Positions 1 to 64,000 of a stretch of 64,000 nt of DNA are shown here, piece after piece. Both the position numbers and the translations under genes were made by a program. The notes beneath the pieces were generated by a model, which was not told the origin of the DNA, did no database searches, and saw only the letters and a list, made by a program, of their open reading frames with translations. Source of the stretch: Natronolimnohabitans innermongolicus JCM 12255 (GTDB lineage: Archaea; Halobacteriota; Halobacteria; Halobacteriales; Natrialbaceae); assembly GCF_000337215.1 (NCBI RefSeq), contig NZ_AOHZ01000081.1:265-64264 (forward strand). The letters are read 5' to 3'. The first letter of the stretch is position 1, and each line of letters begins with the position of its first letter.

Positions 1-106
1 ACACAAACCAAAGTACCGCGTCAAGCGGGAATATCGCTCTCGGAGAAGCTCAGAACGACTGAGACTCCCACGAGAGGAATCCCACGACTTCAGTCGTGGG
101 TGGATG
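1..106 (+). mobile_element. Right-end remnant of an IS200/IS605 (IS1341/TnpB-type) element
   Basis: A tight hairpin (CCCACGACT at 81-89, AGTCGTGGG at 92-100) is preceded by GAGGAAT and followed by TGGATGTCAA. From memory, this arrangement is typical of the right ends of haloarchaeal IS1341-type TnpB elements. No complete tnpB is visible because the window begins here. The hairpin abuts the stop codon of the kinase-like gene on the other strand and could also act as its terminator. The family assignment rests on pattern memory, not on a search. Confidence 0.5.
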
Positions 107-1168
107 TCAAAGCGGTTCCTCGCCCTCGATAATCCGCTCTGCGCGCGCGGCGAGCGCGGGTACGCGTTCTTCCATCTTCGGGTACATCGGGTTGTCGCTG
201 TTGCCCTCGAGGTAGCGCCGGAAGAACATCTCGCCGAGGCCGGCGAGCTTGTAGACGGCGAGCGTGCGGTAGAACCGCTCGTGTTCGAACTCGAGGCCGG
301 TGAGCTCCTCCCAGCGGGAGACGAGTTCGACGCGCGTAGAGTACCCCTCCCGTTCCATGAACCGGGTGTTGAGCTCCGGCATCGACGGCTCGGGGTCTTT
401 CGCGTCGCGCCAGTACGAAAGCATCCAGCCCAGGTCGGCCCGCGGATCGCCGAGCGTGGCCATCTCCCAGTCGAAGACGGCGTTGAGCGTCGGCGGCGTG
501 CCGGGGGCGAACATGACGTTGTCGAGTTTGTAGTCGCCGTGGACCAGCGCGTGGGGGTGGTCCTTGGGAACGTTGTCCCGGAGCCAGTCGCCGACCTCGT
601 GGAGGGTTGGCACTTCCCGTTCGTCCTCGGTGACGTCGAACGCCCACGAGAGCTGTTTGCCCCAGCGGTCGACCTGCCGTTGCGTGTAGCCCTCGGGTCG
701 GCCGAACTCGCCGAGCCCGATCTCCTCGTAATCGAGGCGGTGGATCTTCGCGAGCGTGTCGACGAGTTCCTCGCCGATTCGCTCGCGGTGTTCGGGCGCG
801 GCGAACCGCTCCGGCTCCTCGTCGCGGAGCACGTCGCCCTCGAGGCGCTCCATCACGTAGAAGTCGCTGCCGATGACGTCGTGGTCGTCGCAGGCGACTT
901 TCGTCTCGGGGACGGGCACGTCGGTGTCGGCCAGCGCGGCCGTCACGCGGTGCTCGCGGAGCACGTCGTGGGCCGTATCGGCCGTTTCGCCCGGCGGCGG
1001 ACGCCGGATGACCAGGTCCTCGTCACCCCAGGTGACGAACAGCGTTTCGTTGGAGTGGCCCTCCTGGTGGCGATCGATCTCGTAGTCGTCGACCGTGCCG
1101 AGGTGCTCCGTGAGGTAGGCGACCAGCGCCTCTTCGTCGACGAGTCGTTCGTAGTAGGTCTCGCTCAT
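107..1168 (-). CDS. APH/ACAD10-type phosphotransferase family protein
   Basis: A 353-residue protein with the aminoglycoside-phosphotransferase/choline-kinase fold. The catalytic loop HGDYKLDN (residues 210-217) supplies the base Asp212 and Asn217, and VFDWE (231-235) supplies the metal-binding Asp. The C-terminal region resembles the kinase domain of ACAD10/ACAD11, which acts on 4-hydroxyacyl-CoA, so a role in acyl or small-metabolite phosphorylation is more likely than antibiotic resistance. ATG at 1168 is the natural start. A TATA-like element (CTATATAAA on the minus strand, 1289-1297) lies about 120 nt upstream. The substrate cannot be read from the sequence. Confidence 0.85.
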   Translation of the reverse strand: MSETYYERLVDEEALVAYLTEHLGTVDDYEIDRHQEGHSNETLFVTWGDEDLVIRRPPPGETADTAHDVLREHRVTAALADTDVPVPETKVACDDHDVIGSDFYVMERLEGDVLRDEEPERFAAPEHRERIGEELVDTLAKIHRLDYEEIGLGEFGRPEGYTQRQVDRWGKQLSWAFDVTEDEREVPTLHEVGDWLRDNVPKDHPHALVHGDYKLDNVMFAPGTPPTLNAVFDWEMATLGDPRADLGWMLSYWRDAKDPEPSMPELNTRFMEREGYSTRVELVSRWEELTGLEFEHERFYRTLAVYKLAGLGEMFFRRYLEGNSDNPMYPKMEERVPALAARAERIIEGEEPL

Positions 1169-1659
1169 AGTCTCTGTGTCAGTACGGCGGGCTCCGTCGG
1201 CTGGCGATGCGAACGCGACATTTGTGGACAGTACTATAGCGACTCTCCTTTACGAAAATAGTTTCGCCACGTTCGGTTCCGTACATTGTTTATATAGTGC
1301 GTGTCATAACCACGCACAACGCAAACTACTCGAGTAGCGTTTCAACCGCCTGCTGAGCGCTGTGGGCGCCGAAATCGGGCGGTTTGATCTTACCGACGAT
1401 CACACACGCTCGAGCGTGTGAGCGACTCGAACCCGTGTGACGGCGTCTCCCGGAACGCTTTTGCCCGAATTTGACTAACTAGTTAGTCAGATGAATACCT
1501 TTTCGTTGGTCGGACCGAGCGGTCCGGCTATCGACGTCGTCGGCCGCCGTTCGCCTCGAGCGCACGGCGAGTCGAACGAACCGCGAACGGAACCGAGGTG
1601 CGCGCGGCTGAGATGACTGCGAGTGTTCGAACCGATCGATCGACCGGTGGGGAGACGGC
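1169..1659. other. Intergenic region between divergent genes, with TetR-type operator
   Basis: About 490 bp between the kinase-like gene (minus) and the MFS gene (plus). It holds an AT-rich TATA-like element near 1289-1297 and a perfect palindrome at 1472-1489. A short open frame starts at ATG 1491 and ends near 1616, but it is compositionally unremarkable and I do not call it a gene. Confidence 0.6.
1472..1489. promoter_or_regulatory. Perfect 18-bp palindrome, probable TetR-family operator
   Basis: TGACTAACTAGTTAGTCA is its own reverse complement. It lies about 170 bp before the MFS start, and a TetR regulator is encoded just past the MFS gene. Size and symmetry fit a TetR dimer site. Binding is inferred. 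Confidence 0.65.
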
Positions 1660-2967
1660 GTGAGCGGGACGGAGACGAATCGCACCCTCGTCGTCGGTGC
1701 CGTTATTCTCAGTACGTTCTTCGTCGGCTTCGGCGGCGGCGTCATCTTTCCGATCCTGCCGAACCTGGGCGTCGTTCTCGGCATCTCGCCGGTCCTCGTC
1801 GGTATCATCCTCAGCGCGAACCGGTTTTCGAGGCTGGTCGCGAACGCGCCCGCGGGCGTTCTCGTCGACCGCATCGGTACGCGAACGCCGTTCGTAGTCG
1901 GGATGCTCATCCAGAGCGTGGCGACGTTCGGCTACGTCGTCGCCATGGTCGCGGCCAGACCCGAGTTCTGGTTCCTCCCGGACGTCCCCGAGGCGTGGTT
2001 CCTCGGCTCGAGGCTCGTCTGGGGTCTCGGCAGCGCGGCGGTCTTCGCGACCGCGTACACGATCGCGGCCAACGTCAGCGACGGCGGCTCTCGGGGGGCG
2101 AACATGGGGCTCATCCGCGGCGGCGTCCTCTTCGGATTCCCGAGCGGCATCGTCATCGGCGGCCTCATCACCGAGTTCGGCGGCGAGGTGCTCGCGTTCG
2201 CCGTTGCGACCGTGTTCGCGATTCTCGCGACCGCGATCGCCTACGCGAGCATTCCGGAGACCCACGTCGACGGGGACGAGCACCGATCGGTCTCGGTGTT
2301 CGACGTCGACACCAGCATCCCCGCGCTGACGGTCGGACTGGTGAACTTCGCGGTCCTGTTCGCCTACATCGGCGCCCTGTTCGCGACGCTCGTGCTCTTC
2401 TTGCAGACGAACGAGCTCAGCGTCTTCGGCTTCGACGCGCAGGCGTCGTCGGGGATCTTCATGGCGATGACCGTCGTCTCGGCGGGAGTCTTCATGTTCC
2501 TCGGCGGGACGATCAGCGACAGAACGGGCTCGCGGGTTCCGACGCTGCTGTGTTTCCTCGGCACCACGTTCGTCGGATTCGTTCTGCTCGCGACCGCCGA
2601 CTCGGTCGCGACGCTGACGGCTGCGTGTCTGCTAATCGGTGCCGGTCAGGGCGGGACGAGCGGCCCGTTGATGGCGCTGCTCGCCGACCTCACGCCCGAC
2701 GATCGAATGGGGCGGGCGGTCGGGACGAACAACGTCCTCGGCGACGTCGGCGGCGGTCTCGGGCCGATCGTCTCGCTGCCGATCGTCGACGTCGTCGGCT
2801 TCGGGCCGGTGTACCTCGCCTGCGCGATCCTTCCGGTCGTCGCCGGCGCCATCCTCCTCGGCGGTCTCTACCGGGAGACCGGCCAGTTCCTCCCGGACGT
2901 CGGCTACCTCGAGAGTGAAGCGGCCGCCAGGAGCACGGGAACGGGACGGTCCGAGCACGCCGACTGA
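1660..2967 (+). CDS. MFS transporter, probable drug/metabolite exporter
   Basis: A 435-residue major facilitator with about twelve hydrophobic segments. The loop after TM2 reads GVLVDRIGTRTPF (near residues 62-74), a variant of the MFS loop 2-3 signature (G-x3-D-R-x-G-R). The length fits the DHA1-like exporters. The GTG at 1660 is chosen because the mature-looking N-terminus runs straight into TM1. A TetR gene follows convergently after about 100 bp, and a TetR-like palindrome lies upstream, so the exporter is probably induced by a ligand of that regulator. The substrate is unknown. Confidence 0.88.
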   Translation: MSGTETNRTLVVGAVILSTFFVGFGGGVIFPILPNLGVVLGISPVLVGIILSANRFSRLVANAPAGVLVDRIGTRTPFVVGMLIQSVATFGYVVAMVAARPEFWFLPDVPEAWFLGSRLVWGLGSAAVFATAYTIAANVSDGGSRGANMGLIRGGVLFGFPSGIVIGGLITEFGGEVLAFAVATVFAILATAIAYASIPETHVDGDEHRSVSVFDVDTSIPALTVGLVNFAVLFAYIGALFATLVLFLQTNELSVFGFDAQASSGIFMAMTVVSAGVFMFLGGTISDRTGSRVPTLLCFLGTTFVGFVLLATADSVATLTAACLLIGAGQGGTSGPLMALLADLTPDDRMGRAVGTNNVLGDVGGGLGPIVSLPIVDVVGFGPVYLACAILPVVAGAILLGGLYRETGQFLPDVGYLESEAAARSTGTGRSEHAD

Positions 2968-3050
2968 GACGGTTTCCTGTCCGTCAGGTCCGGCGCACCC
3001 GCGACCCGGGCAGCGGTTGCGCCGGGACATCGGGACAGTAATCCGTATGA
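2966..3050. repeat. Nested-hairpin element, copy 1
   Basis: The 73 bases at 2977-3049 match 38952-39024 at 70 positions. The outer arms pair imperfectly here (ctgtcc near 2977 with gggacag near 3032). An inner stem pairs GTCCGGCGCA (2988-2997) with TGCGCCGGGAC (3018-3028), with one bulge. The element lies between the convergent ends of the MFS and TetR genes. It could be a MITE-like mobile palindrome or a bidirectional terminator. Confidence 0.8.
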
Positions 3051-3066
3051 GGCCGATCGAAAGGCG

Positions 3067-3678
3067 TCAGTTCGACTCCTGACAGAGCCACTCGCGCACG
3101 ATCGACCGGAGGACCGTCGCGGCGCGCTCGGCGACGTCGTCGCGCTCGAGGGTCACCTGGTAGATCCGCGCGCCGTTGATCCCGGCGAGCAGCAACGTCG
3201 CGACTCCCTCGGGATCGACGTCCCGAAAGACGCCGCGTTCGATGCCGTCTTCGACGATAGCGACGGCGGTCGCCTCGACGGTCTCGTAGTTGCGGCTCAG
3301 CTGGCGGCGAAACTCCGCGTTGTGTGGCGCTTCCGTGCGCACCTCGAGCATCGCGGTCGTCAGCTCCCAGTGGTCGAACGTGCTTCGTTCGGGCGGACCG
3401 AACAGCAGCGTGTCGATAAACTCCTCGAGGCGGTCGTCTGGAGCGACGGCTTCGTCGACGGCGATCGTTTCTTCGAAGGCGTCGAGAAGGTACTCGAGGA
3501 AGGCGACGAGCAGGTCTTCCTTGGTGTCGTAGTGGTAGTGGAGAACGCCCTTCGTCTTGTCGAACTCGTCCGCGATGGCCTGCATCGTGAGGTTGGCGTA
3601 GCCGTGGGTACACATCGCCCGGTAGGTCGCGCGCATGATCGCCTCCTCGGTGTCGACGGAGTCGTCGGTGGCCGCCAT
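3067..3678 (-). CDS. TetR/AcrR family transcriptional regulator
   Basis: A 203-residue protein. Its N-terminal helix-turn-helix (about residues 26-60) contains LTMQAIADEFDKTKGVLHYH followed by KEDLLVAF, the standard TetR recognition pattern. The remaining ~140 residues form the ligand-binding, dimerising part. It is convergent with the MFS gene, and the 18-bp palindrome at 1472-1489 is its most obvious candidate target. The ATG at 3678 is supported by family length. The ligand is unknown. Confidence 0.9.
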   Translation of the reverse strand: MAATDDSVDTEEAIMRATYRAMCTHGYANLTMQAIADEFDKTKGVLHYHYDTKEDLLVAFLEYLLDAFEETIAVDEAVAPDDRLEEFIDTLLFGPPERSTFDHWELTTAMLEVRTEAPHNAEFRRQLSRNYETVEATAVAIVEDGIERGVFRDVDPEGVATLLLAGINGARIYQVTLERDDVAERAATVLRSIVREWLCQESN

Positions 3679-3778
3679 TACAGACGTTCCGTCGCAAAAC
3701 GGTCGGAAAAGGTTTGGGTATCGATCGAATCAGCCGCTGCATCCCGAAACGCCCCTTGCGAGCCTCGTGCGCTTCGAG

Positions 3779-4519
3779 TCAGCCGTCGCCCTCACCGTCG
3801 ACGATCTCGAGGATTTCCTCGATGCGTTCGATTCGATAGGCGACCGCGGGGCCGTCGTCAGCGCCGAAAGCCACACCGTGCATCCCCATCTCGTCGGCGC
3901 CGCGAACGTCGTGATCGTAGCGGTCGCCGATCATCAGCGACCGTTCAGGGGCCACGTCGGCCTTCTCGAGCGCGGTCTCGAACATGGCCGGATCGGGCTT
4001 CGTCCGCCCCACTTCCTCGGAGGTCGTGATCGAGTCGAAGTGCTCGCGGACGCCGAACGTCTCGAGCATCCCCTTCCCGGCGTCGTCGTCGACGTCGCTG
4101 ATGACGCCGACGTGGAGGTCTCGCTCGGCGAGGGCTTCGATGGTCTCGGGCGCGCCGTCGATCGGTTCGATCGACGATTCGACCTGGTCCTCGAACGCGG
4201 GTTCCCACTCCGCTCGGGACAGGTCATCGCCGACGAGCTCTTCGACGCCCGTCGCGTACCCCTCGCGAGCCGAGCGAAACTCGGTGCCGTCGCGCTCGCG
4301 GAAGTGGTCGCCGACGGCCGACCGCCACCGTTCGACGGCGTCGCTGACGGCCAGTTCGAGGCCGTGTTCGTCGACCAACCCCTCGACGAACGACGCGTGG
4401 GCGCTCTGGACCGACTCGAGCTCGAGGATGACGCCGCCGATGTCCCAGAAGACGGCCTCCCACTCGGCGGGCGCCTCGGCGTCGGCGCCAGCCGCGTCAG
4501 CGCCGTCGACGTCGCTCAT
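3779..4519 (-). CDS. HAD-superfamily hydrolase (subfamily IA)
   Basis: A 246-residue HAD phosphatase. Motif I is VFWDIGGVI (residues 24-32, nucleophile Asp26), with Gly where many family members have a second Asp. The motif II/III region is SDVDDD and KPDPAMFE. Motif IV is GDRYDHDVRGA. The start at 4519 overlaps the stop of the upstream alpha-hydroxyacid dehydrogenase by 4 bp (ATGA), so the two are translationally coupled. The pairing suggests phosphoglycolate-like or related small-phosphate removal, but the substrate is not readable. Confidence 0.85.
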   Translation of the reverse strand: MSDVDGADAAGADAEAPAEWEAVFWDIGGVILELESVQSAHASFVEGLVDEHGLELAVSDAVERWRSAVGDHFRERDGTEFRSAREGYATGVEELVGDDLSRAEWEPAFEDQVESSIEPIDGAPETIEALAERDLHVGVISDVDDDAGKGMLETFGVREHFDSITTSEEVGRTKPDPAMFETALEKADVAPERSLMIGDRYDHDVRGADEMGMHGVAFGADDGPAVAYRIERIEEILEIVDGEGDG

Positions 4520-5742
4520 CGCTCGGCCCTCCGGACGGTCGAGCGGTCGACCTCGTCGATGCTCGCACAGCCGGCCAGCCCGACCGTGAGATCGACGTCG
4601 GCGAGCAGGTTCTCGAGGACCGCGCGGACGCCGTCTTCGCCGCCGACGCCGAGCCCGAGCGCGTAGGGCCGCCCGAGCAACACCGCGTCGGCGCCGAGTG
4701 CGACCGCACGGAAGACGTCGCTCCCACGGCGGACGCCGCTGTCGAACAGCACCGGCGCATCCTCGCCGTCGCCGGTCGCGTCCTCGACGGCGTCGACCAC
4801 GTCCGGCAGCGCGTCCAGCGCGGGGATCGCACCGTCGACCTGTCGGCCGCCGTGGTTCGAGACGATGACGCCGTCGGCGCCCCGTTCGATCGCCTCGCGG
4901 GCGTCGTCGGGATGGAGAATCCCCTTCAGGAGCACCGGGAGGTCGGTCTGTTCCTCGAGCCACTCGAGGTCGTCCCAGGTCAGCGAGGCGTCGCCGAAAC
5001 ACTCGTGCCAGGACTCGATCGCGGCCTCGGGGTCGGCCCACGGATCGTCCGCCTCGAGCCGGTCGCGGAAGGCCGGATCCTCGAAGTAGTTCTGGAGGCC
5101 CTGGCCCTGCAGGAAGGGAAGGTAGCCGAGTTCGATGTCGCGCTCGCGCCAGCCCATCTTGGGCGTGTCGAGCGTAACGACGACGGCCTCGTAGCCCGCG
5201 TCCTCGGCTCGCTCCAGGAAGCTCGCGGCCACGTCGCGGTCGGAACTCCAGTAGAGCTGGAACCAACCCGGGCTGTCGCCGAGTTCGTCGGCGACGTCCT
5301 CGAACAGCTGCGAGGAGACGGAGCTCAGGATCATCGGAACGTCGAACTCGCCGGCCGCGCGGGCGACGGCCAGTTCGGCCTCGTCGTGGAGGATTCCCTG
5401 GACGCCGATCGGCGCGAGCAAGACGGGCGCGGGGTACTCGCGCCCGAAGAGGTCGATCGAGAGGTCGCGGGTCGAAATATCCCGCAACATCCGCGGAACG
5501 ATCTGCCAGTCGTCGAACGCGCGGTCGTTTGCTCGAACCGTCGTCTCCGAGCCCGCCCCGCCCGCGACGTAGGCGAACGCCTCCTCGCTCAGTTCCTCGC
5601 GGGCGCGCTCGACGAGGTCCTCGTAGGCGACCGGGAACTCGGGTCGTTCGCCCTCGAGCATGCCCGTCCGGTAGACGTCTTGCTGGCGCTGCGGTCCGTA
5701 CTGTGGAGTGTCCTGTGGATCGTCTGCTGTCTCGTCTGTCAT
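4516..5742 (-). CDS. FMN-dependent alpha-hydroxyacid dehydrogenase (lactate oxidase/2-monooxygenase-like)
   Basis: A 408-residue protein of the glycolate oxidase/lactate monooxygenase family, oxidising 2-hydroxyacids through FMN. Visible signatures are APVLLAPIGVQG in the FMN-binding barrel, LLKGILHPDDA (FMN lysine) and VSNHGGRQVDG (catalytic histidine). GRPYALGLG closes the phosphate site. The N-terminal ~35 residues are polar. ATG at 5742 gives the expected family length. It is first in an operon with the HAD hydrolase (4-bp overlap). Lactate versus another hydroxyacid is unresolved. Confidence 0.88.
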   Translation of the reverse strand: MTDETADDPQDTPQYGPQRQQDVYRTGMLEGERPEFPVAYEDLVERAREELSEEAFAYVAGGAGSETTVRANDRAFDDWQIVPRMLRDISTRDLSIDLFGREYPAPVLLAPIGVQGILHDEAELAVARAAGEFDVPMILSSVSSQLFEDVADELGDSPGWFQLYWSSDRDVAASFLERAEDAGYEAVVVTLDTPKMGWRERDIELGYLPFLQGQGLQNYFEDPAFRDRLEADDPWADPEAAIESWHECFGDASLTWDDLEWLEEQTDLPVLLKGILHPDDAREAIERGADGVIVSNHGGRQVDGAIPALDALPDVVDAVEDATGDGEDAPVLFDSGVRRGSDVFRAVALGADAVLLGRPYALGLGVGGEDGVRAVLENLLADVDLTVGLAGCASIDEVDRSTVRRAER

Positions 5743-5880
5743 GGCTTGTCTCGCGGCGACTCGATCGTGAAACCGCGAGCGACGCACCGATTCGCCGCCG
5801 GAGTCACTCGAGCCCGCCGCTGTCTGCGTGTCTGTGTCAGCGATTGCCAACCACTTAACGGTACGGTATCTACACGCACC

Positions 5881-5888
5881 TTTATTAA
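5881..5888 (+). promoter_or_regulatory. TATA box for the SDR gene
   Basis: TTTATTAA lies 71 nt before the SDR start codon. Transcription would begin near 5912, giving a leader of about 45 nt that contains the GGTGAG ribosome-binding sequence just before ATG 5959. Confidence 0.5.
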
Positions 5889-5958
5889 CAGACGTTGCAT
5901 ATCGACGAATGGATCTAACAATGGTAACATCGAAACCACCGGTCACAGGTGAGCGAGT

Positions 5959-6735
5959 ATGAGTACCGACCAGTTCAGCGTCGACGGCGAGGTCGCCATC
6001 GTGACGGGTGCCTCGAGCGGGATCGGTCGGGGGATCGCGAACCAGTTCGCCGAGGACGGCGTCGACGTCGTCGTTTGCTCGCGCGAGCAGGCGAATGTCG
6101 ACCCCGTCGCCGAGGAGATCAACGAGAGCGAGGCGCCCGGTAGCGCGCTGGCCGTCGAGTGCGACGTGACCGACCGCGAGGCCGTCGACGCGCTCGTCGA
6201 GGCCACCGTCGAGGAGTTCGGCGGCATCGACATTCTCGTGAACAACGCCGGCGCCTCGTTCATGGCCGACTTCGACGACATCTCGCCGAACGGCTGGAAG
6301 ACGATCATCGACATCAACATCAACGGAACTTACCACTGCACCCACGCCGCCGCGGAGTACCTGAAAGACGGCGGCGGCACGGTGATCAACTTCGCCAGCG
6401 TCGCCGGACAGGACGGCTCCCCCCAGATGAGCCCCTACGGCGCGGCCAAGGCGGCGGTCGTCAACTTCACGTCGACGCTCTCCTACGAGTGGGCCGCAGA
6501 TGACGTCCGCGTCAACTGCATCGCGCCGGGGCTCGTCGCGACGCCCGGCGTCGCGAGCCAGATGGGTATCACCGCCGACGACATCGATCGCACCGCCGTC
6601 GACCGCCAGATCGGTACCGTCGAGGAGGTCGCGGACCTGACCCAGTTCCTCGCCAGTCCGGCCAGTTCCTACATCGTCGGCGAGACGATCACGATCAAGG
6701 GCAAGCCGACGATGGGCGAAGCGCGAGACACCTAA
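5959..6735 (+). CDS. SDR family oxidoreductase
   Basis: A 258-residue classical short-chain dehydrogenase. It shows the cofactor loop TGASSGIGRG (about residues 15-24), NNAGA (95-99), the catalytic Ser in ASVAGQ and the YGAAK Tyr/Lys pair. The C-terminal IVGETITIKG is the usual family ending. The first acidic/basic residue after beta-2 does not settle NAD versus NADP. It is oriented away from the lactate-oxidase operon, and both may share the 5743-5958 promoter region. A 3-oxoacyl or sugar-alcohol substrate is possible. Confidence 0.9.
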   Translation: MSTDQFSVDGEVAIVTGASSGIGRGIANQFAEDGVDVVVCSREQANVDPVAEEINESEAPGSALAVECDVTDREAVDALVEATVEEFGGIDILVNNAGASFMADFDDISPNGWKTIIDININGTYHCTHAAAEYLKDGGGTVINFASVAGQDGSPQMSPYGAAKAAVVNFTSTLSYEWAADDVRVNCIAPGLVATPGVASQMGITADDIDRTAVDRQIGTVEEVADLTQFLASPASSYIVGETITIKGKPTMGEARDT

Positions 6736-6934
6736 GCGGCGACGACTCGCTTCGTCGCCACTCACGACGGTGCCCGCCGTCGCGACCTCGCCGGGTGGGG
6801 CTCGGCGCTCGAGACCAGTTTCATTTTTCGTGTTCGATACCGCTGATAGAACCGGTCGCACACGGCGACAACGCGGAGTCCGTCGCCGCCGGTTTCCATA
6901 CACCCAAAAGGCCGGCGACCGTCTGTGAGTGACG

Positions 6935-7939
6935 ATGACTGACAGAGACGTACACCTTCCGGTCGCCGCACAGCCGACCGTCGACTCGATCGTCGACTAC
7001 ACCCAGCGCGCCGAAGACGGCGGCTACGACTGCGCCTGGCTCCCGGAGACGTGGGGCCGAGACGGCGTTACCGTCCTGACCGCGATGGCCGAACGCACCG
7101 ACGAGATCGACGTCGGCTCGAGCATCCTCAACACCTACTCGCGTTCGCCCGCACTGTTGGGCCAGACCGCGGCGACGCTACAGGAGGTCTCCGACGGCCG
7201 ATTCCGTCTCGGACTCGGTCCCAGCGGCCCCGTCGTCATCGAAAACTGGCACGGGGTGGAGTACGGCAACCCGCTCCGGCGGACCCGCGAAACGGTCGAA
7301 ATCGTCCGCGAGGTCCTGTCGGGCGACCCCGTCGACTACGACGGCGACGACTTCGATCTCTCCGGATTCCGCCTGCGCTGTGACCCGCCGGAAGAACAGC
7401 CGCCCGTCGAGGTCACCGGCATGGGTCCGAAGGCCGTCGAACTCGCCGGCCGCTTCGCCGACGGCTGGCACGGCATCATGCTCACGCCCGAGGGGACCGC
7501 AGACCGAATCGAGGACATCGAACGCGGCGCCGAACTCGGCGACCGCGACCCCGACAACGTCCACGTCACCGCGGGCGTCACCTGCTGTGCCCTCGAGGAC
7601 GCCGAACGCGCCCGCGAACTCACCCGCCAGCACCTCGCGTTCTACGTCGGCGGGATGGGCACCTTCTACCGCGACGCGCTCGAGCGACAGGGCTACGACG
7701 AGGCCACCGAGGTCCACGACGCCTGGCAGGACGGCGACCGCGAGCGCGCTCTCGAACTGGTCGACGAGCACATCCTCGAGGACCTCTGTGCCTTCGGCGA
7801 CCCGGAAACCGCTCGCGAGCGACTCGAGCGCTACGAAGCCGTCGACGGCATCGACGCCGTCGCGGTGAGCTTCCCGCGGGGCGCCGACGAGGACGAGGTT
7901 CGCCAGACGATGGATGCGATGGCGCCCGACGCGGCCTGA
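6935..7939 (+). CDS. LLM-class flavin-dependent oxidoreductase (F420-type)
   Basis: A 334-residue TIM-barrel protein of the luciferase-like monooxygenase superfamily. In haloarchaea these are usually F420-dependent. Key stretches are WLPETWGRDG near residue 35, GSSILNTYSRSPALL in the 60s-70s and LGLGPSGPVVIENWHG near 100-115. A GTG at 6929 is possible in frame, but ATG at 6935 follows a purine-rich GTGAGTGACG and is preferred. The donor and acceptor cannot be assigned. Confidence 0.85.
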   Translation: MTDRDVHLPVAAQPTVDSIVDYTQRAEDGGYDCAWLPETWGRDGVTVLTAMAERTDEIDVGSSILNTYSRSPALLGQTAATLQEVSDGRFRLGLGPSGPVVIENWHGVEYGNPLRRTRETVEIVREVLSGDPVDYDGDDFDLSGFRLRCDPPEEQPPVEVTGMGPKAVELAGRFADGWHGIMLTPEGTADRIEDIERGAELGDRDPDNVHVTAGVTCCALEDAERARELTRQHLAFYVGGMGTFYRDALERQGYDEATEVHDAWQDGDRERALELVDEHILEDLCAFGDPETARERLERYEAVDGIDAVAVSFPRGADEDEVRQTMDAMAPDAA

Positions 7940-8066
7940 GCCGGACGGGACGGTGCGGGCTCGTTTCGCGTCGTCTCGAGTCGCCGCCGGCTCGAGATGA
8001 GACGAATCGACGGCCGAACGGTATCGATAGAATCAAAACGCGCTGACACCTTGCTTCGCGAGAGGA

Positions 8067-8486
8067 ATGGTCCCCGATACAGCGACTCCGTCGGTCGAGA
8101 CGGCCGCGACGCGCTCGCAGTCGACCGTGGTGCGGACGCTCGCGGCCGGCACGCATCTGCTGGCGCTCGTGACGTGGATCGTCGGCCCCCTGCTGGTCAT
8201 GTGGCTCTCGCGAAGCGAGTACGCGAAAGAACACGCGCGAAACGCGTTGAACTGGCAGCTCACGGTCGGCATCGTCGCGTACGTGGCCGGCGCGCTCGTC
8301 GTCGCGACGTCCCTCACGAGCGACTCCCTGTTCGTCCTCTGGAGTTCCGTCCTCGGCGTACTCGTCCTCGGCGCCAATCTGCTGTTCTGTGCCGTCGCCG
8401 CCGTCCGAGCGCTCCGGGGCGAGCAGTGGGAGTACCCCGTCGCGATCCGGGTAACAGAGTCGACGGACGTCTCGCGGACCTTTTGA
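8067..8486 (+). CDS. DUF4870-type membrane protein
   Basis: A 139-residue protein with three to four hydrophobic segments and the family signature KEHARNALNWQLT (near residues 53-65). This is the DUF4870 pattern of a short membrane protein with a conserved A(R)xALNWQ loop. Its function is not established. A second family member is encoded at 39052-39558. It stands alone, with a strong stop and a non-coding gap before the next gene. Confidence 0.8.
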   Translation: MVPDTATPSVETAATRSQSTVVRTLAAGTHLLALVTWIVGPLLVMWLSRSEYAKEHARNALNWQLTVGIVAYVAGALVVATSLTSDSLFVLWSSVLGVLVLGANLLFCAVAAVRALRGEQWEYPVAIRVTESTDVSRTF

Positions 8487-8590
8487 GGGGAGCGGCTCGA
8501 TTGCAGCGACACACGACTCGAGGCCGTCGCCCACAATAGCGTTCATTCGGAACGTTGAAGCAAGTAAAACTTCTCGCCTTACTGTACGCT

Positions 8591-9556
8591 ATGTTCAGTG
8601 GTCGGCGACATCCGGTACTGGAGCCAGAACTCCTCGAGGCGATCGTCGAGGCGATACCCGAGTGGCTCGGCGCGCTGCTCGTTCCGACGACGTATATCGG
8701 GAGCGTCTTCGTGATCGTCCCGGCTATCATCCTCGCCTACTGGTGGGCACCGGATCGGCTGGGCGCGCTGATCCCCGCCTTCTTCGCCTACTACGGGTTG
8801 ATGGCGAGCATCAAATCGCTGAACTCGGCGACGCGGCCGGACGTCGATCCCGCCGTCGGTGCCGAGGTGTTCCCCGAACTGTACTCGACGTGGTACGGCC
8901 ATGCGACGGCCATCTCCTCGACGAGTTTTCCCAGCGGCAACGCGATGGTGCCGGCGGTGATCATCGGCCTGCTGATCGTCGACCTTCGGATCAGCACGCT
9001 CCGCCGGCGCGCGCTCGTCGGCGGCTTCGCCATCGCCACCATCGGCTTTACCCGGCTGGGGCTCGGCGTCCACTACCCGATCGACGTCGTCGGCGGGATC
9101 GCCCTCGGACTGGGGCTGGTCGGCGTTGTCTTGCTCTGTCGGCGCGTCTTCGACGACGGCGTCGGCGCGATGTTCGTCGTCGCGCTCGTCGTCGCGTTCG
9201 CCAGCGTCTGGCTGCGCAGCAACGGATTCGGCGTCCCGACGTGGGACGGTATTCAGGGTTCGAATCGCGTCCTCGCCTTCGGCGGCGCCGTCGGCGGCCT
9301 ACTCGCCTGGCGCGTCGGCCGGGCCACCGAGTGGCGGTACGCCCGCGACGCGCTCGGCCGCGTCGGGACCTTCACAGCCGTGCTCGCCGTCGTCGGCGTG
9401 ACGTACGCGATCCACACGACGATCACGCACCCCCTCGTGACGATGTGCTGGGCGGCCGTCGCCTTCGGCGCGATCATCGCGCTTCCCCACGTCGTGCCGA
9501 CTCGAGACGAGTTCGCGGCGACGCTCGGTCTGGACCCGGCTCGAGGCGGTGCGTGA
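8591..9556 (+). CDS. PAP2-family membrane phosphatase
   Basis: A 321-residue multi-pass protein with the three PAP2 motifs: KSLNSATRP (near residues 78-86), FPSGNAM with the catalytic region, and TRLGLGVHYPIDVVGG with the nucleophilic histidine. The enzyme probably dephosphorylates a prenyl or lipid phosphate at the outer face of the membrane. A TTG at 8555 would add 12 residues. ATG at 8591 is preferred because it starts a clean N-terminus. The C-terminal third carries further membrane segments. Confidence 0.87.
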   Translation: MFSGRRHPVLEPELLEAIVEAIPEWLGALLVPTTYIGSVFVIVPAIILAYWWAPDRLGALIPAFFAYYGLMASIKSLNSATRPDVDPAVGAEVFPELYSTWYGHATAISSTSFPSGNAMVPAVIIGLLIVDLRISTLRRRALVGGFAIATIGFTRLGLGVHYPIDVVGGIALGLGLVGVVLLCRRVFDDGVGAMFVVALVVAFASVWLRSNGFGVPTWDGIQGSNRVLAFGGAVGGLLAWRVGRATEWRYARDALGRVGTFTAVLAVVGVTYAIHTTITHPLVTMCWAAVAFGAIIALPHVVPTRDEFAATLGLDPARGGA

Positions 9557-9684
9557 CGGTCAGTTCCGACACTGCTGTTTCCTCGTCGGTGGTAGCGTCC
9601 GCTCGGTATTCGTTGGTGAATTGCGCTCTGTGTTCGCCCGAAGCGGCCTATCGGACAGGACAGACTCGGTACTGATCGTGAAAG

Positions 9685-9704
9685 TTTCGAGACCGGTCTC
9701 GAAA
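9685..9704. terminator. Perfect 20-bp palindrome between convergent genes
   Basis: TTTCGAGACCGGTCTCGAAA is fully self-complementary. It lies between the ends of the PAP2 gene (plus) and the zinc-finger microprotein (minus). That position favours a bidirectional termination or RNA-processing role, but an operator is possible. Confidence 0.4.
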
Positions 9705-9740
9705 TAACGAGGTGCGTGTGCTGATTGAGTGCGGTACCGT

Positions 9741-9884
9741 TCAGTGACGTGGCCGAAACGTGCTGGACCCACACAAACAGGAGTCAACACCTATTGGGCG
9801 AATCCGACCATTAGAGCACTCTTTCGCCGCGTATACCGACTCACACTCTTCACAGACGGCCACAAGCCGATTGTGGTCGCCCAT
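9741..9884 (-). CDS. 47-residue zinc-finger microprotein
   Basis: A small gene read from ATG 9884 to TGA at 9741. The protein carries CEEC (residues 11-14), Cys23 and CLC (36-38), with an Arg/His-rich end. This is a treble-clef or zinc-ribbon-like layout typical of haloarchaeal microproteins. A strong Shine-Dalgarno sequence, GGAGGTG, sits six bases before the ATG, unusual in a genome with many leaderless genes and strong support for translation. A TATA-like ACTTATTG (minus strand, near 9937) precedes it. Nucleic-acid or protein binding is the likely role; no partner is apparent. Confidence 0.72.
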   Translation of the reverse strand: MGDHNRLVAVCEECESVYAAKECSNGRIRPIGVDSCLCGSSTFRPRH

Positions 9885-10227
9885 AGCGAGCACCTCCTAT
9901 TCGGTAAGGGGAGCCAGCAACTTCAACCCTCACAATAAGTACCGTGGAGGTCTTCGGAGAGCGACAGTCGTCTACAAACGATCGCTCGGGAGCGACGCGG
10001 TGGAGCCAGCGAAAATACATTCATCGTCGTGCAACAATCCTCACTATTCAGCAGCCACAGTATGGCGGTGTGTTCAGGGTCGACTCCACCACGGCCTGTT
10101 CCCGTGCCACCTGAAGGGATTATCCCGCTCGAGCGCCGAGGCCCGATATGCAGCCGTGCGACCACCCGACGAAATCGTCCGGGACCGAGGGTATGCGGGC
10201 CCGGGACCGAAGCCCGGAGGGACAGGC
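9885..10227. other. Intergenic region upstream of microprotein and RNase HI
   Basis: About 340 bp between divergent genes. It contains the microprotein ribosome-binding site and TATA-like element at its left end, and the GGAGGG ribosome-binding site of the RNase HI gene at its right end. Open frames continue through it but lack good starts and family resemblance. Confidence 0.5.
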
Positions 10228-10884
10228 GTGACCGACGACTCCCTCCCGGCCGAACACCTCTCGCCGCTCGCCGCGCTCGTCGACGAGGTGCTCGCGGGCG
10301 TCGGCTACGAGGTGGCGGCCGCCACCGAGGCCGTCGACGACGCCGTCCCCGGCTACGGCGGGCTCTTCGATCCCGAAACTACCCGGGACGAGTTGCGGTG
10401 CGCGCTCGAGGACGTACTGGAGTCGGGACTCAGTCGGCCGGCCGTCCCCGAGCCCGAGCCGACAAGCGACGCGTTCGTCTGCTACGTCGACGGCAGTTCG
10501 TGCGGCAACCCCGGTCCCGCGGGGGCTGGCGCCGTTATCATGGACGCTTCGGAGAATCAACTCGCTCGTCTCGGCCGCCCCGTCGGCTCCCGGGCGGGGA
10601 ACAACACCGCCGAGTACGTCGCCCTCCAGCTCGGACTCGCCGAACTGGTGGCTCGCTACGAGCCGCGCCGACTCGAAGTTCGCATCGACTCGATGACGGT
10701 CATCCGAGACGTCTGGGGCGGCGACGAGCCGACGGAACCCGGCGTCGAGAGGTACAGCGAGGCCGTCGCGACGGCACTCTCGAGTATCCCGGAGCATCGG
10801 TACACGCATCTGGCCGACAGCGACCCGAACCCCGCCGACGCACTGGCGACGGTGGGCGCCGATATCGCAGCCTTCGGACCCTGA
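10228..10884 (+). CDS. rnhA: Ribonuclease HI with N-terminal extension
   Basis: A 218-residue protein. The C-terminal ~135 residues are an RNase HI domain with the DEDD set: YVDGSSCGNPGPAG (first Asp), NNTAEY (Glu), RIDSMTV (second Asp) and DSDPNPADALA (last Asp). The enzyme cuts RNA in RNA-DNA hybrids, for example primers and R-loops. The N-terminal ~80 residues are acidic, which is common in haloarchaeal homologues. The GTG at 10228 is chosen because GGAGGG stands six to seven bases ahead. Upstream sequence in frame has no better start. Confidence 0.87.
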   Translation: MTDDSLPAEHLSPLAALVDEVLAGVGYEVAAATEAVDDAVPGYGGLFDPETTRDELRCALEDVLESGLSRPAVPEPEPTSDAFVCYVDGSSCGNPGPAGAGAVIMDASENQLARLGRPVGSRAGNNTAEYVALQLGLAELVARYEPRRLEVRIDSMTVIRDVWGGDEPTEPGVERYSEAVATALSSIPEHRYTHLADSDPNPADALATVGADIAAFGP

Positions 10885-11207
10885 TCGTGAGTGAATGCGA
10901 TATTCGTGGAGGTATGAACGAAATGAGGAGACGCTGCTCTCGTGGCCACAAGGAATTGCCTCGTCCTCCCCAGCCGATTCACTCCCTCACTGCGTTCGGT
11001 CGCTCATCCCTCGCGCGTGTCATCGGCAGGCCTCACTATCGTTCGGCCAGCCGACAGCACGCGCCACCGCACGCCGGATGAGCAGAACGGAGCGGTAACG
11101 CCTCCGCCTATAGTGAACGAAGGGCGCCATCGTATCTGCCATCGCGGTACTCGAACCGACGCCGACGGCCCGACAGCTACAAACCGCAGATGCCCCCAGT
11201 TCGTGGT
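10885..11207. other. Intergenic region, no clear feature
   Basis: About 320 bp with several short inverted fragments (for example TCACTAT near 11034 and ATAGTGA near 11111). No convincing gene or RNA was recognised. It probably holds the promoter of the AIR-synthase-like gene. Confidence 0.4.
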
Positions 11208-12203
11208 ATGCCCGGGAAGGTGAGTCCGGACGACTTGCTCGCACACGTCTTCGGCCGCACGGGAACGGCCGCCGAGGACGAGACGGTACTGCAGGGACCG
11301 GCGAACGGCGAAGACGCCGCCGCCATCGCGCCGCCCGGCGACGAGACGCTGGTCGTCAGCTCCGATCCGATCTCGCTGGCGGCCGAGGGCGTCGGCTCGC
11401 TCGCCGTCCCGATCGCCACCAACGACGTCGCCGCCTCCGGGGCCGACCCGCGCTGGCTGACCGTCGTCATCATGCTGCCCGACGAGGAAACGGACCTCGA
11501 GGCGATCACCCGAGACCTCGACGCCGCGGCGCGAGACGTCGGGGCCTCCATCGTCGGCGGTCACTCTGAGTACGTCGACCAGCTCGAGCGACCGTTGCTC
11601 TCGCTGACGGCGATCGGAACCGCCGAGGCGTTCGTCCCGACCGGCGGCGCCGAACCCGGTGACAAGGTCCTCCTGACGAAGGCTGCGGGCCTCGAGGGGG
11701 CGGCCATTCTCGCGGCCGACTTCGGCGACGACCTCGACGTCGATGACGGCGTCCGCGAGCGCGCCGAGGCGTTCGTCGAGGAGCTCAGCGTCCTTCCCGA
11801 CGCGCGCGCGATTCGCGGGCACGCGACCGCGATGCACGACCCAACGGAGGGCGGCGTCGCGGCCGGCCTGCTCGAGATCGCCCGCGCGTCGGACGTTCGA
11901 CTCGAGGTGGATCGCGACGCCGTTCCGATCCGCGAGGAGACCGAACGGCTGTGTGCGGCCGCCGGCGTCGATCCGCTGCGGATCTTCGGCTCCGGAGCGT
12001 TGCTCGCGACGGTGCCGTCCGCGGCGGTCGACGACTGTCTGGCGGCGCTCGAGGACGCGGGACTCGAGGGTGCGGAGATCGGAACGGTTCACGAGTTGGG
12101 TGCGGACGGGGACGCGGAACTCGTCCTGGACGGCGAGTCGCTCACCGAGCCGATCGAGGACGATCTCTACCCGCTCTGGGAGCGGGCCGACGGCGACGCG
12201 TGA
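11208..12203 (+). CDS. AIR synthase/HypE-family protein
   Basis: A 331-residue ATP-binding protein of the PurM/HypE/SelD/ThiL superfamily. Recognisable elements are the N-terminal GEDAAAIAPPGDETLVVSSDP, TNDVAASGADPRW, GGHSEYVDQ and MHDPTEGGVAAGL, in the family order. This is the haloarchaeal type usually named 'AIR synthase family' or hydrogenase maturation factor. No hydrogenase genes are nearby, so a HypE role is doubtful. ATG at 11208 begins the conserved part; a start at 11190 would add six residues. Confidence 0.82.
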   Translation: MPGKVSPDDLLAHVFGRTGTAAEDETVLQGPANGEDAAAIAPPGDETLVVSSDPISLAAEGVGSLAVPIATNDVAASGADPRWLTVVIMLPDEETDLEAITRDLDAAARDVGASIVGGHSEYVDQLERPLLSLTAIGTAEAFVPTGGAEPGDKVLLTKAAGLEGAAILAADFGDDLDVDDGVRERAEAFVEELSVLPDARAIRGHATAMHDPTEGGVAAGLLEIARASDVRLEVDRDAVPIREETERLCAAAGVDPLRIFGSGALLATVPSAAVDDCLAALEDAGLEGAEIGTVHELGADGDAELVLDGESLTEPIEDDLYPLWERADGDA

Positions 12204-12324
12204 TCGACGCCGCGAGATCGAACTCGATCGCGGTCGCGACCGCGGGCGAACTCGCAGACGGCGGCGTCGCGGTGCGCGTACGTGCTTGCATGCGTCTTAT
12301 TGGCACGGGCGCGCTCCGTCCGGT

Positions 12325-12519
12325 ATGGCGACGATCGCCTACGAGGGACCGGACGGCACCGCCGAGGAGACCGTCGACGCCGACAACATCACCGACTCGG
12401 GGAAAGTCCAGGGGCTTCGGATCAAACTCGAGGACGGCTACATCCACCTTCCCTACACTCGGGTATACTGGGTTCGCATGACGGCGGAGGAGGGAAGAGC
12501 CGACTACTCGTCGGCGTGA
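12325..12519 (+). CDS. Small conserved haloarchaeal protein, 64 residues
   Basis: The protein begins MATIAYEGPDGTAEETVDAD and continues with a beta-strand-rich pattern (VQGLRIKLEDGYIHLPYTRVYWV). It is strongly acidic and has no membrane segment. I do not know a function. Spacing from the upstream gene is 121 bp, and a CTTATTG element near 12296 could be its TATA box. That would make the mRNA nearly leaderless. Confidence 0.65.
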   Translation: MATIAYEGPDGTAEETVDADNITDSGKVQGLRIKLEDGYIHLPYTRVYWVRMTAEEGRADYSSA

Positions 12520-12612
12520 CGGTCCCGGTGTGAGACGCGCGACGCTGTGGCTCGTCTCGGCGTCGGTCCGATCCGATGCGCGACGTTCGAAGAGAACCAC
12601 GTTCGGATAGCG

Positions 12613-12999
12613 CTACTCGTCCTTCCAGATGAGTCCCTCGGTCCGCGAGGTCAGGACGACCTCGCCGTCGCCGTTCTCGCAGACGACGTCGGACGTGAAC
12701 TCGTAGCGGTCGTCCCGTTCGACGACCTCGTCGTACGTCGACCGGCAGCTGATGGTCTCGCCGGTGTAGACGGGTCGGCGGAAGTCGAACTCCATCGTAC
12801 TGGCTAACACTTCGTTGTCGCTGCCCAGTTTCGTGGGCAGCGTCGCGGTCAACAGTCCCTGTACCATCACGCGCCCGTTCTCGTCCGGCTCGGTGTGGCG
12901 GGCCTGGTCGTCCCCGGTGAGTTCTGCGAACTGCTGTACGTCCTCGACGGTGAACGTTCGCTCGTAGGTCCGCGTTTCGCCCTCGGTCGGTCGTGTCAT
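12613..12999 (-). CDS. MaoC-like hydratase/dehydratase domain protein
   Basis: A 128-residue single hot-dog-fold protein. It has FTVEDVQQFAELTGDDQARH near the N-terminus and MVQGLLTATLPTKL, then FRRPVYTGETISC, the usual order in R-specific enoyl-CoA hydratases. The canonical D-x4-H dyad appears as DDQARH. Such proteins hydrate enoyl-CoA in fatty-acid or polyhydroxyalkanoate metabolism, or act as thioesterase-like partners. ATG at 12999 is the only reasonable start. It is a monocistronic unit in this window. Confidence 0.78.
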   Translation of the reverse strand: MTRPTEGETRTYERTFTVEDVQQFAELTGDDQARHTEPDENGRVMVQGLLTATLPTKLGSDNEVLASTMEFDFRRPVYTGETISCRSTYDEVVERDDRYEFTSDVVCENGDGEVVLTSRTEGLIWKDE

Positions 13000-13286
13000 C
13001 GAAATCGGTAGCCGTACCGTCGCACTCGAAACTACAAAAGCGGTCGGGATGAGGGAACGTCACGATGGGTTCGGAGTGACTCGAGTCGTCGTGGAGACGC
13101 CTTCTGCAGCGACTCTTGAGTCCGTTCGGCGGTTCGCCGATCGAACCGGTCAGCGAGTATCGTTCGAGCGACCCTTTTGCCCGCCAGACGAGCGTCACCG
13201 TACGACGGGTTCAACGTTGAAATTCAGACGGCCGAACATGTTCAGTAACGCTTATCTCTTGAGTGAGTGGAGTGTTGACAAGGGAC

Positions 13287-14288
13287 ATGATGGATCGACG
13301 GACGTATCTCAAGTCGGCAGGGGTAGCGACCGCGGGGGGACTGGCCGGACTCGCCGGCTGTGTCGGCGGTAACGGGAACGGAATCCCGACACTGGAGTAC
13401 AACTACGTCGTCCCGATCGAAGCGCTGGGATCGATTCAGGGGATTCCGGAACTGCAGGACGAACTCGAGCATTACGGCGACGAGTACGAACTGAACGTCA
13501 ACCAGGTCTCGGGGACGCCGGACGCCGTGATGGGGATGGCCTCGGGAGAGGTCGACCTGGCGTTTCTGACCACCGTCAGCTTCGGCTCCGCGATCGAGGA
13601 GGACGCCGTTCCGGGGGGAATCACGGGAATCATGATGGACTTCTACGACGCCCACCCCGACTACTACGGCTCGACGGTCTACTCGCTGCCGGACTCGGAT
13701 CTCACCGATCCCGAAGACCTCGAGGGCCAGACCCTCGGCATCAACGCACTGGGGACTGCCACGCACGCGGTCTACGTGAAGATGTTCTCCGAGGTCGGCC
13801 TCGATCCCGACGACGACGTCGAGTTCATGGAACTCGAGTTTCCGGCCACGACGGCCGCACTGGAGGACGGCCGGATGGACGCGGGGTTCTACCCGCCGCT
13901 GTTCGCGTCGGAGCCGCGGGACGAAGGGTTCACCGAGGTGTTCACCAGCCACGACGCGTGGGACGAGATGTACCCGTTCTCGTTCGTCGCGGCGACGAAC
14001 GACTCGCTCGAGGAGAAAGATGACGCCATCGCGGCGTGGGCCGACGACTGCGCCTCGTTCTTCGAGTACGTCCAGGAGAATCGGTCGGAGGTCGTCTCGC
14101 TGGCGGCCGACCACTTCGACATCCCCGAACCCGCCATCGACGCGTTCTACCTGACGGAGTACGATTTCTACAGGCAACTCGAGTTCGAGACGGACCGGTT
14201 CGACGAGACGTTAGACGAGCTAGTCGACCTCGGCTACCTCGACGAGCAACGGGACTGGACCGAGTACATCACTAACGAGTACGTCTGA
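13287..14288 (+). CDS. NMT1/ABC-type substrate-binding lipoprotein, Tat-exported
   Basis: About 333 residues. The N-terminus MMDRRTYLKSAG carries a twin-arginine motif followed by a hydrophobic run and a lipobox ending in LAGC, so the protein is exported folded and lipid-anchored. The body resembles NitT/TauT-type (NMT1, SsuA/THI5-like) periplasmic binding proteins: DLTDPEDLEGQTLGINALG and ATTAALEDGRMDAGF are characteristic. No permease or ATPase gene adjoins it, so it is an orphan here. ATG 13287 or 13290 are both possible; upstream residues are not part of the signal peptide. Confidence 0.8.
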   Translation: MMDRRTYLKSAGVATAGGLAGLAGCVGGNGNGIPTLEYNYVVPIEALGSIQGIPELQDELEHYGDEYELNVNQVSGTPDAVMGMASGEVDLAFLTTVSFGSAIEEDAVPGGITGIMMDFYDAHPDYYGSTVYSLPDSDLTDPEDLEGQTLGINALGTATHAVYVKMFSEVGLDPDDDVEFMELEFPATTAALEDGRMDAGFYPPLFASEPRDEGFTEVFTSHDAWDEMYPFSFVAATNDSLEEKDDAIAAWADDCASFFEYVQENRSEVVSLAADHFDIPEPAIDAFYLTEYDFYRQLEFETDRFDETLDELVDLGYLDEQRDWTEYITNEYV

Positions 14289-14342
14289 ACGGTCCGTCGG
14301 CGGAAAACTGCCTTACGAGAGGACCACGAACAGTGGTACCGA

Positions 14343-15224
14343 ATGATACCGCCGATCGCGAACCGGTTCGTCGCGAGCGAGACGTCCGCGGTAGCGCTCG
14401 AGCACGTCCGGCAACTCAACGATCGCAACGTCGCGGGGATCCTCAATCTGCTCGGCGAACACTACGAGACGCGGCCGCCGGTCCGCGCCGACGCGGCGGA
14501 GTACCGCGCGCTGATCCGCGATATCGCGAGGTCGGATCTCGAGGCGACGATCTCGGTCAAGCCGTCCCAGTTCGGTCTCGACCTCGGCGGGGACGTGTTC
14601 CGCGAGACGCTGGCCGACGTGGTCGGGGTCGCCGCCGACCACGGCGTCTTCGTCTGGATCGATATGGAAGACCACACGACGACCGACGCGACGCTCGACG
14701 CGTTCGAGGCCCTCGCTCGAGAGCACTGGGGCGGCGAGCGGTCCGCGTCGGGTCACGGTGCCAACGGCGCCGCCGGCGGTATCGGCGTCTGCGTGCAGGC
14801 GAACCTCCGGCGAACCCGCGAAGACGTCGAACGACTCGCCGACGTGCCCGGCAAGGTGCGGTTCGTCAAGGGCGCCTACGACGAGCCGGCCGACGTGGCT
14901 TACCAGGACGCCGATCGGATCGACCGCGAGTATCGGAACCTGCTCGAGTACGCCTTCAATCACTACGACGACGGCATCGCGGTCGGCAGTCACGACCCCG
15001 AGATGATCGACTACGCGATCGACCGCCACGAAGAACACGGCACCGACTTCGAGATCCAGATGCTGATGGGCGTCCGCGAGGACGCACAGACCGATCTCGC
15101 CGGCGAGTATCCCGTCTATCAGTACGTCCCTTACGGCAACCGATGGAAATCGTACTTCTACCGGCGGATGACCGAACGGACCGAAAATATCCGCTTCGCG
15201 CTACGGGCTATTTTCGGCCGGTAG
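14343..15224 (+). CDS. Proline dehydrogenase
   Basis: A 293-residue FAD-dependent PRODH-type barrel that oxidises proline to pyrroline-5-carboxylate. Typical pieces are TISVKPSQFGLD, WIDMEDHTTTDATLD, FVKGAYDEP and the C-terminal PYGNRWKSYFYRRMTERTEN, which holds the substrate-binding arginines. The size fits the monofunctional enzymes. A GATACC-rich segment precedes ATG 14343. No pyrroline-5-carboxylate dehydrogenase is adjacent. Proline breakdown would feed the glutamate pool handled by the glutamate dehydrogenase at 52033. Confidence 0.9.
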   Translation: MIPPIANRFVASETSAVALEHVRQLNDRNVAGILNLLGEHYETRPPVRADAAEYRALIRDIARSDLEATISVKPSQFGLDLGGDVFRETLADVVGVAADHGVFVWIDMEDHTTTDATLDAFEALAREHWGGERSASGHGANGAAGGIGVCVQANLRRTREDVERLADVPGKVRFVKGAYDEPADVAYQDADRIDREYRNLLEYAFNHYDDGIAVGSHDPEMIDYAIDRHEEHGTDFEIQMLMGVREDAQTDLAGEYPVYQYVPYGNRWKSYFYRRMTERTENIRFALRAIFGR

Positions 15225-15308
15225 CGTCGGTCTGGCGGCGCCCCACTCGGTTCAGACGGAAGAGGATAAAAGGAAGGGCTCATTAGCCCCTGGTGTGAGT
15301 TGCTGTAC

Positions 15309-16025
15309 ATGGCTTCGTGGAAGCGGGACTTCGCGAGTGGGCTGATCGTCCTCGGCCCGATCCTCGTCACTCTCTACGTCATCTACTGGCTCTACGGCCT
15401 TATAGCCGGACTCACGCCCGGCCTCATCTTGGAGCCCGAGGCCCTCGAGCCGCTTATTCCGGGCGACGGTTCGCAGGCCGAGCAGACTCGCGAACAGCTC
15501 GCACAGTTCCTTCGCGTCGTCGTCGCGTTGACCGTCCTCGTGATTCTTACCTTCTCCGTCGGCTACCTGATGCGGACGACCATCGGCGGACTCTTCGAAC
15601 GGATCGTCGACAACGTCGCCAACCGCGTTCCCGTGATGCGCGTCGTCTACAACGCCTCGAAGATGGCCGCCGAGACCGCCTTCGGCGAACAGGAAGCGCT
15701 CCAGAAACCCGTCAAACTCGAGACCTGGAACGGACTCCGGATGACCGCGTTCAAGACGGGGAAAACGACCGACGACGGCCGCGAAGTATTGTTTCTTCCG
15801 ACCTCCCCGAACATCACGACGGGCTTCGTCATCGAAGTCGAATCCGAACGCATCTCCGAACTCGACGAGGACGTCGAAGACGCCCTCACGCGGGTTCTGA
15901 GCGCGGGCTTCGGCGATTCCAACCGCAATCGCGGACTCGAGGCGGGCGTTTCGATCGACGTCGTCGACGAAGCGCAGACGAAACGACTCGAGGACGGTAA
16001 CTCGGATCGGGCCGACGACGACTGA
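15309..16025 (+). CDS. DUF502 family membrane protein
   Basis: A 238-residue protein with two strong membrane segments (residues ~10-35 and ~70-95) and a C-terminal soluble part containing PVMRVVYNASKMAAETAF and VLFLPTSPNITTGFV. These are the hallmarks of DUF502. The function is unknown; the family is common in haloarchaea. TTG at 15300 would add three residues. ATG 15309 is preferred. The acidic tail ends just before a short TCAGATTTT repetition. Confidence 0.85.
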   Translation: MASWKRDFASGLIVLGPILVTLYVIYWLYGLIAGLTPGLILEPEALEPLIPGDGSQAEQTREQLAQFLRVVVALTVLVILTFSVGYLMRTTIGGLFERIVDNVANRVPVMRVVYNASKMAAETAFGEQEALQKPVKLETWNGLRMTAFKTGKTTDDGREVLFLPTSPNITTGFVIEVESERISELDEDVEDALTRVLSAGFGDSNRNRGLEAGVSIDVVDEAQTKRLEDGNSDRADDD

Positions 16026-16077
16026 CGGTCGAACGGGTTCGATCGTGGGGGTTTCAGATTTTCAGATTTTCAGAGCC

Positions 16078-17271
16078 TCAGATTCCCTGACTCATCAGGT
16101 GGCTTCGCAACACGTCTCCCTCCTTGTTCCCCGCTGCAGTGTTGACGATGACGATCGTCTCGTCGTCGTCGAACGTCCCGCGTTCGGCGAGCTCCCAGGC
16201 GCCGCTGGCCGCTGCGGCCGGGCTCGGCGCCATCTCGAGGCCCGTATGCTGGGCGACCTGGACGCCGGCCTCGAGGACGTCGGGATCCTCGGTAGCGACC
16301 GCGCCGCCGCCGGTTTCGCGAATCGCTTCGAGCACTAGCGGGCCGGCCGCCGGGTCGGCGATCTCGATTTCGCCGCAGATCGTGTCGGGCGTCTCGACGG
16401 GGGCGGACTCCTCGCGGTCGTTCTCGATCGCGTCGACGATCGGCGCACAGCCGTCGGCCTGCGCGGCGTACAGCGGCGGCAGTTCGTCGATGAGCCCGAG
16501 TTCGAGCAGCTCCGTCGCGGCCTTGTGGGCGCCGACGATGCCGGCGCCGAGGCCCGTCGGATACACGATCGCATCCGGAACGTTCCAGTCGAGGCGCTCG
16601 ACGATCTCGTAGAGCGTCGTCTTGGCGCCTTCGTGGCGGTAGGGCGTCTCGAAGGGCTGCAGCGAGTACCAGTCGTCGTGTTCGCCCATGGCCTCCTCGT
16701 AGGCGCCGACGGCGTCGTCGAACCGGCCGCCCACGACGTTCATGTCGCCGCCGTGGACGTTGATCATCGCCTTGTTCGAAAAGCTCGAGCGCGAGGGAAC
16801 GTACACGTGCGACTCGAGGCCGGCACGGCCGGCGTAGGCGGCGGCTGCCTGCCCGTCGTTGCCGGTCGAGGTGAGCGCGACCGCCTCGGCGTCGTGCTGG
16901 GCGGCCGCGGTGACCGTCAGCGACTGGCCGCGATCGGTCGTCGAGCCGGTCGGATTTCGGCCCTCGTCCTTGATCAGCACGCGGCCGACGCCGAGTTCGT
17001 CGGCCAGATCGGGGCAGTCGACCAGCGCGGTCGCGCCCTCGTCGGTCGTCACCGCCGACTCGCGGGGAAACGGCAGCAGTTCCTCGTAGCGCCACTGCGA
17101 GTCGAACGGGCGCTCGGCGAGAGTCTCGCGATCGAGATCGATCGCGTCGTAGTCGTAACTCGGGTCCAGAAAGCCGTCGCAGTCGGGACAGCGATGGGAT
17201 ACGTTCGCGGCGTCGTACGTTCCCCCGCAGTCGACACACTCGAGGCCGGCGAAGGCGTCCGTCGTCTCCAT
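16078..17271 (-). CDS. Threonine synthase homologue lacking the expected PLP lysine
   Basis: A 397-residue fold-type II PLP-family protein. It has an N-terminal zinc ribbon (CVDCGG...HRCPDC, residues 12-31), TSTGNDGQAAAAYAG for phosphate-loop contacts, YPTGLGAGIVGAHKA and the ending NTAAGNKEGD. The usual motif NPTGSFKDRG reads NPTGSTTDRG, so the Schiff-base lysine is not at its normal place. I checked this on the minus strand around 16940-16965. It may be a haloarchaeal paralogue with altered chemistry or one using another lysine. ATG at 17271 is clear. Confidence 0.8.
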   Translation of the reverse strand: METTDAFAGLECVDCGGTYDAANVSHRCPDCDGFLDPSYDYDAIDLDRETLAERPFDSQWRYEELLPFPRESAVTTDEGATALVDCPDLADELGVGRVLIKDEGRNPTGSTTDRGQSLTVTAAAQHDAEAVALTSTGNDGQAAAAYAGRAGLESHVYVPSRSSFSNKAMINVHGGDMNVVGGRFDDAVGAYEEAMGEHDDWYSLQPFETPYRHEGAKTTLYEIVERLDWNVPDAIVYPTGLGAGIVGAHKAATELLELGLIDELPPLYAAQADGCAPIVDAIENDREESAPVETPDTICGEIEIADPAAGPLVLEAIRETGGGAVATEDPDVLEAGVQVAQHTGLEMAPSPAAAASGAWELAERGTFDDDETIVIVNTAAGNKEGDVLRSHLMSQGI

Positions 17272-17437
17272 AGGCGACTGTTCGCGGGACGGAACTAATG
17301 GCTGTCCATCGGTGCTCGAACGGCGTTCGCGGCGCGGAGCCGTCGTTCGACGGGCGTATTCGAAGCGGTGGAAAAGCGGGCCGAAGCGATCGCGGGACCG
17401 AGAGGCCGGTTCGGATCGCGGGACCGGGGCGGTCGAT

Positions 17438-18136
17438 TCAGACAGCGGGTCGCTCGGACGACGGTTCCTCCCGACCCTCCTCGAGGGAGACGGGGTGGAG
17501 GTCCGCCCACGTCTGCCCGACGACGTAGTAGGCGGCCACGAGCGCGTAGAACGAGACGATCGCGCCCAGCAGGGCGCCGACGACCGGCACCTCGCCGAGC
17601 AGGCCGGCGAGCAGCGAACCGGCGAAGACGATCCCCAGCGCCAGCAGCCAGCCGACCGCGTAGGTGCTCGTCGCGAGGCTCGGTCGCAGTGCGTCGAACT
17701 CGAAGCCGGCGCGGAGTCGGCCCTCGGTCGCGAAGCGAGCCAGCGCCGCGGGGACGACGTAGGCCACCGTAATCGTGAGCGCGAGCATCAGGAGGCTCGC
17801 GACCGCGATCGCGGCGGAGCCGAGCGTTCCGGGGTCGGTTCCCACCGCGAACCAGAGGCCGCCGAACAGGAGCCCGCCCACAACGATGGGGACGAGCGCG
17901 TACGCGGCGAGGATCGCGACCGCCTTCGCGCCGTCGACCGTGAGTTCGCGCCAGTCGTCGAACGTCGGCGCCTCGTCGTTCCCTCGAGCCGTTCGCTCGA
18001 GCACGCGGACGACGTATCCCCACACGAAGAACATGGGGACGATAAATACGCTCAGCAGCACGAACAGGCCGCCGATAAGCGTGGTCTTCCAGGCGTCGGT
18101 ACTGTGTTTTAGGTACGTGAGTGCGTCGGTAAGCAT
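17438..18136 (-). CDS. DUF4013 family membrane protein
   Basis: A 232-residue integral membrane protein with five to six hydrophobic segments. The N-terminal MLTDALTYLKHSTDAWKTTL and GYVVRVLERTARGNDEAP are typical of DUF4013 (haloarchaea and methanogens). The function is unknown. A good TATA box lies about 60 nt upstream on the minus strand. It is not overlapping with the neighbouring threonine synthase homologue. Confidence 0.85.
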   Translation of the reverse strand: MLTDALTYLKHSTDAWKTTLIGGLFVLLSVFIVPMFFVWGYVVRVLERTARGNDEAPTFDDWRELTVDGAKAVAILAAYALVPIVVGGLLFGGLWFAVGTDPGTLGSAAIAVASLLMLALTITVAYVVPAALARFATEGRLRAGFEFDALRPSLATSTYAVGWLLALGIVFAGSLLAGLLGEVPVVGALLGAIVSFYALVAAYYVVGQTWADLHPVSLEEGREEPSSERPAV

Positions 18137-18482
18137 CGTCTCCTCCTCGACCGACAGCCGTTCCCAGCGCGGTCATCGTAGTATACGGTTGACAACTATA
18201 TAAACTCGCGTTAGGCCCAGAATTAGATAGGTTGGGGCCTATGCACCGGAAATTGTGAATCACTGGAATCGATATAGACAGAATTCCGACTGCACTACCG
18301 AGGTCGGTTCCGCCTCCTCGAGTCAGGTCGAGTACGAAACCGCGAGTCGGGAGGTCGGCCGGATGCGACCCGTGCGACTCGATAGGCGGAGTCGGTGCGA
18401 AAGCGGTCGGTAAGCGGCCACCTAGACGCGTCGCTCGAGGGGAGCGGTGTACCGAGAAGGTGAGAAGATCCGTCGGTGCAGC
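18137..18482. other. Intergenic region between DUF4013 and L37e genes
   Basis: About 345 bp containing the DUF4013 promoter at its left end and AT-richer stretches around 18220-18290. No gene was recognised. Confidence 0.45.
18195..18204 (-). promoter_or_regulatory. TATA box of the DUF4013 gene
   Basis: Reading on the minus strand gives TTTATATAGT, a strong archaeal TATA element. Initiation would be near 18170, about 35 nt before the start codon at 18136. Confidence 0.6.
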
Positions 18483-18659
18483 TCAGTTGTCGCCGGCCTT
18501 CGACTGCCACTCGTAGTCGCGTCGTTTGGACGACTTGCCGAAGCCACACGAGGAGCAAACCTTCTTCTTCGTGTGGTAGGACTTCTCTCCGCAGCGACGA
18601 CATTTGGTGTGGGTCGTCTTGTTCTTCTTTCCTTGGCTTGGGGTTCCTGCGCCAGTCAT
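18483..18659 (-). CDS. rpl37e: 50S ribosomal protein L37e
   Basis: A 58-residue basic protein beginning [20 protein letters not shown]. Two CxxC pairs (CRRC at 20-23, CSSC at 35-38) bind zinc. The sequence [13 protein letters not shown] and [14 protein letters not shown] is diagnostic for ribosomal L37e of the large subunit. It is clearly basic against the acidic background of this genome. Its ATG overlaps the LSm stop by 4 bp, the classic archaeal LSm-L37e operon. Confidence 0.97.
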
Positions 18660-18883
18660 GGAGTGATCGAAACGACGTTATCGCCGCGTATAATCGTTGT
18701 GTCTTCGGCCGGCGCCTCGTCCTCGACTCCGCCCTCGACGGGGATCGTGACGTCCTCTAACACGAGGTTCATATGCTGATCGTAGCCGGCGAGATCGCCG
18801 ACGTACTCGTCGCCACTCTTGAGTCGTACCGTGACGCGTTCGCCGAGCGACGCCTCGAGGACGTCCAGCGGTCGTCCACTCAT
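18656..18883 (-). CDS. LSm/Sm-like RNA-binding protein
   Basis: A 75-residue archaeal Sm protein. Sm1 covers [30 protein letters not shown] (about residues 15-44) and Sm2 is [10 protein letters not shown] (64-73). It forms a heptameric ring that binds U-rich RNA and small RNAs. The short loop between the motifs is acidic ([12 protein letters not shown]). It is the first gene of the operon and overlaps L37e by ATGA. Confidence 0.96.
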
Positions 18884-19039
18884 ACGAAAGACCGCAGGTG
18901 ATGGACACTTAATCGTACCGGTCCTGCGCTCGAGACGACCGCTCCGACGGAGATACTCACCGGAATTCGAGCCACGGTGACGTCTCGCTAACAGGAACGG
19001 AACCCAACGGATAAGTGGGCGCTCGTTGCAGGAACTGCT

Positions 19040-19375
19040 ATGGGCGATACGAACTTCACCCTCATCGAGTTGCATCTGGACGGCGACCCCCAGCTCGGAC
19101 TGGGCTCGCTCGGTACCGCGCTCCCGTTCGGCTCGAGCGCCGGCGCTGACGCGGAAACCGACACTGACGGAGCCGAGACGCCGGAGTTCGAGGCCGAAAC
19201 CGAGTTCGACGTCGACGAAGACGAGGCCGACGACGGCGGCTCGGGTAAGGCCATCGGCGCCGCCGTCGCGCTCGTGGTGCTCGTCGCTATCGCCGCGGCC
19301 GCCAAGAAGTTCCGCGGCGGCGACGAGGACCTCGAGGACGAGGCCGACGACGAACCCGACGTCATCGTCAACTGA
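19040..19375 (+). CDS. Small acidic protein with one membrane segment
   Basis: 111 residues. The first third has beta-like sequence FTLIELHLDG and GSLGTALPFGSS. An acidic middle follows (DVDEDEADD), then one hydrophobic helix (AIGAAVALVVLVAIAAAAKK, residues ~70-89) and an acidic tail. The family is conserved in haloarchaea to my recollection, but no function is known. The topology suggests a tail-anchored protein. Confidence 0.6.
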   Translation: MGDTNFTLIELHLDGDPQLGLGSLGTALPFGSSAGADAETDTDGAETPEFEAETEFDVDEDEADDGGSGKAIGAAVALVVLVAIAAAAKKFRGGDEDLEDEADDEPDVIVN

Positions 19376-19435
19376 TCGCCGGTCGGCGCGGGCGGCGACC
19401 GAACCCTTTTGCGCTCCCTGCCCGTACTCGGAGAC

Positions 19436-20398
19436 GTGAATCTCTATCGCAGCGCCCGGGCCGTCGCCGGGGCGTCCGGCGACGATATGATCGACTGGGA
19501 GTCGGCCGCCGACGCCGCGAAGGCGGTGACCGATCCCGGCTCGCTCGACCTCGAGCCGGGCGAACGCGAGGCCTACGCCCGCGACGTCCGCGACGCCCGC
19601 GAGGGCATTCGCGAGGTCTCCGGCGCGGCGTTCGACGTCCCCGACACGATCGAAGTCCAGAACCGTCACCACTGGATCGACGCCAACATCGCGACCTTCG
19701 AGCGCGTCATGGGCACCCTTCAGCACCAGCTGCCAGACGGCGCGTTCCCCGGCGTCGCCCGGACGATTAACACGGGCACGATGACCGTGCTGCTCGCGTT
19801 CCTCGGCCGAAACGTGCTCGGCCAGTACGACCCGCTCTTACTCGCCGAGACGCCCGAAGACGACCACGCGCTCTACTTCGTCCGCCCGAACATCCTCAGC
19901 GCCGCGGAGAGCCTCGAGGTCGATCCCGAGCGCTTCCGCCGCTGGATCGCGTTCCACGAGGTCACCCACGCCGCGGAGTTCGGCGCGGCGCCGTGGCTCT
20001 CCGACCACCTCGAGGCCCGCATGGAAGAGGGCATTTCGACGCTCTCGGAGGGCTCGTTCGACCGCGACGCCTTCCGGGAACTGGACGCGACGATGACCGT
20101 CGTCGAGGGCTACGCCGAACTGCTGATGGACCACGCCTTCGACGGCGAGTACGCGGACCTGCGCCGGAAACTCGACGCTCGGCGACAGGGTCGCGGCCCG
20201 CTCCAGCAGCTCTTGCGCCGACTGCTCGGCCTCGGTCTCAAGGAACGCCAGTACCAGCGCGGCAAGCAGTTCTTCGAGACGGTCGTCGAGCGACGCGACC
20301 TCGAGACCGCCGGACTGGTCTGGGAGGGACCCGACGCGCTCCCGACCCAGGACGAACTCGACGCACCGGGGCTGTGGCTCGAGCGCGTCGACCCCTGA
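19436..20398 (+). CDS. Zinc metalloprotease-like protein (TIGR03624/F420-associated type)
   Basis: A 320-residue protein with the zinc motif HEVTHAAEF (HExxH, near residues 174-182) and a second region VVEGYAELLMDHAF with a glutamate that can complete the site. This is the family named 'coenzyme F420 biosynthesis associated uncharacterised protein' or 'zinc-dependent metalloprotease'. The role is unproven. GTG at 19436 begins the conserved NLYRSARAVAG; residues upstream in frame are not supported. No F420 genes adjoin. Confidence 0.82.
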   Translation: MNLYRSARAVAGASGDDMIDWESAADAAKAVTDPGSLDLEPGEREAYARDVRDAREGIREVSGAAFDVPDTIEVQNRHHWIDANIATFERVMGTLQHQLPDGAFPGVARTINTGTMTVLLAFLGRNVLGQYDPLLLAETPEDDHALYFVRPNILSAAESLEVDPERFRRWIAFHEVTHAAEFGAAPWLSDHLEARMEEGISTLSEGSFDRDAFRELDATMTVVEGYAELLMDHAFDGEYADLRRKLDARRQGRGPLQQLLRRLLGLGLKERQYQRGKQFFETVVERRDLETAGLVWEGPDALPTQDELDAPGLWLERVDP

Positions 20399-20510
20399 AC
20401 GCGTCGATAGACGGCTGGGCGTGTCGCGCCGACCGCTGTGGGTATTGTGACGATAGCTGTGCGTGACGGTATCGATCAACGGACGACGGATCGCCGTTTG
20501 CAGTCGCGGC

Positions 20511-20732
20511 TCACCCGAGGATCCACAGCAGATACCACAACAGCGCGCCGCCGACGACGACGCCGCCGAGAACCATCGCGCCGATCACCTGTAGCGATGC
20601 CCCACCCTGCAACGCCATCATCCCGCCCGAGAGGCCGACGAGCGCGACGAAGGCGATCTTGAGCCTGTCAGACGGATTCGTCAGCGAGCTCGAGGACCGA
20701 CGTCGGCCGGGATCGCGATCGCCGCGTCTCAT
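20511..20732 (-). CDS. Small two-segment membrane protein
   Basis: 73 residues: an Arg-rich head (MRRGDRDPGRRRSS) followed by two hydrophobic segments (IAFVALVGLSGGMMALQGG and VIGAMVLGGVVVGGALLWYLL). Its start overlaps the stop of the SnoaL-like gene by 4 bp (ATGA), so it is translated with it. The function is unknown. Confidence 0.65.
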   Translation of the reverse strand: MRRGDRDPGRRRSSSSLTNPSDRLKIAFVALVGLSGGMMALQGGASLQVIGAMVLGGVVVGGALLWYLLWILG

Positions 20733-21175
20733 AGTTCGTCGGCCGTACTGACGTGCATCGCCGCGAACCGCCAGGCTGGCACGGTATCGTCACCGTCCGT
20801 GTCGCTTCCGTCGTTCCCCCCGCTATCATCGCTCCGTCCGTCCGGCTCACGACGGACGAGCGTCCCGCTCCAGCGCGTCTCGAACCGCCGATTTTCGCCC
20901 GTTTCGGCGTCGGTCCAGGCCATCGTCACCTCGTCTGCGAACGTCGCGAACGCCTCGCGCTCGTCGACGACGAGGTGGCCGCTCTCGACGGACCAGTTCG
21001 CCGTCGACTCGGTCTGGTCTTTCAGCGCGGCGGCGACGTCGGCGTAGCCGAACAGTCCCTCGCTGAGCCCGAACTTCACGGTCGAATCGCCCTCGAGGAA
21101 GTACGGCGCGAGCGGGTCGCCCTCGCAAAGCGCGTCGTAGTAGTCACGGACGACGGATTCGGCGCGGTCGCTCAT
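20729..21175 (-). CDS. SnoaL/NTF2-like protein
   Basis: A 148-residue protein with the cone-shaped NTF2/SnoaL-like fold pattern: VVRDYYDALCEGDP, LAPYFLEGDSTVKFG and WSGTLVRRE. A Gly/Asp-rich insert (about residues 113-130) interrupts the last strands. Members act as small hydrolases or isomerases or as binding domains; no active-site set is evident here. It is the first gene of a two-gene unit with the membrane protein below it. ATG 21175 is the only start that gives a family-like N-terminus. Confidence 0.72.
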   Translation of the reverse strand: MSDRAESVVRDYYDALCEGDPLAPYFLEGDSTVKFGLSEGLFGYADVAAALKDQTESTANWSVESGHLVVDEREAFATFADEVTMAWTDAETGENRRFETRWSGTLVRREPDGRSDDSGGNDGSDTDGDDTVPAWRFAAMHVSTADEL

Positions 21176-21304
21176 GGGCCGAATTCGGAGGCCGACGGCA
21201 AAGACCCACCGGACGCAGACGCAGGCGTCCGCGCCACGGCGCGCGTTGCAGGTGCAGCGTGAACTTCCAATGAGCCGGTCGTCGGGAGTACTCCCGAGAG
21301 ACGC

Positions 21305-22135
21305 ATGTCCGGACACGACTCCGCGGCGACCGACGAGCAACGGGGACCGGGAACTGCCGGAGCCGAGCAAGCGCCGCTCGAGTACGGCCAGCACGTCGAG
21401 GACTCGAGTCGGAACGTCGGCCGAGTCGAACGCGCGGCGTCGGTTATCGCCGGCAGCGCGCTCGCCGCTCGTGGAATCAGACGGGGTTCGATCGGCGGAC
21501 TGGCGACCGCGGCCGTCGGCGCCGGCCTAGTCTACCGGGGCATCACCGGCCGTAGTCGGCTGTATCGCCTGCTCGAGGACGAGACCGTCGCCGGCCACGA
21601 ACGCCCGGATTCGGCCGGCGCCGTCCGCGGTCCGGCGATCGAGCGCTCGGTCACCGTCACCGGCGACCGCGGGGACCTCGAGTCGTACTGGCAGGATCCC
21701 GATCGGCTGACGCGGCTGGTCGGCGACTTCGCCGACGTCTCGGCGGCGACAGCCGGTCGGTCCGAAGACGCCACCCGTCACCGCTGGCGCGTCGACGGGC
21801 CGTTCGGTCGGCGACTCGAGTGGGAGACGGAACTCGTCGACGCGTCGCCCGGCGAGTACCTCCGCTGGGAGACCCTCGATGGAGCGCCGATCCCCTACGC
21901 GGCGACGATCCAGTTCGAGGAGGCGACCGGCGACCGCGGCACGACGGTCACGTTCCGACTCGATTACGACCCGCCGGGCGGCGCGTTCGGCGACGCGACG
22001 ATGCAGCGGCTGGGAATCGTTCCGGCCACGCTCGCGGGCGAGATGCTCGGCCGGTTCAAGAGCCTCGCCGAGACGGGCGAGATTCCGACGATCGAGAAGA
22101 ATCCGTCCGCTCGCGGGACGGGGGACCTGCTCTGA
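21305..22135 (+). CDS. SRPBCC-family protein with glycine-zipper-like N-terminal helix pair
   Basis: 276 residues. The N-terminal part (residues ~35-85) holds RVERAASVIAGSALAARGIRRG and a second small-residue-rich hydrophobic run, resembling DUF2892/YgaP-like segments. The C-terminal ~150 residues are a START/polyketide cyclase-like (SRPBCC) domain: ERSVTVTGDRGDLESYWQDP, WRVDGPFGRRLEW and GEMLGRFKSLAETGEIPT. Such proteins bind hydrophobic ligands at the membrane. The ligand is unknown. Confidence 0.78.
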   Translation: MSGHDSAATDEQRGPGTAGAEQAPLEYGQHVEDSSRNVGRVERAASVIAGSALAARGIRRGSIGGLATAAVGAGLVYRGITGRSRLYRLLEDETVAGHERPDSAGAVRGPAIERSVTVTGDRGDLESYWQDPDRLTRLVGDFADVSAATAGRSEDATRHRWRVDGPFGRRLEWETELVDASPGEYLRWETLDGAPIPYAATIQFEEATGDRGTTVTFRLDYDPPGGAFGDATMQRLGIVPATLAGEMLGRFKSLAETGEIPTIEKNPSARGTGDLL

Positions 22136-22162
22136 ACGCCCGTCCCGATTCGACCGGACTGC

Positions 22163-23245
22163 TTACTCGGACCGCTCGTCGTCCACATCGCCGAGCGACC
22201 AGCCGGCGCTCGGGCTGCGTTCGTGCGGACGGTCGGCGACGGTAGCCGACCGATCCGGTCGATCCGACCGACTGTCTCGTTCGGCATCGGACGAACTCGG
22301 TTGTCGCAACTCGTCTCCGAGCGCGTCGACGTCGATTCGCGCGCGCCCGCTCGTCTCGTCGAAGACGTGGTGGGTGTGCGGATAGGCGATTTCGACGGTC
22401 TCGTCGGCCGCCTCGAGGGCGGTCCACGCGTTTCGATGGATCGCTGACCGCGCCTTCAGGGACAGATACGGTTCTTCGAGCCAGCATTTCAGTTCGATCA
22501 GGATTCCGCGATCGCAGAACTCCCGAACGAAAGGCGTCGGCGCCGCGGGGAACTTCGAGCGACCGACGGATATCGCCGGTCCGCCGGAAATGACGCCGTC
22601 GACGTCCTTCGCGGCCTCCTGAAGCAGTTCGCAGGCTCGATCGAGGTCGCTCTCGTAGGTGATACAGACCGCCACTGTGAGTCGACTGCGCTCGTCCTCC
22701 GCCGAGAGGTTGCGCACGTCGCGTTCGCGCATCGTCTCGTTGGGAATCACGAGAAAGGAGTTCTCGAGCGTGAACACTCTCGTGTACCCCATCGTGATGT
22801 CCTCGACGTACCCTCGTTCCTCCCGCTCGACGAGTTCGATCATGTCCCCGACCTCGTAGGGACGGTTGAACATGATGAACAGCCCGCTAACGTAGCTTCG
22901 TCCGACCGGTGCCAATACTGCGCCGAGGACGAGCGAGATGACCGTAAACGAGAGAACGATATTCTGCGGTCGGAATCCGAGTAACCCGGCGATCGGAACG
23001 AACGCGTAGAGGACGACGGCGATCCGGGCGGCCAGCAGAACCGCATTGGCCGTCGACGGCCGGAGCACCCGTTCCTCGAGTCGCGGTCGGAGCCGCTCGG
23101 CCAGGAGCCGCGACCCGAACCAGGCGACGATCACCGCGATGATGGCGAACAGCCACGCAACGTCGATGAACTCGAGAATATCGCCGACGATCGCTCCCTC
23201 GATCCGTTCGATGGCGAGTCCTGCCGGCAGTGGTATCGACGCCAC
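22163..23245 (-). CDS. mscS: Mechanosensitive ion channel, MscS family
   Basis: A 360-residue MscS-type channel that opens under membrane tension during hypo-osmotic shock. Three to four membrane segments come first. The pore-proximal beta domain starts with NIVLSFTVISLVLGAVLAPV then FNRPYEVGDMIELV, and LENSFLVIPNETMRERDVRN is strongly diagnostic. The tail after residue 310 is hydrophilic and variable. The start is GTG at 23245. It ends 28 bp from the convergent SRPBCC gene. Confidence 0.92.
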   Translation of the reverse strand: MASIPLPAGLAIERIEGAIVGDILEFIDVAWLFAIIAVIVAWFGSRLLAERLRPRLEERVLRPSTANAVLLAARIAVVLYAFVPIAGLLGFRPQNIVLSFTVISLVLGAVLAPVGRSYVSGLFIMFNRPYEVGDMIELVEREERGYVEDITMGYTRVFTLENSFLVIPNETMRERDVRNLSAEDERSRLTVAVCITYESDLDRACELLQEAAKDVDGVISGGPAISVGRSKFPAAPTPFVREFCDRGILIELKCWLEEPYLSLKARSAIHRNAWTALEAADETVEIAYPHTHHVFDETSGRARIDVDALGDELRQPSSSDAERDSRSDRPDRSATVADRPHERSPSAGWSLGDVDDERSE

Positions 23246-23344
23246 GACGGTTGGTTTTTCGAGGCGACAAGAAAAGGTCGACGTGGCGGTCGCCGGGTCT
23301 CGACCAGTCGAGCGGCGCCGTCGCGGGCTCTAGTTCGGGGTCGC

Positions 23345-23896
23345 CTACATGAAACCCCGATCGACTTCGTCGGTCTCGATCAGGTCCTCGAGTTCGGCGT
23401 TCATGAGCTCGTCGGCCTCCTCGAAGCGATCGGCGAGTTCGTCGAGTTCGTCGGGCCGGTCGTACTGATCGTACTCCATCGGGCCGAACGCGGGACTCTC
23501 GACGGCATCCATCACGTCGTCGAACAGGTCCTGCGGGCGCGTCGGCGCGTCCGCGTGCGTCTCGAGAACCGTCTGTAGCCGTTTCGAGACCGTCTCCGCG
23601 TGGTCTTCGTCTTCCGGCGGCGACTGGACGGCAAAGCGGCCGCCGGCCTCCTCACGGGGGAGAAACGACCCGATCTCGTCGTCGAGGTGACGGGCGACTC
23701 GGCCGCCGACGCCGCGGACCTCGAAGGGGTTCTTCGCGTACGTTTTCAGGAAGAAGACGCCGGCGGCCGGATGCGCGAGGTACATGTCCTCGCCGACGCC
23801 GCCGGCGCGGTCCCCGGCGACCGCGCGCCAGCCCTCCGGGTCGACGTTTCGGTCGGTGACGTCCTCGAGTACGTCCTGCCACTCGCGAATCCGCAT
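23345..23896 (-). CDS. Conserved haloarchaeal protein of unknown function
   Basis: 183 residues, soluble and very acidic. Recognisable features are GGVGEDMYLAHPAAGVFFLKTYAKNPFEVRGVGGRVAR in the first half and a Glu/Asp/Leu-rich helical tail (DELDELADRFEEADELMNAELEDL). I do not recognise a domain. ATG 23896 begins the conserved MRIREWQDVLEDV. It forms a lone gene between MscS and a divergently transcribed small membrane protein. Confidence 0.65.
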   Translation of the reverse strand: MRIREWQDVLEDVTDRNVDPEGWRAVAGDRAGGVGEDMYLAHPAAGVFFLKTYAKNPFEVRGVGGRVARHLDDEIGSFLPREEAGGRFAVQSPPEDEDHAETVSKRLQTVLETHADAPTRPQDLFDDVMDAVESPAFGPMEYDQYDRPDELDELADRFEEADELMNAELEDLIETDEVDRGFM

Positions 23897-24054
23897 AGGT
23901 GACAGTAGCGACGCGGACGGAATGAACGTATCGGTCGCGACGAACGTCGCCGCCGCAACTGATCGAGATAGACGACAGTCTCACCGGCTAACGGGACGCG
24001 AACCAAAAGGAATACGATGGCGCTCTCACCAGAGATGGTAACCGACGTTTGATA

Positions 24055-24324
24055 ATGTCCGTCCGTAATACGCTCTCGCTCGTCGAACTGTTTCTCGCGA
24101 CCCCGGCGAAGAGTTCGCTGCTGGCGTTCGGTCCGCTAGTGCTCGCACTCGGCCAGCTCGGCAACAGCTACGTCAACGGTATCTCACCCGTCGTCGCCGT
24201 TGGCTTCGCACTCGTCATGCTCGGCTTCGCCGTCGTGGCGATGCGACACCACGCCGCCGAGCACCGACTCCAGCGACTCGAGGCCGACCTCGAATCCTCG
24301 CCGGATGCGGATTCGCTGCGGTAA
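24055..24324 (+). CDS. Small membrane protein, 89 residues
   Basis: Two hydrophobic segments (SSLLAFGPLVLALGQLG, VVAVGFALVMLGFAVVAM) precede a charged helix (HHAAEHRLQRLEADLES). The family is unassigned. ATG at 24055 is used; a TTG at 24049 would add two residues. It is convergent with the SPW-repeat gene, whose end is 9 bp away. Confidence 0.62.
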   Translation: MSVRNTLSLVELFLATPAKSSLLAFGPLVLALGQLGNSYVNGISPVVAVGFALVMLGFAVVAMRHHAAEHRLQRLEADLESSPDADSLR

Positions 24325-24333
24325 CGGGCGCGA

Positions 24334-24909
24334 CTACGCCCCCGTAGTGTCGGTCGCGACCCGCTGTGCCTCGCGGGCGTCGTAGGCGTTGTACCCGGCC
24401 AGCGCCGCGATGAGCAGCCCGGAGCCGAGCGTGCTCCAGAACGGACTGTCGGCCAGCCCCGCGCCCGCCGGCATCTCGAGTACGGCGGGCGCGACGATCA
24501 GCCAGATCCCGAGCAGCGCGATCAGTCCCGAGACGCCGACGCTGAGCGGGATGTCGTTGGTGACTCGGTAGTAGTTGTAGCCGGCGGCGACGAAGACGAC
24601 GCCGCCGACGAGGACGTTGTTCCAGAACGCCGCGGCCGAGACGTCGTAGAGGCCGATCACTGACAGGGCGACCCACGCGCCGATGACGGCGATGACACCG
24701 CTGATGACCGACACTTTCCGTCGTCGCTCTTCGTTTGCGACCTTGGTCGCGTCGTCTCGCGGGTCCCGACCGGGGTCGTCCCGATCTCCGACGCCGGTGC
24801 CGGAGTCGACGTCGTCGGACGGGGCGTTGACTCGCTCCTCGCCGTCGGGTCCCGTTTCGGTCCCACTCGCCGTCTCCGGGTCGCGGTCGTCCCGGTTCGA
24901 GTCACTCAT
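24334..24909 (-). CDS. SPW-repeat membrane protein
   Basis: 191 residues. An acidic, disordered N-terminal ~60 residues precede two repeats of the SPW type: IGAWVALSVIGL with AAFWNNVLVGG, and LGIWLIVAPAVLE with DSPFWSTLGSG. Each gives two membrane helices and ends in AGYNYY or AGYNAY. SPW-repeat proteins are small membrane proteins without known biochemistry. ATG 24909 is clear. Confidence 0.8.
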   Translation of the reverse strand: MSDSNRDDRDPETASGTETGPDGEERVNAPSDDVDSGTGVGDRDDPGRDPRDDATKVANEERRRKVSVISGVIAVIGAWVALSVIGLYDVSAAAFWNNVLVGGVVFVAAGYNYYRVTNDIPLSVGVSGLIALLGIWLIVAPAVLEMPAGAGLADSPFWSTLGSGLLIAALAGYNAYDAREAQRVATDTTGA

Positions 24910-25507
24910 TGTGCTCGATTATCCGCCCGCGACGGGCAAAAACGTCGACGACTGTTCCACTCGGAACGGCGGACGGACTCGAGTAATCGGTCGTTACCGC
25001 GGCGCAAACGGGGGTCTGTTCGGCAGGTCCGATCGTTTTCGTCGACGCGCTCGTCCAGTTCGTCCGCCGCGGTCCGCCGATTGGGCCGGTGTACCAACCG
25101 CCGATCCACCTCGAACGTGACGCCATCGGACTGGTCGCTCCATCGTCGATCACGGCGCCGTAGTGCGGTTTGCTGACGCCGCTACCGAATCAACTTATAA
25201 AGAAACGGTTGCGAACGGTTTCGAATTGCGAAATCGTCTCCCTCTCCTCGAGTTCGCCGTCGATACGATCGCCCGCGACGGACGACGTCCGGGTCGTATC
25301 GCCGCCACGTGGCAGAATCCGCACTCCGGTCGTACTCGACCGAGATGGTTCCTCCGCGATCGATTTTGAACCGATCGAAACTGGTGCGTTCGGCTGGCGG
25401 CAACACGCTACCCCGAGTATAATAAACGTCCTCCGGAGACGCCGTTCGACCACGATGATTGGGTCACGCGACAGGCAGACGGCGTCCCGACGCGGAGGTG
25501 GGGGCGG
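24910..25507. other. Long intergenic region before the asparagine-synthetase-like gene
   Basis: About 600 bp. A TATA-like CTTATAAAG lies near 25193, and a stronger GTATAATAAA lies at 25417-25426. Short frames are present but have shadow-like composition. No RNA gene was recognised. Confidence 0.5.
25417..25426 (+). promoter_or_regulatory. TATA box before the asparagine-synthetase-like/ATP-grasp operon
   Basis: GTATAATAAA would start transcription near 25449, about 60 nt before ATG 25508, leaving room for the GGAGGTG ribosome-binding sequence in the leader. Confidence 0.55.
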
Positions 25508-27442
25508 ATGAGTTCCACGCGCGGTGTGATCCGCACCGACGGCGCTTCGGCAGCGGACGCGCTCGACGAGTGGACGTCGCCGGGCGTCGGCGTGGAGTAC
25601 GCGAGCGACGACGTGGCAATCTCGGCGACCCCGCGCGTGCACCGCTCCTCGAACTCGAACTCGAGTCGAACCCGTGGGTCAGACGACGGCGCGGTTCGGT
25701 GCTGGGTGATCGGCGACGTCTACGGTGCCACCGACGCGACCGGCGACGACGGCGCGTACGAGCCGCGTCCCGCGTCGGTCGATCCCGCACGGTACTGTCT
25801 GTCGCGCTACGAGTCCGACGACCTCGACTTCGTCGGCGACCTCAACGGGAACTTCGCGCTCCTTCTGTACGACGAGGAGCGCGAGCTGGTCGCGCTCTGT
25901 ACCGACCGGCTCGGGACGGTCCCCCTCTACTGGGCGCGACCGGACGACGACACGATCGTCTTCGCGACGAACGTGCAGTTGCTCCCGTTCCACCCGGCCG
26001 TCGACACCGCGTTCTCCCCGGCGTACCTACACGAGTATCTCGCGTTCCGCCGGACGTTCGGGGTCAAAACGCCGTTCGAGGGAATCGAGACGTTCGGGCC
26101 CGGGACGGTCACCACGATCCCGCTGGCCGGCGGCGAGTCGACGACCGATCGGTACTGGCGACCGCAGTACCGACCTCGCGACGCGTCGTTCGACCGGTTC
26201 GTCGACGAGTTCGTGCGTCGATTCCGCACCGTCGTCGACGAGTGGACCCGCGACGAGAACGAGTACGGCGTGTTGCTCTCCGGCGGCAGCGACTCCAGGC
26301 TCGTGCTGGCCGGCCTCGAGGACGCGACGGCGTTCCACATGAACGACTGGATGAACCGCGAGGCCCGCATCGCCGAACGGGTCGCGTTCGAGACCGGCGT
26401 CGAGTTCGAACTGCTCGAGCGCGGCGCCGACTACCGGATCGGTGCGCTCGAGCGCAACCGGTGGGCGGACTCGTTCAACGGCTGGTTCACGCAGCCGTAC
26501 ACGAGCGGGTTCGAAGACGCGATCACCGCTCGGGTCGACGGACTCCTCTCGGGACTGTACGCGGATTCGCTGTTCGGCGGATACCCGATCCCGTCGCCGA
26601 CGGCGTCGCTCGGCCCGCTGGGTTCGGTGACGCTGCCCGTCGAGCGATCGGTCGAGACGATCGACGACTACGTCGACTTGCTGCTCGAGCGGGCCCACGA
26701 CGACCTCGAGATGCCGACCGACCTCCGGACGGTGCTCGAGTCGAACATCCGCCGCGACGGCGGCCGGATCGTCCACCACGGCGTCGCCTACGACTCGCTC
26801 GACGAACTCGTCTACTACGGCGACTGCTACCCGCTCTCGAACGACGACGACCTGCGGTTTCACGGGGCCCTCCGGCGGACGCTTCCCTACCGGTCGCCGT
26901 TTCTCGACAACCGGCTCGTCGACCTCTCGCTGTCGATGCCGATCCGGTACCGCCTCCGCCGCAATCTCGTCGACCGGGCGGTCGAGCGGCTGGCGCCCGA
27001 ACTGGCCGCGATCCCCCACGCGAGCACCGGCGTGTCGCTCTCGCGATCGTTTCCGGCGTCCTACGCCGGCGAACACGCGACGGAGCTCTGGGACAAGTAC
27101 CTCTCTCCGCGGTCGCCGCCGGAGCCGTACCTGACCGACGGGCCGTGGCTGGACGACGCCGAACTGCTGCGCTCGTTCGAGTTCGCGCCCGCCGTCCTCG
27201 AGTCGAATGCCGACCTCGTCGACGCGCTCCCGGGTCCCGACCTCGAGGGGGCGTGCGACCTGTACCGCGCCCACCGCCGCGGCGAGAACCACGTCGGCGG
27301 ACTCTACACGCTGTTGACCGTCCTGACGATGCCCGCGACGGCGCGCGTACTCGACCGCGAATCGACGCGAGGCCGCGGTCGCCCGGCCGTGCCGTTCGGT
27401 CGGTGTCGCAAGCCGGAGCCGGAGGTGATCGACGTTGAATAG
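25508..27442 (+). CDS. Asparagine synthetase-like protein without an N-terminal Cys
   Basis: 644 residues. The C-terminal part carries the AMP-forming PP-loop LLSGGSDSRLVLAGL (S258-S263 as SGGSDS), so it should adenylate a carboxylate. The N-terminal ~170 residues keep the glutaminase-like fold (FVGDLNGNFALLLYD, LCTDRLGTVPLYW), but the protein starts MSSTR, without the Cys2 nucleophile. It therefore probably uses free ammonia or another amine, or makes a different bond. GGAGGTG precedes ATG 25508. The stop overlaps the next start by 8 bp. Confidence 0.83.
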   Translation: MSSTRGVIRTDGASAADALDEWTSPGVGVEYASDDVAISATPRVHRSSNSNSSRTRGSDDGAVRCWVIGDVYGATDATGDDGAYEPRPASVDPARYCLSRYESDDLDFVGDLNGNFALLLYDEERELVALCTDRLGTVPLYWARPDDDTIVFATNVQLLPFHPAVDTAFSPAYLHEYLAFRRTFGVKTPFEGIETFGPGTVTTIPLAGGESTTDRYWRPQYRPRDASFDRFVDEFVRRFRTVVDEWTRDENEYGVLLSGGSDSRLVLAGLEDATAFHMNDWMNREARIAERVAFETGVEFELLERGADYRIGALERNRWADSFNGWFTQPYTSGFEDAITARVDGLLSGLYADSLFGGYPIPSPTASLGPLGSVTLPVERSVETIDDYVDLLLERAHDDLEMPTDLRTVLESNIRRDGGRIVHHGVAYDSLDELVYYGDCYPLSNDDDLRFHGALRRTLPYRSPFLDNRLVDLSLSMPIRYRLRRNLVDRAVERLAPELAAIPHASTGVSLSRSFPASYAGEHATELWDKYLSPRSPPEPYLTDGPWLDDAELLRSFEFAPAVLESNADLVDALPGPDLEGACDLYRAHRRGENHVGGLYTLLTVLTMPATARVLDRESTRGRGRPAVPFGRCRKPEPEVIDVE

Positions 27443-28631
27443 CGACCGCGACGCCGTCGTCGTCACCGCCTCGCGGTACCCCCACGGGTACGCGACCGTC
27501 AGATCGCTCGCCGGTCGCGGCGTCCACACTATCGCCGCGGTCGACGACGAGCGCCTGAGCGTCACCGCCTCGCGCCACTGCGACGAGTCGGTGTTGATCC
27601 CGCCGCCGAGTGCCCTCCCGGCGTACAGGGACGCGCTGTTGGGACTCGCCGCTCGCCCGGACGTGCGGACGATCGTTCCCCATCGGCCCCACGATCCGTA
27701 CGTTCTGGCGAAGTACGCCGACGAGTTCGAACGCCACGTCGACGTCGTCGTCCCGGACCTCGAGACGCTGCGCTCGGTCCACGACCGGAAGCGACTCGCC
27801 GAGGCCGCTGAGCGTGCGGGCGCGGCGATTCCGTCGACCGAACTGCTCGGCGACGTCGACGACTGGAGCGGGGATCGAATCGTCAAGTCACGGTACAACC
27901 TGCTCACCGACGCCTACCTCGAGGAGTTCGCGTTCGAGGACTCGACGATCGCCAAATCCGTCGAGCACGTGCCGGCGGGCGAGACGCCGGACGTCGACGC
28001 GCTCACCGAGGCGATGGGCCACGAGCCGATCGTCCAGGAGTACGTCGAGGGCGAGGAGTACCTCTTCGGGGCGCTGTACGATCGCGGCGAGGCGCTCGCG
28101 ACCTTCCAGCACCGCCAGATTCGCGGCGACTCCTACACCGGAAGCGGCGGCGTCTTCCGCGAGTCGGTCGCGATCCCGGATCTCGAGGCGGCCGGCCGGG
28201 CGATCCTCGACGAACTCGAGTGGCACGGACTCGCCTGCATCGAGTACGTTCGGGACGCGGAGACCGGCGAGTTCAGCATCGTGGAGATCAACCCGCGGAT
28301 GTGGCAGTCGCTCGCGTGTGCGACCCGCGCGGGCGCTGACTTCCCCGCGTGGTACTGGCTGGCGGCCGCCGACCGGACCGACCGAATCGAGCCCGGTTAC
28401 GAGCCCGGCGTCGGCACGCACTACCTCTACGGCGAACTCGAGCACCTGGTGAGCGTCGCTCGCGAGGCGTCGCCGTTCGTCGAGCGCCCGTCGCTGCCGG
28501 GTCGAGCGGCGGAGATCCTGCGTTCGTGTGCGACGACGCCCGCGTTCGACTACCTCCACCCGGACGATCCGCGACCGCTCCTCCGGCAGGTCAGAACCGA
28601 ACTCGAGGACGCGGTGGCCAGACGGCGCTGA
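27435..28631 (+). CDS. ATP-grasp ligase (carboxylate-amine ligase type)
   Basis: 398 residues. The N-terminal ~100 residues form the pre-ATP-grasp domain (VVVTASRYPHGYATVRSL), followed by the ATP-grasp core. HEPIVQEYVEGEEYLFGALYD supplies the nucleotide-binding strand. FSIVEINPRMWQS supplies the metal-binding Glu/Asn/Arg set. It resembles haloarchaeal carboxylate-amine ligases related to D-aspartate ligase. The start is TTG at 27435, preceded by an ideal GGAGGTGATC, and overlaps the upstream gene by 8 bp. The coupled pair suggests a joint product, such as a peptide-like or amidated metabolite. Confidence 0.82.
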   Translation: MNSDRDAVVVTASRYPHGYATVRSLAGRGVHTIAAVDDERLSVTASRHCDESVLIPPPSALPAYRDALLGLAARPDVRTIVPHRPHDPYVLAKYADEFERHVDVVVPDLETLRSVHDRKRLAEAAERAGAAIPSTELLGDVDDWSGDRIVKSRYNLLTDAYLEEFAFEDSTIAKSVEHVPAGETPDVDALTEAMGHEPIVQEYVEGEEYLFGALYDRGEALATFQHRQIRGDSYTGSGGVFRESVAIPDLEAAGRAILDELEWHGLACIEYVRDAETGEFSIVEINPRMWQSLACATRAGADFPAWYWLAAADRTDRIEPGYEPGVGTHYLYGELEHLVSVAREASPFVERPSLPGRAAEILRSCATTPAFDYLHPDDPRPLLRQVRTELEDAVARRR

Positions 28632-28698
28632 AACGCCCCGAAGCCGGGCGTCCGCGAGACCGATAGCGTTTTTGAGGACTCGGCCGTGACGATCAGTC

Positions 28699-31473
28699 GT
28701 GTACGTACGCGGAACCGTGGCGGGCGCGGTCGAGACGAAGTCGGTCAACGGGAGCGAACTCGCCGAGGTACCGGTGCGACTCGACCGCGAGCGCGACGAC
28801 GCGGACGACGGGCCGGCGACCGACGACTCCCTCGCCGGAGACGGCGGTACCGCCGAGTCGGAATCGGCGGTCGACGACGGCGAGACGACCGTCGCCGAGC
28901 ACGAGACGACGACGCTGACGCTGTGGGGAAAGTGGACCGAGTCGGCCGACCTCCTCGAGCCGGGCATGGAGCTGCTGGTCACGAACGCCGCCGAAAAGAC
29001 GTTCCGCGGCGAGGACCGGTACGCGACGACCGGCGACTCCTACGTCGTCGTCGAGCCCTCCTTCCTGGTGAACGTGACCGCGATCCGCAACTGGGTCGAG
29101 TGTCCCCGACTCTACTACCTGAACAAGCTCTCCGGCGTGCCGCTTAACTATCCCGTCGTGAAGGGGACCCTCGTCCACGAGGTGTTCGGCGATCTGCTTC
29201 GGGGGCGGGATCTCGAGGAATCCATCGACGCCCGCGTCGAGGAGCGCGGCCTCGAGCTCGGCCTGCTCGGCGAGTCGCCCGAGAGCGTCGCCGAGGACGT
29301 CCGCGAGAACGCCGGGGCGATCGAGGGCTGGCTCGAGCAGGGTCGCCTGACGGAGGAGGATAGCTGGCGCTCCGAACAGCTGCTCATCAGCGAGACGTTC
29401 GGCATTCGGGGCCGCGCCGACGCCATCCGGCGGGGCGCGCCGGTCGAGCTCAAGACCGGGAAGAACCTGAAGAAAGAGCCGCGGTTCAAGGACAAGGTCC
29501 AGGCCGCCTGCTACGCGCTCATGCTCGAGGAACACGGCGGCGACGTCGACCTCGGGACCCTCCTCTACACGAAGAACTCGGCGCTCGATCGAAACGAGGA
29601 AACCGGCGACCTCACGCCGGCCAAGGAGTTCACGATGGGCGACGGACTGTTGAAGTTCGTCGTTCGGCTGCGCAACGAACTCGCCGCGATGGAGATCAAG
29701 GGGGACGTTCCGACGGGGTACGAGGGCTCCGCGAAGTGCGAGTACTGTTTCGAACAGGATACCTGCATGGTCGTCTCGGGCCGGCTCGACCAGGAGTCCA
29801 AGGCCGGCCAGATCGGGCAGGCGCTGCCCGACGAGGAACTCGAGTACTTCGAGCGGTTCTACCGGGCGATCGAGGAGGAACGCCGGGAGGTCCACCGCGA
29901 GTACGCCAAGCTCTGGAAGCAAGACGCCGCCGAACGGGCCGACGACGACCGCGCGCTGATCGACCTCGAGTTCGTCGAGAAGCGCCCGCTCGACGAAGGT
30001 CGCTGGGAACTGCACGCTCGCCGGACGAGCGGGGCGACCTCGAAGATCCGGGAGGGCGATTTCGTCCTGGCCAGCGACGGTCACCCGGTCCGCGGAAACG
30101 CGGAACACGCCCGTATCGAGCGACTGGACGAGGACCAGGTCGTCCTCACGGCCGACGAGCCCGTCGAGGTCACGCGACTCGACGTCTACCCCTCCGAGCT
30201 GACCACGGACCGGCTGCTCGCCGCGTTGCACGACGCGCTCCTCAAGGGCGACGAACGGCGCAAGGACGTGCTGTTCGGCCGGACCGACCCCGAGTTCGAA
30301 CCCGTCGAGGAGCCGTTCATCGACAACAACGCGGCCCAGAACGAGGCCGTCACGAAGGCCGTCGGCGCCCGCGACTGCGCGCTGATCCACGGCCCGCCCG
30401 GGACGGGCAAGACCTACACCATCGCCCGCGCCATCCGCGCGATGGTCGAGCGCGGCGAGCGCGTCCTGCTGTCGGCGTTTACGAACCGCGCCGTGGACAA
30501 CGCCCTCGAGGCCGTACTCGAGCAACTCGAGGAACGCGGCGAGATCGACGCCGACCGCGTCGTCCGCGTCGGCTCCGAGAGCGGCGTTCGCGACGACATG
30601 GAGCCGTACCGCCTCGAGCGCGCGGGCGACCCCGAGGATCGACTCGCCGAACTGCAGAACGCGCAGGTGGTGGCGGCCACGACGGCGACCTGTGGCTCCC
30701 GCGTGATGAAAGAGCAGGCTTTCGACGTCGCGCTGGTCGACGAGGCCGCCCAGCTGACCGAGCCGGGAACGCACGCGGCGATCAACCTCGCCGACCGGTT
30801 CGTCCTCGTCGGCGACCACGAGCAACTGCCGCCGGTCGTCCGCGCGGAGAACGACCTCACCGAGTCGCTGTTCGAGCGGCTCATCGAGCTGCACCCCGAC
30901 GCGGGCGTCATGCTCGACCGCCAGTACCGGATGAACCAGCGCATTCAGGCGTTCGCCTCGCGGGAGTTCTACGACGGAGCGCTCCGGCCCGCCGAACCCG
31001 AGGTCGCCGCGCGGACGCTGGACGACCTCGAGGGCGTCACCCGCGACGCGCTCCCCGCCGCCCTCCGGGATCCGGTCGCGTTCGTCGACGTCGAAGGCGA
31101 CGGGGGCCAGTACACCGACAGCGAGGAAGCCGCGGAGATCGCCGACCTGATCGAGACCTACGAGGCCGCCGGCCTCGAGCGCAGCGAAATCGGCATCATC
31201 GCCCCGTTCCGCGCGCAGGTGTCGGAGATCTCGACGCACGTCCCCGACGACGTCGCCGTCGACACCGTCGATCGCTTCCAGGGCTCGAGCCAGGAGCTCA
31301 TCGTGGTCTCGTTCACCGCGACGGGGACGCTCGAGGGACCGATCTTCGAGGACTACCGGCGGATCAACGTCGCGTTGACCCGGCCGAAACGCGCGCTCGT
31401 GCTCGTCGGCGACGCGTCGGCGCTGGGTTCGGATCCCGTCTACGGACGGATGCTCGAGTGGGCGCAGGCCTGA
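28699..31473 (+). CDS. dna2: Dna2-type nuclease-helicase (Cas4-like + SF1B helicase)
   Basis: 924 residues. An OB-like N-terminus with an acidic insert (residues ~31-70) precedes a RecB/Cas4-like nuclease. The four likely Fe-S cysteines are Cys135, 347, 350 and 356, and the nuclease motif ends PVELKTGKN. The helicase follows: Walker A GPPGTGKT (565-572), DEAA (681-684), GDHEQLPPV, DRQYRMNQ, VDTVDRFQGSSQ and NVALTRPK. It should process DNA flaps and ends in replication and repair. GTG 28699 is the start. Confidence 0.92.
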   Translation: MYVRGTVAGAVETKSVNGSELAEVPVRLDRERDDADDGPATDDSLAGDGGTAESESAVDDGETTVAEHETTTLTLWGKWTESADLLEPGMELLVTNAAEKTFRGEDRYATTGDSYVVVEPSFLVNVTAIRNWVECPRLYYLNKLSGVPLNYPVVKGTLVHEVFGDLLRGRDLEESIDARVEERGLELGLLGESPESVAEDVRENAGAIEGWLEQGRLTEEDSWRSEQLLISETFGIRGRADAIRRGAPVELKTGKNLKKEPRFKDKVQAACYALMLEEHGGDVDLGTLLYTKNSALDRNEETGDLTPAKEFTMGDGLLKFVVRLRNELAAMEIKGDVPTGYEGSAKCEYCFEQDTCMVVSGRLDQESKAGQIGQALPDEELEYFERFYRAIEEERREVHREYAKLWKQDAAERADDDRALIDLEFVEKRPLDEGRWELHARRTSGATSKIREGDFVLASDGHPVRGNAEHARIERLDEDQVVLTADEPVEVTRLDVYPSELTTDRLLAALHDALLKGDERRKDVLFGRTDPEFEPVEEPFIDNNAAQNEAVTKAVGARDCALIHGPPGTGKTYTIARAIRAMVERGERVLLSAFTNRAVDNALEAVLEQLEERGEIDADRVVRVGSESGVRDDMEPYRLERAGDPEDRLAELQNAQVVAATTATCGSRVMKEQAFDVALVDEAAQLTEPGTHAAINLADRFVLVGDHEQLPPVVRAENDLTESLFERLIELHPDAGVMLDRQYRMNQRIQAFASREFYDGALRPAEPEVAARTLDDLEGVTRDALPAALRDPVAFVDVEGDGGQYTDSEEAAEIADLIETYEAAGLERSEIGIIAPFRAQVSEISTHVPDDVAVDTVDRFQGSSQELIVVSFTATGTLEGPIFEDYRRINVALTRPKRALVLVGDASALGSDPVYGRMLEWAQA

Positions 31474-31546
31474 TCGCGACCGCCGTCTCCGCGAATCCAA
31501 CGTTGACAGGCGAGCGATTTTTAACGGTACCGACAAATCAGTATCC

Positions 31547-32389
31547 GTGATCCGTTTCGAGGACGAAAGCGAAGCCATCCGCGACGCGGCCTCGGCGGAG
31601 TCGGCCGATCTCGCGGCCGCCGTCACCAGCCTGGCCGAGCCGGCGGTGTTACTGACGATCCTCGCAGTGGTGTTCTGGGTCGGCAACCGACGCCGGACCG
31701 CGCTCGTGCTCAGTTACGGCGTCGCGGCGCTCGGCTTTTACGTGAGTCTCGAGGCGTTGCTGGGTCTGCCACACTCCCTCGAGAGCGCGTTGCTCGCACC
31801 CGCCGAAGTCGGTGCTGACGGCTTTCCGAGCGGACACGCCTTCGGAGCGATGGTCGTCTACGGCGGGTTGGTCGGCGCGTACGAGCGCCTCCGAGACCCG
31901 CTCGCCGTCGCTATCGCGGGAGCGCTGATCGTCGCCGTCTCGCTGTCGCGCGTGATCCTCGGCACCCACTACCTGGGCGACGTCCTCGTCGGCGCTGCCC
32001 TCGGCGTCGGGTTCGTGATTGCGATGAATCGGCTCACCCGCGGAGCGCCGGTCGTCGGCTTTCTGATCGCGGCCGTCCTTGCCGGACTGGCCGTCTTCCT
32101 CCCCGAAACGGCCGCGTACGACGTCCTCGCACTCGGCGCGGCGCTCGGCGGCTTGCTCACCGCGGGCTGGATCGACCGCCTGCCGTCGCCGCGCTCGCGA
32201 CTCGAAGCCGCCGTGCTCGTCGTCGCCGGCGTCGCCGTCGTCGCGGCGATTCGGCTCGTCGAGACGGCCCTCGAGTTCGCGCCGCTGCTCGTCGCGCTCT
32301 ACGCCGCGTTCGTCGCGTGGGTCGTGTTCGCGCCCGAACTCGTGGGGCGGCTCTCGAGCGCGCTCGATCGGACTCGAGTGGAGTCGTAG
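31547..32389 (+). CDS. PAP2-family membrane protein, second copy
   Basis: 280 residues with about seven hydrophobic segments. PAP2 motif II is FPSGHAFG, and motif III is SRVILGTHYLGDVLVG with the catalytic His. The first motif (K-x6-RP) is not evident, the region reading LLGLPHSLESALLAP, so the phosphate contact may differ. It is unlike the copy at 8591 in length and C-terminus. The start is GTG 31547, near TTTTTAACGG (about 31520), which may be its TATA element and would make the mRNA nearly leaderless. Confidence 0.83.
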   Translation: MIRFEDESEAIRDAASAESADLAAAVTSLAEPAVLLTILAVVFWVGNRRRTALVLSYGVAALGFYVSLEALLGLPHSLESALLAPAEVGADGFPSGHAFGAMVVYGGLVGAYERLRDPLAVAIAGALIVAVSLSRVILGTHYLGDVLVGAALGVGFVIAMNRLTRGAPVVGFLIAAVLAGLAVFLPETAAYDVLALGAALGGLLTAGWIDRLPSPRSRLEAAVLVVAGVAVVAAIRLVETALEFAPLLVALYAAFVAWVVFAPELVGRLSSALDRTRVES

Positions 32390-32456
32390 CGTCGTCGTCG
32401 CCGATTCGCCCCCTCGAACCGCCGACGCTTTTCTCGGTCGACACCGAAGCGCCGCC

Positions 32457-33701
32457 ATGAACCTACCCCTGGGCGAGGGAACGATCGACGTCTCCCTGCC
32501 CGCCTGCGAGGTGACGGTCGCCGAGCCGCCAGGCGGCGAGTCGGTCGCCGTCCGTTCGGCCGCCGAGAACGCGCTCGACGATCCGCTCGGGCCGGCGCTG
32601 TCGGAGCGCGTCGATCCCGACGACGACGTCGCGATCGTCGTCACCGATATCACGCGCAAAGCGCCGGACGACGTGTTGCTCGACGTCCTGCTCGAGCGAC
32701 TGTCGTCCCGTGGCGTCGCCCGCGAGCAGGTGACGGTCGTGATCGGCCTCGGACTCCACCGCCCGATGACCGACGCGGAGATCGAGACGATGCTCGGCCC
32801 GCACGCGGAACTGGCGGTGAACCACGACCCGGAGTCGGTCGTCGAGGTCGGCACCGTCGACGCGGGTGAGCGCGACGTTCCCGTCGAAATCGGCGAACCG
32901 GTCGCCGAGGCCGATACGGTGCTCTCGACGGGCGTCGTCGAACCCCACCAGTACGCGGGCTTCAGCGGCGGCGCGAAGACCGTCGTCATCGGCGCCGGCA
33001 GCGAGTCGATCATTCGATACACCCACGGCCCGGAGATGCTCGCCAACGACGGCGTTCGTCTCGGTCGCGTCGACGGCAACCCGTTTCGCGAAACGCTCGA
33101 CGCGGCCGGCGACCTGGCCGGCGTCGACTTTTCGGTGAACCCCACCTACGGCCCCGCGGGCGTCCTCGGCGTCCGCGCGGGCGACGGTCGCCGCGTCGTC
33201 CGCGAACTCGCCGCGGTGGCTCGAGACGCCCTCTCGGTCTCGGTGCCGAGCGACCGTGAGTTCGACGCCGTCGTCTGCGGCGTCGGCGCGCCCAAGGACG
33301 CGAACCTCTACCAGGCGACCCGCGGGGCGACCTACGTCGCGCTCGGCGATCGCGATCCGCTCCGGGACGGCGGCCGACTGGTCGTCCCCGCCGAACTTCC
33401 TGAGGGGGCGGGCGACGGAACCGGCGAACAGCGCTTCCACCGTCGCTTGAGCGAGGCGACCGACGCCGAAACGCTCTACCGAGAGATGCGCGAGGGGTAC
33501 GAACCCGGCGCCCAGCGGGCGTTCGTCGTGGCCCGCGTCCTGCGCGAGTACGAACTCCACGTCACGAACAGCGAGGCTCCAGACGTGGTCGAAGCGTGTC
33601 TCATGCGCGCCGAAGACGAGGTCGAGGACGCACTCGAGGCGGGCAGCGAGGTACTGGTCGTGCCCGACGCGTTGAACACGCTGCTCGTCGACGGCCGTTG
33701 A
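32457..33701 (+). CDS. larA: Nickel-dependent lactate racemase LarA family
   Basis: 414 residues of the DUF2088/LarA family. Nickel-pincer-linked histidines and the lysine appear in GLGLHRPMTDAEIE and VEPHQYAGFSGGAKTVV. VTDITRKAPDDVLL is the N-terminal family signature. The enzyme would racemise lactate or a related 2-hydroxyacid, using a nickel-NPN cofactor made by LarB, LarC and LarE, none of which is encoded here. It could connect to the lactate-oxidase-like enzyme at 4516. ATG 32457 is the natural start. Confidence 0.85.
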   Translation: MNLPLGEGTIDVSLPACEVTVAEPPGGESVAVRSAAENALDDPLGPALSERVDPDDDVAIVVTDITRKAPDDVLLDVLLERLSSRGVAREQVTVVIGLGLHRPMTDAEIETMLGPHAELAVNHDPESVVEVGTVDAGERDVPVEIGEPVAEADTVLSTGVVEPHQYAGFSGGAKTVVIGAGSESIIRYTHGPEMLANDGVRLGRVDGNPFRETLDAAGDLAGVDFSVNPTYGPAGVLGVRAGDGRRVVRELAAVARDALSVSVPSDREFDAVVCGVGAPKDANLYQATRGATYVALGDRDPLRDGGRLVVPAELPEGAGDGTGEQRFHRRLSEATDAETLYREMREGYEPGAQRAFVVARVLREYELHVTNSEAPDVVEACLMRAEDEVEDALEAGSEVLVVPDALNTLLVDGR

Positions 33702-33841
33702 AAACGCGACGCGGTGCGACGTGACGCGGTGGGAGCGGTCGGCGGGACCACCTCGTCTCACCCTCTTTCGGGCGTCGTCGGCGCCGACGCGCGTGAGCCG
33801 GTGGGGAGGGGGTTTACCGCCGCCGGCGGTGTGGTACCGCC

Positions 33842-35011
33842 ATGCTCGACTGGCTGCAGCCGCGCCATCACGGCCGTCGAATCGCGGTGTGGGTCGTCGC
33901 GGCGATCGGGCTCGTGTCCATCGCGACCGGCGTCGTCGCGATTCTCACCGACCCGGCGATCGATGCCGACGGCGTCCTCGGAATCGTCCAGTCGGTGGCG
34001 GAGTTCAGCGGCACCGTCGTCGGCTTCGCGCTGCTCGTCACCGCCTGGGGAATGCAGCGAGGCTACCGGATCGCGTACGTCGCCGCCGTGGGCTTCGTCT
34101 GTCTGTCCGCGGCCCACGGAATCGTTCAGTTTCGGACGCTGTCGGTGCCGCTGATCCTCCTCTCGGTCGGCGGGCTCGTCGTGCTCGTGACGACGAGCGA
34201 CCGGTTCAGACGCTCGACGGCCTTCGACGCGACCCAGATCGGGGCGCTGCTGGCGATCGTCGGCGTCTTCTGTTACGGAACCGCGGGAACCTTCGCGCTC
34301 AGAGCGCAGTTCGACGGCGTGGAGACCGTCGTCGACGCGGCCTACTTCACCGTCGTAACCGCGAGCACCGTCGGTTACGGCGACGTCCACGCCGCAACGG
34401 ACACGGCGCGCCTGTTCGCTATTTCACTCGTCGCCCTCGGGCCGACGACGGTCGCCGCGGCCGTCGGCAGCTTGGTCCGACCCGCGATCGAACGCTACCT
34501 CGAGCGAACCGGGCGCCGAGCGACGACCGCTCGCGACTCCGAGGTCGACTCGAGCGCCGAGACCGACGCCGGCTCCGGTCCGCACGTCGTCGTCCTCGGC
34601 GTCGGCGCGGGCGTCGCTTCGATCGTCGAATCGCTCGCCCGACGCGCGTCCGTCGTCGCCGTGACGAGCGACGGCGCGACCTCGAGCCTCCCGGACGGCG
34701 CCGACGAGGTCGTCGGGGATCCGACGGCGACTCGAACGCTCGAGCGGGCGGGCGTGACCTCGTGCGACGCGGTCCTCGTCGGACCCGACGCGGGCGACGT
34801 CGAGGCGGCGGTCGCCGCCGCGCGGTCGCTGACCGACGCCCGGATCGTCGCCGTGGCCGCCGGCGACTCGAGCGGAGCGTTCGAACGTAACGGCGCGGAC
34901 GCCGTCGTCGATCCCGAGGCGGTGGTGGCCGAGGTCACCACGGACGCGCTGCTGGATCCGGACGGATTCGCGGCGCAGTCGTCCCCAGCGGACGTTTTCC
35001 GGCGCGGATAG
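33842..35011 (+). CDS. K+ channel with a degenerate TrkA-N/RCK domain
   Basis: 389 residues. Five or six membrane segments come first, and the selectivity filter reads TVGYGD in VVTASTVGYGDVHAATD (near residues 174-190). The C-terminal part is an RCK-type Rossmann domain: HVVVLGVGAGVASIVESL, VVGDPTATRTLERAGV and DAVLVGPDAGDVEAAVAAAR. The Rossmann glycine pattern is GVGAG, so NAD-type binding is likely reduced. The channel would set potassium flux, central to a salt-in osmotic strategy. Confidence 0.87.
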   Translation: MLDWLQPRHHGRRIAVWVVAAIGLVSIATGVVAILTDPAIDADGVLGIVQSVAEFSGTVVGFALLVTAWGMQRGYRIAYVAAVGFVCLSAAHGIVQFRTLSVPLILLSVGGLVVLVTTSDRFRRSTAFDATQIGALLAIVGVFCYGTAGTFALRAQFDGVETVVDAAYFTVVTASTVGYGDVHAATDTARLFAISLVALGPTTVAAAVGSLVRPAIERYLERTGRRATTARDSEVDSSAETDAGSGPHVVVLGVGAGVASIVESLARRASVVAVTSDGATSSLPDGADEVVGDPTATRTLERAGVTSCDAVLVGPDAGDVEAAVAAARSLTDARIVAVAAGDSSGAFERNGADAVVDPEAVVAEVTTDALLDPDGFAAQSSPADVFRRG

Positions 35012-35271
35012 CGGTCGCCCTCGCTCGAGACGCATTTTGGGGCGCACTCGAGGCGGGTGACCGCTTTCTGTTGCCCGGCACACGACAGCCGGTTGGCTCC
35101 CGTTCGAACCGATTCGGGTGTGTCCCTCCTCGAGACGCAACTGCGGTACTCGAACACCGCGCGAGCCCGATTTCGAATACAGTTTCCGATGAAACCGATA
35201 TCAGCGACGGGTTTCGAAATCAGACTGGTCACCGATTACTGTATACGCTCTTCATGGATACTGTGGACAAG

Positions 35272-35279
35272 TTATTAAT
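35272..35279 (+). promoter_or_regulatory. TATA box, leaderless promoter of aminotransferase 1
   Basis: TTATTAAT is centred about 27 nt before ATG 35303, the spacing expected when transcription starts at the start codon. Confidence 0.6.
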
Positions 35280-35302
35280 AGTTGTTTCACCTGGTTTCAC
35301 GT

Positions 35303-36685
35303 ATGACGGCAGGACCGCCGATCGACGAACTCCACTTCGAGGACGCACCGAACGTCGACTCCGTACCCGGGCCGAAGACCCGCTCGCTGCTCGAGAAACA
35401 GGAGGAGATCGACAGCAACGCGGTCGCCTACCCCGGCGACATTCCGATCGCCTTCGAGGACGGCAAGGGCGCGACGGTCCGCGACGCCGACGGTAACACC
35501 TACATCGACCTCTTCGCGGGCATCGGCGTACTCAATGTCGGCCACGCGAACCCCTACGTGTTAGAGGCCGTCCACGAGCAGGCCGACAAATTCGTCCACA
35601 CGGTCGACTTCCCGACTGAGGCCCGACTCGAGTTGATCGAGAAACTCGACGAGATCGCCCCCGACGGCCTGCAGGGCAACCAGAAGGTGGTCTTCGGCGG
35701 TCCCACGGGCAGCGACGCCATCGAAGCCTCGATCAAGTTATCCAAGTACAACACCGGCGGCGACGGGCTGATCGCGTTCCGCGGCGCCTACCACGGCGCG
35801 ACCACGGGCGCGATGAGCGTCACCGGGAACAAGGAGTTCAAGGGCCACTACACGCCGCTGCTGTCGGACGTCGTCCACGCGCCGTATCCGCACCCGTTCC
35901 GCCAGGACAAGACGCCCGAAGCGGCCGTCGACCACGCTTTAGCGGAGGTCCAGGCCATTCTCGAGGATCCCTACGGCGGCCTCGCAAATCCAGCGGGGAT
36001 CATCGTCGAACCGATTCAGGGCGAGGGCGGCATCGTCACGCCCCCGGAGGGGTTCCTGCAAGGTCTTCGGGACCTGGCCGACGACAACGACGTCACGCTC
36101 GTCTTCGACGAGATTCAAAGCGGCCTCGGTCGCACCGGCCAGTGGTGGGCCAGCGACTGGGCGGGCGTCGCTCCGGACGCGATGACCTCCGCGAAGGCGC
36201 TGGGTGGCACCGGCTTCCCGCTCTCGGCGACGATGTACCACGAGGACCTCGACACGTGGGGTTCGGGCGACCACGCTGGCACCTACCGCGGTCACGTCGT
36301 CGGCATGCGCGCCGGCACCCGCGCCATCGAGTACATCCAGGAGCACGACCTGCTCGCCCACGCCCGTGACCTCGGGGAGTACATTCAGGACCGACTCCGC
36401 GAGGCGGCCGACGACACCGATCGTCTCGCCGAAATCCGCGGCAAGGGCCTGTTCATCGGTGCCGAGTTCGTCGACGAGGACGGGAAGCAGGACGGCGACG
36501 TCGTCGACGAGATCCAGCAGTACTGCTTCGAGCACGGCGTCCTCGTCTGGACCGCCGGCCGCCACGGCAACGTCCTGCGGTTCCTCCCGCCGCTCGTGCT
36601 CACCCACGAACTGGCCGAGACCGCGCTGGACGTCGTCGTCGACGCCATCGAGCACGCGACCGAGGAAGCCAAACAAACCGCCTGA
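35303..36685 (+). CDS. Class III aminotransferase (GABA/diaminobutyrate type)
   Basis: A 460-residue PLP enzyme. [37 protein letters not shown] and [13 protein letters not shown] supply cofactor contacts, and the Schiff-base lysine is in [15 protein letters not shown]. The family transfers an omega-amino group to 2-oxoglutarate or pyruvate; GABA, diaminobutyrate or ornithine are candidates. RidA follows 23 bp downstream on the same strand. With the ectoine-type enzymes nearby, a 2,4-diaminobutyrate role (DoeD-like) is plausible but not proved. A second family member is at 44780. Confidence 0.88.
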
Positions 36686-36708
36686 ACGATCGACTCGAGC
36701 GACAACCC

Positions 36709-37098
36709 ATGGCAGACACGGAGCCCATCGAAACCGACGGCGCACCGAGCACCGACAACCCCTACTCGCAGGGCGTCCGCGCCGGCGACACGCTGTACGT
36801 CTCCGGCTACGGCCCCGTCGACCCCGACACCGGCGACGTCGTCGACGGCGACGTACAGGACCAGACCGTCCGCGTCCTCGAGAACATCGAAGCCGTGGTC
36901 GACGAGGCCGGCGGCGACGGCCTCGAGGACGTGGTGAAGGTGACGGTCTACCTGACCGACCTCGAGGACTACGAGCGGGTCAACGAAGCCTACGGCGAGC
37001 GCTTCGGCGCGGAGCCGCCGGCCCGCGTCTGCGTCGAGGTCTCGCGGCTGCCAGAGGACGTGCGGGTCGAACTGGACGCAGTTGCGTACCTCGGTTGA
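36709..37098 (+). CDS. ridA: RidA family enamine/imine deaminase
   Basis: 129 residues of the YjgF/RidA family, which hydrolyse reactive 2-aminoacrylate-type enamines released by PLP enzymes. SQGVRAGDTLYVSGYGPVDPD, NIEAVVDEAGGDGLEDVVKV and PPARVCVEVSRLPEDVRVE are characteristic; the substrate-binding Arg is in ARVCVEV. It lies 23 bp after the aminotransferase and probably shares its mRNA. It also suits the threonine-dehydratase-like enzyme at 47162. Confidence 0.93.
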   Translation: MADTEPIETDGAPSTDNPYSQGVRAGDTLYVSGYGPVDPDTGDVVDGDVQDQTVRVLENIEAVVDEAGGDGLEDVVKVTVYLTDLEDYERVNEAYGERFGAEPPARVCVEVSRLPEDVRVELDAVAYLG

Positions 37099-37106
37099 GG
37101 ACGCCG

Positions 37107-37793
37107 CTACTCGGGAAGGGGGGGCCACGTCGCGGCCGACGTTTCCTCGATGAGTTGGGTTTGCGCGCGACGCAGCCGCTCCGACGCCGACGACGCAGAG
37201 ATCTCCAGTTCCGTCGCGACCGCTTCCAGCGACGTTCGTCGCGGGATTTCGAAGTAACCCATCTCGTACGCGATTCGAAGGGCCTCGCGTTGGCGATCGG
37301 TGAGCCCGTCTCCGGGCGGCTCGGACGCCCCGTCTCGAGTGAGGCGCAAGAGTCGAAATCCGGCGTTTTCCCGCCAGAACGAGGCGAATTCGCCGAACGC
37401 CTCCCGATCGGCGAACCAGCCGGATTGTCGCCACCCGTCCGGGTTCACCTCGATTCGATCGATGACGGCGTCGACGGTGGCGAGCGCCTCGAGCCCCTCG
37501 AGATCGTCGATCTGGCCGCCGAGCTGTTGCTCGAAGCTGAGCGTCGGGACCGCCTGATACCGTCTCGTTGCGTCGGACGCGCCGATCGCCGTCCACGTTT
37601 TGACGTCGGCGGCGTCCGTCAGGGCCGTTTCGACCGTCCTCCACGGACCGTCCGTAACGGTGAGGATGAACAGCGGCCGCTCTCCGTGATTGTACTGGAG
37701 TTCGAGGAGGACTGTCGCCTCGGGCACCGTCCTCGAGACCTCGACGAGCGGAAGCGCGTTGCAGTGGATATCGAACGCTGCGACGAGTCCCAT
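37107..37793 (-). CDS. HTH-10 ('Bat'-type) transcriptional regulator
   Basis: 228 residues. The N-terminal ~150 residues are a sensory-like domain of the haloarchaeal bacterio-opsin activator group. The C-terminal HTH-10 reads LTDRQREALRIAYEMGYFEI then TSLEAVATELEISASSASERL. It ends 8 bp from the convergent ridA, so it may control the aminotransferase-ridA unit or the catabolic region. The ligand is unknown. Confidence 0.87.
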   Translation of the reverse strand: MGLVAAFDIHCNALPLVEVSRTVPEATVLLELQYNHGERPLFILTVTDGPWRTVETALTDAADVKTWTAIGASDATRRYQAVPTLSFEQQLGGQIDDLEGLEALATVDAVIDRIEVNPDGWRQSGWFADREAFGEFASFWRENAGFRLLRLTRDGASEPPGDGLTDRQREALRIAYEMGYFEIPRRTSLEAVATELEISASSASERLRRAQTQLIEETSAATWPPLPE

Positions 37794-37933
37794 ACGACCG
37801 CGTCTCGATAGCGGGTAATGGACGTGACGAAGACGGTCGGGGACCGCGAACGAACCGCGAATCGTTCGGTACGAATACCCCTGGAGCGTCGATCGGGATG
37901 TCCACGGACGGTCCGATCTGCTGTGCCGACCCC

Positions 37934-37942
37934 GATATAAAC
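37934..37942 (+). promoter_or_regulatory. TATA box of the alpha/beta hydrolase
   Basis: GATATAAAC lies 55-63 nt before ATG 37997, predicting a leader of about 30 nt. Confidence 0.5.
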
Positions 37943-37996
37943 GGCCCCACCACTGAGAGAACGGCTTAGCCCGACCACGCTCGAACGCGGAGACGC

Positions 37997-38818
37997 ATGC
38001 AGACGATACAGTCCGAAAGCGGAATCGACGTACCGTACGAACGTCGCGGCGACGGGCCGCCGTTGATCCTCCTCCACGGCGGAATGGCTCCCGCAGAGTA
38101 CTGGACGCCGGTCGTTTCGCACCTTGACGACTTCACGACGATCGTTCCGCGGAGACCGGGGTTCGGAACCTGCCTCGCCGATCGCGACGAGATCGGCGCC
38201 GCCGACGTGCTGGATCGCGAGGTCGAGTACGTGCGAGCGCTCGTCGACGCCGTCGACGACGAGCCGATCCTCGTCGGCCACTCCTACGGCGCCCTCACCG
38301 CGATCGAAGCCGCGACGGATGCTGTCGCGAGCGCAGTCGTCGCCTACGAACCGGCGATCCTTCCCGACGACTATCGGCGCGACGCCGACCTCGCAGACCG
38401 GATGCAGTCGCTCCTCGAGGCCGGAAAACGACGGGAAGCGGTGAAGCGATACGTCGAGCAGGTCCTCCATCCCGACGGCGTCGACGACCTTGACGCGTGG
38501 CTGGCGGCGTGGCCCCCCTGGCCGACGTGCGTCGATCTCGCCGAGGAAGTCGTCCGGATGAACCGGGCCGTCGAACAGTACCGACTTCCCGATCGCCTCG
38601 ACGTGTCCGCCCCCGTGCTCGTGTTATCCGGGACCGACGGCCCCGACTTTCTCCGCGAGAGTGCGCGTGCTGTTCACGAGGCGGCCCCGCACAGTCGCTT
38701 CGTCGAGTTCGACGGCGTGAGCCACGCCGGTCCCGCCGAAGCGCCCGAACGGATCGCCGCGACGATCCGCTCGTTTCTCCACGCGAACTCGAGAGCGGTC
38801 CCGACGCCTTTGCGCTGA
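37997..38818 (+). CDS. Alpha/beta hydrolase
   Basis: 273 residues with the alpha/beta-hydrolase fold. The oxyanion region is LLHGGMAPAEYW, and the nucleophile elbow is GHSYG (Ser near residue 97). The acidic residue is likely in VLSGTDGPDF, and the histidine is in FDGVSHAGPAEAPE. The catalytic triad is complete. It may be an esterase, lipase or epoxide-hydrolase-like enzyme. It is transcribed towards a convergent DUF4870 gene, with a repeat element between. Confidence 0.88.
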   Translation: MQTIQSESGIDVPYERRGDGPPLILLHGGMAPAEYWTPVVSHLDDFTTIVPRRPGFGTCLADRDEIGAADVLDREVEYVRALVDAVDDEPILVGHSYGALTAIEAATDAVASAVVAYEPAILPDDYRRDADLADRMQSLLEAGKRREAVKRYVEQVLHPDGVDDLDAWLAAWPPWPTCVDLAEEVVRMNRAVEQYRLPDRLDVSAPVLVLSGTDGPDFLRESARAVHEAAPHSRFVEFDGVSHAGPAEAPERIAATIRSFLHANSRAVPTPLR

Positions 38819-38940
38819 TCGAGTCGCTATTTCGGCCGCCGTTCTCGAGTCGGCGTCTGATCGAGAGAACGACGGTATTGTAGCCGTTGTACGTCAATGC
38901 AGATCCGGTCGCGCGATCGCTGTGGGTCGGTGCTCCGTTT

Positions 38941-39024
38941 CATACGGGTTACTGTCCGTCAGGTCCGGCGCACCCGCGACCCGGGCGGCGGTTGCGCCGG
39001 GACAGCGGGACAGCAATCCGTATG
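38941..39024. repeat. Nested-hairpin element, copy 2 (full length)
   Basis: The outer arms pair CATACGGGTTACTGTCC (38941-38957) with the last 18 bases, GGGACAGCAATCCGTATG (39007-39024), with one mismatch and one G-U pair. The inner stem pairs GTCCGGCGCA (38963-38972) with TGCGCCGGGAC (38993-39003), with one bulge. The core 38952-39024 matches the copy at 2977-3049 at 70 of 73 positions. It lies between convergent genes. Confidence 0.82.
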
Positions 39025-39051
39025 CGTCCTCGAGAGCTCACCGCCCATCCG

Positions 39052-39558
39052 CTACTCGGCATTCGTTCGTCGGTCGTCTGACCCGACTCTCGTCCGCGTC
39101 GTAACGAATCGAACGACGTCGGGCACCATCGGGTACGCCCAGACGTCGCCGAAAACGGCCTTTCCCATTCCGATCAACGGAAAGACGACGTTCACCCAGG
39201 AGAGGACGAACACCGCGATAACGGCTGCCAACACCGGGAGCGAGAGCACCGTCTCGAGCGCGCCGGGCAGCGCGATCCGATCGGTCAGTCCGGCGAGGCC
39301 GAACAGCCCGGCGAGCGCGACGACCCACGCGGCCGTGACGATCGTCTGCCAGTTGAGCGCGATACGCGCGTTGGCGCGCGTAAACTCGTGGCTCGAGTAC
39401 CGATACAGGAGTCCGGGAATCAGGATGCCCCAGAGCGGAATCGCCCCGATGAGGTGGACGGAGATGCCGAGGAGCGATCGTTCGGCTAGCAGTTCCGGGC
39501 CTGGTTGCGTCGACGGCTCGGTCGACGGCGAGTCGGTCGATGATGGGTTCGTGGACAT
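39052..39558 (-). CDS. DUF4870-type membrane protein, second copy
   Basis: 168 residues. A Ser/Thr/Pro-rich head (MSTNPSSTDSPSTEPSTQPG) precedes four hydrophobic segments. The signature FTRANARIALNWQTIV matches the DUF4870 loop seen at 8067-8486. ATG 39558 is preferred because the extra upstream residues are low-complexity. The function is unknown. It follows the gene at 39609 on the same strand, 50 bp away, and may share its transcript. Confidence 0.8.
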   Translation of the reverse strand: MSTNPSSTDSPSTEPSTQPGPELLAERSLLGISVHLIGAIPLWGILIPGLLYRYSSHEFTRANARIALNWQTIVTAAWVVALAGLFGLAGLTDRIALPGALETVLSLPVLAAVIAVFVLSWVNVVFPLIGMGKAVFGDVWAYPMVPDVVRFVTTRTRVGSDDRRTNAE

Positions 39559-39608
39559 GGATCGAACGTGATGGAGAGTCGGAGAGTGGGTTGGATTTTC
39601 GTCTCGAG

Positions 39609-40211
39609 TCACTTCGGCGCGAATCGGTCGACGGTCGCAGAGCGTTCACCGCGGTCGCCGGCACGTAGCTCACGAGCGGCGCGTTCGGCGACGAGAAGGA
39701 CCAGACAGACGAGGAAGAGGTTGGCGGCGGCTTCGACCATCGCCGACGTCGCTTCCACGGGCGAATCCAGTCCGAAGACCCAGAGACCGATGCCGGCGCC
39801 GAACAGCACGAGGGAGAGCTGAAATCCGGCGAGCACCAGCGTCCTGATTCCGGCCGGATTCCGAAGGCGCAGGAACTGCCCGACCGAGAGGGTGTCGAGC
39901 GCGGAGTCTCGTGCCAGCGCGCGTTTTCCCTCCGGCGAGAGCGGCCACTGCGACTCGGGGTGATTGACGTAGTAGAGCGTGAGCGTCTCCGGGTACGTCT
40001 CGGCGGCCACGACGTCGATCTCCCGGAGTTCGTTGAGCCGGTTTCGCACCGTTTCCTCGCTCACCGTCGGTCCGACCAGCGCCTGTAGCTGGTGGACGGA
40101 GAAAAACGGACGCTCGGCCTCGAGCATGACCTCGACGACGTGGCGCTGCGTGAGCTTTTTCTCGAGCGTCGGATCGATCCGGTCGTCGATCCACACGGGG
40201 AGGGTCGTCAT
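39609..40211 (-). CDS. Membrane-anchored winged-helix protein
   Basis: 200 residues. An N-terminal winged helix (residues ~15-85: LTQRHVVEVMLEAERPFFSV, GPTVSEETVRNRLNELRE) resembles haloarchaeal transcription regulators. It is followed by two membrane segments (IRTLVLAGFQLSLVLFGAGI, EAAANLFLVCLVLLVAE) and a short basic tail. A membrane-tethered regulator is the simplest reading. Its targets are unknown. The next gene downstream is the DUF4870 protein. Confidence 0.75.
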   Translation of the reverse strand: MTTLPVWIDDRIDPTLEKKLTQRHVVEVMLEAERPFFSVHQLQALVGPTVSEETVRNRLNELREIDVVAAETYPETLTLYYVNHPESQWPLSPEGKRALARDSALDTLSVGQFLRLRNPAGIRTLVLAGFQLSLVLFGAGIGLWVFGLDSPVEATSAMVEAAANLFLVCLVLLVAERAARELRAGDRGERSATVDRFAPK

Positions 40212-40424
40212 TGCTATCTGTGTCGTCGAACGGCGATCGTATAAACCCCGGACCGAATTTGGCGGTCTCCAAACGCACATTCGTGCCCTCGCAACTGGTT
40301 CAAGCCGCGATTGAACGGTACTGGTTCTCCGGAAAGTGTGGTCTCGACCACGTTCAGCTCCGCCACCATACCGCCGCGGATGTCGATCATGATTAAGTAT
40401 TCGCCGCTCCTAGAAACGGCAAGA

Positions 40425-41705
40425 ATGGCCTACGACGTGCGAACCAGACTATCGGACCTCCGGCGGGCGTTTCACCGCCACCCCGAACCCGGCTGGCGGG
40501 AGTTCAAGACGACCGCCCGCATCGTCGACGAACTCGAGTCCCTCGGCGTCGACGAGATTGCCGTCGGTCGCGAGGCGCTGTCGACCGACGCGCGGATGGC
40601 CGTCCCCGACGACGACGACCTCGAGCCCTGGCTCGAGCGCGCCCGCGAGGCCGGCGTCCGCGAGGACGTTCTCGAGCGGACCGCGGGCGGTCACACCGGC
40701 GTCGTCGGCGTCCTCGAACAGGGCGAGGGGCCGACAGTGGGACTGCGCGTCGACCTCGACGCGATCTCGATGGCGGAGTCGGCGGCCGACGACCACCGCC
40801 CCGCTGCGGAGGGCTTTCGCTCGGAACACGAGGGCTACATGCACGCCTGCGGGCACGACGCCCACATCGCGATGGCGCTCGGAACGATCGAGGCGCTCCA
40901 GGACAGCGACTTCGCGGGTCGGTTCGTCGTCTTCTTCCAGCCCGCAGAAGAGATCTCCGGCGGCGGGAAGGCCATGGCCGAGGGCGGCTACCTCGAGGAC
41001 GTCGACTACCTGCTCGCGGTCCACGTCGGCCTCGACCATCCCACGGGCGAGGTCGTCGCGGGCGTCGAGAAGCCGCTGGCGATGGCCCACCTGACGGCGA
41101 CCTTCGAGGGCGCGAGCGCCCACGCGGGGAAAGCGCCCAACGAGGGCGGCAACGCCATGCAGGCCGCGGCGACGGCGATCCAGAACGCCTACGCGATCCC
41201 CCGCCACGCCGAGGGGATGACCAGAGTCAACGTCGGGCACATCGAGGGCGGCACCGCGAGCAACGTCATCGCCGAAGAAATCACGATGGAGGCGGAGGTC
41301 CGCGGCGAGACGACTGGCCTAATGGAGTACATGCGCACCGAACTCGAGCGGGTCTGTTACGCCGCGGCGGAGATGCACGACTGCGACGTGACGCCGCGGG
41401 TCATCAGCGAGTCGCCGCGGGCGGACAGCCACCCCGCGCTTCGGGACCTCGTCGGGCAGGTCGCCCGCGAGGTCGACGGCGTCGAACGAGTCGTCCCGAC
41501 GACGGAGTTCGGCGTCAGCGAGGACGTCACCTACCTGATGGAGCGCGTGCAAAACGACGGCGGCCTCGCCTCCTACCTGCTGGTGGGGACCGACCACCCG
41601 ACGAACCACCACACGCCGACGTTCGACATCGACGAGCGCTCCCTCGAGATCGGCGTCTCGGTGCTGGCCGAGACGGCGCTGGAACTCTCGAAGCGACCGG
41701 TCTGA
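40425..41705 (+). CDS. M20D amidohydrolase/deacetylase, copy 1
   Basis: 426 residues of the M20 peptidase family, aminoacylase-like. FHRHPEPGWREF starts the conserved part. Metal ligands are in MHACGHDAH and FQPAEE, and the dimer-domain histidine is in HVGLDHPTGE. The second domain has FEGASAHAGKAPNEG and ends GTDHPTNHHTPTFDID. It is closely similar to 48415-49764. In the context of an ectoine-hydrolase-like gene it could deacetylate N-acetyl-diaminobutyrate (DoeB2-like). That is inference; other N-acyl amino acids are possible. Confidence 0.88.
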   Translation: MAYDVRTRLSDLRRAFHRHPEPGWREFKTTARIVDELESLGVDEIAVGREALSTDARMAVPDDDDLEPWLERAREAGVREDVLERTAGGHTGVVGVLEQGEGPTVGLRVDLDAISMAESAADDHRPAAEGFRSEHEGYMHACGHDAHIAMALGTIEALQDSDFAGRFVVFFQPAEEISGGGKAMAEGGYLEDVDYLLAVHVGLDHPTGEVVAGVEKPLAMAHLTATFEGASAHAGKAPNEGGNAMQAAATAIQNAYAIPRHAEGMTRVNVGHIEGGTASNVIAEEITMEAEVRGETTGLMEYMRTELERVCYAAAEMHDCDVTPRVISESPRADSHPALRDLVGQVAREVDGVERVVPTTEFGVSEDVTYLMERVQNDGGLASYLLVGTDHPTNHHTPTFDIDERSLEIGVSVLAETALELSKRPV

Positions 41706-41833
41706 GCGCGCCGGTGGATATCCTCGAGAACCGTCGGTGGCCCGCCGAACGACCGTTCCAGCAGAACACGTTAGCGTGCAGTCACGTCGCGCGGAACAGA
41801 AACGTTAATTCGCGCGCCAACTGTGTGTGAGGT

Positions 41834-42481
41834 ATGAGCCAGGACGACGTGCCGGAGTCGCTGGAAACGGCGGCTGACTCGGATCGGCCGCGTGGCATTC
41901 TCACCCCCTCCGACCGCGACTTCCTGCTCGGTCGGAAGACCGACTACACGGACCACTCGAAAAAGCAGAAGCGAAACCGGATCCGCCGGCGGGTCCGCAA
42001 CGCGATTCTCGATTTTAGCATTCTCTTCGAGTACATGGAAGAACGCGACCGGGAGACGGTGTTCGACCCCGACGCCGAGGACCGCGACGCCTACACGCAG
42101 GGGATCACCGACATGCTCGCGTTCCTCCACCTCGGGACGATGGGCTATCACACCCCGTTCAAGGACATGCTCTCGGAGGGCGTCGGCAAGGCCGAACAGC
42201 GCCTCGCTGGCTCGAACTACCGGATGGTCAACGTCGAGTTCAACGTCGAACCGGTCGGCCAGATCGACGTCGACGAGGTCGTCGAAAAACTCGAGAACGA
42301 GGAGTTCGCCCAGCTCACCGACGAGGAACTGCGCGCGTTCGTCCGGCTGTTGACGATGTCCGACGGCTTCTCGCCGGCCGAGAGCCGCGAGGAGATTCAG
42401 GACCGCGTCGACGAGTTCTCCGAACGTGTCGCCGAGAGCGCGGCAGAACGGGAGGAGAAACTCGAGGAGTTGACGAACTGA
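41834..42481 (+). CDS. Conserved haloarchaeal protein, unknown function
   Basis: 215 residues, no membrane segment. The central part PRGILTPSDRDFLLGRKTDY, then KKQKRNRIRRRVRNAILDF, is basic and helical, unusual in this acidic proteome and suggestive of nucleic-acid binding. The C-terminal ~80 residues are acidic with helices. I recognise it as a haloarchaeal family but cannot name a role. ATG 41834 follows GTGTGAGGT, a good ribosome-binding sequence. Confidence 0.7.
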   Translation: MSQDDVPESLETAADSDRPRGILTPSDRDFLLGRKTDYTDHSKKQKRNRIRRRVRNAILDFSILFEYMEERDRETVFDPDAEDRDAYTQGITDMLAFLHLGTMGYHTPFKDMLSEGVGKAEQRLAGSNYRMVNVEFNVEPVGQIDVDEVVEKLENEEFAQLTDEELRAFVRLLTMSDGFSPAESREEIQDRVDEFSERVAESAAEREEKLEELTN

Positions 42482-43034
42482 TAAGCGGTCAGACCGCCGA
42501 ATCGTCGTCGATCACCTCGGTGACACACCTACCGATACCGAGCAGCGGCTTCTCGCGCCCGTCGGCTCTCGTTTTCCGCTCGGCCGCCGACCGACGAGCG
42601 ACTCGAATCGGACCACGATCACGGTGAGCGCACACGTAGCGCACCGACCGGGCCGTCGCATTCGATAATCGTCACCGAAACCGATCATCGAGACGTCGTC
42701 GGGAGCGGATGGTCGGTCCCGTCTCAGTCTCGAGACGGCCGCTATTGCTCGCCCGTGTGCTGCTGTGGCTAAAAGAACTCGCGATAGATGCGGCTGTTTT
42801 GTCAGTATCGGATTCCGAAACGGAGTATAATATACGACCGTCCAATTATTTCGCCTTGAGCGGTATCGGCTGAGACAAACGACAAATAAACACAATCCGT
42901 TATGCGAGTCGAGTTAGAGAAACGTTTATTGTGTACGCTGTGGTTTGGTTCGGTATGCCATCGCGCAGCACGGCAACTGGGTGGTCGAGCGCTATCGAAC
43001 AGTTCGGCTGTCGCTCGAGCGACGGGGTGAGACC
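42482..43034. other. Intergenic region upstream of the BCCT transporter
   Basis: About 550 bp without a convincing gene. A TATA-like GTTTATTG at 42924-42931 would begin transcription near 42954, leaving an ~80-nt leader before ATG 43035. GTGTAC just past the TATA box recalls TGTGTA elements near other genes of this region. Earlier AT-rich stretches (for example 42830-42860) show no further feature. Confidence 0.5.
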
Positions 43035-44675
43035 ATGAGCGCCGACGAACAGGGGACGATCGAACGGTTCTTCGACGAACTCGATCCGGTCGTTTTCGCG
43101 TTCGGAGCGCTGTTGACGGTGGGCGTGATCGTCGCGTTCTTCGTCGATCGGAGCTTCGTCGCTGGCGGTATCGATACCGTTCACGACGAGATGCTCAGCT
43201 ACTTCAGCTGGGCGCTGCTGGTGATCGTCTTCCTGGTCGTGCTCTTTCTCCTGTTCCTGATCGTCGGGCCCTGGGGGAAGATCAAGCTCGGCGATTCGGA
43301 TCCGGAGTACAGCTTCCTCTCGTTTTTCGCGATGCTGTACTCGGCCGGCTTCGCCGCCGGCGTGGTGTTCTGGGGACCGACCGAAGGCTTGTTCTACTAC
43401 GATACGCCGAATCCGATGTTCGGGACCGAGGGCGGAACCGCCGAGGCGATTCCGCTCGCGGTCCAGCAGACGCTGTTCCACTGGGCCTTGCCCCAGCTCG
43501 CGGTGTTTACGATCATGGGCATCGCGATCGGCTACTTCGCGTACAACTACGACGGCGTTCCGCTGCGCGTCTCGTCGGCGTTGACGCCGATCCTCGGCAA
43601 GGAGAACCTCGACGGGCCGGCCGCAAAGGTAATCGACATCCTCGCCGTCTTCGCGACGATCGGCGGCGTCGCGACTTCGCTCGGCTTCATCGGGAGCCAG
43701 TTCGTCACCGGGCTCGACTACCAGTGGGGGCTGAACTTCGGTGACACTGGAATCCTGCTGGTGGTGACGACGATGACGATCCTGTTTACGATCTCGATGG
43801 TGCTCGGAATCGACAAGGGGATTCGCCGCCTCTCGAACTTCAACATGGGGCTGTTCGTCGTCATCATGCTCGCGACGTTCATCGTCGGTCCGACGATGTT
43901 CCTCATGCTGCTCGGTTCGCAGGCCCTCGGCGGCATGATCAGCGACTTCGTCTCGATGAGCCTCTACACCGGTGCCGCCGAGGGGGGAACCGGCTGGGTC
44001 GAAGACTGGACCGTCTTCTACTGGGCGTGGGCGCTCTCGTGGTCGCCGTTCGCCGGGCTGTTCATCGCCCGCATCTCGAAGGGCCGGACCGTCCGCGAAG
44101 TTGCCTTTACCGGCATCGTCGCGACCTCCGCGGCGACGGTTCCGTGGTTCACGTTCGTCGGCGGCACCGCCGTCTTCTACCAGCACGAAGGGATCGCGGA
44201 CTTCAGCGAGGTCATGGCGTTCGAGGCCGGCGCCGAAGTCTCCGGCTTCATCCTCTTCGACGCGTTCCCGCTCGGATCGGTGTTCATGATCGCGTTCCTC
44301 GTCCTCGTGACGACGTTCTTCATCACGTCCGCCGACTCCTCGACGCTCGCGGTCTCGATGATGACGACCGGCGGGAAGGCCAAACCGTCGAACATCAACC
44401 GCGTCTTCTGGGGCGTCGTCCTCGGACTCACCGCCGCGATCCTCATGATCCTCGGCGGCGAAGGCGGCGCCGGCGCACTGGAACAGGCCGTCGTCATCAC
44501 GGGCGCGCCGTTCGCGTTCGTCTGTCTGCTCGCGTTGCTCTCGCTCGCCAAGGACTTCAGCGGAACGTACGGCCGCGTGTTACTGCAGGAACAAACGGTC
44601 ATCTTCGGCTCGAGCGGCGTGACGTCCGAGAGCGAGGAGGATCCGTCCGTCACTGCCGACCCCGGCGACGACTGA
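43035..44675 (+). CDS. BCCT family transporter (betaine/choline/ectoine type)
   Basis: 546 residues with twelve membrane segments. The transport signature FYWAWALSWSPFAGLFIARISKGRTVREV contains the aromatic box of BCCT carriers. FAMLYSAGFAAGVVFWGPTEG is a further family marker. These carriers bring betaine-like compatible solutes into the cell. ATG 43035, with GGGGTGAG ahead, is chosen over an upstream TTG because the predicted TSS (near 42954) lies past it. The likely partners are the catabolic enzymes downstream. The exact solute is unknown. Confidence 0.92.
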   Translation: MSADEQGTIERFFDELDPVVFAFGALLTVGVIVAFFVDRSFVAGGIDTVHDEMLSYFSWALLVIVFLVVLFLLFLIVGPWGKIKLGDSDPEYSFLSFFAMLYSAGFAAGVVFWGPTEGLFYYDTPNPMFGTEGGTAEAIPLAVQQTLFHWALPQLAVFTIMGIAIGYFAYNYDGVPLRVSSALTPILGKENLDGPAAKVIDILAVFATIGGVATSLGFIGSQFVTGLDYQWGLNFGDTGILLVVTTMTILFTISMVLGIDKGIRRLSNFNMGLFVVIMLATFIVGPTMFLMLLGSQALGGMISDFVSMSLYTGAAEGGTGWVEDWTVFYWAWALSWSPFAGLFIARISKGRTVREVAFTGIVATSAATVPWFTFVGGTAVFYQHEGIADFSEVMAFEAGAEVSGFILFDAFPLGSVFMIAFLVLVTTFFITSADSSTLAVSMMTTGGKAKPSNINRVFWGVVLGLTAAILMILGGEGGAGALEQAVVITGAPFAFVCLLALLSLAKDFSGTYGRVLLQEQTVIFGSSGVTSESEEDPSVTADPGDD

Positions 44676-44748
44676 GCTAACGGCTGCTCTTCTTTTCGCC
44701 GATCGTCGCGTGGCTGCCGTCCGGATGGTCGTGCTCACCTATAACAAG

Positions 44749-44755
44749 ATTTAAT
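44749..44755 (+). promoter_or_regulatory. TATA box, leaderless promoter of aminotransferase 2
   Basis: ATTTAAT is centred about 28 nt before ATG 44780, so the mRNA is probably leaderless. Confidence 0.6.
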
Positions 44756-44767
44756 GTACGACGTACA
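44755..44767 (+). promoter_or_regulatory. Inverted repeat overlapping the aminotransferase 2 promoter
   Basis: TGTACG-A-CGTACA is a perfect 6-bp-arm inverted repeat placed between the TATA box and the start codon. A bound dimer would block initiation. No regulator is assigned. Confidence 0.5.
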
Positions 44768-44779
44768 CATTATCTGTGT

Positions 44780-46141
44780 ATGAACAGGGACACTGCCCAA
44801 CCGGACGTGGCCGCCTTCCCCGGACCCAACGCCCAGCAGTGGGTCGAGTTCCACCAGTCGAACTCGGCGCCCAGCGAGTACTCCCACGAGTTCGTCTGGG
44901 ATATCACGCGCGAGGCCGACGGCCCGTTCGTCACCGACGTCGACGGTAACGTCTTGCTCGATTTTACCTGCCACATCGGCGCGGCGCCGCTCGGCTACAA
45001 CAACGAGAAACTCCTCGAGAAACTCGAGGCGTTCGACCTCGTCGAGCCGATGAAGATCGCCGGCCAGGACATGTACTTCGGCGCCGGCCCCACGCCCGAG
45101 GAGTCCGACGTTCCCGGCTCGAGTCACCTCATGGACAAGCTGACCGAGGTCTCGAGTCAGTACGGGATGGACACCGTGTTCCTCTCGAACTCGGGCGCGG
45201 AGGCCGTCGAGAACGCGATGAAGATCACGAACGACTACCGCGCACCCGCGAAGTACGGGGTCTCGTTCGCCGGCAGCTTCCACGGCCGGACGCTCGGGAC
45301 GCTCTCGATCACGAAGTCGAAGGAAGTCTACACCCGCCACTACCCGCAGATCGACGGCATCGAGACGGTGCCGTTCTGTGCGGATCGGGGCTGTGACGCC
45401 GATAGCTGCGACTGCGGCTTCTTCGCCGGCGGCGGCTCGCAGCTCCGCGGCATGCTCGCACCCGAAGGCGGCCACATCAACCCCGACGAGATCGCCTTCC
45501 TCACCCTCGAGCCGATCCAGGGCGTCGGCGGCTACCGCTTCCCCAGCGAGGCGTTCATGCAGGAGGTCGCGGACGTGACCGACGAGTACGACATCCCCCT
45601 CGTGGTCGACGAGATCCAGTCCGGCGTCGGCCGCACCGGCGAGATCTGGGCCTCCGACCACTACCCCATCGAACCGGACGTGATCGCCAGCGCGAAGGCG
45701 CTGCGCGTCGGCGCGACCATCTCTCGATCGGAACTCTTCCCCGAGCAGAAAAACCGGCTCGGCTCGACGTTCGGCGGCGGCGATCTCCTGGGGTCGATGA
45801 TGGGGACGTTCACCCTCGAGGCGATTCAGGAGCACGATCTGCTCGAGAACGCGACGCGACGCGGCGAGCAGGCCAAAGAACTGCTGCGCGACGAGACGCC
45901 CGGGTACGTCGAGGACGTCCGCGGGAAGGGCCTGATGCTCGCCGTCGAGTTCGACACCGCCCAGCGGCGCAACGACGTCGTGGCCGAATCGCTGAAGCGG
46001 GGCCTGTTGACGCTCGGCTGCGGCAAGAAGACGATTCGACTGTTGCCGCCGCTGGACTCGAGCGAGCGCGAGATCGAACTCGGCGTGGGGATCTTCTGTG
46101 AAGCGATCGAGGCCGTCGGGCCGAGCGCAAAGGCGGCCTGA
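44780..46141 (+). CDS. Class III aminotransferase with a Cys-rich insert
   Basis: 453-residue PLP aminotransferase. NSGAEAVENAMKITNDYRA, FHGRTLGTLSITKSK and VDEIQSGVGRTG supply cofactor contacts. The Schiff-base lysine is in ASAKALRVG. A short insert carries Cys200, Cys205, Cys209 and Cys211 (CADRGCDADSCDC), a possible metal or redox site. The omega-amino donor may be diaminobutyrate or beta-alanine. It is directly downstream of the BCCT carrier on the same strand but has its own leaderless promoter with an operator-like repeat. Confidence 0.87.
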   Translation: MNRDTAQPDVAAFPGPNAQQWVEFHQSNSAPSEYSHEFVWDITREADGPFVTDVDGNVLLDFTCHIGAAPLGYNNEKLLEKLEAFDLVEPMKIAGQDMYFGAGPTPEESDVPGSSHLMDKLTEVSSQYGMDTVFLSNSGAEAVENAMKITNDYRAPAKYGVSFAGSFHGRTLGTLSITKSKEVYTRHYPQIDGIETVPFCADRGCDADSCDCGFFAGGGSQLRGMLAPEGGHINPDEIAFLTLEPIQGVGGYRFPSEAFMQEVADVTDEYDIPLVVDEIQSGVGRTGEIWASDHYPIEPDVIASAKALRVGATISRSELFPEQKNRLGSTFGGGDLLGSMMGTFTLEAIQEHDLLENATRRGEQAKELLRDETPGYVEDVRGKGLMLAVEFDTAQRRNDVVAESLKRGLLTLGCGKKTIRLLPPLDSSEREIELGVGIFCEAIEAVGPSAKAA

Positions 46142-46193
46142 TCGAAACGAGGTCTGCCGATCGAGTCACCGCTTTCGCTTTCGATTCTGGTTC

Positions 46194-46277
46194 TATAGTA
46201 GCCAGTGAAACGATTTACACACCGATCTCGACGCTGTCCTGCGATCGGGTGTGCATTGACTTTCACTGGCTACTATA
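46194..46277. repeat. 84-bp nested palindrome, MITE-like
   Basis: The outer arms are a perfect 17-bp inverted repeat: TATAGTAGCCAGTGAAA (46194-46210) and TTTCACTGGCTACTATA (46261-46277). An inner imperfect stem pairs cacaccgatc with gatcgggtgtg (one bulge). If the element is taken as starting at TAG, a TA dinucleotide flanks each side, as for IS630/Tc1-like insertions. It lies between convergent genes. A mobile element and a terminator are both possible. Confidence 0.72.
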
Positions 46278-46309
46278 TTTTCTTCCTCTCGTAGCGTACC
46301 GGGTCACGA

Positions 46310-47089
46310 TCAGTCGCCAACGTAGGTCACGTCGATCTGCCGCGAGAGCAGTCCCGCCAACAGGAGTCCCGCGAGCGGCGCGGCGTAGCGGCCCAACCAG
46401 GTGACGATTTCACGGAAATTCGAGGGGCGCATCTGGGCGGTCCCTCCGACCCGGTAGTAGGTTCCGTCATCGGTTCGAATCGTCGTTTCAGGAACGTCGA
46501 CTTCGCCGTGAGTCTGTGTCTCACCGTCCTCAATGGCCTCGACCACAGCCGACGGAATTTCGTCTCGGTCTGCCTCGAGGTCGAGCGACACGTCCTCGAG
46601 TGCCGCCTCGGGATCGGTCTCCTCGAGTTCGAGGTAAACGGGATGGTAGCCACCGTCGTCCTCGTCGCCGAACGCGAACGTTGTCTCGTAGATCGTGCCG
46701 TTCACCCAGACATACTGGTACGCTGGTGTGCCCCACGCTGGTGACATCCAGTCTGGATTACCGGTTTTGAATCCAGCGTCGAACCGATCGTCCTCGTCGG
46801 ACTCCGCGAGGTAACGTTCGAACGCACACATTCGAATATTGTCTGCGTACGGGGCGGTGCCGTCGGAACAGGCAATCTCGTCGCTGATCGCGTCGGTACG
46901 GATGTTGCTGTGACCGTCGAGCCAGACGTTGCCCTGATCGGTCGACACCTCCGCTCGCTCGTAGGTATGGACCATCTCGTCGAGACCCAGCGAGCCGACG
47001 ACGATCGGCATGCTGAGCAGCGAGAGCGCGAGAAGACCGAGCAGAACGTCCCGTCGACGGGGCGTCAAAACGCTGTCGGAGGGCATCAT
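46310..47089 (-). CDS. Exported protein anchored by two membrane segments, unknown function
   Basis: 259 residues. A first hydrophobic segment (VLLGLLALSLLSMPIVVGS, residues ~15-33) is followed by a ~190-residue acidic extracytoplasmic domain with four Cys-containing stretches (IACSDG, RMCAFE). A second segment near the C-terminus (APLAGLLLAGLLSRQ) completes it. The domain is unassigned. ATG 47089 or 47086 are equivalent. A TATA box sits ~24 nt upstream. Confidence 0.68.
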   Translation of the reverse strand: MMPSDSVLTPRRRDVLLGLLALSLLSMPIVVGSLGLDEMVHTYERAEVSTDQGNVWLDGHSNIRTDAISDEIACSDGTAPYADNIRMCAFERYLAESDEDDRFDAGFKTGNPDWMSPAWGTPAYQYVWVNGTIYETTFAFGDEDDGGYHPVYLELEETDPEAALEDVSLDLEADRDEIPSAVVEAIEDGETQTHGEVDVPETTIRTDDGTYYRVGGTAQMRPSNFREIVTWLGRYAAPLAGLLLAGLLSRQIDVTYVGD

Positions 47090-47107
47090 TCAACGATATA
47101 AACATCA

Positions 47108-47117
47108 CTAATAAATA
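47108..47117 (-). promoter_or_regulatory. TATA box, leaderless promoter of the exported protein gene
   Basis: On the minus strand this reads TATTTATTAG, centred 23-26 nt before the start codon. Confidence 0.55.
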
Positions 47118-47161
47118 CGTTTGGTATCGAACCGCGATTTGGATTCGGGTCCGATTCGTGG

Positions 47162-48418
47162 TCAGTCGAGCGAGTCCTCGAGCACGGACACACCACCGAG
47201 TCCGTCCAGTTTTTCGAGCACGCCCGCGAGATGCTCCCGACCGCTGCCCTCGAGACCGACGGTAACTGGAACCCGATTCGGTTCGTCACCGGCGGTCCGT
47301 CGAGCGCGCTCGAGGACGTCCAGTTCGGCGCCCTCGGACTCGACGGTCTCGACGACGTCACCCACCGCAGTCGGCCACCCCGCGACGGCCAGTCTGGCCT
47401 CGGCGTAGCGCTCGAGGGCGTGCAGGCCGGTCCGAGTGAGTTCCGCGTGTTCGGTGAGGTTGACGTTGCCGCCGGAGACGATAACGCCGACGTGCTCGTC
47501 CTCGAGGTCCAGGTCGGCGTCATCCGAGAGCGCGGCGGCCAGCGGCGCCGCGCCGGCGCTCTCGGCGACGGTCTTCGCGCGCTCGGCCAGCAGCGTGACG
47601 GCGGTCGCGATCTCGGTGTCGGTGACGCTCACCACGTCGTCGACGACCTCGCGGGCGTTGGCGAACGTGGTCTCGAGCATCCGCGTGTCGGCGATCCCCT
47701 CCGCGACGGTGTCGACGGTCTCGAGTTCGCGGATCTCGCCGGCCTCGAGCGACGGCTTCGCGTGGGCGGCCCCCTCCGGTTGCACACCGATAACCCGAAT
47801 ATCGGGATCGTGAGTCTTCAGCACGGTTCCGATCCCCGAGATCAGCCCGCCGCCGCCGATGGCGACGAGGACGGTATCGATCTCGGGGTACTGCTCGAGG
47901 AGTTCGAGACCGACGGTCCCCTGGCCAGCGATGATCGCCGGATCGTCGAAGGGATGGACGAAGGTCTCGCCCGTCTCGTCGGCTCGCTCGAGGGCGTATT
48001 CGTAGGATCGCTCGTAGATGTCGCCCTCGACGACGACCTCGGCGCCGTAGCCGCGAGTGGCCTCGATCTTCGCCGCGGGCGTGACCTCGGGGACGACGAT
48101 GGTCGTTTCGATCCCCAGAAGTTGCCCGGCCAGCGCGACGCCCTGGGCGTGGTTGCCCGCGCTCGAGGTGATGACGCCCGCCTCGCGCTCGGCCTCGGAG
48201 AGTTGAGCCATCGTGTTGTACGCCCCGCGGATCTTGAACGAGCCCGTCCGCTGGACGGTCTCGAGTTTGAGGCCGACCGAGGCCGCGCCGCTCAGCTCGG
48301 CGGCGGTGCTCGAGGTGTCCAGCGGCGTCCGGTGGACGACGTCCGCGATGCGCTCGCGGGCGTCGTCGACGTCCGCGCGGCCGACGAGCGATCGCTCTCC
48401 CCCCCGTTCCCGACTCAT
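47162..48418 (-). CDS. Threonine ammonia-lyase family PLP enzyme (IlvA/EutB-like)
   Basis: 418 residues. GSFKIRGAYN carries the Schiff-base lysine, SAGNHAQGVALAG the substrate loop and GGGGLISGIGT the phosphate loop. The last ~80 residues form an ACT-like regulatory region (RVPVTVGLEGSGREHLAGV). It deaminates threonine to 2-oxobutanoate, or, as EutB does, a hydroxylated diaminobutyrate. The start overlaps the M20 gene's stop by 4 bp (ATGA). Context favours a role in hydroxyectoine or amino-acid breakdown over isoleucine synthesis. Confidence 0.85.
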   Translation of the reverse strand: MSRERGGERSLVGRADVDDARERIADVVHRTPLDTSSTAAELSGAASVGLKLETVQRTGSFKIRGAYNTMAQLSEAEREAGVITSSAGNHAQGVALAGQLLGIETTIVVPEVTPAAKIEATRGYGAEVVVEGDIYERSYEYALERADETGETFVHPFDDPAIIAGQGTVGLELLEQYPEIDTVLVAIGGGGLISGIGTVLKTHDPDIRVIGVQPEGAAHAKPSLEAGEIRELETVDTVAEGIADTRMLETTFANAREVVDDVVSVTDTEIATAVTLLAERAKTVAESAGAAPLAAALSDDADLDLEDEHVGVIVSGGNVNLTEHAELTRTGLHALERYAEARLAVAGWPTAVGDVVETVESEGAELDVLERARRTAGDEPNRVPVTVGLEGSGREHLAGVLEKLDGLGGVSVLEDSLD

Positions 48419-49764
48419 TCGCGGCCCTCCGCCTCCGTCCGCTCGGCTTCGGCGCCGACCGACTCCGGCACGCCGTCGATGTGCGGGACCGGATGCCGAC
48501 GCTCGAGTTCCCGGATCGTCTCGACGAGGACGTCGACGCCGTGTGCGAGGCTGCGCTCGTCGACGTCGAACGTCGGCGTGTGGTGGCTGGTGGGGTGGTC
48601 GGTGCCGACGATCAGATAGGTGGCGAGGCCGCCGTCAGCTTGGACGCGCTCCATCAGGAACGTCGCGTCCTCGCTGGCGCCGAAGTCCGCGGCCGGGACG
48701 ACGCGGTCGATCCCCCGGACGCCCTCCGCGACCTCGCTGACGAGCGCCTGCAACTCGGGGTCGCTGTCGGCGCGCGGCGACTCGCTGACGACGTCGACGG
48801 TCGCCTGACAGCCGTGCATGCGGGCGGCGGAGCGAGCCGTGCGCTCGAGTCGCTCCTTGACGAACTCCATCAGTTCGGTCGTCTCGCCGCGGGCCTCGGC
48901 CTCCATGTGGGCGCGCTCGGCGATGACGTTGCTCGCGGAGCCGGCCTCCGCGTAGCCGATGTTCACCCGGGTCATCCCGTCGGCGTGGCGAGGAATGCCG
49001 TAGGCGTTCTCGATCGTCGTCCCCATCGCGTGCATCGCGTTCGCGCCCTCGTTGGGCGCCTTGCCCGCGTGGGCCGAGGTACCTTCGATCGTCAGGTCGA
49101 CGTGGCACATGGCGAGGGGTTTCTCGATGCCCGCGATAACCTCGCCCGTCGGGTGATCGAGGCCGACGTGGACCGCGAGCAGGTAGTCCAGATCCGAGGC
49201 GAAGTCGCTCTTCGCCATCGGACAGCCGCCGCCGCTCGTCTCCTCTGCGGGCTGGAAGAAGACGACGAACCGGCCCGAAAAGTCGCTCTCGGCGATCGCC
49301 TCGAGGACGGCCAGTCCCCAGGTCATGTGGACGTCGTGGCCGCAGGCGTGCATCGTGCCCTCGATCTCCGAGCGAAAGCCCTCGCTCACGGGGTCGTGGT
49401 CCTCGCGCTTCGATTCCTCGATGAACAGGCCGTCGATGTCGACCCGCAGGCCGATCGCCGGCCCCTCGCCGCGCTCGAGGACCGCAACGGCGCCCGTGTT
49501 GCCGCCGGTCATGCGCTCGAGCACGGCGGGATCCGCGCCGCGTGCACGGGCGCGTTCGATCCAGGGCTCGAGGTCGTCGTCGGTGACGGCCATCCGATCT
49601 GCGGGGTCGTAGGCGTCGGGGCCGACGGCGAGTTCGTCGACGCCGATCGCGCGGATCTCTTCGACGAGGCGCGCGGTGGTGGCGAACTCGCGCCAGGCGG
49701 GTTCGGGATGGCGGTGCAGGCTGCGACGGAGGGAGACCAGCCGGTCGCGTATCGGCTCGTTCAT
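48415..49764 (-). CDS. M20D amidohydrolase/deacetylase, copy 2
   Basis: 449 residues, closely similar to 40425-41705: LHRHPEPAWREF, MHACGHDVH, FQPAEETSGGG, HVGLDHPTGE, SAHAGKAPNEGANAM and GTDHPTSHHTPTFDVD all recur. The metal-ligand set is intact. It differs by a C-terminal extension (HVPHIDGVPESVGAEAERT region). It is translationally coupled to the threonine-dehydratase-like gene by ATGA. ATG 49764 is used; an in-frame GTG at 49773 would add three residues. Coupling to a PLP lyase supports a two-step pathway. Confidence 0.87.
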   Translation of the reverse strand: MNEPIRDRLVSLRRSLHRHPEPAWREFATTARLVEEIRAIGVDELAVGPDAYDPADRMAVTDDDLEPWIERARARGADPAVLERMTGGNTGAVAVLERGEGPAIGLRVDIDGLFIEESKREDHDPVSEGFRSEIEGTMHACGHDVHMTWGLAVLEAIAESDFSGRFVVFFQPAEETSGGGCPMAKSDFASDLDYLLAVHVGLDHPTGEVIAGIEKPLAMCHVDLTIEGTSAHAGKAPNEGANAMHAMGTTIENAYGIPRHADGMTRVNIGYAEAGSASNVIAERAHMEAEARGETTELMEFVKERLERTARSAARMHGCQATVDVVSESPRADSDPELQALVSEVAEGVRGIDRVVPAADFGASEDATFLMERVQADGGLATYLIVGTDHPTSHHTPTFDVDERSLAHGVDVLVETIRELERRHPVPHIDGVPESVGAEAERTEAEGRE

Positions 49765-49790
49765 GACAGTCACTAACGCGCCCCGGGGAC

Positions 49791-49800
49791 TTAATTATAC
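49791..49800 (-). promoter_or_regulatory. TATA box before the M20/threonine-dehydratase-like operon
   Basis: GTATAATTAA on the minus strand is centred about 31 nt before ATG 49764. TGTGTA elements sit at 49798-49803 and 49832-49837 (minus strand). Confidence 0.55.
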
Positions 49801-49914
49801 ACAATCAGTGTTTACGATGGGTACACAAAAAGGATAAGACAGATCGTGACAATCGTCAGGTATCGACGCGCCGCGGCGGCCCGAAGCCGTCGACGCGGCG
49901 CGGGAGACACTACT

Positions 49915-50886
49915 ATGAGCACGAACCCAGACGTCGTCGTTCTGCGAGAGGGAACGGAAGGCCTGTCGATGGAATCGTACGCGGAAACGCTGCGCGAGCG
50001 ACTCCCCGAGCACACGGTCGCGCTCGCGCGGACGCCGACGGAGGAGCGCGAACTCGTCCCGCAGGCGCGGGTCGTGACCGGAATTACGATCGAGGAGGAA
50101 CTGCTCGAATCCGCCGACCGACTCGAACTGTTCGCGTGTACGTTCGCCGGGACCGACCACGTCCCGATGGACGCCCTGGCCGATCACGGCGTGGCCGTCA
50201 CGAACGCGGGCGGGATCCACGCGCCCGGCATCGCCGAGCAATCTATCGCCAACATGCTCGTCTTCGCGCGGAACCTCCACGAGGGCTGGCGGCGCAAATC
50301 GAACGGAGAGTGGCGCCACTTCCAGTCCCGCGAGTTCACCGACAGCACCGTCACGGTGGTCGGCCTCGGCTCGATCGGCCAGGAGATCGTCCAGCGACTC
50401 GAGGGCTTCGAGGTGGAGACGATCGGCATCCGCTACACGCCCTCGAAGGGCGGGCCGACCGACGAGGTGCTGAGCTTCGAGGAAGACGACGTCCACGAGG
50501 CCTTCTCGCGCAGCGACTACGTCGTTCTCGCGTGTCCGCTGAACGACCTGACGCGCCACCTCGTCGACGAGGACGCGCTGGCGACGCTGCCGCCCCACGC
50601 GGTGATCGTCAACGCCGCCCGCGGCGGGATCGTCGACACCGACGCGCTGGTCTCCGCGCTGCAGTTCAACGGGATTCGAGGGGCCGCACTGGACGTCACC
50701 GACCCCGAACCGCTGCCCAACGACCACGAGCTCTGGGATCTCGAGAACTGCCTCATCACGCCTCACACGGGCGGTCACACGCCAAAACACTGGGATCGGC
50801 TGGCCGACATCGTCGCGGCGAACGTCGAGGTGCTCGAGGACGGCGGCGACCTCGAGAACGCGGTCTACGTGCCGGAAGGGAACTGA
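49915..50886 (+). CDS. D-2-hydroxyacid dehydrogenase
   Basis: 323 residues. The NAD-binding motif is VVGLGSIGQEIVQRL. The catalytic Arg is in NAARGGIVD, Glu in the DPEPLP region and His in PHTGGHTPKHWDR. It reduces 2-oxoacids to D-2-hydroxyacids. It is divergent from the M20/threonine-dehydratase operon and could dispose of the 2-oxoacid that the latter makes. ATG 49915 starts the conserved part, although frame continues upstream. Confidence 0.88.
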   Translation: MSTNPDVVVLREGTEGLSMESYAETLRERLPEHTVALARTPTEERELVPQARVVTGITIEEELLESADRLELFACTFAGTDHVPMDALADHGVAVTNAGGIHAPGIAEQSIANMLVFARNLHEGWRRKSNGEWRHFQSREFTDSTVTVVGLGSIGQEIVQRLEGFEVETIGIRYTPSKGGPTDEVLSFEEDDVHEAFSRSDYVVLACPLNDLTRHLVDEDALATLPPHAVIVNAARGGIVDTDALVSALQFNGIRGAALDVTDPEPLPNDHELWDLENCLITPHTGGHTPKHWDRLADIVAANVEVLEDGGDLENAVYVPEGN

Positions 50887-51033
50887 GCTGAACTGAACTG
50901 ACGGCGTTCGGCCTCGGTTCGACGCTGTCGGTTTCGACGACTCGCGAAATCCGATGACTCGAGAAGCGCGCTCGAGCGCCGTCGGGTCCGACGCTTGCGC
51001 CATCGCGGTGGTCGGTCGTGGTGGTCGATCCCG

Positions 51034-51363
51034 TCAGGCGTTTCGCGACCGGTCGGCGACCCTGTATGCCAGCGAGCCGATGCCGACGCCCGCACAGGTC
51101 GACCAGTCGGTGTCCTCGTCGGACGTGAACAGCACCGACGCGATCGCCGTCCAGACCGTGACGAAGACGAGATAGCGCAGCGGACGCTCTCGGAACGTCC
51201 CGACGAACGCGTCCCTGACGACGTAGTAGGCGAAGCCGACGGCGCCACCGAGCGCGACGTGTTCGGGAGAGATCCCCCGGTCGGATCGACGGGCGAACTC
51301 GAGGTTTGTCAGCGTCCCGAGGAACTCTATCGTCGTCCAGAGTGAGTCGAGGCGATTACTCAT
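51034..51363 (-). CDS. Small haloarchaeal membrane protein
   Basis: 109 residues with two hydrophobic segments (HVALGGAVGFAYYVVRDAF, RYLVFVTVWTAIASVLF) and a final glycine-rich one. No family known to me. ATG 51363 gives a clean N-terminus MSNRLDSLWTTIEFLG. It stands alone between the D-2-hydroxyacid dehydrogenase and a PIN-domain gene. Confidence 0.65.
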   Translation of the reverse strand: MSNRLDSLWTTIEFLGTLTNLEFARRSDRGISPEHVALGGAVGFAYYVVRDAFVGTFRERPLRYLVFVTVWTAIASVLFTSDEDTDWSTCAGVGIGSLAYRVADRSRNA

Positions 51364-51511
51364 ACTGATGGATTCGTAACAGGTGCAATGACTGTTTCGC
51401 TCGCAGCGTCGATCGAGAACCCGCTTTCGACTGGTACCTTCGAGGGGGTCACTGACCTGTTGCATCGGCAGGCGCAAATAGCGATTGGGGAGTTTCGAGA
51501 AGCGACTCCGG

Positions 51512-51901
51512 TCAGACGAGATCTTGCGGACGTTTCGCACCGTGATCTCGTAACTCGCCGTCGAACGAAAGGAGCGTTGCATCTACGGCGTCGGCAGCGG
51601 CAAGTACGAGCGCGTCCATCGGGTAACGCAGTGTCTCGTCTTGGAGTTGGTTCGCAGTCATCATATCGGAGGCGTCGGGAAACGTGACGGTCGTCCGGGA
51701 ACTGACCCGCTGTTCGATTCGTTCGACGCGATCCCGTTCGAACTGTTTCTTTTTCGTGAGTACCGTCCGCAGTTCCATGAGGTTCAGTACCGACGTATAC
51801 GTTTCGTCAACGTCGTTGAGAACGCGAACAGCGGTCTCGGAACGCTCGGTATCTCTGGTGACAGCCGCGACGATAACGTTCGTATCGAGAAAGGGCTTCA
51901 T
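51512..51901 (-). CDS. PIN-domain ribonuclease (VapC-like), antitoxin not evident
   Basis: 129 residues. MKPFLDTNVIVAAV supplies the first Asp, NLMELRTVL the Glu, MDALVLAAADA and FDGELRD the later acidic residues. It is a VapC-type toxin fold that cuts RNA. In-frame sequence runs upstream from ATG 51901, including LADDLIDEFVVEHAEFAIDSG, which resembles an antitoxin tail but lacks a good start. The antitoxin may be degraded, or translation may begin at a TTG. The gene lies just past the glutamate dehydrogenase. Confidence 0.78.
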   Translation of the reverse strand: MKPFLDTNVIVAAVTRDTERSETAVRVLNDVDETYTSVLNLMELRTVLTKKKQFERDRVERIEQRVSSRTTVTFPDASDMMTANQLQDETLRYPMDALVLAAADAVDATLLSFDGELRDHGAKRPQDLV

Positions 51902-52032
51902 AGTCGCGAAGCGACCCGAATCAATCGCGAACTCGGCGTGCTCGACGACGAACTCGTCGATGAGGTCGTCGGCCAACTCGGTTCGTATATCGGTCTCGAG
52001 CGAATCTGACCGGGGAACCCCCTCTTTCGGCC

Positions 52033-53325
52033 CTACGGCCAGAGCCCGCGCACCGCCTTCGCCTCGGCGATCCGCGACAGCGCCACGACGTAGGCCGCGT
52101 CGCGCCACGTCAGGTCGTGCTCCTCGACCTCGTCGCGGAGGTCGGCCCACGCCGAGAGCATCTTCTCCTCGAGTTCCTCGTTCACTTCCTCGAGGGTCCA
52201 CTGGCGGCGGTTGATGTCCTGAAGCCACTCGAAGTAGCTGACGGTGACGCCGCCCGCGTTCGCGAGGATGTCCGGAATAACGTGGACGCCGCGCTCCTCG
52301 AGGATTTCGTCGCCGGCGAACGTCGTCGGGCCGTTGGCCCCTTCGACGACGATATCCGCCTGAATGTCGGACGCGTTGTCCGCGGTGATGACGTTGCCGA
52401 CCGCAGCCGGGATCACCACGTCGACGTCGAGTTCGAGCACCTCCTCGTTCGAGAGCGTCTCTGGCGCGTCCTGTTCCAAGACGGCCTCGGGCTCCTCGTC
52501 GTGGGTCGGAATCTCGTGAGTCGAGAGCCCGTCGGGGTCGTAGATGGCGCCGTTGACGTCCGAGACGGCGACGACCGTCGCGCCCCAATCCTCGAGCAGG
52601 CGGGCCGCGTTGGCGCCGACGCTGCCGAAGCCCTGGACGGCGACGGTCACGTCCGAGACGTCGTTTCCGTAGTACTCGATCGCTTCGCGGGCGATGATCG
52701 CGGTCGAGCGGCCGGGCGCTTCCTCGCGGCCGAACGAGCCGCCGATGACGGGGGGCTTGCCCGTGACGACGCCGGGGATGGTCTCGCCCTGTTGCATCGA
52801 GTAGGCGTCCATGAACCAGGCCATGGTCTGTGCGTCGGTCCCCATGTCGGGTGCGGGAACGTCTTTCGTCGGCCCGACGGAGTCGCGAATCTCCTCGGCG
52901 AAGCGGCGCGTGAGCCGCTCGGTCTCGTCCTCGCTGAGCGATTTGGGGTCGACCGCGATGCCGCCCTTGCCGCCGCCGAAGGGGAGGTCCATCACGGCGC
53001 ACTTCCAGGTCATCCACATCGAGAGCCCGATGCACTCCTGGGCGTTGACCTCGGGGTGGTAGCGCAGCCCGCCCTTGTACGGGCCGCGGACGTCGTCGTG
53101 CTGGGCGCGGTAGCCGGTGAACACTTCGACGGTGCCGTCGTCGCGCTCCAGGGGGACCGAGACCCGCTGGACGCGCGTCGGGTGTTTCAGCCGCTCGATA
53201 ACGCCTTCGTCGACGTCGACGTGTGCCGCCGCGTGTTCGAGTTGTCGGCGCGCGGTGACGAGCGCCGAGTCGTGGTCGCCGTCGCCGGACGATTCGGTCT
53301 CCGATGTCGATTGTGTCGTGGTCAT
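52033..53325 (-). CDS. gdhA: Glutamate dehydrogenase
   Basis: 430 residues. [15 protein letters not shown] and [23 protein letters not shown] hold the substrate lysines; [21 protein letters not shown] is the nucleotide-binding motif. It interconverts glutamate and 2-oxoglutarate plus ammonia, and here would regenerate the amino acceptor used by the two aminotransferases. The first ~20 residues are Thr/Ser/Asp-rich. It follows the M24 gene on the same strand by about 90 bp. NAD versus NADP use is not assigned. Confidence 0.94.
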
Positions 53326-53415
53326 AGTAGGGTGTGGTACTGCGCGTAGTGGGTTCGGTGTTGTGCCGGCATTACGTGGGACGCGAGGTTCGGTGTCGTC
53401 GATCCGGCCGCCGAG

Positions 53416-54594
53416 CTACGTTCGGAACAGCCGTCGCGGGAACTCAGCCAGCGTCTCCGCCCCGTTGCTGGTCACGCGGAACGTCTCGCTGATCTCCATG
53501 CCGACCGCTTCGGTCCAGATGCCGGGGATCATGTGGAACGTCATGTTCTCCTCGAGGACGGTTTCGTCGCCGGGACGGATGCTCGCGGTATGCTCGCCCC
53601 AGTCCGGCGGGTAGCCGAGGCCCATCGAGTAGCCGATTCGGTCCTCCTTCTCCAGGCCGTACTGGGCGATCGTCTCGCGCCAGGCTTCCTCGACGGCCTC
53701 GCAGGTGACGCCGGGTTCGACGCGGTCGAGGGCCGCCTCGATCCCCTCGACGACGATATCCGCGGTGCGCTCGAGTTCCTCCGGCGGGTCGCCGACGAAC
53801 GTGGTTCGGGCGAGCGGGGAGTGATAGCGGTGGCGACAGCCCGACAGTTCGATGATGACCGGGTCGCCGTCCTCGAAGGGACGATCGGTCCAGGTGAGAT
53901 GCGGCGTGTCCGTGTGATCGCCCGAAGGCATCAGCGGGACGATCGAAGGGTAGTCGCCGCCGTACTCGTCGGTGCCGGCGATGAGCGCGTCGTAGATCGC
54001 TCGCGCGGCCTCGTACTCCGGCACGCCCTCCTCGATGGCGTCGAGCCCCGCCTGCATCGCGTTCTCCGAGATGCGCGCGGCTTCGCGCATGTACTCGAGT
54101 TCCTGCTCGGACTTCTTGATCCGGACCCACCCCACCAGCAGCGTCTGATCCTCGAAGTCGGCCTCGGGGAGGTTCCGCTGGAGTCGGGTGTACGACTTCG
54201 CGGTGAAGTAGGCGGCGTCCATCTCGAGACCGATGCGGCCGTCCGCGACCTCGAGGTCCTCGAGAACGCCCGCGACGTAATCCATCGGGTGGAGGTCGTG
54301 TGGCGAGTGGACGTGATCGTCGCTGTAGGACAGGACGTTCTCGTCGTCGAGATACGTCGTCGCCCGCGCGCCGCCGCCGTCCATCTCGCGGCCGACCCAG
54401 ACCGGCTGTTCGCGGTCGGGCGTGACGACGACCGCCTGGTGGACGTAAAACGACCAGCCGTCGTAGCCCGTGAGGTAATTCATGTTCGCCGGATCGGAGA
54501 CGACGAGCGCGTCGAGGTTCTCCTCGCGCAACCGCGCTTTCGTCCGCTCGACCCGCCGTTCGTACTCCGCGTCGTCGAAAACGTCTCGAGACAT
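53416..54594 (-). CDS. doeA: M24-family ectoine hydrolase-like protein (DoeA/EutD type)
   Basis: 392 residues with the creatinase/aminopeptidase-P fold. NMNYLTGYDGWSFYVHQ (37-53) and GYPPDWGEHT (327-336) are, as I recall, hallmarks of ectoine hydrolase. The metal ligands of true M24 peptidases are altered: the first Asp is Glu249 and the second is Pro260 (ELSGCRHRYHSPLAR), so it should be metal-independent, as are creatinase and DoeA/EutD. It would open the ectoine ring to N-acetyl-diaminobutyrate. GDH follows on the same strand. Confidence 0.78.
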   Translation of the reverse strand: MSRDVFDDAEYERRVERTKARLREENLDALVVSDPANMNYLTGYDGWSFYVHQAVVVTPDREQPVWVGREMDGGGARATTYLDDENVLSYSDDHVHSPHDLHPMDYVAGVLEDLEVADGRIGLEMDAAYFTAKSYTRLQRNLPEADFEDQTLLVGWVRIKKSEQELEYMREAARISENAMQAGLDAIEEGVPEYEAARAIYDALIAGTDEYGGDYPSIVPLMPSGDHTDTPHLTWTDRPFEDGDPVIIELSGCRHRYHSPLARTTFVGDPPEELERTADIVVEGIEAALDRVEPGVTCEAVEEAWRETIAQYGLEKEDRIGYSMGLGYPPDWGEHTASIRPGDETVLEENMTFHMIPGIWTEAVGMEISETFRVTSNGAETLAEFPRRLFRT

Positions 54595-54819
54595 GGTAAC
54601 AGGCCCTACGTGGGTGATCGATCAGGAATAGTAAAAACTTTTCGTGTATAGTAGTTACAGATATTGTTTACTCGACTGTGGCCGTCGAGAACGGGTCGGT
54701 CGGGGCCGAGAGGCGGCCGGTCTTCGGAACCGTTCGAAACGAGCGTCAGTCACGGGAGCCGGTCACTCACTCGCGGCGAACCACCGGCGATTAAGACACC
54801 CGGGTTCGTTCGGCCGGAC

Positions 54820-55365
54820 ATGACACTACTCGAGACGCTCGTGATCGCGTTCTGGGCGATGTTGCCCGCCTACGTCCCCAACAACGCGGCGGTGCTGGCC
54901 GGCGGGGGCCGTCCGATCGACGGCGGTCGGACCTGGGGAGACAAGCGGGTTCTGGGCGACGGGAAGACCTGGCGCGGCACCGCGGCCGGAATCGTCGCCG
55001 GGCTGGCGCTCGCAGGTATTCTGAGTCTCTTCGCGGGCGACGTCGAGAGCGCGATCGGCGTCGACGTCCCCGAGTTCACGCCGCTCGCTGCGCTCGGTCT
55101 GGCCGCGGGTGCCATGCTCGGGGACATCCTCGCTTCGTTCCTGAAACGGCGAACGGGCCGCCAGCGCGGCGCGATGTTCCCCGGGCTGGACCAGCTCGAC
55201 TTCGTCGTGGTCTCGTTGCCGCTCGCCGCGGTGCTCGACTTCGCGTGGTTCACCGACGTCTTCACGTGGGAGGTCATCCTCGTCGTCGTGATCCTCACGC
55301 CGATCCTCCACGTCTCGACGAACATGATCGCCTACAAACTCGGGCTGAAGAACGAGCCCTGGTAG
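54820..55365 (+). CDS. carS: CDP-archaeol synthase CarS
   Basis: 181-residue membrane enzyme with about five segments. It condenses CTP with unsaturated archaetidic acid to give CDP-archaeol, the activated precursor of archaeal phospholipids. PAYVPNNAAVLAGGGRPIDG, GDGKTWRGTAAG, GAMLGDILASFLKRRTGR and FPGLDQLDFVV are diagnostic. A TATA-like CGATTAAG lies about 30 nt before ATG 54820, so the mRNA is nearly leaderless. It is not operonic with its neighbours. Confidence 0.94.
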   Translation: MTLLETLVIAFWAMLPAYVPNNAAVLAGGGRPIDGGRTWGDKRVLGDGKTWRGTAAGIVAGLALAGILSLFAGDVESAIGVDVPEFTPLAALGLAAGAMLGDILASFLKRRTGRQRGAMFPGLDQLDFVVVSLPLAAVLDFAWFTDVFTWEVILVVVILTPILHVSTNMIAYKLGLKNEPW

Positions 55366-55499
55366 GGAGATTCGACCACAGTTCGATATCTCGTCCGAAC
55401 GGTCGACAACTACCCATTTCCGTCTTCATCTGCATCGCTCCCCGTAGTACAGGTTCAGTCGCCGACATATGTTTGCACACACAGCACACACAATACAAT

Positions 55500-55724
55500 A
55501 TGGGCAGCAAGAACATCTCGATCCCGGACGACGTCTACGAAAAGCTCCGCGAAGAACGCCGAGCCGACGAGAGCTTTGGCGAGGCGATCGATCGGCTCCT
55601 CGGTCAGCGGCAACTCTCGGAGTTCTGGAACGCGTGGGATGACGATACCGCTGACCGAGCTCGCGCTGCGATCGAAACGAGTCGAGACCGAAACGACGAG
55701 CGTCTCGAACGTCTCTACGACTGA
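55500..55724 (+). CDS. vapB: VapB-family antitoxin
   Basis: 74 residues. SKNISIPDDVYEKLREER then ADESFGEAIDRLL is the DUF217/VapB-type DNA-binding and dimer region. The C-terminal ~30 residues, Asp/Arg-rich, would wrap the toxin. The stop overlaps the vapC start by one base (TGATG), so the two are coupled. A TATA-like ACATATGTTTGC lies near 55466. It would repress its own promoter. Confidence 0.87.
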   Translation: MGSKNISIPDDVYEKLREERRADESFGEAIDRLLGQRQLSEFWNAWDDDTADRARAAIETSRDRNDERLERLYD

Positions 55725-56110
55725 TGGCCTGTCTCGATACGCCGTTCCTGATCGATCTCCTCAACGGAACGGATGCCGCAGCAGAGACGATGACCGATCT
55801 CGACGATCAGGGGACGAGACACGCCGTTTCGCCGGTTACAGCGGCTGAACTCTGGATCGGCGCGAACCTCGGCTCGGTGCAAGAGTTTCGTCGAACGGAG
55901 GAGCTCCTCGAGTCGCTGCTCTGGCTCGAGATCACTCGATCCTGTGCGCGTCGAGCCGGACGGATCCAGGCCGAACTGATCGAATCCGGTTCGGAACTCG
56001 GATTCAACGATTGCCTGATCGCCGCGACCGCGATCGAACACGGGGAGCCGCTGGTTACGGGCGCTTCCGATTTCGAACGCGTTCCGGATCTCCGGATCCG
56101 AACGTACTGA
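55724..56110 (+). CDS. vapC: VapC-family PIN-domain toxin
   Basis: 128 residues. CLDTPFLIDLL holds the first Asp, AAELWIGANLG the Glu, GFNDCLIAATAIEHG the Asp pair and TGASDFERVPDL the last Asp. The set is complete, so it should be an active RNase. It is coupled to the preceding antitoxin (TGATG). It ends 13 bp from the convergent aglF. Confidence 0.9.
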   Translation: MACLDTPFLIDLLNGTDAAAETMTDLDDQGTRHAVSPVTAAELWIGANLGSVQEFRRTEELLESLLWLEITRSCARRAGRIQAELIESGSELGFNDCLIAATAIEHGEPLVTGASDFERVPDLRIRTY

Positions 56111-56123
56111 ACGACCGTCGCGC

Positions 56124-56861
56124 TTATTCTGCGGGTGCCGGCGCTTTCTCCGCTCGCTGAATCCGTTCTTCGGCCGCCTCGCGATCCTCCGGATAGCCGA
56201 CGTCGATGCGCCAGCCGTCCATCCGAATGGCGTCGATGGTGCGGCCGGACTGGAGGAGCAGATCGATCGCATCCGGGAGTTCGTACTCGCCGCGGTCGGA
56301 GGGCTGGACGAGGTGGCAGGCGTGGAAGATCGCCGGCGTGAACGTGTAGAAGCCGGTCATGACGAGGTTCGACGGCGGATCGTCGGGCTTCTCGACGACC
56401 TCGACGATCTCGCCGTACTCGTTGGTGTCGAGGACGCCGTAGCGGGAGGCCTCCTCGTAGGGCACCTCCTCGACGAGGAAGGCGGCGTCCGCTCGCTCCT
56501 CTCGCTGGCGGTTGATCACGTCGCCGAGGTTCCCCCGGAAGACGTTGTCGCCGAGCATCAGGACGAAATCGTCGTCGATGTGCGGTTCGGCCTGGAGGAT
56601 GGCGTGAGCGAGACCCAGCTGTTCGCGCTGGTGGGCGTAGGTGATCGGCACGCCCTCGTACTCGTCGCCGTAGCGTTCGATGATCTGCTCTTTCATGTGG
56701 CCTACGACCACGACGAGCTTCGTGACGCCGATCTCGAGGAGGTTGTCGAAAACGTCCTCGACGAGGGGTTTGCCGTCGACCTCGACGAGGGCTTTGGGTT
56801 TGTCGTCAGTCAGGGGCTTCAGTCGGGTTCCCTTGCCCGCCGCTAATACGACTGCTTGCAT
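56124..56861 (-). CDS. aglF: Sugar-1-phosphate nucleotidyltransferase, AglF-like
   Basis: 245 residues. VLAAGKGTRLKPLTDDKPKAL (residues 5-25) is the nucleotide-binding signature, and VLMLGDNVF, EEASRYGVLDTNE and MTGFYTFTP are further family markers. The enzyme makes UDP-glucose or dTDP-glucose-like donors; in Haloferax, AglF supplies the N-glycosylation pathway. A TATA box 29 nt upstream indicates a leaderless mRNA. The flippase at 61137 is likely from the same locus, separated by accessory genes. Confidence 0.87.
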   Translation of the reverse strand: MQAVVLAAGKGTRLKPLTDDKPKALVEVDGKPLVEDVFDNLLEIGVTKLVVVVGHMKEQIIERYGDEYEGVPITYAHQREQLGLAHAILQAEPHIDDDFVLMLGDNVFRGNLGDVINRQREERADAAFLVEEVPYEEASRYGVLDTNEYGEIVEVVEKPDDPPSNLVMTGFYTFTPAIFHACHLVQPSDRGEYELPDAIDLLLQSGRTIDAIRMDGWRIDVGYPEDREAAEERIQRAEKAPAPAE

Positions 56862-56885
56862 GTGACAGACGGTTCCGATGCGGTC

Positions 56886-56894
56886 GTATATACT
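56886..56894 (-). promoter_or_regulatory. TATA box, leaderless promoter of aglF
   Basis: AGTATATAC on the minus strand is centred about 29 nt before the start codon. Confidence 0.6.
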
Positions 56895-57065
56895 TTGTGA
56901 GCGAGCGGTCTCGGAACCGGCGCGTCGCGCTCGTCGACGTTGGGCGACTCTCGGACCCGTGATCGAATCGAGGTCGGTCAGGTCTCGAGCGGTCAGCTCG
57001 GTCGGGTTTCGAGCGGGCAGGGAGTCCGAACGCGTTCGCGATCGGCTCGACGGGTTCGCCTCGAA

Positions 57066-57569
57066 TCACTCGAATAGGCGAGTCGCCTGCTGAACGTACG
57101 CGTTTCCGTCCCAGCTTCGCTGCTGCGCGATGCCCTCGAGCAACGCTTTCGCCGTCGTCGCCGAACAGTTTCCATTGACGACGAACGCCTTCAGGAGCCG
57201 GGGCGTCGTCACGAGTCGCGCGTCTGAAAGCGACGCGTGAACGAGCGCGAGCTGGTTGTATTCGTCACAGTAGAAAAACGTCGCCTCGAGTTCGTCGGCT
57301 AGCTGTACCGCTGCGTTCTCACCGTCGTCGAGCGGAAACTCCGGATCGAGATCCGCCGCTCGGATCGTCAGCCGCTTACGTTCGTCGAGAACTGCTCGCG
57401 CCGCCGTTCCGTGCGCGTCTTCGTACGCTGCGATCGACTCGAGTTCCTCGAGTACGCGTTCGGGAACGATAACGTCGTATCCGTCCACGAGCAACGGAAG
57501 CGCCGTTTTCCGCGCGTCGTCGGTACTCGCGATACTGACGAGCGCGGACGTATCTGCGACGAGAGTCAT
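57066..57569 (-). CDS. PIN-domain toxin with extended C-terminus
   Basis: 167 residues. TLVADTSALVSIAS holds the first Asp. VIVPERVLEELESIA holds the conserved Glu, FPLDDGENAAVQLADE the Asp/Glu motif and FFYCDEYNQLAL the last acidic position. The C-terminal ~40 residues (VVNGNCSATTAKALLEGIAQ) exceed a minimal VapC. The start overlaps the antitoxin stop by 4 bp (ATGA). It is transcribed away from the coiled-coil genes and towards aglF. Confidence 0.82.
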   Translation of the reverse strand: MTLVADTSALVSIASTDDARKTALPLLVDGYDVIVPERVLEELESIAAYEDAHGTAARAVLDERKRLTIRAADLDPEFPLDDGENAAVQLADELEATFFYCDEYNQLALVHASLSDARLVTTPRLLKAFVVNGNCSATTAKALLEGIAQQRSWDGNAYVQQATRLFE

Positions 57570-57877
57570 TCGTCGAGTGCGACCGCGAGGTCCTCACTCA
57601 GCTGATCGTCCGTCAACTGACGCTTGAGCACTCGGAAGTTCTGTGCGGTTTCGACGCCGACGATCGCTTTCACCTGTTCGTACTCGAGTCGGTCCTCGTA
57701 GTATGCGTTCGCGATCGCCTGCTGGACCTGTTCTTCGTCGCTCGCGTTCGCGAGGTACTCTCGAAGCGCCTCGACGAGGACGTCGGTTCGGTTCTTGTCC
57801 TCCGCGATGGCGAGCGCGTCGGCTTGTTCGATCAATCGCTCGGGCGCGCGAAAATGGACGCGAGTGCTCGAACTCAT
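57566..57877 (-). CDS. Ribbon-helix-helix-type antitoxin
   Basis: 103 residues. The N-terminal STRVHFRAPERLIEQADALA and NRTDVLVEALREYLA form the RHH DNA-binding fold. The rest is acidic and helical (DEEQVQQAIANAYYEDRLEY, RQLTDDQLSEDLAVALDE). It is coupled to the PIN toxin by ATGA overlap. ATG 57877 is the only start that retains the RHH strand. A minus-strand leader with GTGTGC-type sequence lies upstream. Confidence 0.83.
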   Translation of the reverse strand: MSSSTRVHFRAPERLIEQADALAIAEDKNRTDVLVEALREYLANASDEEQVQQAIANAYYEDRLEYEQVKAIVGVETAQNFRVLKRQLTDDQLSEDLAVALDE

Positions 57878-58341
57878 ACGCGTACATTGTGTGCATACCA
57901 CCGTAGTTCTGTCGGCGGGTCGGGTGTTCTCGGTGATGACTCGAGGAATCGGGCTCGTTGACCACCGCAGCGAGTACGGGCTGTACCGGGACCGACGGGA
58001 CATCGTGTACGGAGCTCGCCGATTCAATTCGTTTTGTTGCTGAATTCCACGGTAGCGCTGGCGTTCAAATTCTATTTATATTTTATATAGGCATGAGTCC
58101 CGAGTTGGTGGTACGCCACCGTCTCGTTACCTCATCGATTCGACGCCCGTGGACAACCGTCGTCTTCGGCGGGAACCTCGAGGGCGTCCCGCCGTGGACT
58201 GCCGAGGACTGCTCGAGCAGGGACAGCCACGGCTACCGACACGAGCTAGACGACCGCTGGCGTGGGATCGTGTGGTGGGTCAGCGGGTGGGGGCCTCGCT
58301 CGAGGCGCGCTCGAGGTGGGGGTACTCGCGGGCGTCCACGG
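57878..58341. other. Intergenic region with an AT-rich promoter-like stretch
   Basis: About 460 bp. At 58073-58089 the sequence is almost all A/T (TTTATATTTTATATA), then ATG 58093. A frame from there runs antisense into the coiled-coil gene and looks like its shadow. A short GGTGG...CCACC hairpin follows near 58108-58121. It could start a small RNA or an antisense transcript. Confidence 0.45.
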
Positions 58342-59466
58342 TCAGCCGAGGACGTCAGCTGTCTCCGGGTCCGGGGCGTCGCCGTCGTTCGAGCGAGCGC
58401 TCGAACTCGAGTCGGTCGGGGGAGTGCTCGAGTCGGCCCGGGTACCGCTCGAGGTCGAACGGTTCGTCTCGCCCGGAATCTCGGCGTCGGCCGGGAGGAT
58501 CAGCCGGCGTTCGGTGTACTCGAGGCCGTTTTTCCGCTGGGTTCGCTTGCGGACCGCGAGGCGGTTCTTTGAGAGCTCGAGGATCGCGTCGATCGTGCGG
58601 GAGACGAGCTTCTTCGCGTAGGCGTCGCTCGTCCCGGGTTCCTGCCTGCGGATCCAGTGTTTCAGATCGCCGGCGGTGACGTACTCCCGGATCGACTTGC
58701 AGCCGTTCTTCCAGGGATCGTCGTCGACGGCGGGGTCGGCGCGGGCTTCCCAGAGCTTCGCCGCGAGTCTGGTCGGCAGGGCGTCCGTGCTCGAGCGCCG
58801 CAGGTCCTCGTCCAGTCGGGCGAGTTGCTGGACCGGGAGGAGGTCCCCGTGGGCGAGCGCGACGTCCTGGGTGCGCTCGAGCGGGTCGTCGTGTGCCGGG
58901 ACCCTGAGGTAGCGCTCGCCGTCGGATTTGGTGACGCGCTCGAGTCGGTCGCCGGGCACCTCGATCTCGTGGACGTCGACGTTCGACTCGCGGAGGTGGG
59001 CGCCCTTCTCGAGTTCGCGGGTCTGGAGCTCCTCGAGGCGGGCCTTGTTCGCACCCGTGCGGTTGCGGGTGGCTTCGGCGAGGGCGTCCAGGCGGTCGGT
59101 TTCTCGCCGGAGGGTCTCGAGGTGGGTGTCGTGGGACTCGAGTCGGGTGTCGTGGGTGGTGAGGTGGTCGTGGTGGTCCTCGAGTTGGGCGTCGTGGTCC
59201 TCGAGTCGGTCGGCGTGAGTGGACAGCCGGTCGTCGTGCTCGTCCAGCCGCTCGCACAGCGTGGTCTCGAGCGCGTCGACCGTCGCCTCGAGGCTCGCGA
59301 TCGTTCGGTCGCGGTCGGCGAGTTCGGACTCGAGATCCGCGACTCGCGTCTCGAGGCGGTCGGTCTTCGCTCGAAGGGTCTCCGTCTCGGCGCGGAGGGC
59401 GCGCAGTTCCTCGAGGACGGTCTCGAGGTCGGGGGCATCGTCGGCGCCGTGGGCGGCCTCAGTCAT
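58342..59466 (-). CDS. Coiled-coil protein with six HDxxLxx heptads
   Basis: 374 residues. Residues ~10-75 are a Leu-heptad coiled coil (LRAETETLRAKTDRLETRV). Residues 77-118 are six consecutive heptads of the form HDxxLxx (HDDRLST, HADRLED, HDAQLED, HHDHLTT, HDTRLES, HDTHLET). The C-terminal ~180 residues form an unassigned globular part (PTRLAAKLWEARADPAVDDD, KSIREYVTAGDLKHWI) that could be DNA-binding. The start overlaps the preceding gene by 8 bp. It is probably from a virus or plasmid-derived element. Confidence 0.7.
   Translation of the reverse strand: MTEAAHGADDAPDLETVLEELRALRAETETLRAKTDRLETRVADLESELADRDRTIASLEATVDALETTLCERLDEHDDRLSTHADRLEDHDAQLEDHHDHLTTHDTRLESHDTHLETLRRETDRLDALAEATRNRTGANKARLEELQTRELEKGAHLRESNVDVHEIEVPGDRLERVTKSDGERYLRVPAHDDPLERTQDVALAHGDLLPVQQLARLDEDLRRSSTDALPTRLAAKLWEARADPAVDDDPWKNGCKSIREYVTAGDLKHWIRRQEPGTSDAYAKKLVSRTIDAILELSKNRLAVRKRTQRKNGLEYTERRLILPADAEIPGETNRSTSSGTRADSSTPPTDSSSSARSNDGDAPDPETADVLG
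59113..59238 (-). repeat. Six 21-bp repeats encoding HDxxLxx heptads
   Basis: A 126-bp tract inside the coiled-coil gene. Each 21-bp unit encodes one heptad with His or Asp first and Leu fifth. The DNA repeats are degenerate, the protein pattern regular. Confidence 0.75.
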
Positions 59467-60013
59467 CGGTTCCCTCCTCGTCCGTTCGATCGTCGTCAGG
59501 GTGCTTGTTTTCGGAGTGGGCGTCCTCGAGGTTGTTAGTGTGGTCGCTCGAGTCGCGTTCTGGATCGTTGGGGTCCGTGTCGCGTTTGGTGTCGTCGGAA
59601 CGCTGGTCGTGTTCTGGGTCGTTAGTGTTCTGGTCGCGTTGGGTATCGTCGGTATGCTGGTCGCGCCGCAACGCATCCGGATCCGGACCCGAGTAGACCG
59701 TCACGCCCGAGCCCGCGTCGGCGAGGTCGACCGATCCCTCCGGGTGGTAGGGGATCAACGCCTCCGTGCCGAACAGCAACAGGCCGAGCTGGCTCGTCTC
59801 CGCTCTGATCTCGCGACAGCGCAGGCTGGCCTCGCGGCGTTCGTGGTCGGCGAGCGTCCGGCCGTCGATTTTCGTCCGGGGGTCGTGAAGCGCCTCGAGT
59901 AACGCGTGCGTGAGTTTGTCTAGAGCCTCGAGGTGGGTTCGGATGGCGCTCGAGGGCGTCGGTTCGTCCCGTCGGTCGGGGCTTTCATTACCCCGCGAAT
60001 CGTCGTTGGACAT
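59459..60013 (-). CDS. Acidic protein with 9-residue tandem repeats
   Basis: 184 residues. The N-terminal ~85 residues are helical (THLEALDKLTHALLEALHDP, DHERREASLRCREIRAETSQ) and include LGLLLFGTEALIPYHPEG. The C-terminal part is disordered, with four tandem 9-residue units of the type RDQxTxDxx. The stop overlaps the next start by 8 bp, so it and the coiled-coil gene form an operon. The function is unknown. Similar pairs are, to my recollection, found in haloarchaeal mobile regions. Confidence 0.65.
   Translation of the reverse strand: MSNDDSRGNESPDRRDEPTPSSAIRTHLEALDKLTHALLEALHDPRTKIDGRTLADHERREASLRCREIRAETSQLGLLLFGTEALIPYHPEGSVDLADAGSGVTVYSGPDPDALRRDQHTDDTQRDQNTNDPEHDQRSDDTKRDTDPNDPERDSSDHTNNLEDAHSENKHPDDDRTDEEGTDD
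59553..59660 (-). repeat. Four 27-bp tandem repeats
   Basis: Four contiguous 27-bp units begin at 59553, 59580, 59607 and 59634, each starting TCGYG on the plus strand and encoding 9 residues. The frame is kept across all units. Confidence 0.8.
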
Positions 60014-60133
60014 GCTTCCGTAGTGTGGTTACGGGAGCTTCTCGCGGGCACGGTGTCTCTACCACCGGACCGCGGTTTTCACGGATCGCCGTGGTCGATC
60101 CGGTATCCCGTTGTTGCATACTGGTTACTGTAG

Positions 60134-60151
60134 AAACATAAAAGTATGTTT
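60134..60151 (+). promoter_or_regulatory. Operator-like palindrome upstream of repressor 1
   Basis: AAACATA-AAAG-TATGTTT is a perfect inverted repeat with 7-bp arms and a 4-bp spacer. It lies about 84 nt before ATG 60235, in an AT-rich promoter zone. Confidence 0.6.
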
Positions 60152-60234
60152 TGCGTAGTTTTAGATGGCTATTGCAGTTCTACAGCACTGCTACGACGGA
60201 CCTTGATAGAACTCCCTCCAACAGTGCTACACAG

Positions 60235-60498
60235 ATGCGAAAGCGTGCCGAGTGGATGACGCGAGCCGACGACGAGATTCTCGAGTACCTGCAGGCCCAC
60301 GGCGCGGGAACGCCGAAATCCATCGCGGAGGAAATCGACCGGAACAACGACTACGTAGGTGTTCGCTGTCGAAAACTGGCCTCGTGTGGACTGGTGGAAA
60401 AGCCCTCTCGAGGCTTCTACGTGCTGGCTGATTCTGGTGAAGCGTATTTGGACGGGGAGTTGGATGCGGGGACGCTCGAGGCCGACGACGCGTCGTAA
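60235..60498 (+). CDS. PhiH1-repressor-like winged-helix protein, copy 1
   Basis: 87 residues. RKRAEWMTRADDEILEYLQA then SIAEEIDRNNDYVGVRCRKL and LVEKPSRGFYVLADSGEAYL are the pattern of haloarchaeal virus PhiH1 repressor homologues. A winged helix with no other domain. ATG 60235 keeps the conserved RxxxWM start; a later Met at 60256 is possible. A palindrome lies upstream, suggesting autoregulation. A second, divergent copy follows at 60770. Confidence 0.82.
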   Translation: MRKRAEWMTRADDEILEYLQAHGAGTPKSIAEEIDRNNDYVGVRCRKLASCGLVEKPSRGFYVLADSGEAYLDGELDAGTLEADDAS

Positions 60499-60677
60499 CG
60501 TCGTCTGCGGTTCTACCTCTTTTGTGAAGGTCTTCGATGCGCCAGTTGGTCGCTGAGTCGGAGCCAAATCGGGAAGAGTAGGCTGTACGCACCGGGTTTC
60601 TGTTGTCGGGTAGACGGGTAGTGCGTTCATCTGACCGATCTATATGTTCTACGAACACGCTTTCAGTACTTATATTC

Positions 60678-60693
60678 TAGCGTATTTACGCTA
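60678..60693 (+). promoter_or_regulatory. Operator-like palindrome upstream of repressor 2
   Basis: TAGCGTA-TT-TACGCTA is a perfect inverted repeat with 7-bp arms. It lies immediately after a TATA-like CTTATATT (60669-60676) and about 77 nt before ATG 60770. Its sequence differs from the palindrome at 60134. Confidence 0.65.
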
Positions 60694-60769
60694 TAAGTGG
60701 GAACGGTATTGTGTCGAATTTCAGAGAACCAACCCAAGTTAATGTCCGCCAGTGGGACGACTGCGTCGA

Positions 60770-61048
60770 ATGCGCCCCCGACCTGCGTGGATGTCGCTGA
60801 AAGACGGACTCATTCTCGAGTTCCTCGCGGAACACGACCTCGAGCTCCCGGCAAAGCCGCTGTACCGGAATCTGAATCGGTCTGGTCACGAAATCGGCTA
60901 CTCGACCGTCCGAAAGCGATTGACGGAACTCGAGGAACACGGACTGGTCGAAAAGGTCGACGACGCTGGGTACTATCAGGTTAGTGAGAAGGGGATGGCG
61001 TATCTCGAGGGGGAACTCGAGTTGAGCGACTTGGAAGAAATGGACTAA
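60770..61048 (+). CDS. PhiH1-repressor-like winged-helix protein, copy 2
   Basis: 92 residues. RPRPAWMSLKDGLILEFLAE, SGHEIGYSTVRKRLTELEE and LVEKVDDAGYYQVSEKGMAYL follow the same pattern as the protein at 60235, with clear divergence in the recognition helix. A GTG at 60752 would add six residues. A distinct palindrome lies upstream, so each repressor may bind its own site. The convergent flippase ends 88 bp away. Confidence 0.82.
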   Translation: MRPRPAWMSLKDGLILEFLAEHDLELPAKPLYRNLNRSGHEIGYSTVRKRLTELEEHGLVEKVDDAGYYQVSEKGMAYLEGELELSDLEEMD

Positions 61049-61136
61049 GCCTAGTTGCACTGATCAGTATCTTGAATAGCCGTTAGCCGTGCTTCTCATG
61101 GAGTACTTGGAAAATCAGCGTGAATATGATCGCTGC

Positions 61137-62582
61137 TCAATTTGGAACGAAGGGCAGATCGAACGGCAGGTTATCCGTAACGGTGGTTCGGAACGTCCTC
61201 GAGATGACGAATAACGTGCCGAAGTACACTGCCGCTCCGACGCTCACGAGTGCGACGACGAAGGCAGCATTGTACTCCGCGAGCCAGTGTGTTTCGGTGA
61301 GCTGGCGGACGACGTATACCGTAGCACCCATTCCGATAGCCGCAATCCACTGACGGGTAATTTCGGCTACCGGAAGCGAGAACGGTACGTACGAACTGGC
61401 GTAATAGTACGCGAGAACGAGACCAACTGCAGCAGAAAGTGCGGTCGCGACGGCGGCACCGACCCAGCCGATCTGCCAGATCAGGATTACGTTCAGGATC
61501 ACGTTCACGACGATGAAGACCCCGTTGGCTCGGAACGCGAGGTCGGGTCTATCGATCGCGTTGAGGATGCTCAGTAGTTGTTTGTTGTACGTGTAGATCA
61601 ACAGCGCGAGGACGAGAATCGCGAGGACGTCCGTACCGGCGACGAACGAGTCGCCGTAAATCTGTAGCAGTCGGTCACCGATTACGAGCGCCCCGACGAG
61701 CCCTGGGATCAGGATCAGCCCGGCATAAGTGAGTCCGTCTTCGGCAAGTCCGGCAATGGCATTGGCGTCGTTCTCCGCGGACACTTTGCTCATCTCGGGG
61801 AAGAGCGTGTTGCTCACGGCACTGCCGAAGATATCGAGGAACTTGCCGATCGACCAGGCAACCGAGTAGATCCCGACCAGCCCCTGGGTCACGAAAAAGC
61901 CGAGCACAGCGATGTCGACGGTCTCGAACGACTCCCCGCGGATGCTGCCGAGCCAGGCGTACTTCGCGTACTCGAACAGGCTAACGATGTGCTCTTTCCC
62001 GGGCATCGACGGACGCAGTCCGAGTACCCAGAGACCGATTGTGGCCGTCACGAGGTAGCCGATCGCATATCCCCACAGCATGCCGGAGAGTCCGAGGCCG
62101 AACAGAGCGACCAGCCCGATCTGAGCGACGGCTCGCGTACCCTGTCTGCCCGTCGAGAGGATCGCGTAGACGTGGACAAGGTGATTCCCTTTCAGCGACG
62201 CGTTGATAAGTGACTTGTACAGTGTCACGAATAGCAGCAAGACGACGAACTCGGCGACGGGAACGCCGACGTAGGCGTTGACCTGCTCGCGAAAGACGAT
62301 CACGGCAACAGCGACGATCGTCATCATCGCCCCCATGACGACCAGGCCGGCCCCCGTGAACTCTTCTGGCTCTTCACCCTCGCTGATCCGTTTGGTGATT
62401 GCTCGGTTGATTCCTACTTTGCCACCGATTCCGAGCCAGGTGACCACCGCTAGTACCAGTGCATACTGGCCGAGTACGTCCTCACCAAGGACACGCGCAA
62501 AGTACACCGTCGCGAGGAACCCAAGAACTGATCCGAGGACCTTCGAGACGAGGTAGACGGCGGAGGTCTGTCCGAGGCGCAT
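61137..62582 (-). CDS. aglR: Oligosaccharide flippase, AglR/Wzx-like
   Basis: 481 residues with twelve to fourteen membrane segments of the MOP/polysaccharide-transporter family. RLGQTSAVYLVSKVLGSVLG starts the protein, followed by TVYFARVLGEDVLGQYALV. It should move lipid-linked oligosaccharide across the membrane for S-layer glycosylation. It probably belongs with aglF (56124), although a block of accessory genes separates them. ATG 62582 is clear. The AglR name rests on general resemblance. Confidence 0.83.
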   Translation of the reverse strand: MRLGQTSAVYLVSKVLGSVLGFLATVYFARVLGEDVLGQYALVLAVVTWLGIGGKVGINRAITKRISEGEEPEEFTGAGLVVMGAMMTIVAVAVIVFREQVNAYVGVPVAEFVVLLLFVTLYKSLINASLKGNHLVHVYAILSTGRQGTRAVAQIGLVALFGLGLSGMLWGYAIGYLVTATIGLWVLGLRPSMPGKEHIVSLFEYAKYAWLGSIRGESFETVDIAVLGFFVTQGLVGIYSVAWSIGKFLDIFGSAVSNTLFPEMSKVSAENDANAIAGLAEDGLTYAGLILIPGLVGALVIGDRLLQIYGDSFVAGTDVLAILVLALLIYTYNKQLLSILNAIDRPDLAFRANGVFIVVNVILNVILIWQIGWVGAAVATALSAAVGLVLAYYYASSYVPFSLPVAEITRQWIAAIGMGATVYVVRQLTETHWLAEYNAAFVVALVSVGAAVYFGTLFVISRTFRTTVTDNLPFDLPFVPN

Positions 62583-62918
62583 GACTTGACTATTTTCGAA
62601 ACGGAACGATTACCGTATGGACTATCGGACGAACGATCGACGTAAAATCATTGTCTTGTTCGTCGGCCACGGTACCACTACGATATGGAGATTTCGTACT
62701 ATGATCGCGATAGATTACTGAAGCCGTAAGTTCAATACCCATGCTATTCACAACCCATAATTCCAGACGTAATGCACAGAGCTATTGATGATCCAAAGAA
62801 TAAATTAGAAGGGGAGTCACAGCTTCGTTGTGGATAATAAACAGAACCATTGCAGAGAATTTATTATTGTCCCATTCTAAAGGTAGGTTCAACATTTGTT
62901 ATCAGGTGAGAAGAACCA
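62583..62918. other. AT-richer intergenic region before the ParB-like gene
   Basis: About 335 bp between divergent genes. Base composition shifts to AT-rich here and stays so to the window end. No further gene was recognised. CAGGTGAG just before ATG 62919 is a ribosome-binding sequence. Confidence 0.5.
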
Positions 62919-63752
62919 ATGACGAATCCCCACCCATTATATACATTCTATCCAGAAAGTGGAATTGCGAATTCGATACGAAGGACGGCAGCATTTTCAT
63001 TTCAGAAAGTGTTTTGGAGACGTGCTATTATAAAGGAACTTCCTATAGATGTGCTATGGTATTGGTTTGAGATTCGATCCGTGTTAGTGCCGTGGACAAG
63101 TGATGCAAACCCACTCCGTTTGATTTGGGTTGATCCGGCTGATATTGAATATTACCATAGTGGTGGCCCATGGAGATTTGGCCACGTGGTAGGTGGTGAT
63201 TGGGATGTGCCCCAACAGCGGTTCGAAAACACTACTTTACACCAATCATTGGTCGACCGGTTCACTAACGGTCAAAACTGGGAAGACACCGACCTATATA
63301 ATAAATACAATAAAGAACTCAACTCCGGCAAGAAGTCGTCTATCAAGGGAGTGACTGATATCGATTCGTATTTTGAAACAATCGATCAGCTATACTACCG
63401 GATAGATTCTCAAGGGTATCTAACCCAGCAGACTATTTTGAACAGAGAACCTGAGAAGGTCAAAGATTCTACACACGATAATCCACATCCTGCACTAAAC
63501 GAGATTTGTGTCAATATATATCGAGACGGCACATTGGCCAAGCGAAGCTCAGGAAATCATCGGCTTTCAATAGCTAAAATATTAGATATTGATAAAATAC
63601 CGGTGGTGGTCAGGGTTAGACACAAAAAATGGCAAAAATTAAGGGATAAAATTCGTAATTCAGATAATGGAAATGAAATTGGAGATCAAACGCACAAACA
63701 CCTCGGCCACCCTGATCTGAGGAATCTCTATGAAGGGCTCTCTTCTTCTTGA
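62919..63752 (+). CDS. ParB-fold-like protein in a glycan locus, unknown function
   Basis: 277 residues. The C-terminal RSSGNHRLSIAKILDIDKIP with VVVRVRHKKWQ (about residues 210-240) resembles the ParB/sulfiredoxin-like GNHRL motif. The N-terminal ~150 residues are unassigned and rich in Trp and Tyr. AT-rich codons, Asn/Lys/Ile content and low acidity differ from all earlier genes, suggesting recent transfer. Such genes occur in variable surface-polysaccharide clusters. ATG 62919 follows AGGTGAG. Confidence 0.6.
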   Translation: MTNPHPLYTFYPESGIANSIRRTAAFSFQKVFWRRAIIKELPIDVLWYWFEIRSVLVPWTSDANPLRLIWVDPADIEYYHSGGPWRFGHVVGGDWDVPQQRFENTTLHQSLVDRFTNGQNWEDTDLYNKYNKELNSGKKSSIKGVTDIDSYFETIDQLYYRIDSQGYLTQQTILNREPEKVKDSTHDNPHPALNEICVNIYRDGTLAKRSSGNHRLSIAKILDIDKIPVVVRVRHKKWQKLRDKIRNSDNGNEIGDQTHKHLGHPDLRNLYEGLSSS

Positions 63753-63813
63753 ATATAACTTGCTGGGAAAGGCTATGGTTTGTGTAAAATTCGACTCACC
63801 GTCGGTCAGAAGG

Positions 63814-63820
63814 TATAAAT
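63814..63820 (+). promoter_or_regulatory. TATA box, leaderless promoter of the last gene
   Basis: TATAAAT is centred about 26 nt before ATG 63843. Confidence 0.6.
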
Positions 63821-63842
63821 TGTCCCCAAGCCTGCTTTGGAT

Positions 63843-64000
63843 ATGCGATCGATCACGGAGAGGGCAATCCATCGTTTCCACTATGATGGTTTATTTGGGA
63901 CGTTGAACGCCGGAGCAACTCTCCTTTTTAAAAAGAAACCAGCCGGTTTTTTTCTCCACTACCCCCAATTAACCATTGAAGATTTGTCTCAAAGTAAGAC
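63843..64000 (+). CDS. Truncated CDS, probable glycan-locus enzyme (5' part)
   Basis: Only the first 52 codons are in the window. The protein begins MRSITERAIHRFHYDGLFGT and continues with NAGATLLFKKKPAGFFLHYP. The frame is open to the edge. The beginning recalls N-termini of haloarchaeal methyltransferases or glycosyltransferases in variable glycan clusters, but too little is present to assign it. A leaderless TATA box supports the start. Confidence 0.6.
   Translation, partial: MRSITERAIHRFHYDGLFGTLNAGATLLFKKKPAGFFLHYPQLTIEDLSQSK

Follow-up and report, generated by a model that had tools for sequence, protein, structure and literature searches.

Overlapping haloarchaeal genes for an AsnB-fold protein without glutaminase cysteine and an ATP-grasp ligase, with a possible role in amidation of surface glycans

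Two overlapping genes in the 64-kb stretch of DNA analysed here (the window), termed A and B, encode a synthetase-like protein of the AsnB family that has lost the glutaminase cysteine, and an ATP-grasp ligase, and the association of the two in haloarchaea is far beyond chance. We propose, with a probability of about 0.4, that A and B are translationally coupled enzymes that modify a surface glycan, i.e., an acidic polysaccharide, by amidation or aminoacylation of its carboxylates. The pair would probably link an acidic sugar of the surface to an amine or an amino acid, and uronic acids are found in the surface polymers of haloarchaea. In the proposed mechanism, B would convert a carboxylate to an acyl phosphate and then couple it to an amine, and A would adenylate a carboxylate, most likely on a uronic-acid sugar. 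The adenylate could be attacked by free ammonia or by the amino group of the product of B, which would yield a uronamide or an amide between an amino acid and the uronic acid; with Cys1 lost, glutamine is disfavoured as the amine donor.

Both genes carry generic labels at NCBI (A, 'asparagine synthase-related protein'; B, 'carboxylate--amine ligase'). They overlap by 8 bp, exactly as the earlier note on this DNA had reported (Table 1). A perfect Shine-Dalgarno sequence, GGAGGTGATC, which the earlier note does not mention, ends four bases upstream of the TTG start codon of B; one copy is present in the 64-kb window as compared with 0.25 expected, and its GGTGATC core recurs at the same position in 14 of the 20 junctions in which A and B are co-directional, several of which come from near-identical genomes. 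The overlap, the location of the Shine-Dalgarno sequence inside A and the retention of its core at the junctions imply that B is probably translated by coupling to A.

Table 1 Features of the A-B pair and of the nearest glycan-type genes in the window
Feature	Coordinates	Strand	Evidence
Gene A, AsnB-fold synthetase-like, 644 aa, glutaminase Cys absent	25508..27442 (ATG 25508, TAG 27442)	+	ORF, PF00733/PF13537, AlphaFold2, 25-sequence alignment
Degenerate N-terminal glutaminase-type domain of A, ~residues 1-205	25508..26122	+	GATase_7 second half only; Cys, Arg49 and Asp98 positions
SGGSDSR ATP-pyrophosphatase loop of A, residues 258-264	26279..26299	+	Invariant residues, 25 sequences
Shine-Dalgarno sequence GGAGGTGATC for gene B, inside last codons of A	27421..27430	+	Sole exact match in window; core in 14/20 junctions
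A/B overlap, 8 bp, probable translational coupling	27435..27442	+	Sequence
Gene B, ATP-grasp carboxylate-amine ligase-like, 398 aa	27435..28631 (TTG 27435, TGA 28631)	+	PF15632, AlphaFold2, Foldseek, invariant residues
Nucleotidyltransferase, nearest glycan-type gene found in window, ~28 kb from pair	56124-56861		
Wzx-type gene, ~33 kb from pair	61137-62582		

A survey of 392 genomes from the order found A homologues in 75 of them, and adjacency to B was counted within these 75 genomes. All 11 B homologues with at least 70% identity adjoin an A homologue, and at an identity of at least 60% this holds within a distance of 270 bp for 19 of 21, with 12 pairs co-directional and 7 convergent. Viewed from A the association is looser: 19 of the 57 homologues with at least 43% identity adjoin B, and many lineages carry A without B. 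Homologues that are rarely adjacent would have spoken against the earlier note; for B the outcome favours the note, and for A adjacency is confined to some lineages. Its suggestion of two coupled amide-forming folds is supported, and adjacency is conserved even in pairs of convergent order. The B proteins that adjoin A constitute a single clade (support 100/99), outside of which fall the more distant B paralogues. Their A partners require at least four changes on the A tree, part of which is explained by losses of B (L026, L031), and a single clade of partners is rejected (p-AU 5e-6, 571 log units). A dedicated ATP-grasp subfamily has thus become associated with A on more than one occasion, and functional coupling accounts for the whole tree pattern and the changed orientation better than an inherited neighbourhood does.

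Protein A matches the Pfam families Asn_synthase (PF00733; 9e-13) and GATase_7 (PF13537; 2.5e-10), the latter over its second half only. Searches of PDB sequences with A or B alone returned weak matches, and profiles were used instead. The AlphaFold2 model of A (pLDDT 85.6) was matched over both domains by Foldseek to TsnB9, AsnB, beta-lactam synthetase and carbapenam synthetase, with E values of ~1e-15 to 1e-18 and TM-scores by target of 0.61-0.68 for 1jgt, 1mbz and 1q15. The predicted fold of A is consequently the two-domain AsnB fold without Cys, of the beta-lactam/carbapenam synthetase type. Position 2 is occupied by Ser, and Cys is found there in 0 of 25 aligned homologues; the more distant homologues mostly start with MVGL, while E. 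coli AsnB starts with MCSI, and equivalents of Arg49 and Asp98 of AsnB are missing from the alignment of the A family. With the glutaminase Cys absent, A is unable to use glutamine in the usual Cys-dependent manner.

The synthetase domain has retained part of its active site. Residues S258, G259, G260, D262, S263 and R264 are invariant in the 25 sequences and only the fourth residue of the loop varies, such that A possesses the SGGxDS pyrophosphate loop of AsnB, and the Asp of the SGLYAD motif is invariant as well. The earlier description of an SGGxDS loop without Cys2 is therefore confirmed by the SGGSDSR segment and by Ser at position 2, and the processed N-terminal Cys that would have spoken against it is lacking in 25 of 25 sequences. 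Judged by these residues, A looks still able to bind ATP. HMMER pairs the SGExxDE motif of AsnB-type enzymes with SGLYADT of A, which places Leu, Met or His at the position of Glu348, and the 25-sequence alignment contains no Lys near PHAxxG, the region expected for Lys449, in a C-terminal part that aligns poorly with AsnB. The hhalign alignment with E. coli AsnB covered the N-terminal half only, up to SGG, and whole-sequence MAFFT misaligned the Glu348 region. Relative to a site of the beta-lactam synthetase type, A appears to carry its aromatic residue one position further on (SGLY/SGLF) and to lack a Lys where one would be expected. Glu348 and Lys449 thus appear to be missing from A, and for this reason ordinary amidation chemistry should not be assumed and the activity of A is uncertain; the protein would have to rely on other catalytic groups, or on none. 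A role as a plain asparagine synthetase is disfavoured. Against TIGR01536 (AsnB), A scores 98.5 bits, far below the cut-off of 267.1.

Protein B scores marginally above the cut-off of Pfam ATPgrasp_Ter (PF15632; 29.6 bits, cut-off 29.1). Its AlphaFold2 model (pLDDT 93.3) was matched by Foldseek to biotin carboxylase, carbamoyl-phosphate synthetase, PurK and L-amino-acid ligases, and K151, E284, N286 and R288 are invariant in the B alignment. Fold, conserved Lys and metal-binding E-x-N motif place B in the ATP-grasp superfamily, and the intact modeled fold agrees with the earlier assignment as an enzyme of the carboxylate-amine ligase type. Further relatives of B are encoded in the genome, five of which share 47-55% identity with it and another 29%; the neighbours of the paralogues L033-L037 are mostly unrelated.

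The link to glycans is provided by the surroundings of relatives, mostly those of A. An A paralogue in the same genome (L032, 39% identical) lies 4 bp upstream of a gene for a Wzx flippase, followed by a Wzy polymerase gene, a sulfatase-like gene and two glycosyltransferase genes (GT4). At L084, a GT2 gene precedes the A-B pair, and the opposite side is occupied by genes for UDP-glucose dehydrogenase, GT2 and GT4; the A-B pair of L079 has a gene of the Wzx family and one of the phosphodiesterase family within a few genes. A polysaccharide deacetylase is encoded beside B in Natronococcus and upstream of A in Haloterrigena turkmenica; the two show no significant similarity to each other and were therefore counted as separate genes. 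Genomes of the Haladaptatus and Halalkalicoccus types contain an operon of A, a PF01663 phosphodiesterase and a FemAB-type acyltransferase, and these operons also hold a DegT-like aminotransferase or a Tat-secreted Thr-rich protein. By eye, the tail of the Thr-rich protein resembles an archaeosortase signal. The FemAB-type protein matches TIGR03019 weakly (27 bits, cut-off 260). Homologues of B are found in related settings that lack A, namely with a phosphodiesterase, a FemAB-type gene and a secreted protein at L088, and with a phosphodiesterase and an acetyltransferase at L036 of this genome. Among the matches listed, at least four A sites have a Wzx-family gene no more than 5 kb away, as compared with 0.53 expected. 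The A relatives in the strongest glycan neighbourhoods are mostly without B, and links of the TIGR03108 type (FemAB-type acyltransferase, polysaccharide deacetylase, export) occur across the A family, scattered over different genomes and absent in the window.

The window's own A and B constitute an isolated two-gene operon. No glycan genes were recognised within ~10 kb of this pair, or within ~10 kb of the pairs L018, L019, L078, L080-L083 and L091, and for the window pair we therefore infer a glycan target from its relatives.

An isolated operon would also suit synthesis of a soluble small molecule, i.e., an amidated dipeptide solute or a secondary metabolite, comparable with N-acetylglutaminylglutamine amide, which involves AsnO and an ATP-grasp ligase. 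TIGR03104 is the second-best NCBIfam match of A, and its partner B is an ATP-grasp protein whose fold resembles those of many enzymes of this superfamily, the L-amino-acid ligases 3vot and RizA being two of them. However, the TIGR03104 score of 88 bits is far under the cut-off of 570, a Pfam scan of B found no GNAT/acetyltransferase domain, relatives of A are housed in polysaccharide clusters, and the patchy presence in 75 of 392 genomes is unlike that of a core osmolyte, and we therefore consider a soluble product unlikely.

The apparent erosion of the active site raises the alternative that A is a catalytically dead regulator or scaffold with an AsnB fold, and that the bond is made by B only, in which the ATP-grasp residues are retained. 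Loss of Cys1 in 25 of 25 sequences, Leu, Met or His in place of Glu348 and the missing Lys in the Lys449 region would agree with a dead enzyme, but the invariance of SGGSDSR (bar its fourth residue) and of the SGLYAD Asp in the same sequences would not. Furthermore, the many A homologues without B assign to A a role of its own, and the Glu of AsnB can be substituted, as it is in beta-lactam synthetase. On balance, an inactive A also seems improbable.

A more specific version of the glycan reading holds that A and B add amino acids to, or cross-link, an acidic surface polysaccharide through amide bonds, in what would be the archaeal equivalent of cross-linking by peptides, the active site of A having been remodelled. 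We know of no genes assigned to the amide bonds of haloarchaeal wall amino acids, and a limited literature search found none. Halococcus walls contain glycine and N-glycyl-glucosaminyl bridges (PMC4187196). We regard the cross-linking version as quite doubtful; if true, the pair could be among the genes behind amino-acid bridges, for example the N-glycyl-glucosamine reported in these walls.

A wall polymer of glutamate, either poly-gamma-glutamate or polyglutamine, of the kind reported in Natrialba and Natronococcus, would likewise need amide-forming enzymes, and A-B is conserved in Natronococcus, the wall of which consists of polyglutamine. The gene for CapC/PgsC (PF14102) is, however, present in 2 of 18 genomes with A-B and in 2 of 12 without, and is thus not associated with the pair; it is absent from the genome of the window, and many genera besides Natronococcus carry A-B. 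Poly-gamma-glutamate is secreted by Natrialba aegyptiaca (PMC4187202). Capsular polyglutamate is accordingly disfavoured and very unlikely as the product.

Tailoring of a ribosomal peptide, with a precursor peptide as the substrate, A as a lasso or lactam cyclase and B as a graspetide-like ligase, is largely contradicted and highly improbable. Lasso cyclases are among the Cys-less AsnB enzymes, and A has a weak match to the lasso cyclase model NF033535, but the score of 48 bits is far under the cut-off of 525, the leader-peptidase family PF13471 is absent from the genome, and a noisy scan for short ORFs beside the pair found none clearly common to several genera, yielding one 54-fragment component judged to be spurious and pieces of ordinary neighbours.

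Amidation of wall peptides of the Gram-positive type, with B in the role of D-aspartate ligase and A in that of AsnH, has hardly any probability left, because the analogy of the same two folds in a single operon is based on fold only, haloarchaea to our knowledge have no murein, and genes for peptide-stem synthesis were not seen among the A neighbours examined. The peptide-like product envisaged in the earlier note on the model of D-aspartate ligase and AsnB is not supported as envisaged, the neighbourhoods suggesting surface polysaccharide instead, with Wzx, Wzy, glycosyltransferases, UDP-glucose dehydrogenase, polysaccharide deacetylase and FemAB-type acyltransferase.

Modification of an acidic surface glycan hence remains our preferred reading, and it turns a conserved but generically annotated pair into a concrete two-gene target for amide bonds of surface polymers. 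A limited search of the open-access literature for a haloarchaeal asparagine synthase with an ATP-grasp partner found no paper on A-B. The A family combines an AsnB fold minus glutaminase, and apparently minus the usual synthetase residues, with a conserved ATP site, and its chemistry is for this reason a worthwhile problem.

Among systems that have been worked out, the Wbp/Vim pathway of Porphyromonas comes closest; it produces 2-N-seryl-3-N-acetylglucuronamide with the AsnB-like WbpS, which makes the uronamide, the putative deacetylase VimE, and VimA, a putative N-acetyltransferase matching TIGR03019 that is responsible for the addition of serine or glycine (PMC7468200). WbpS/TIGR03108 and A have the two-domain AsnB fold in common, and relatives of A are likewise located in polysaccharide clusters with a FemAB-type acyltransferase, a deacetylase or a UDP-sugar dehydrogenase. 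The haloarchaeal set resembles the bacterial one: alongside an AsnB-like protein it includes a deacetylase or phosphodiesterase, and its acyltransferase matches TIGR03019 weakly. In contrast to WbpS, A is without the glutaminase Cys, apparently without Glu348 and Lys449, and far under the TIGR03108 model (76 bits, cut-off 817); moreover, it is paired with an ATP-grasp ligase, which has no described counterpart in the bacterial pathway.

Beta-lactam and carbapenam synthetases (1jgt, 1q15) are close structural matches that share with A the Cys-less AsnB fold and the ATP-pyrophosphatase loop, but neither the Tyr/Glu dyad nor the Lys of these enzymes could be recognised in A, the relatives of which belong to a surface-glycan rather than an antibiotic context. 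The hydroxyamidotransferase TsnB9 (7ylz), which takes part in hydroxamate formation in a natural-product pathway, is the top match of A by both sequence profile and fold, yet at ~15% identity. Two systems join an AsnB-like protein with an ATP-grasp protein as A-B does. The first is synthesis of N-acetylglutaminylglutamine amide (AsnO, TIGR03104, and a GNAT/ATP-grasp protein), which differs in the distance of A from the AsnO model and in the GNAT domain, not found in B. The second is the D-aspartate ligase with AsnH of Gram-positive walls, from which A-B is set apart by the murein-free haloarchaeal envelope and by the missing glutaminase of A. For B, the ATP-grasp proteins of the PRK12767/PF15632 type show the same fold, with the carbamoyl-phosphate synthase-like 2pn1 as best PDB match of the B profile (2e-13, ~16% identity). 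Taken together, these comparisons are best read as placing A as a new glutaminase-less variant among polysaccharide-linked AsnB-like enzymes, outside AsnB, lasso cyclases and WbpS.

A homologues, with matches spanning most of the protein, are present in 15 haloarchaeal plasmid records, among them Haloterrigena turkmenica pHTUR02, so that the A family is often found on extrachromosomal replicons. Five more B paralogues (L033-L037, identity 47-55%) are encoded in the window's own genome, and most of them stand next to genes that show no obvious connection with the chemistry of amides or glycans. The flippase and nucleotidyltransferase genes of the window lie about 30 kb from the A-B pair.

Features of the window and of compared haloarchaeal loci (L handles)
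Locus	Coordinates	Strand	Feature
Window	32457-33701	+	LarA-like protein (lactate racemase family)
Window	56124-56861	-	Nucleotidyltransferase, sugar-nucleotide type
Window	61137-62582	-	Wzx/MurJ-type polysaccharide flippase
L018	8751-9595	as A	Small protein and winged-helix protein genes, upstream of A
L019	8723-9567	as A	Same
L030	8840-9738	as A	Same
L041 (window's genome)	8887-10509		A'-lineage gene, single copy
L105 and relatives	5315-6409 (L105)		Tat-signal, Thr-rich secreted protein, end of A-phosphodiesterase-FemAB operon

Upstream of A, three loci encode a small protein (97-103 aa) with a weak holin-like match and a winged-helix protein of 179-196 aa; in the window, gene calling places neither of the two ahead of A. 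Four other loci (L098, L113, L114 and L115) carry A in tandem with a very divergent second AsnB-fold copy, A', and the A'-lineage gene of the window's genome is close to glycosyltransferases and a UDP-glucose dehydrogenase.

The secreted proteins that end the A-phosphodiesterase-FemAB operon have a tail that, judged by eye, is PGF-CTERM-like, which hints at an archaeosortase link similar to that of bacterial PEP-CTERM clusters.
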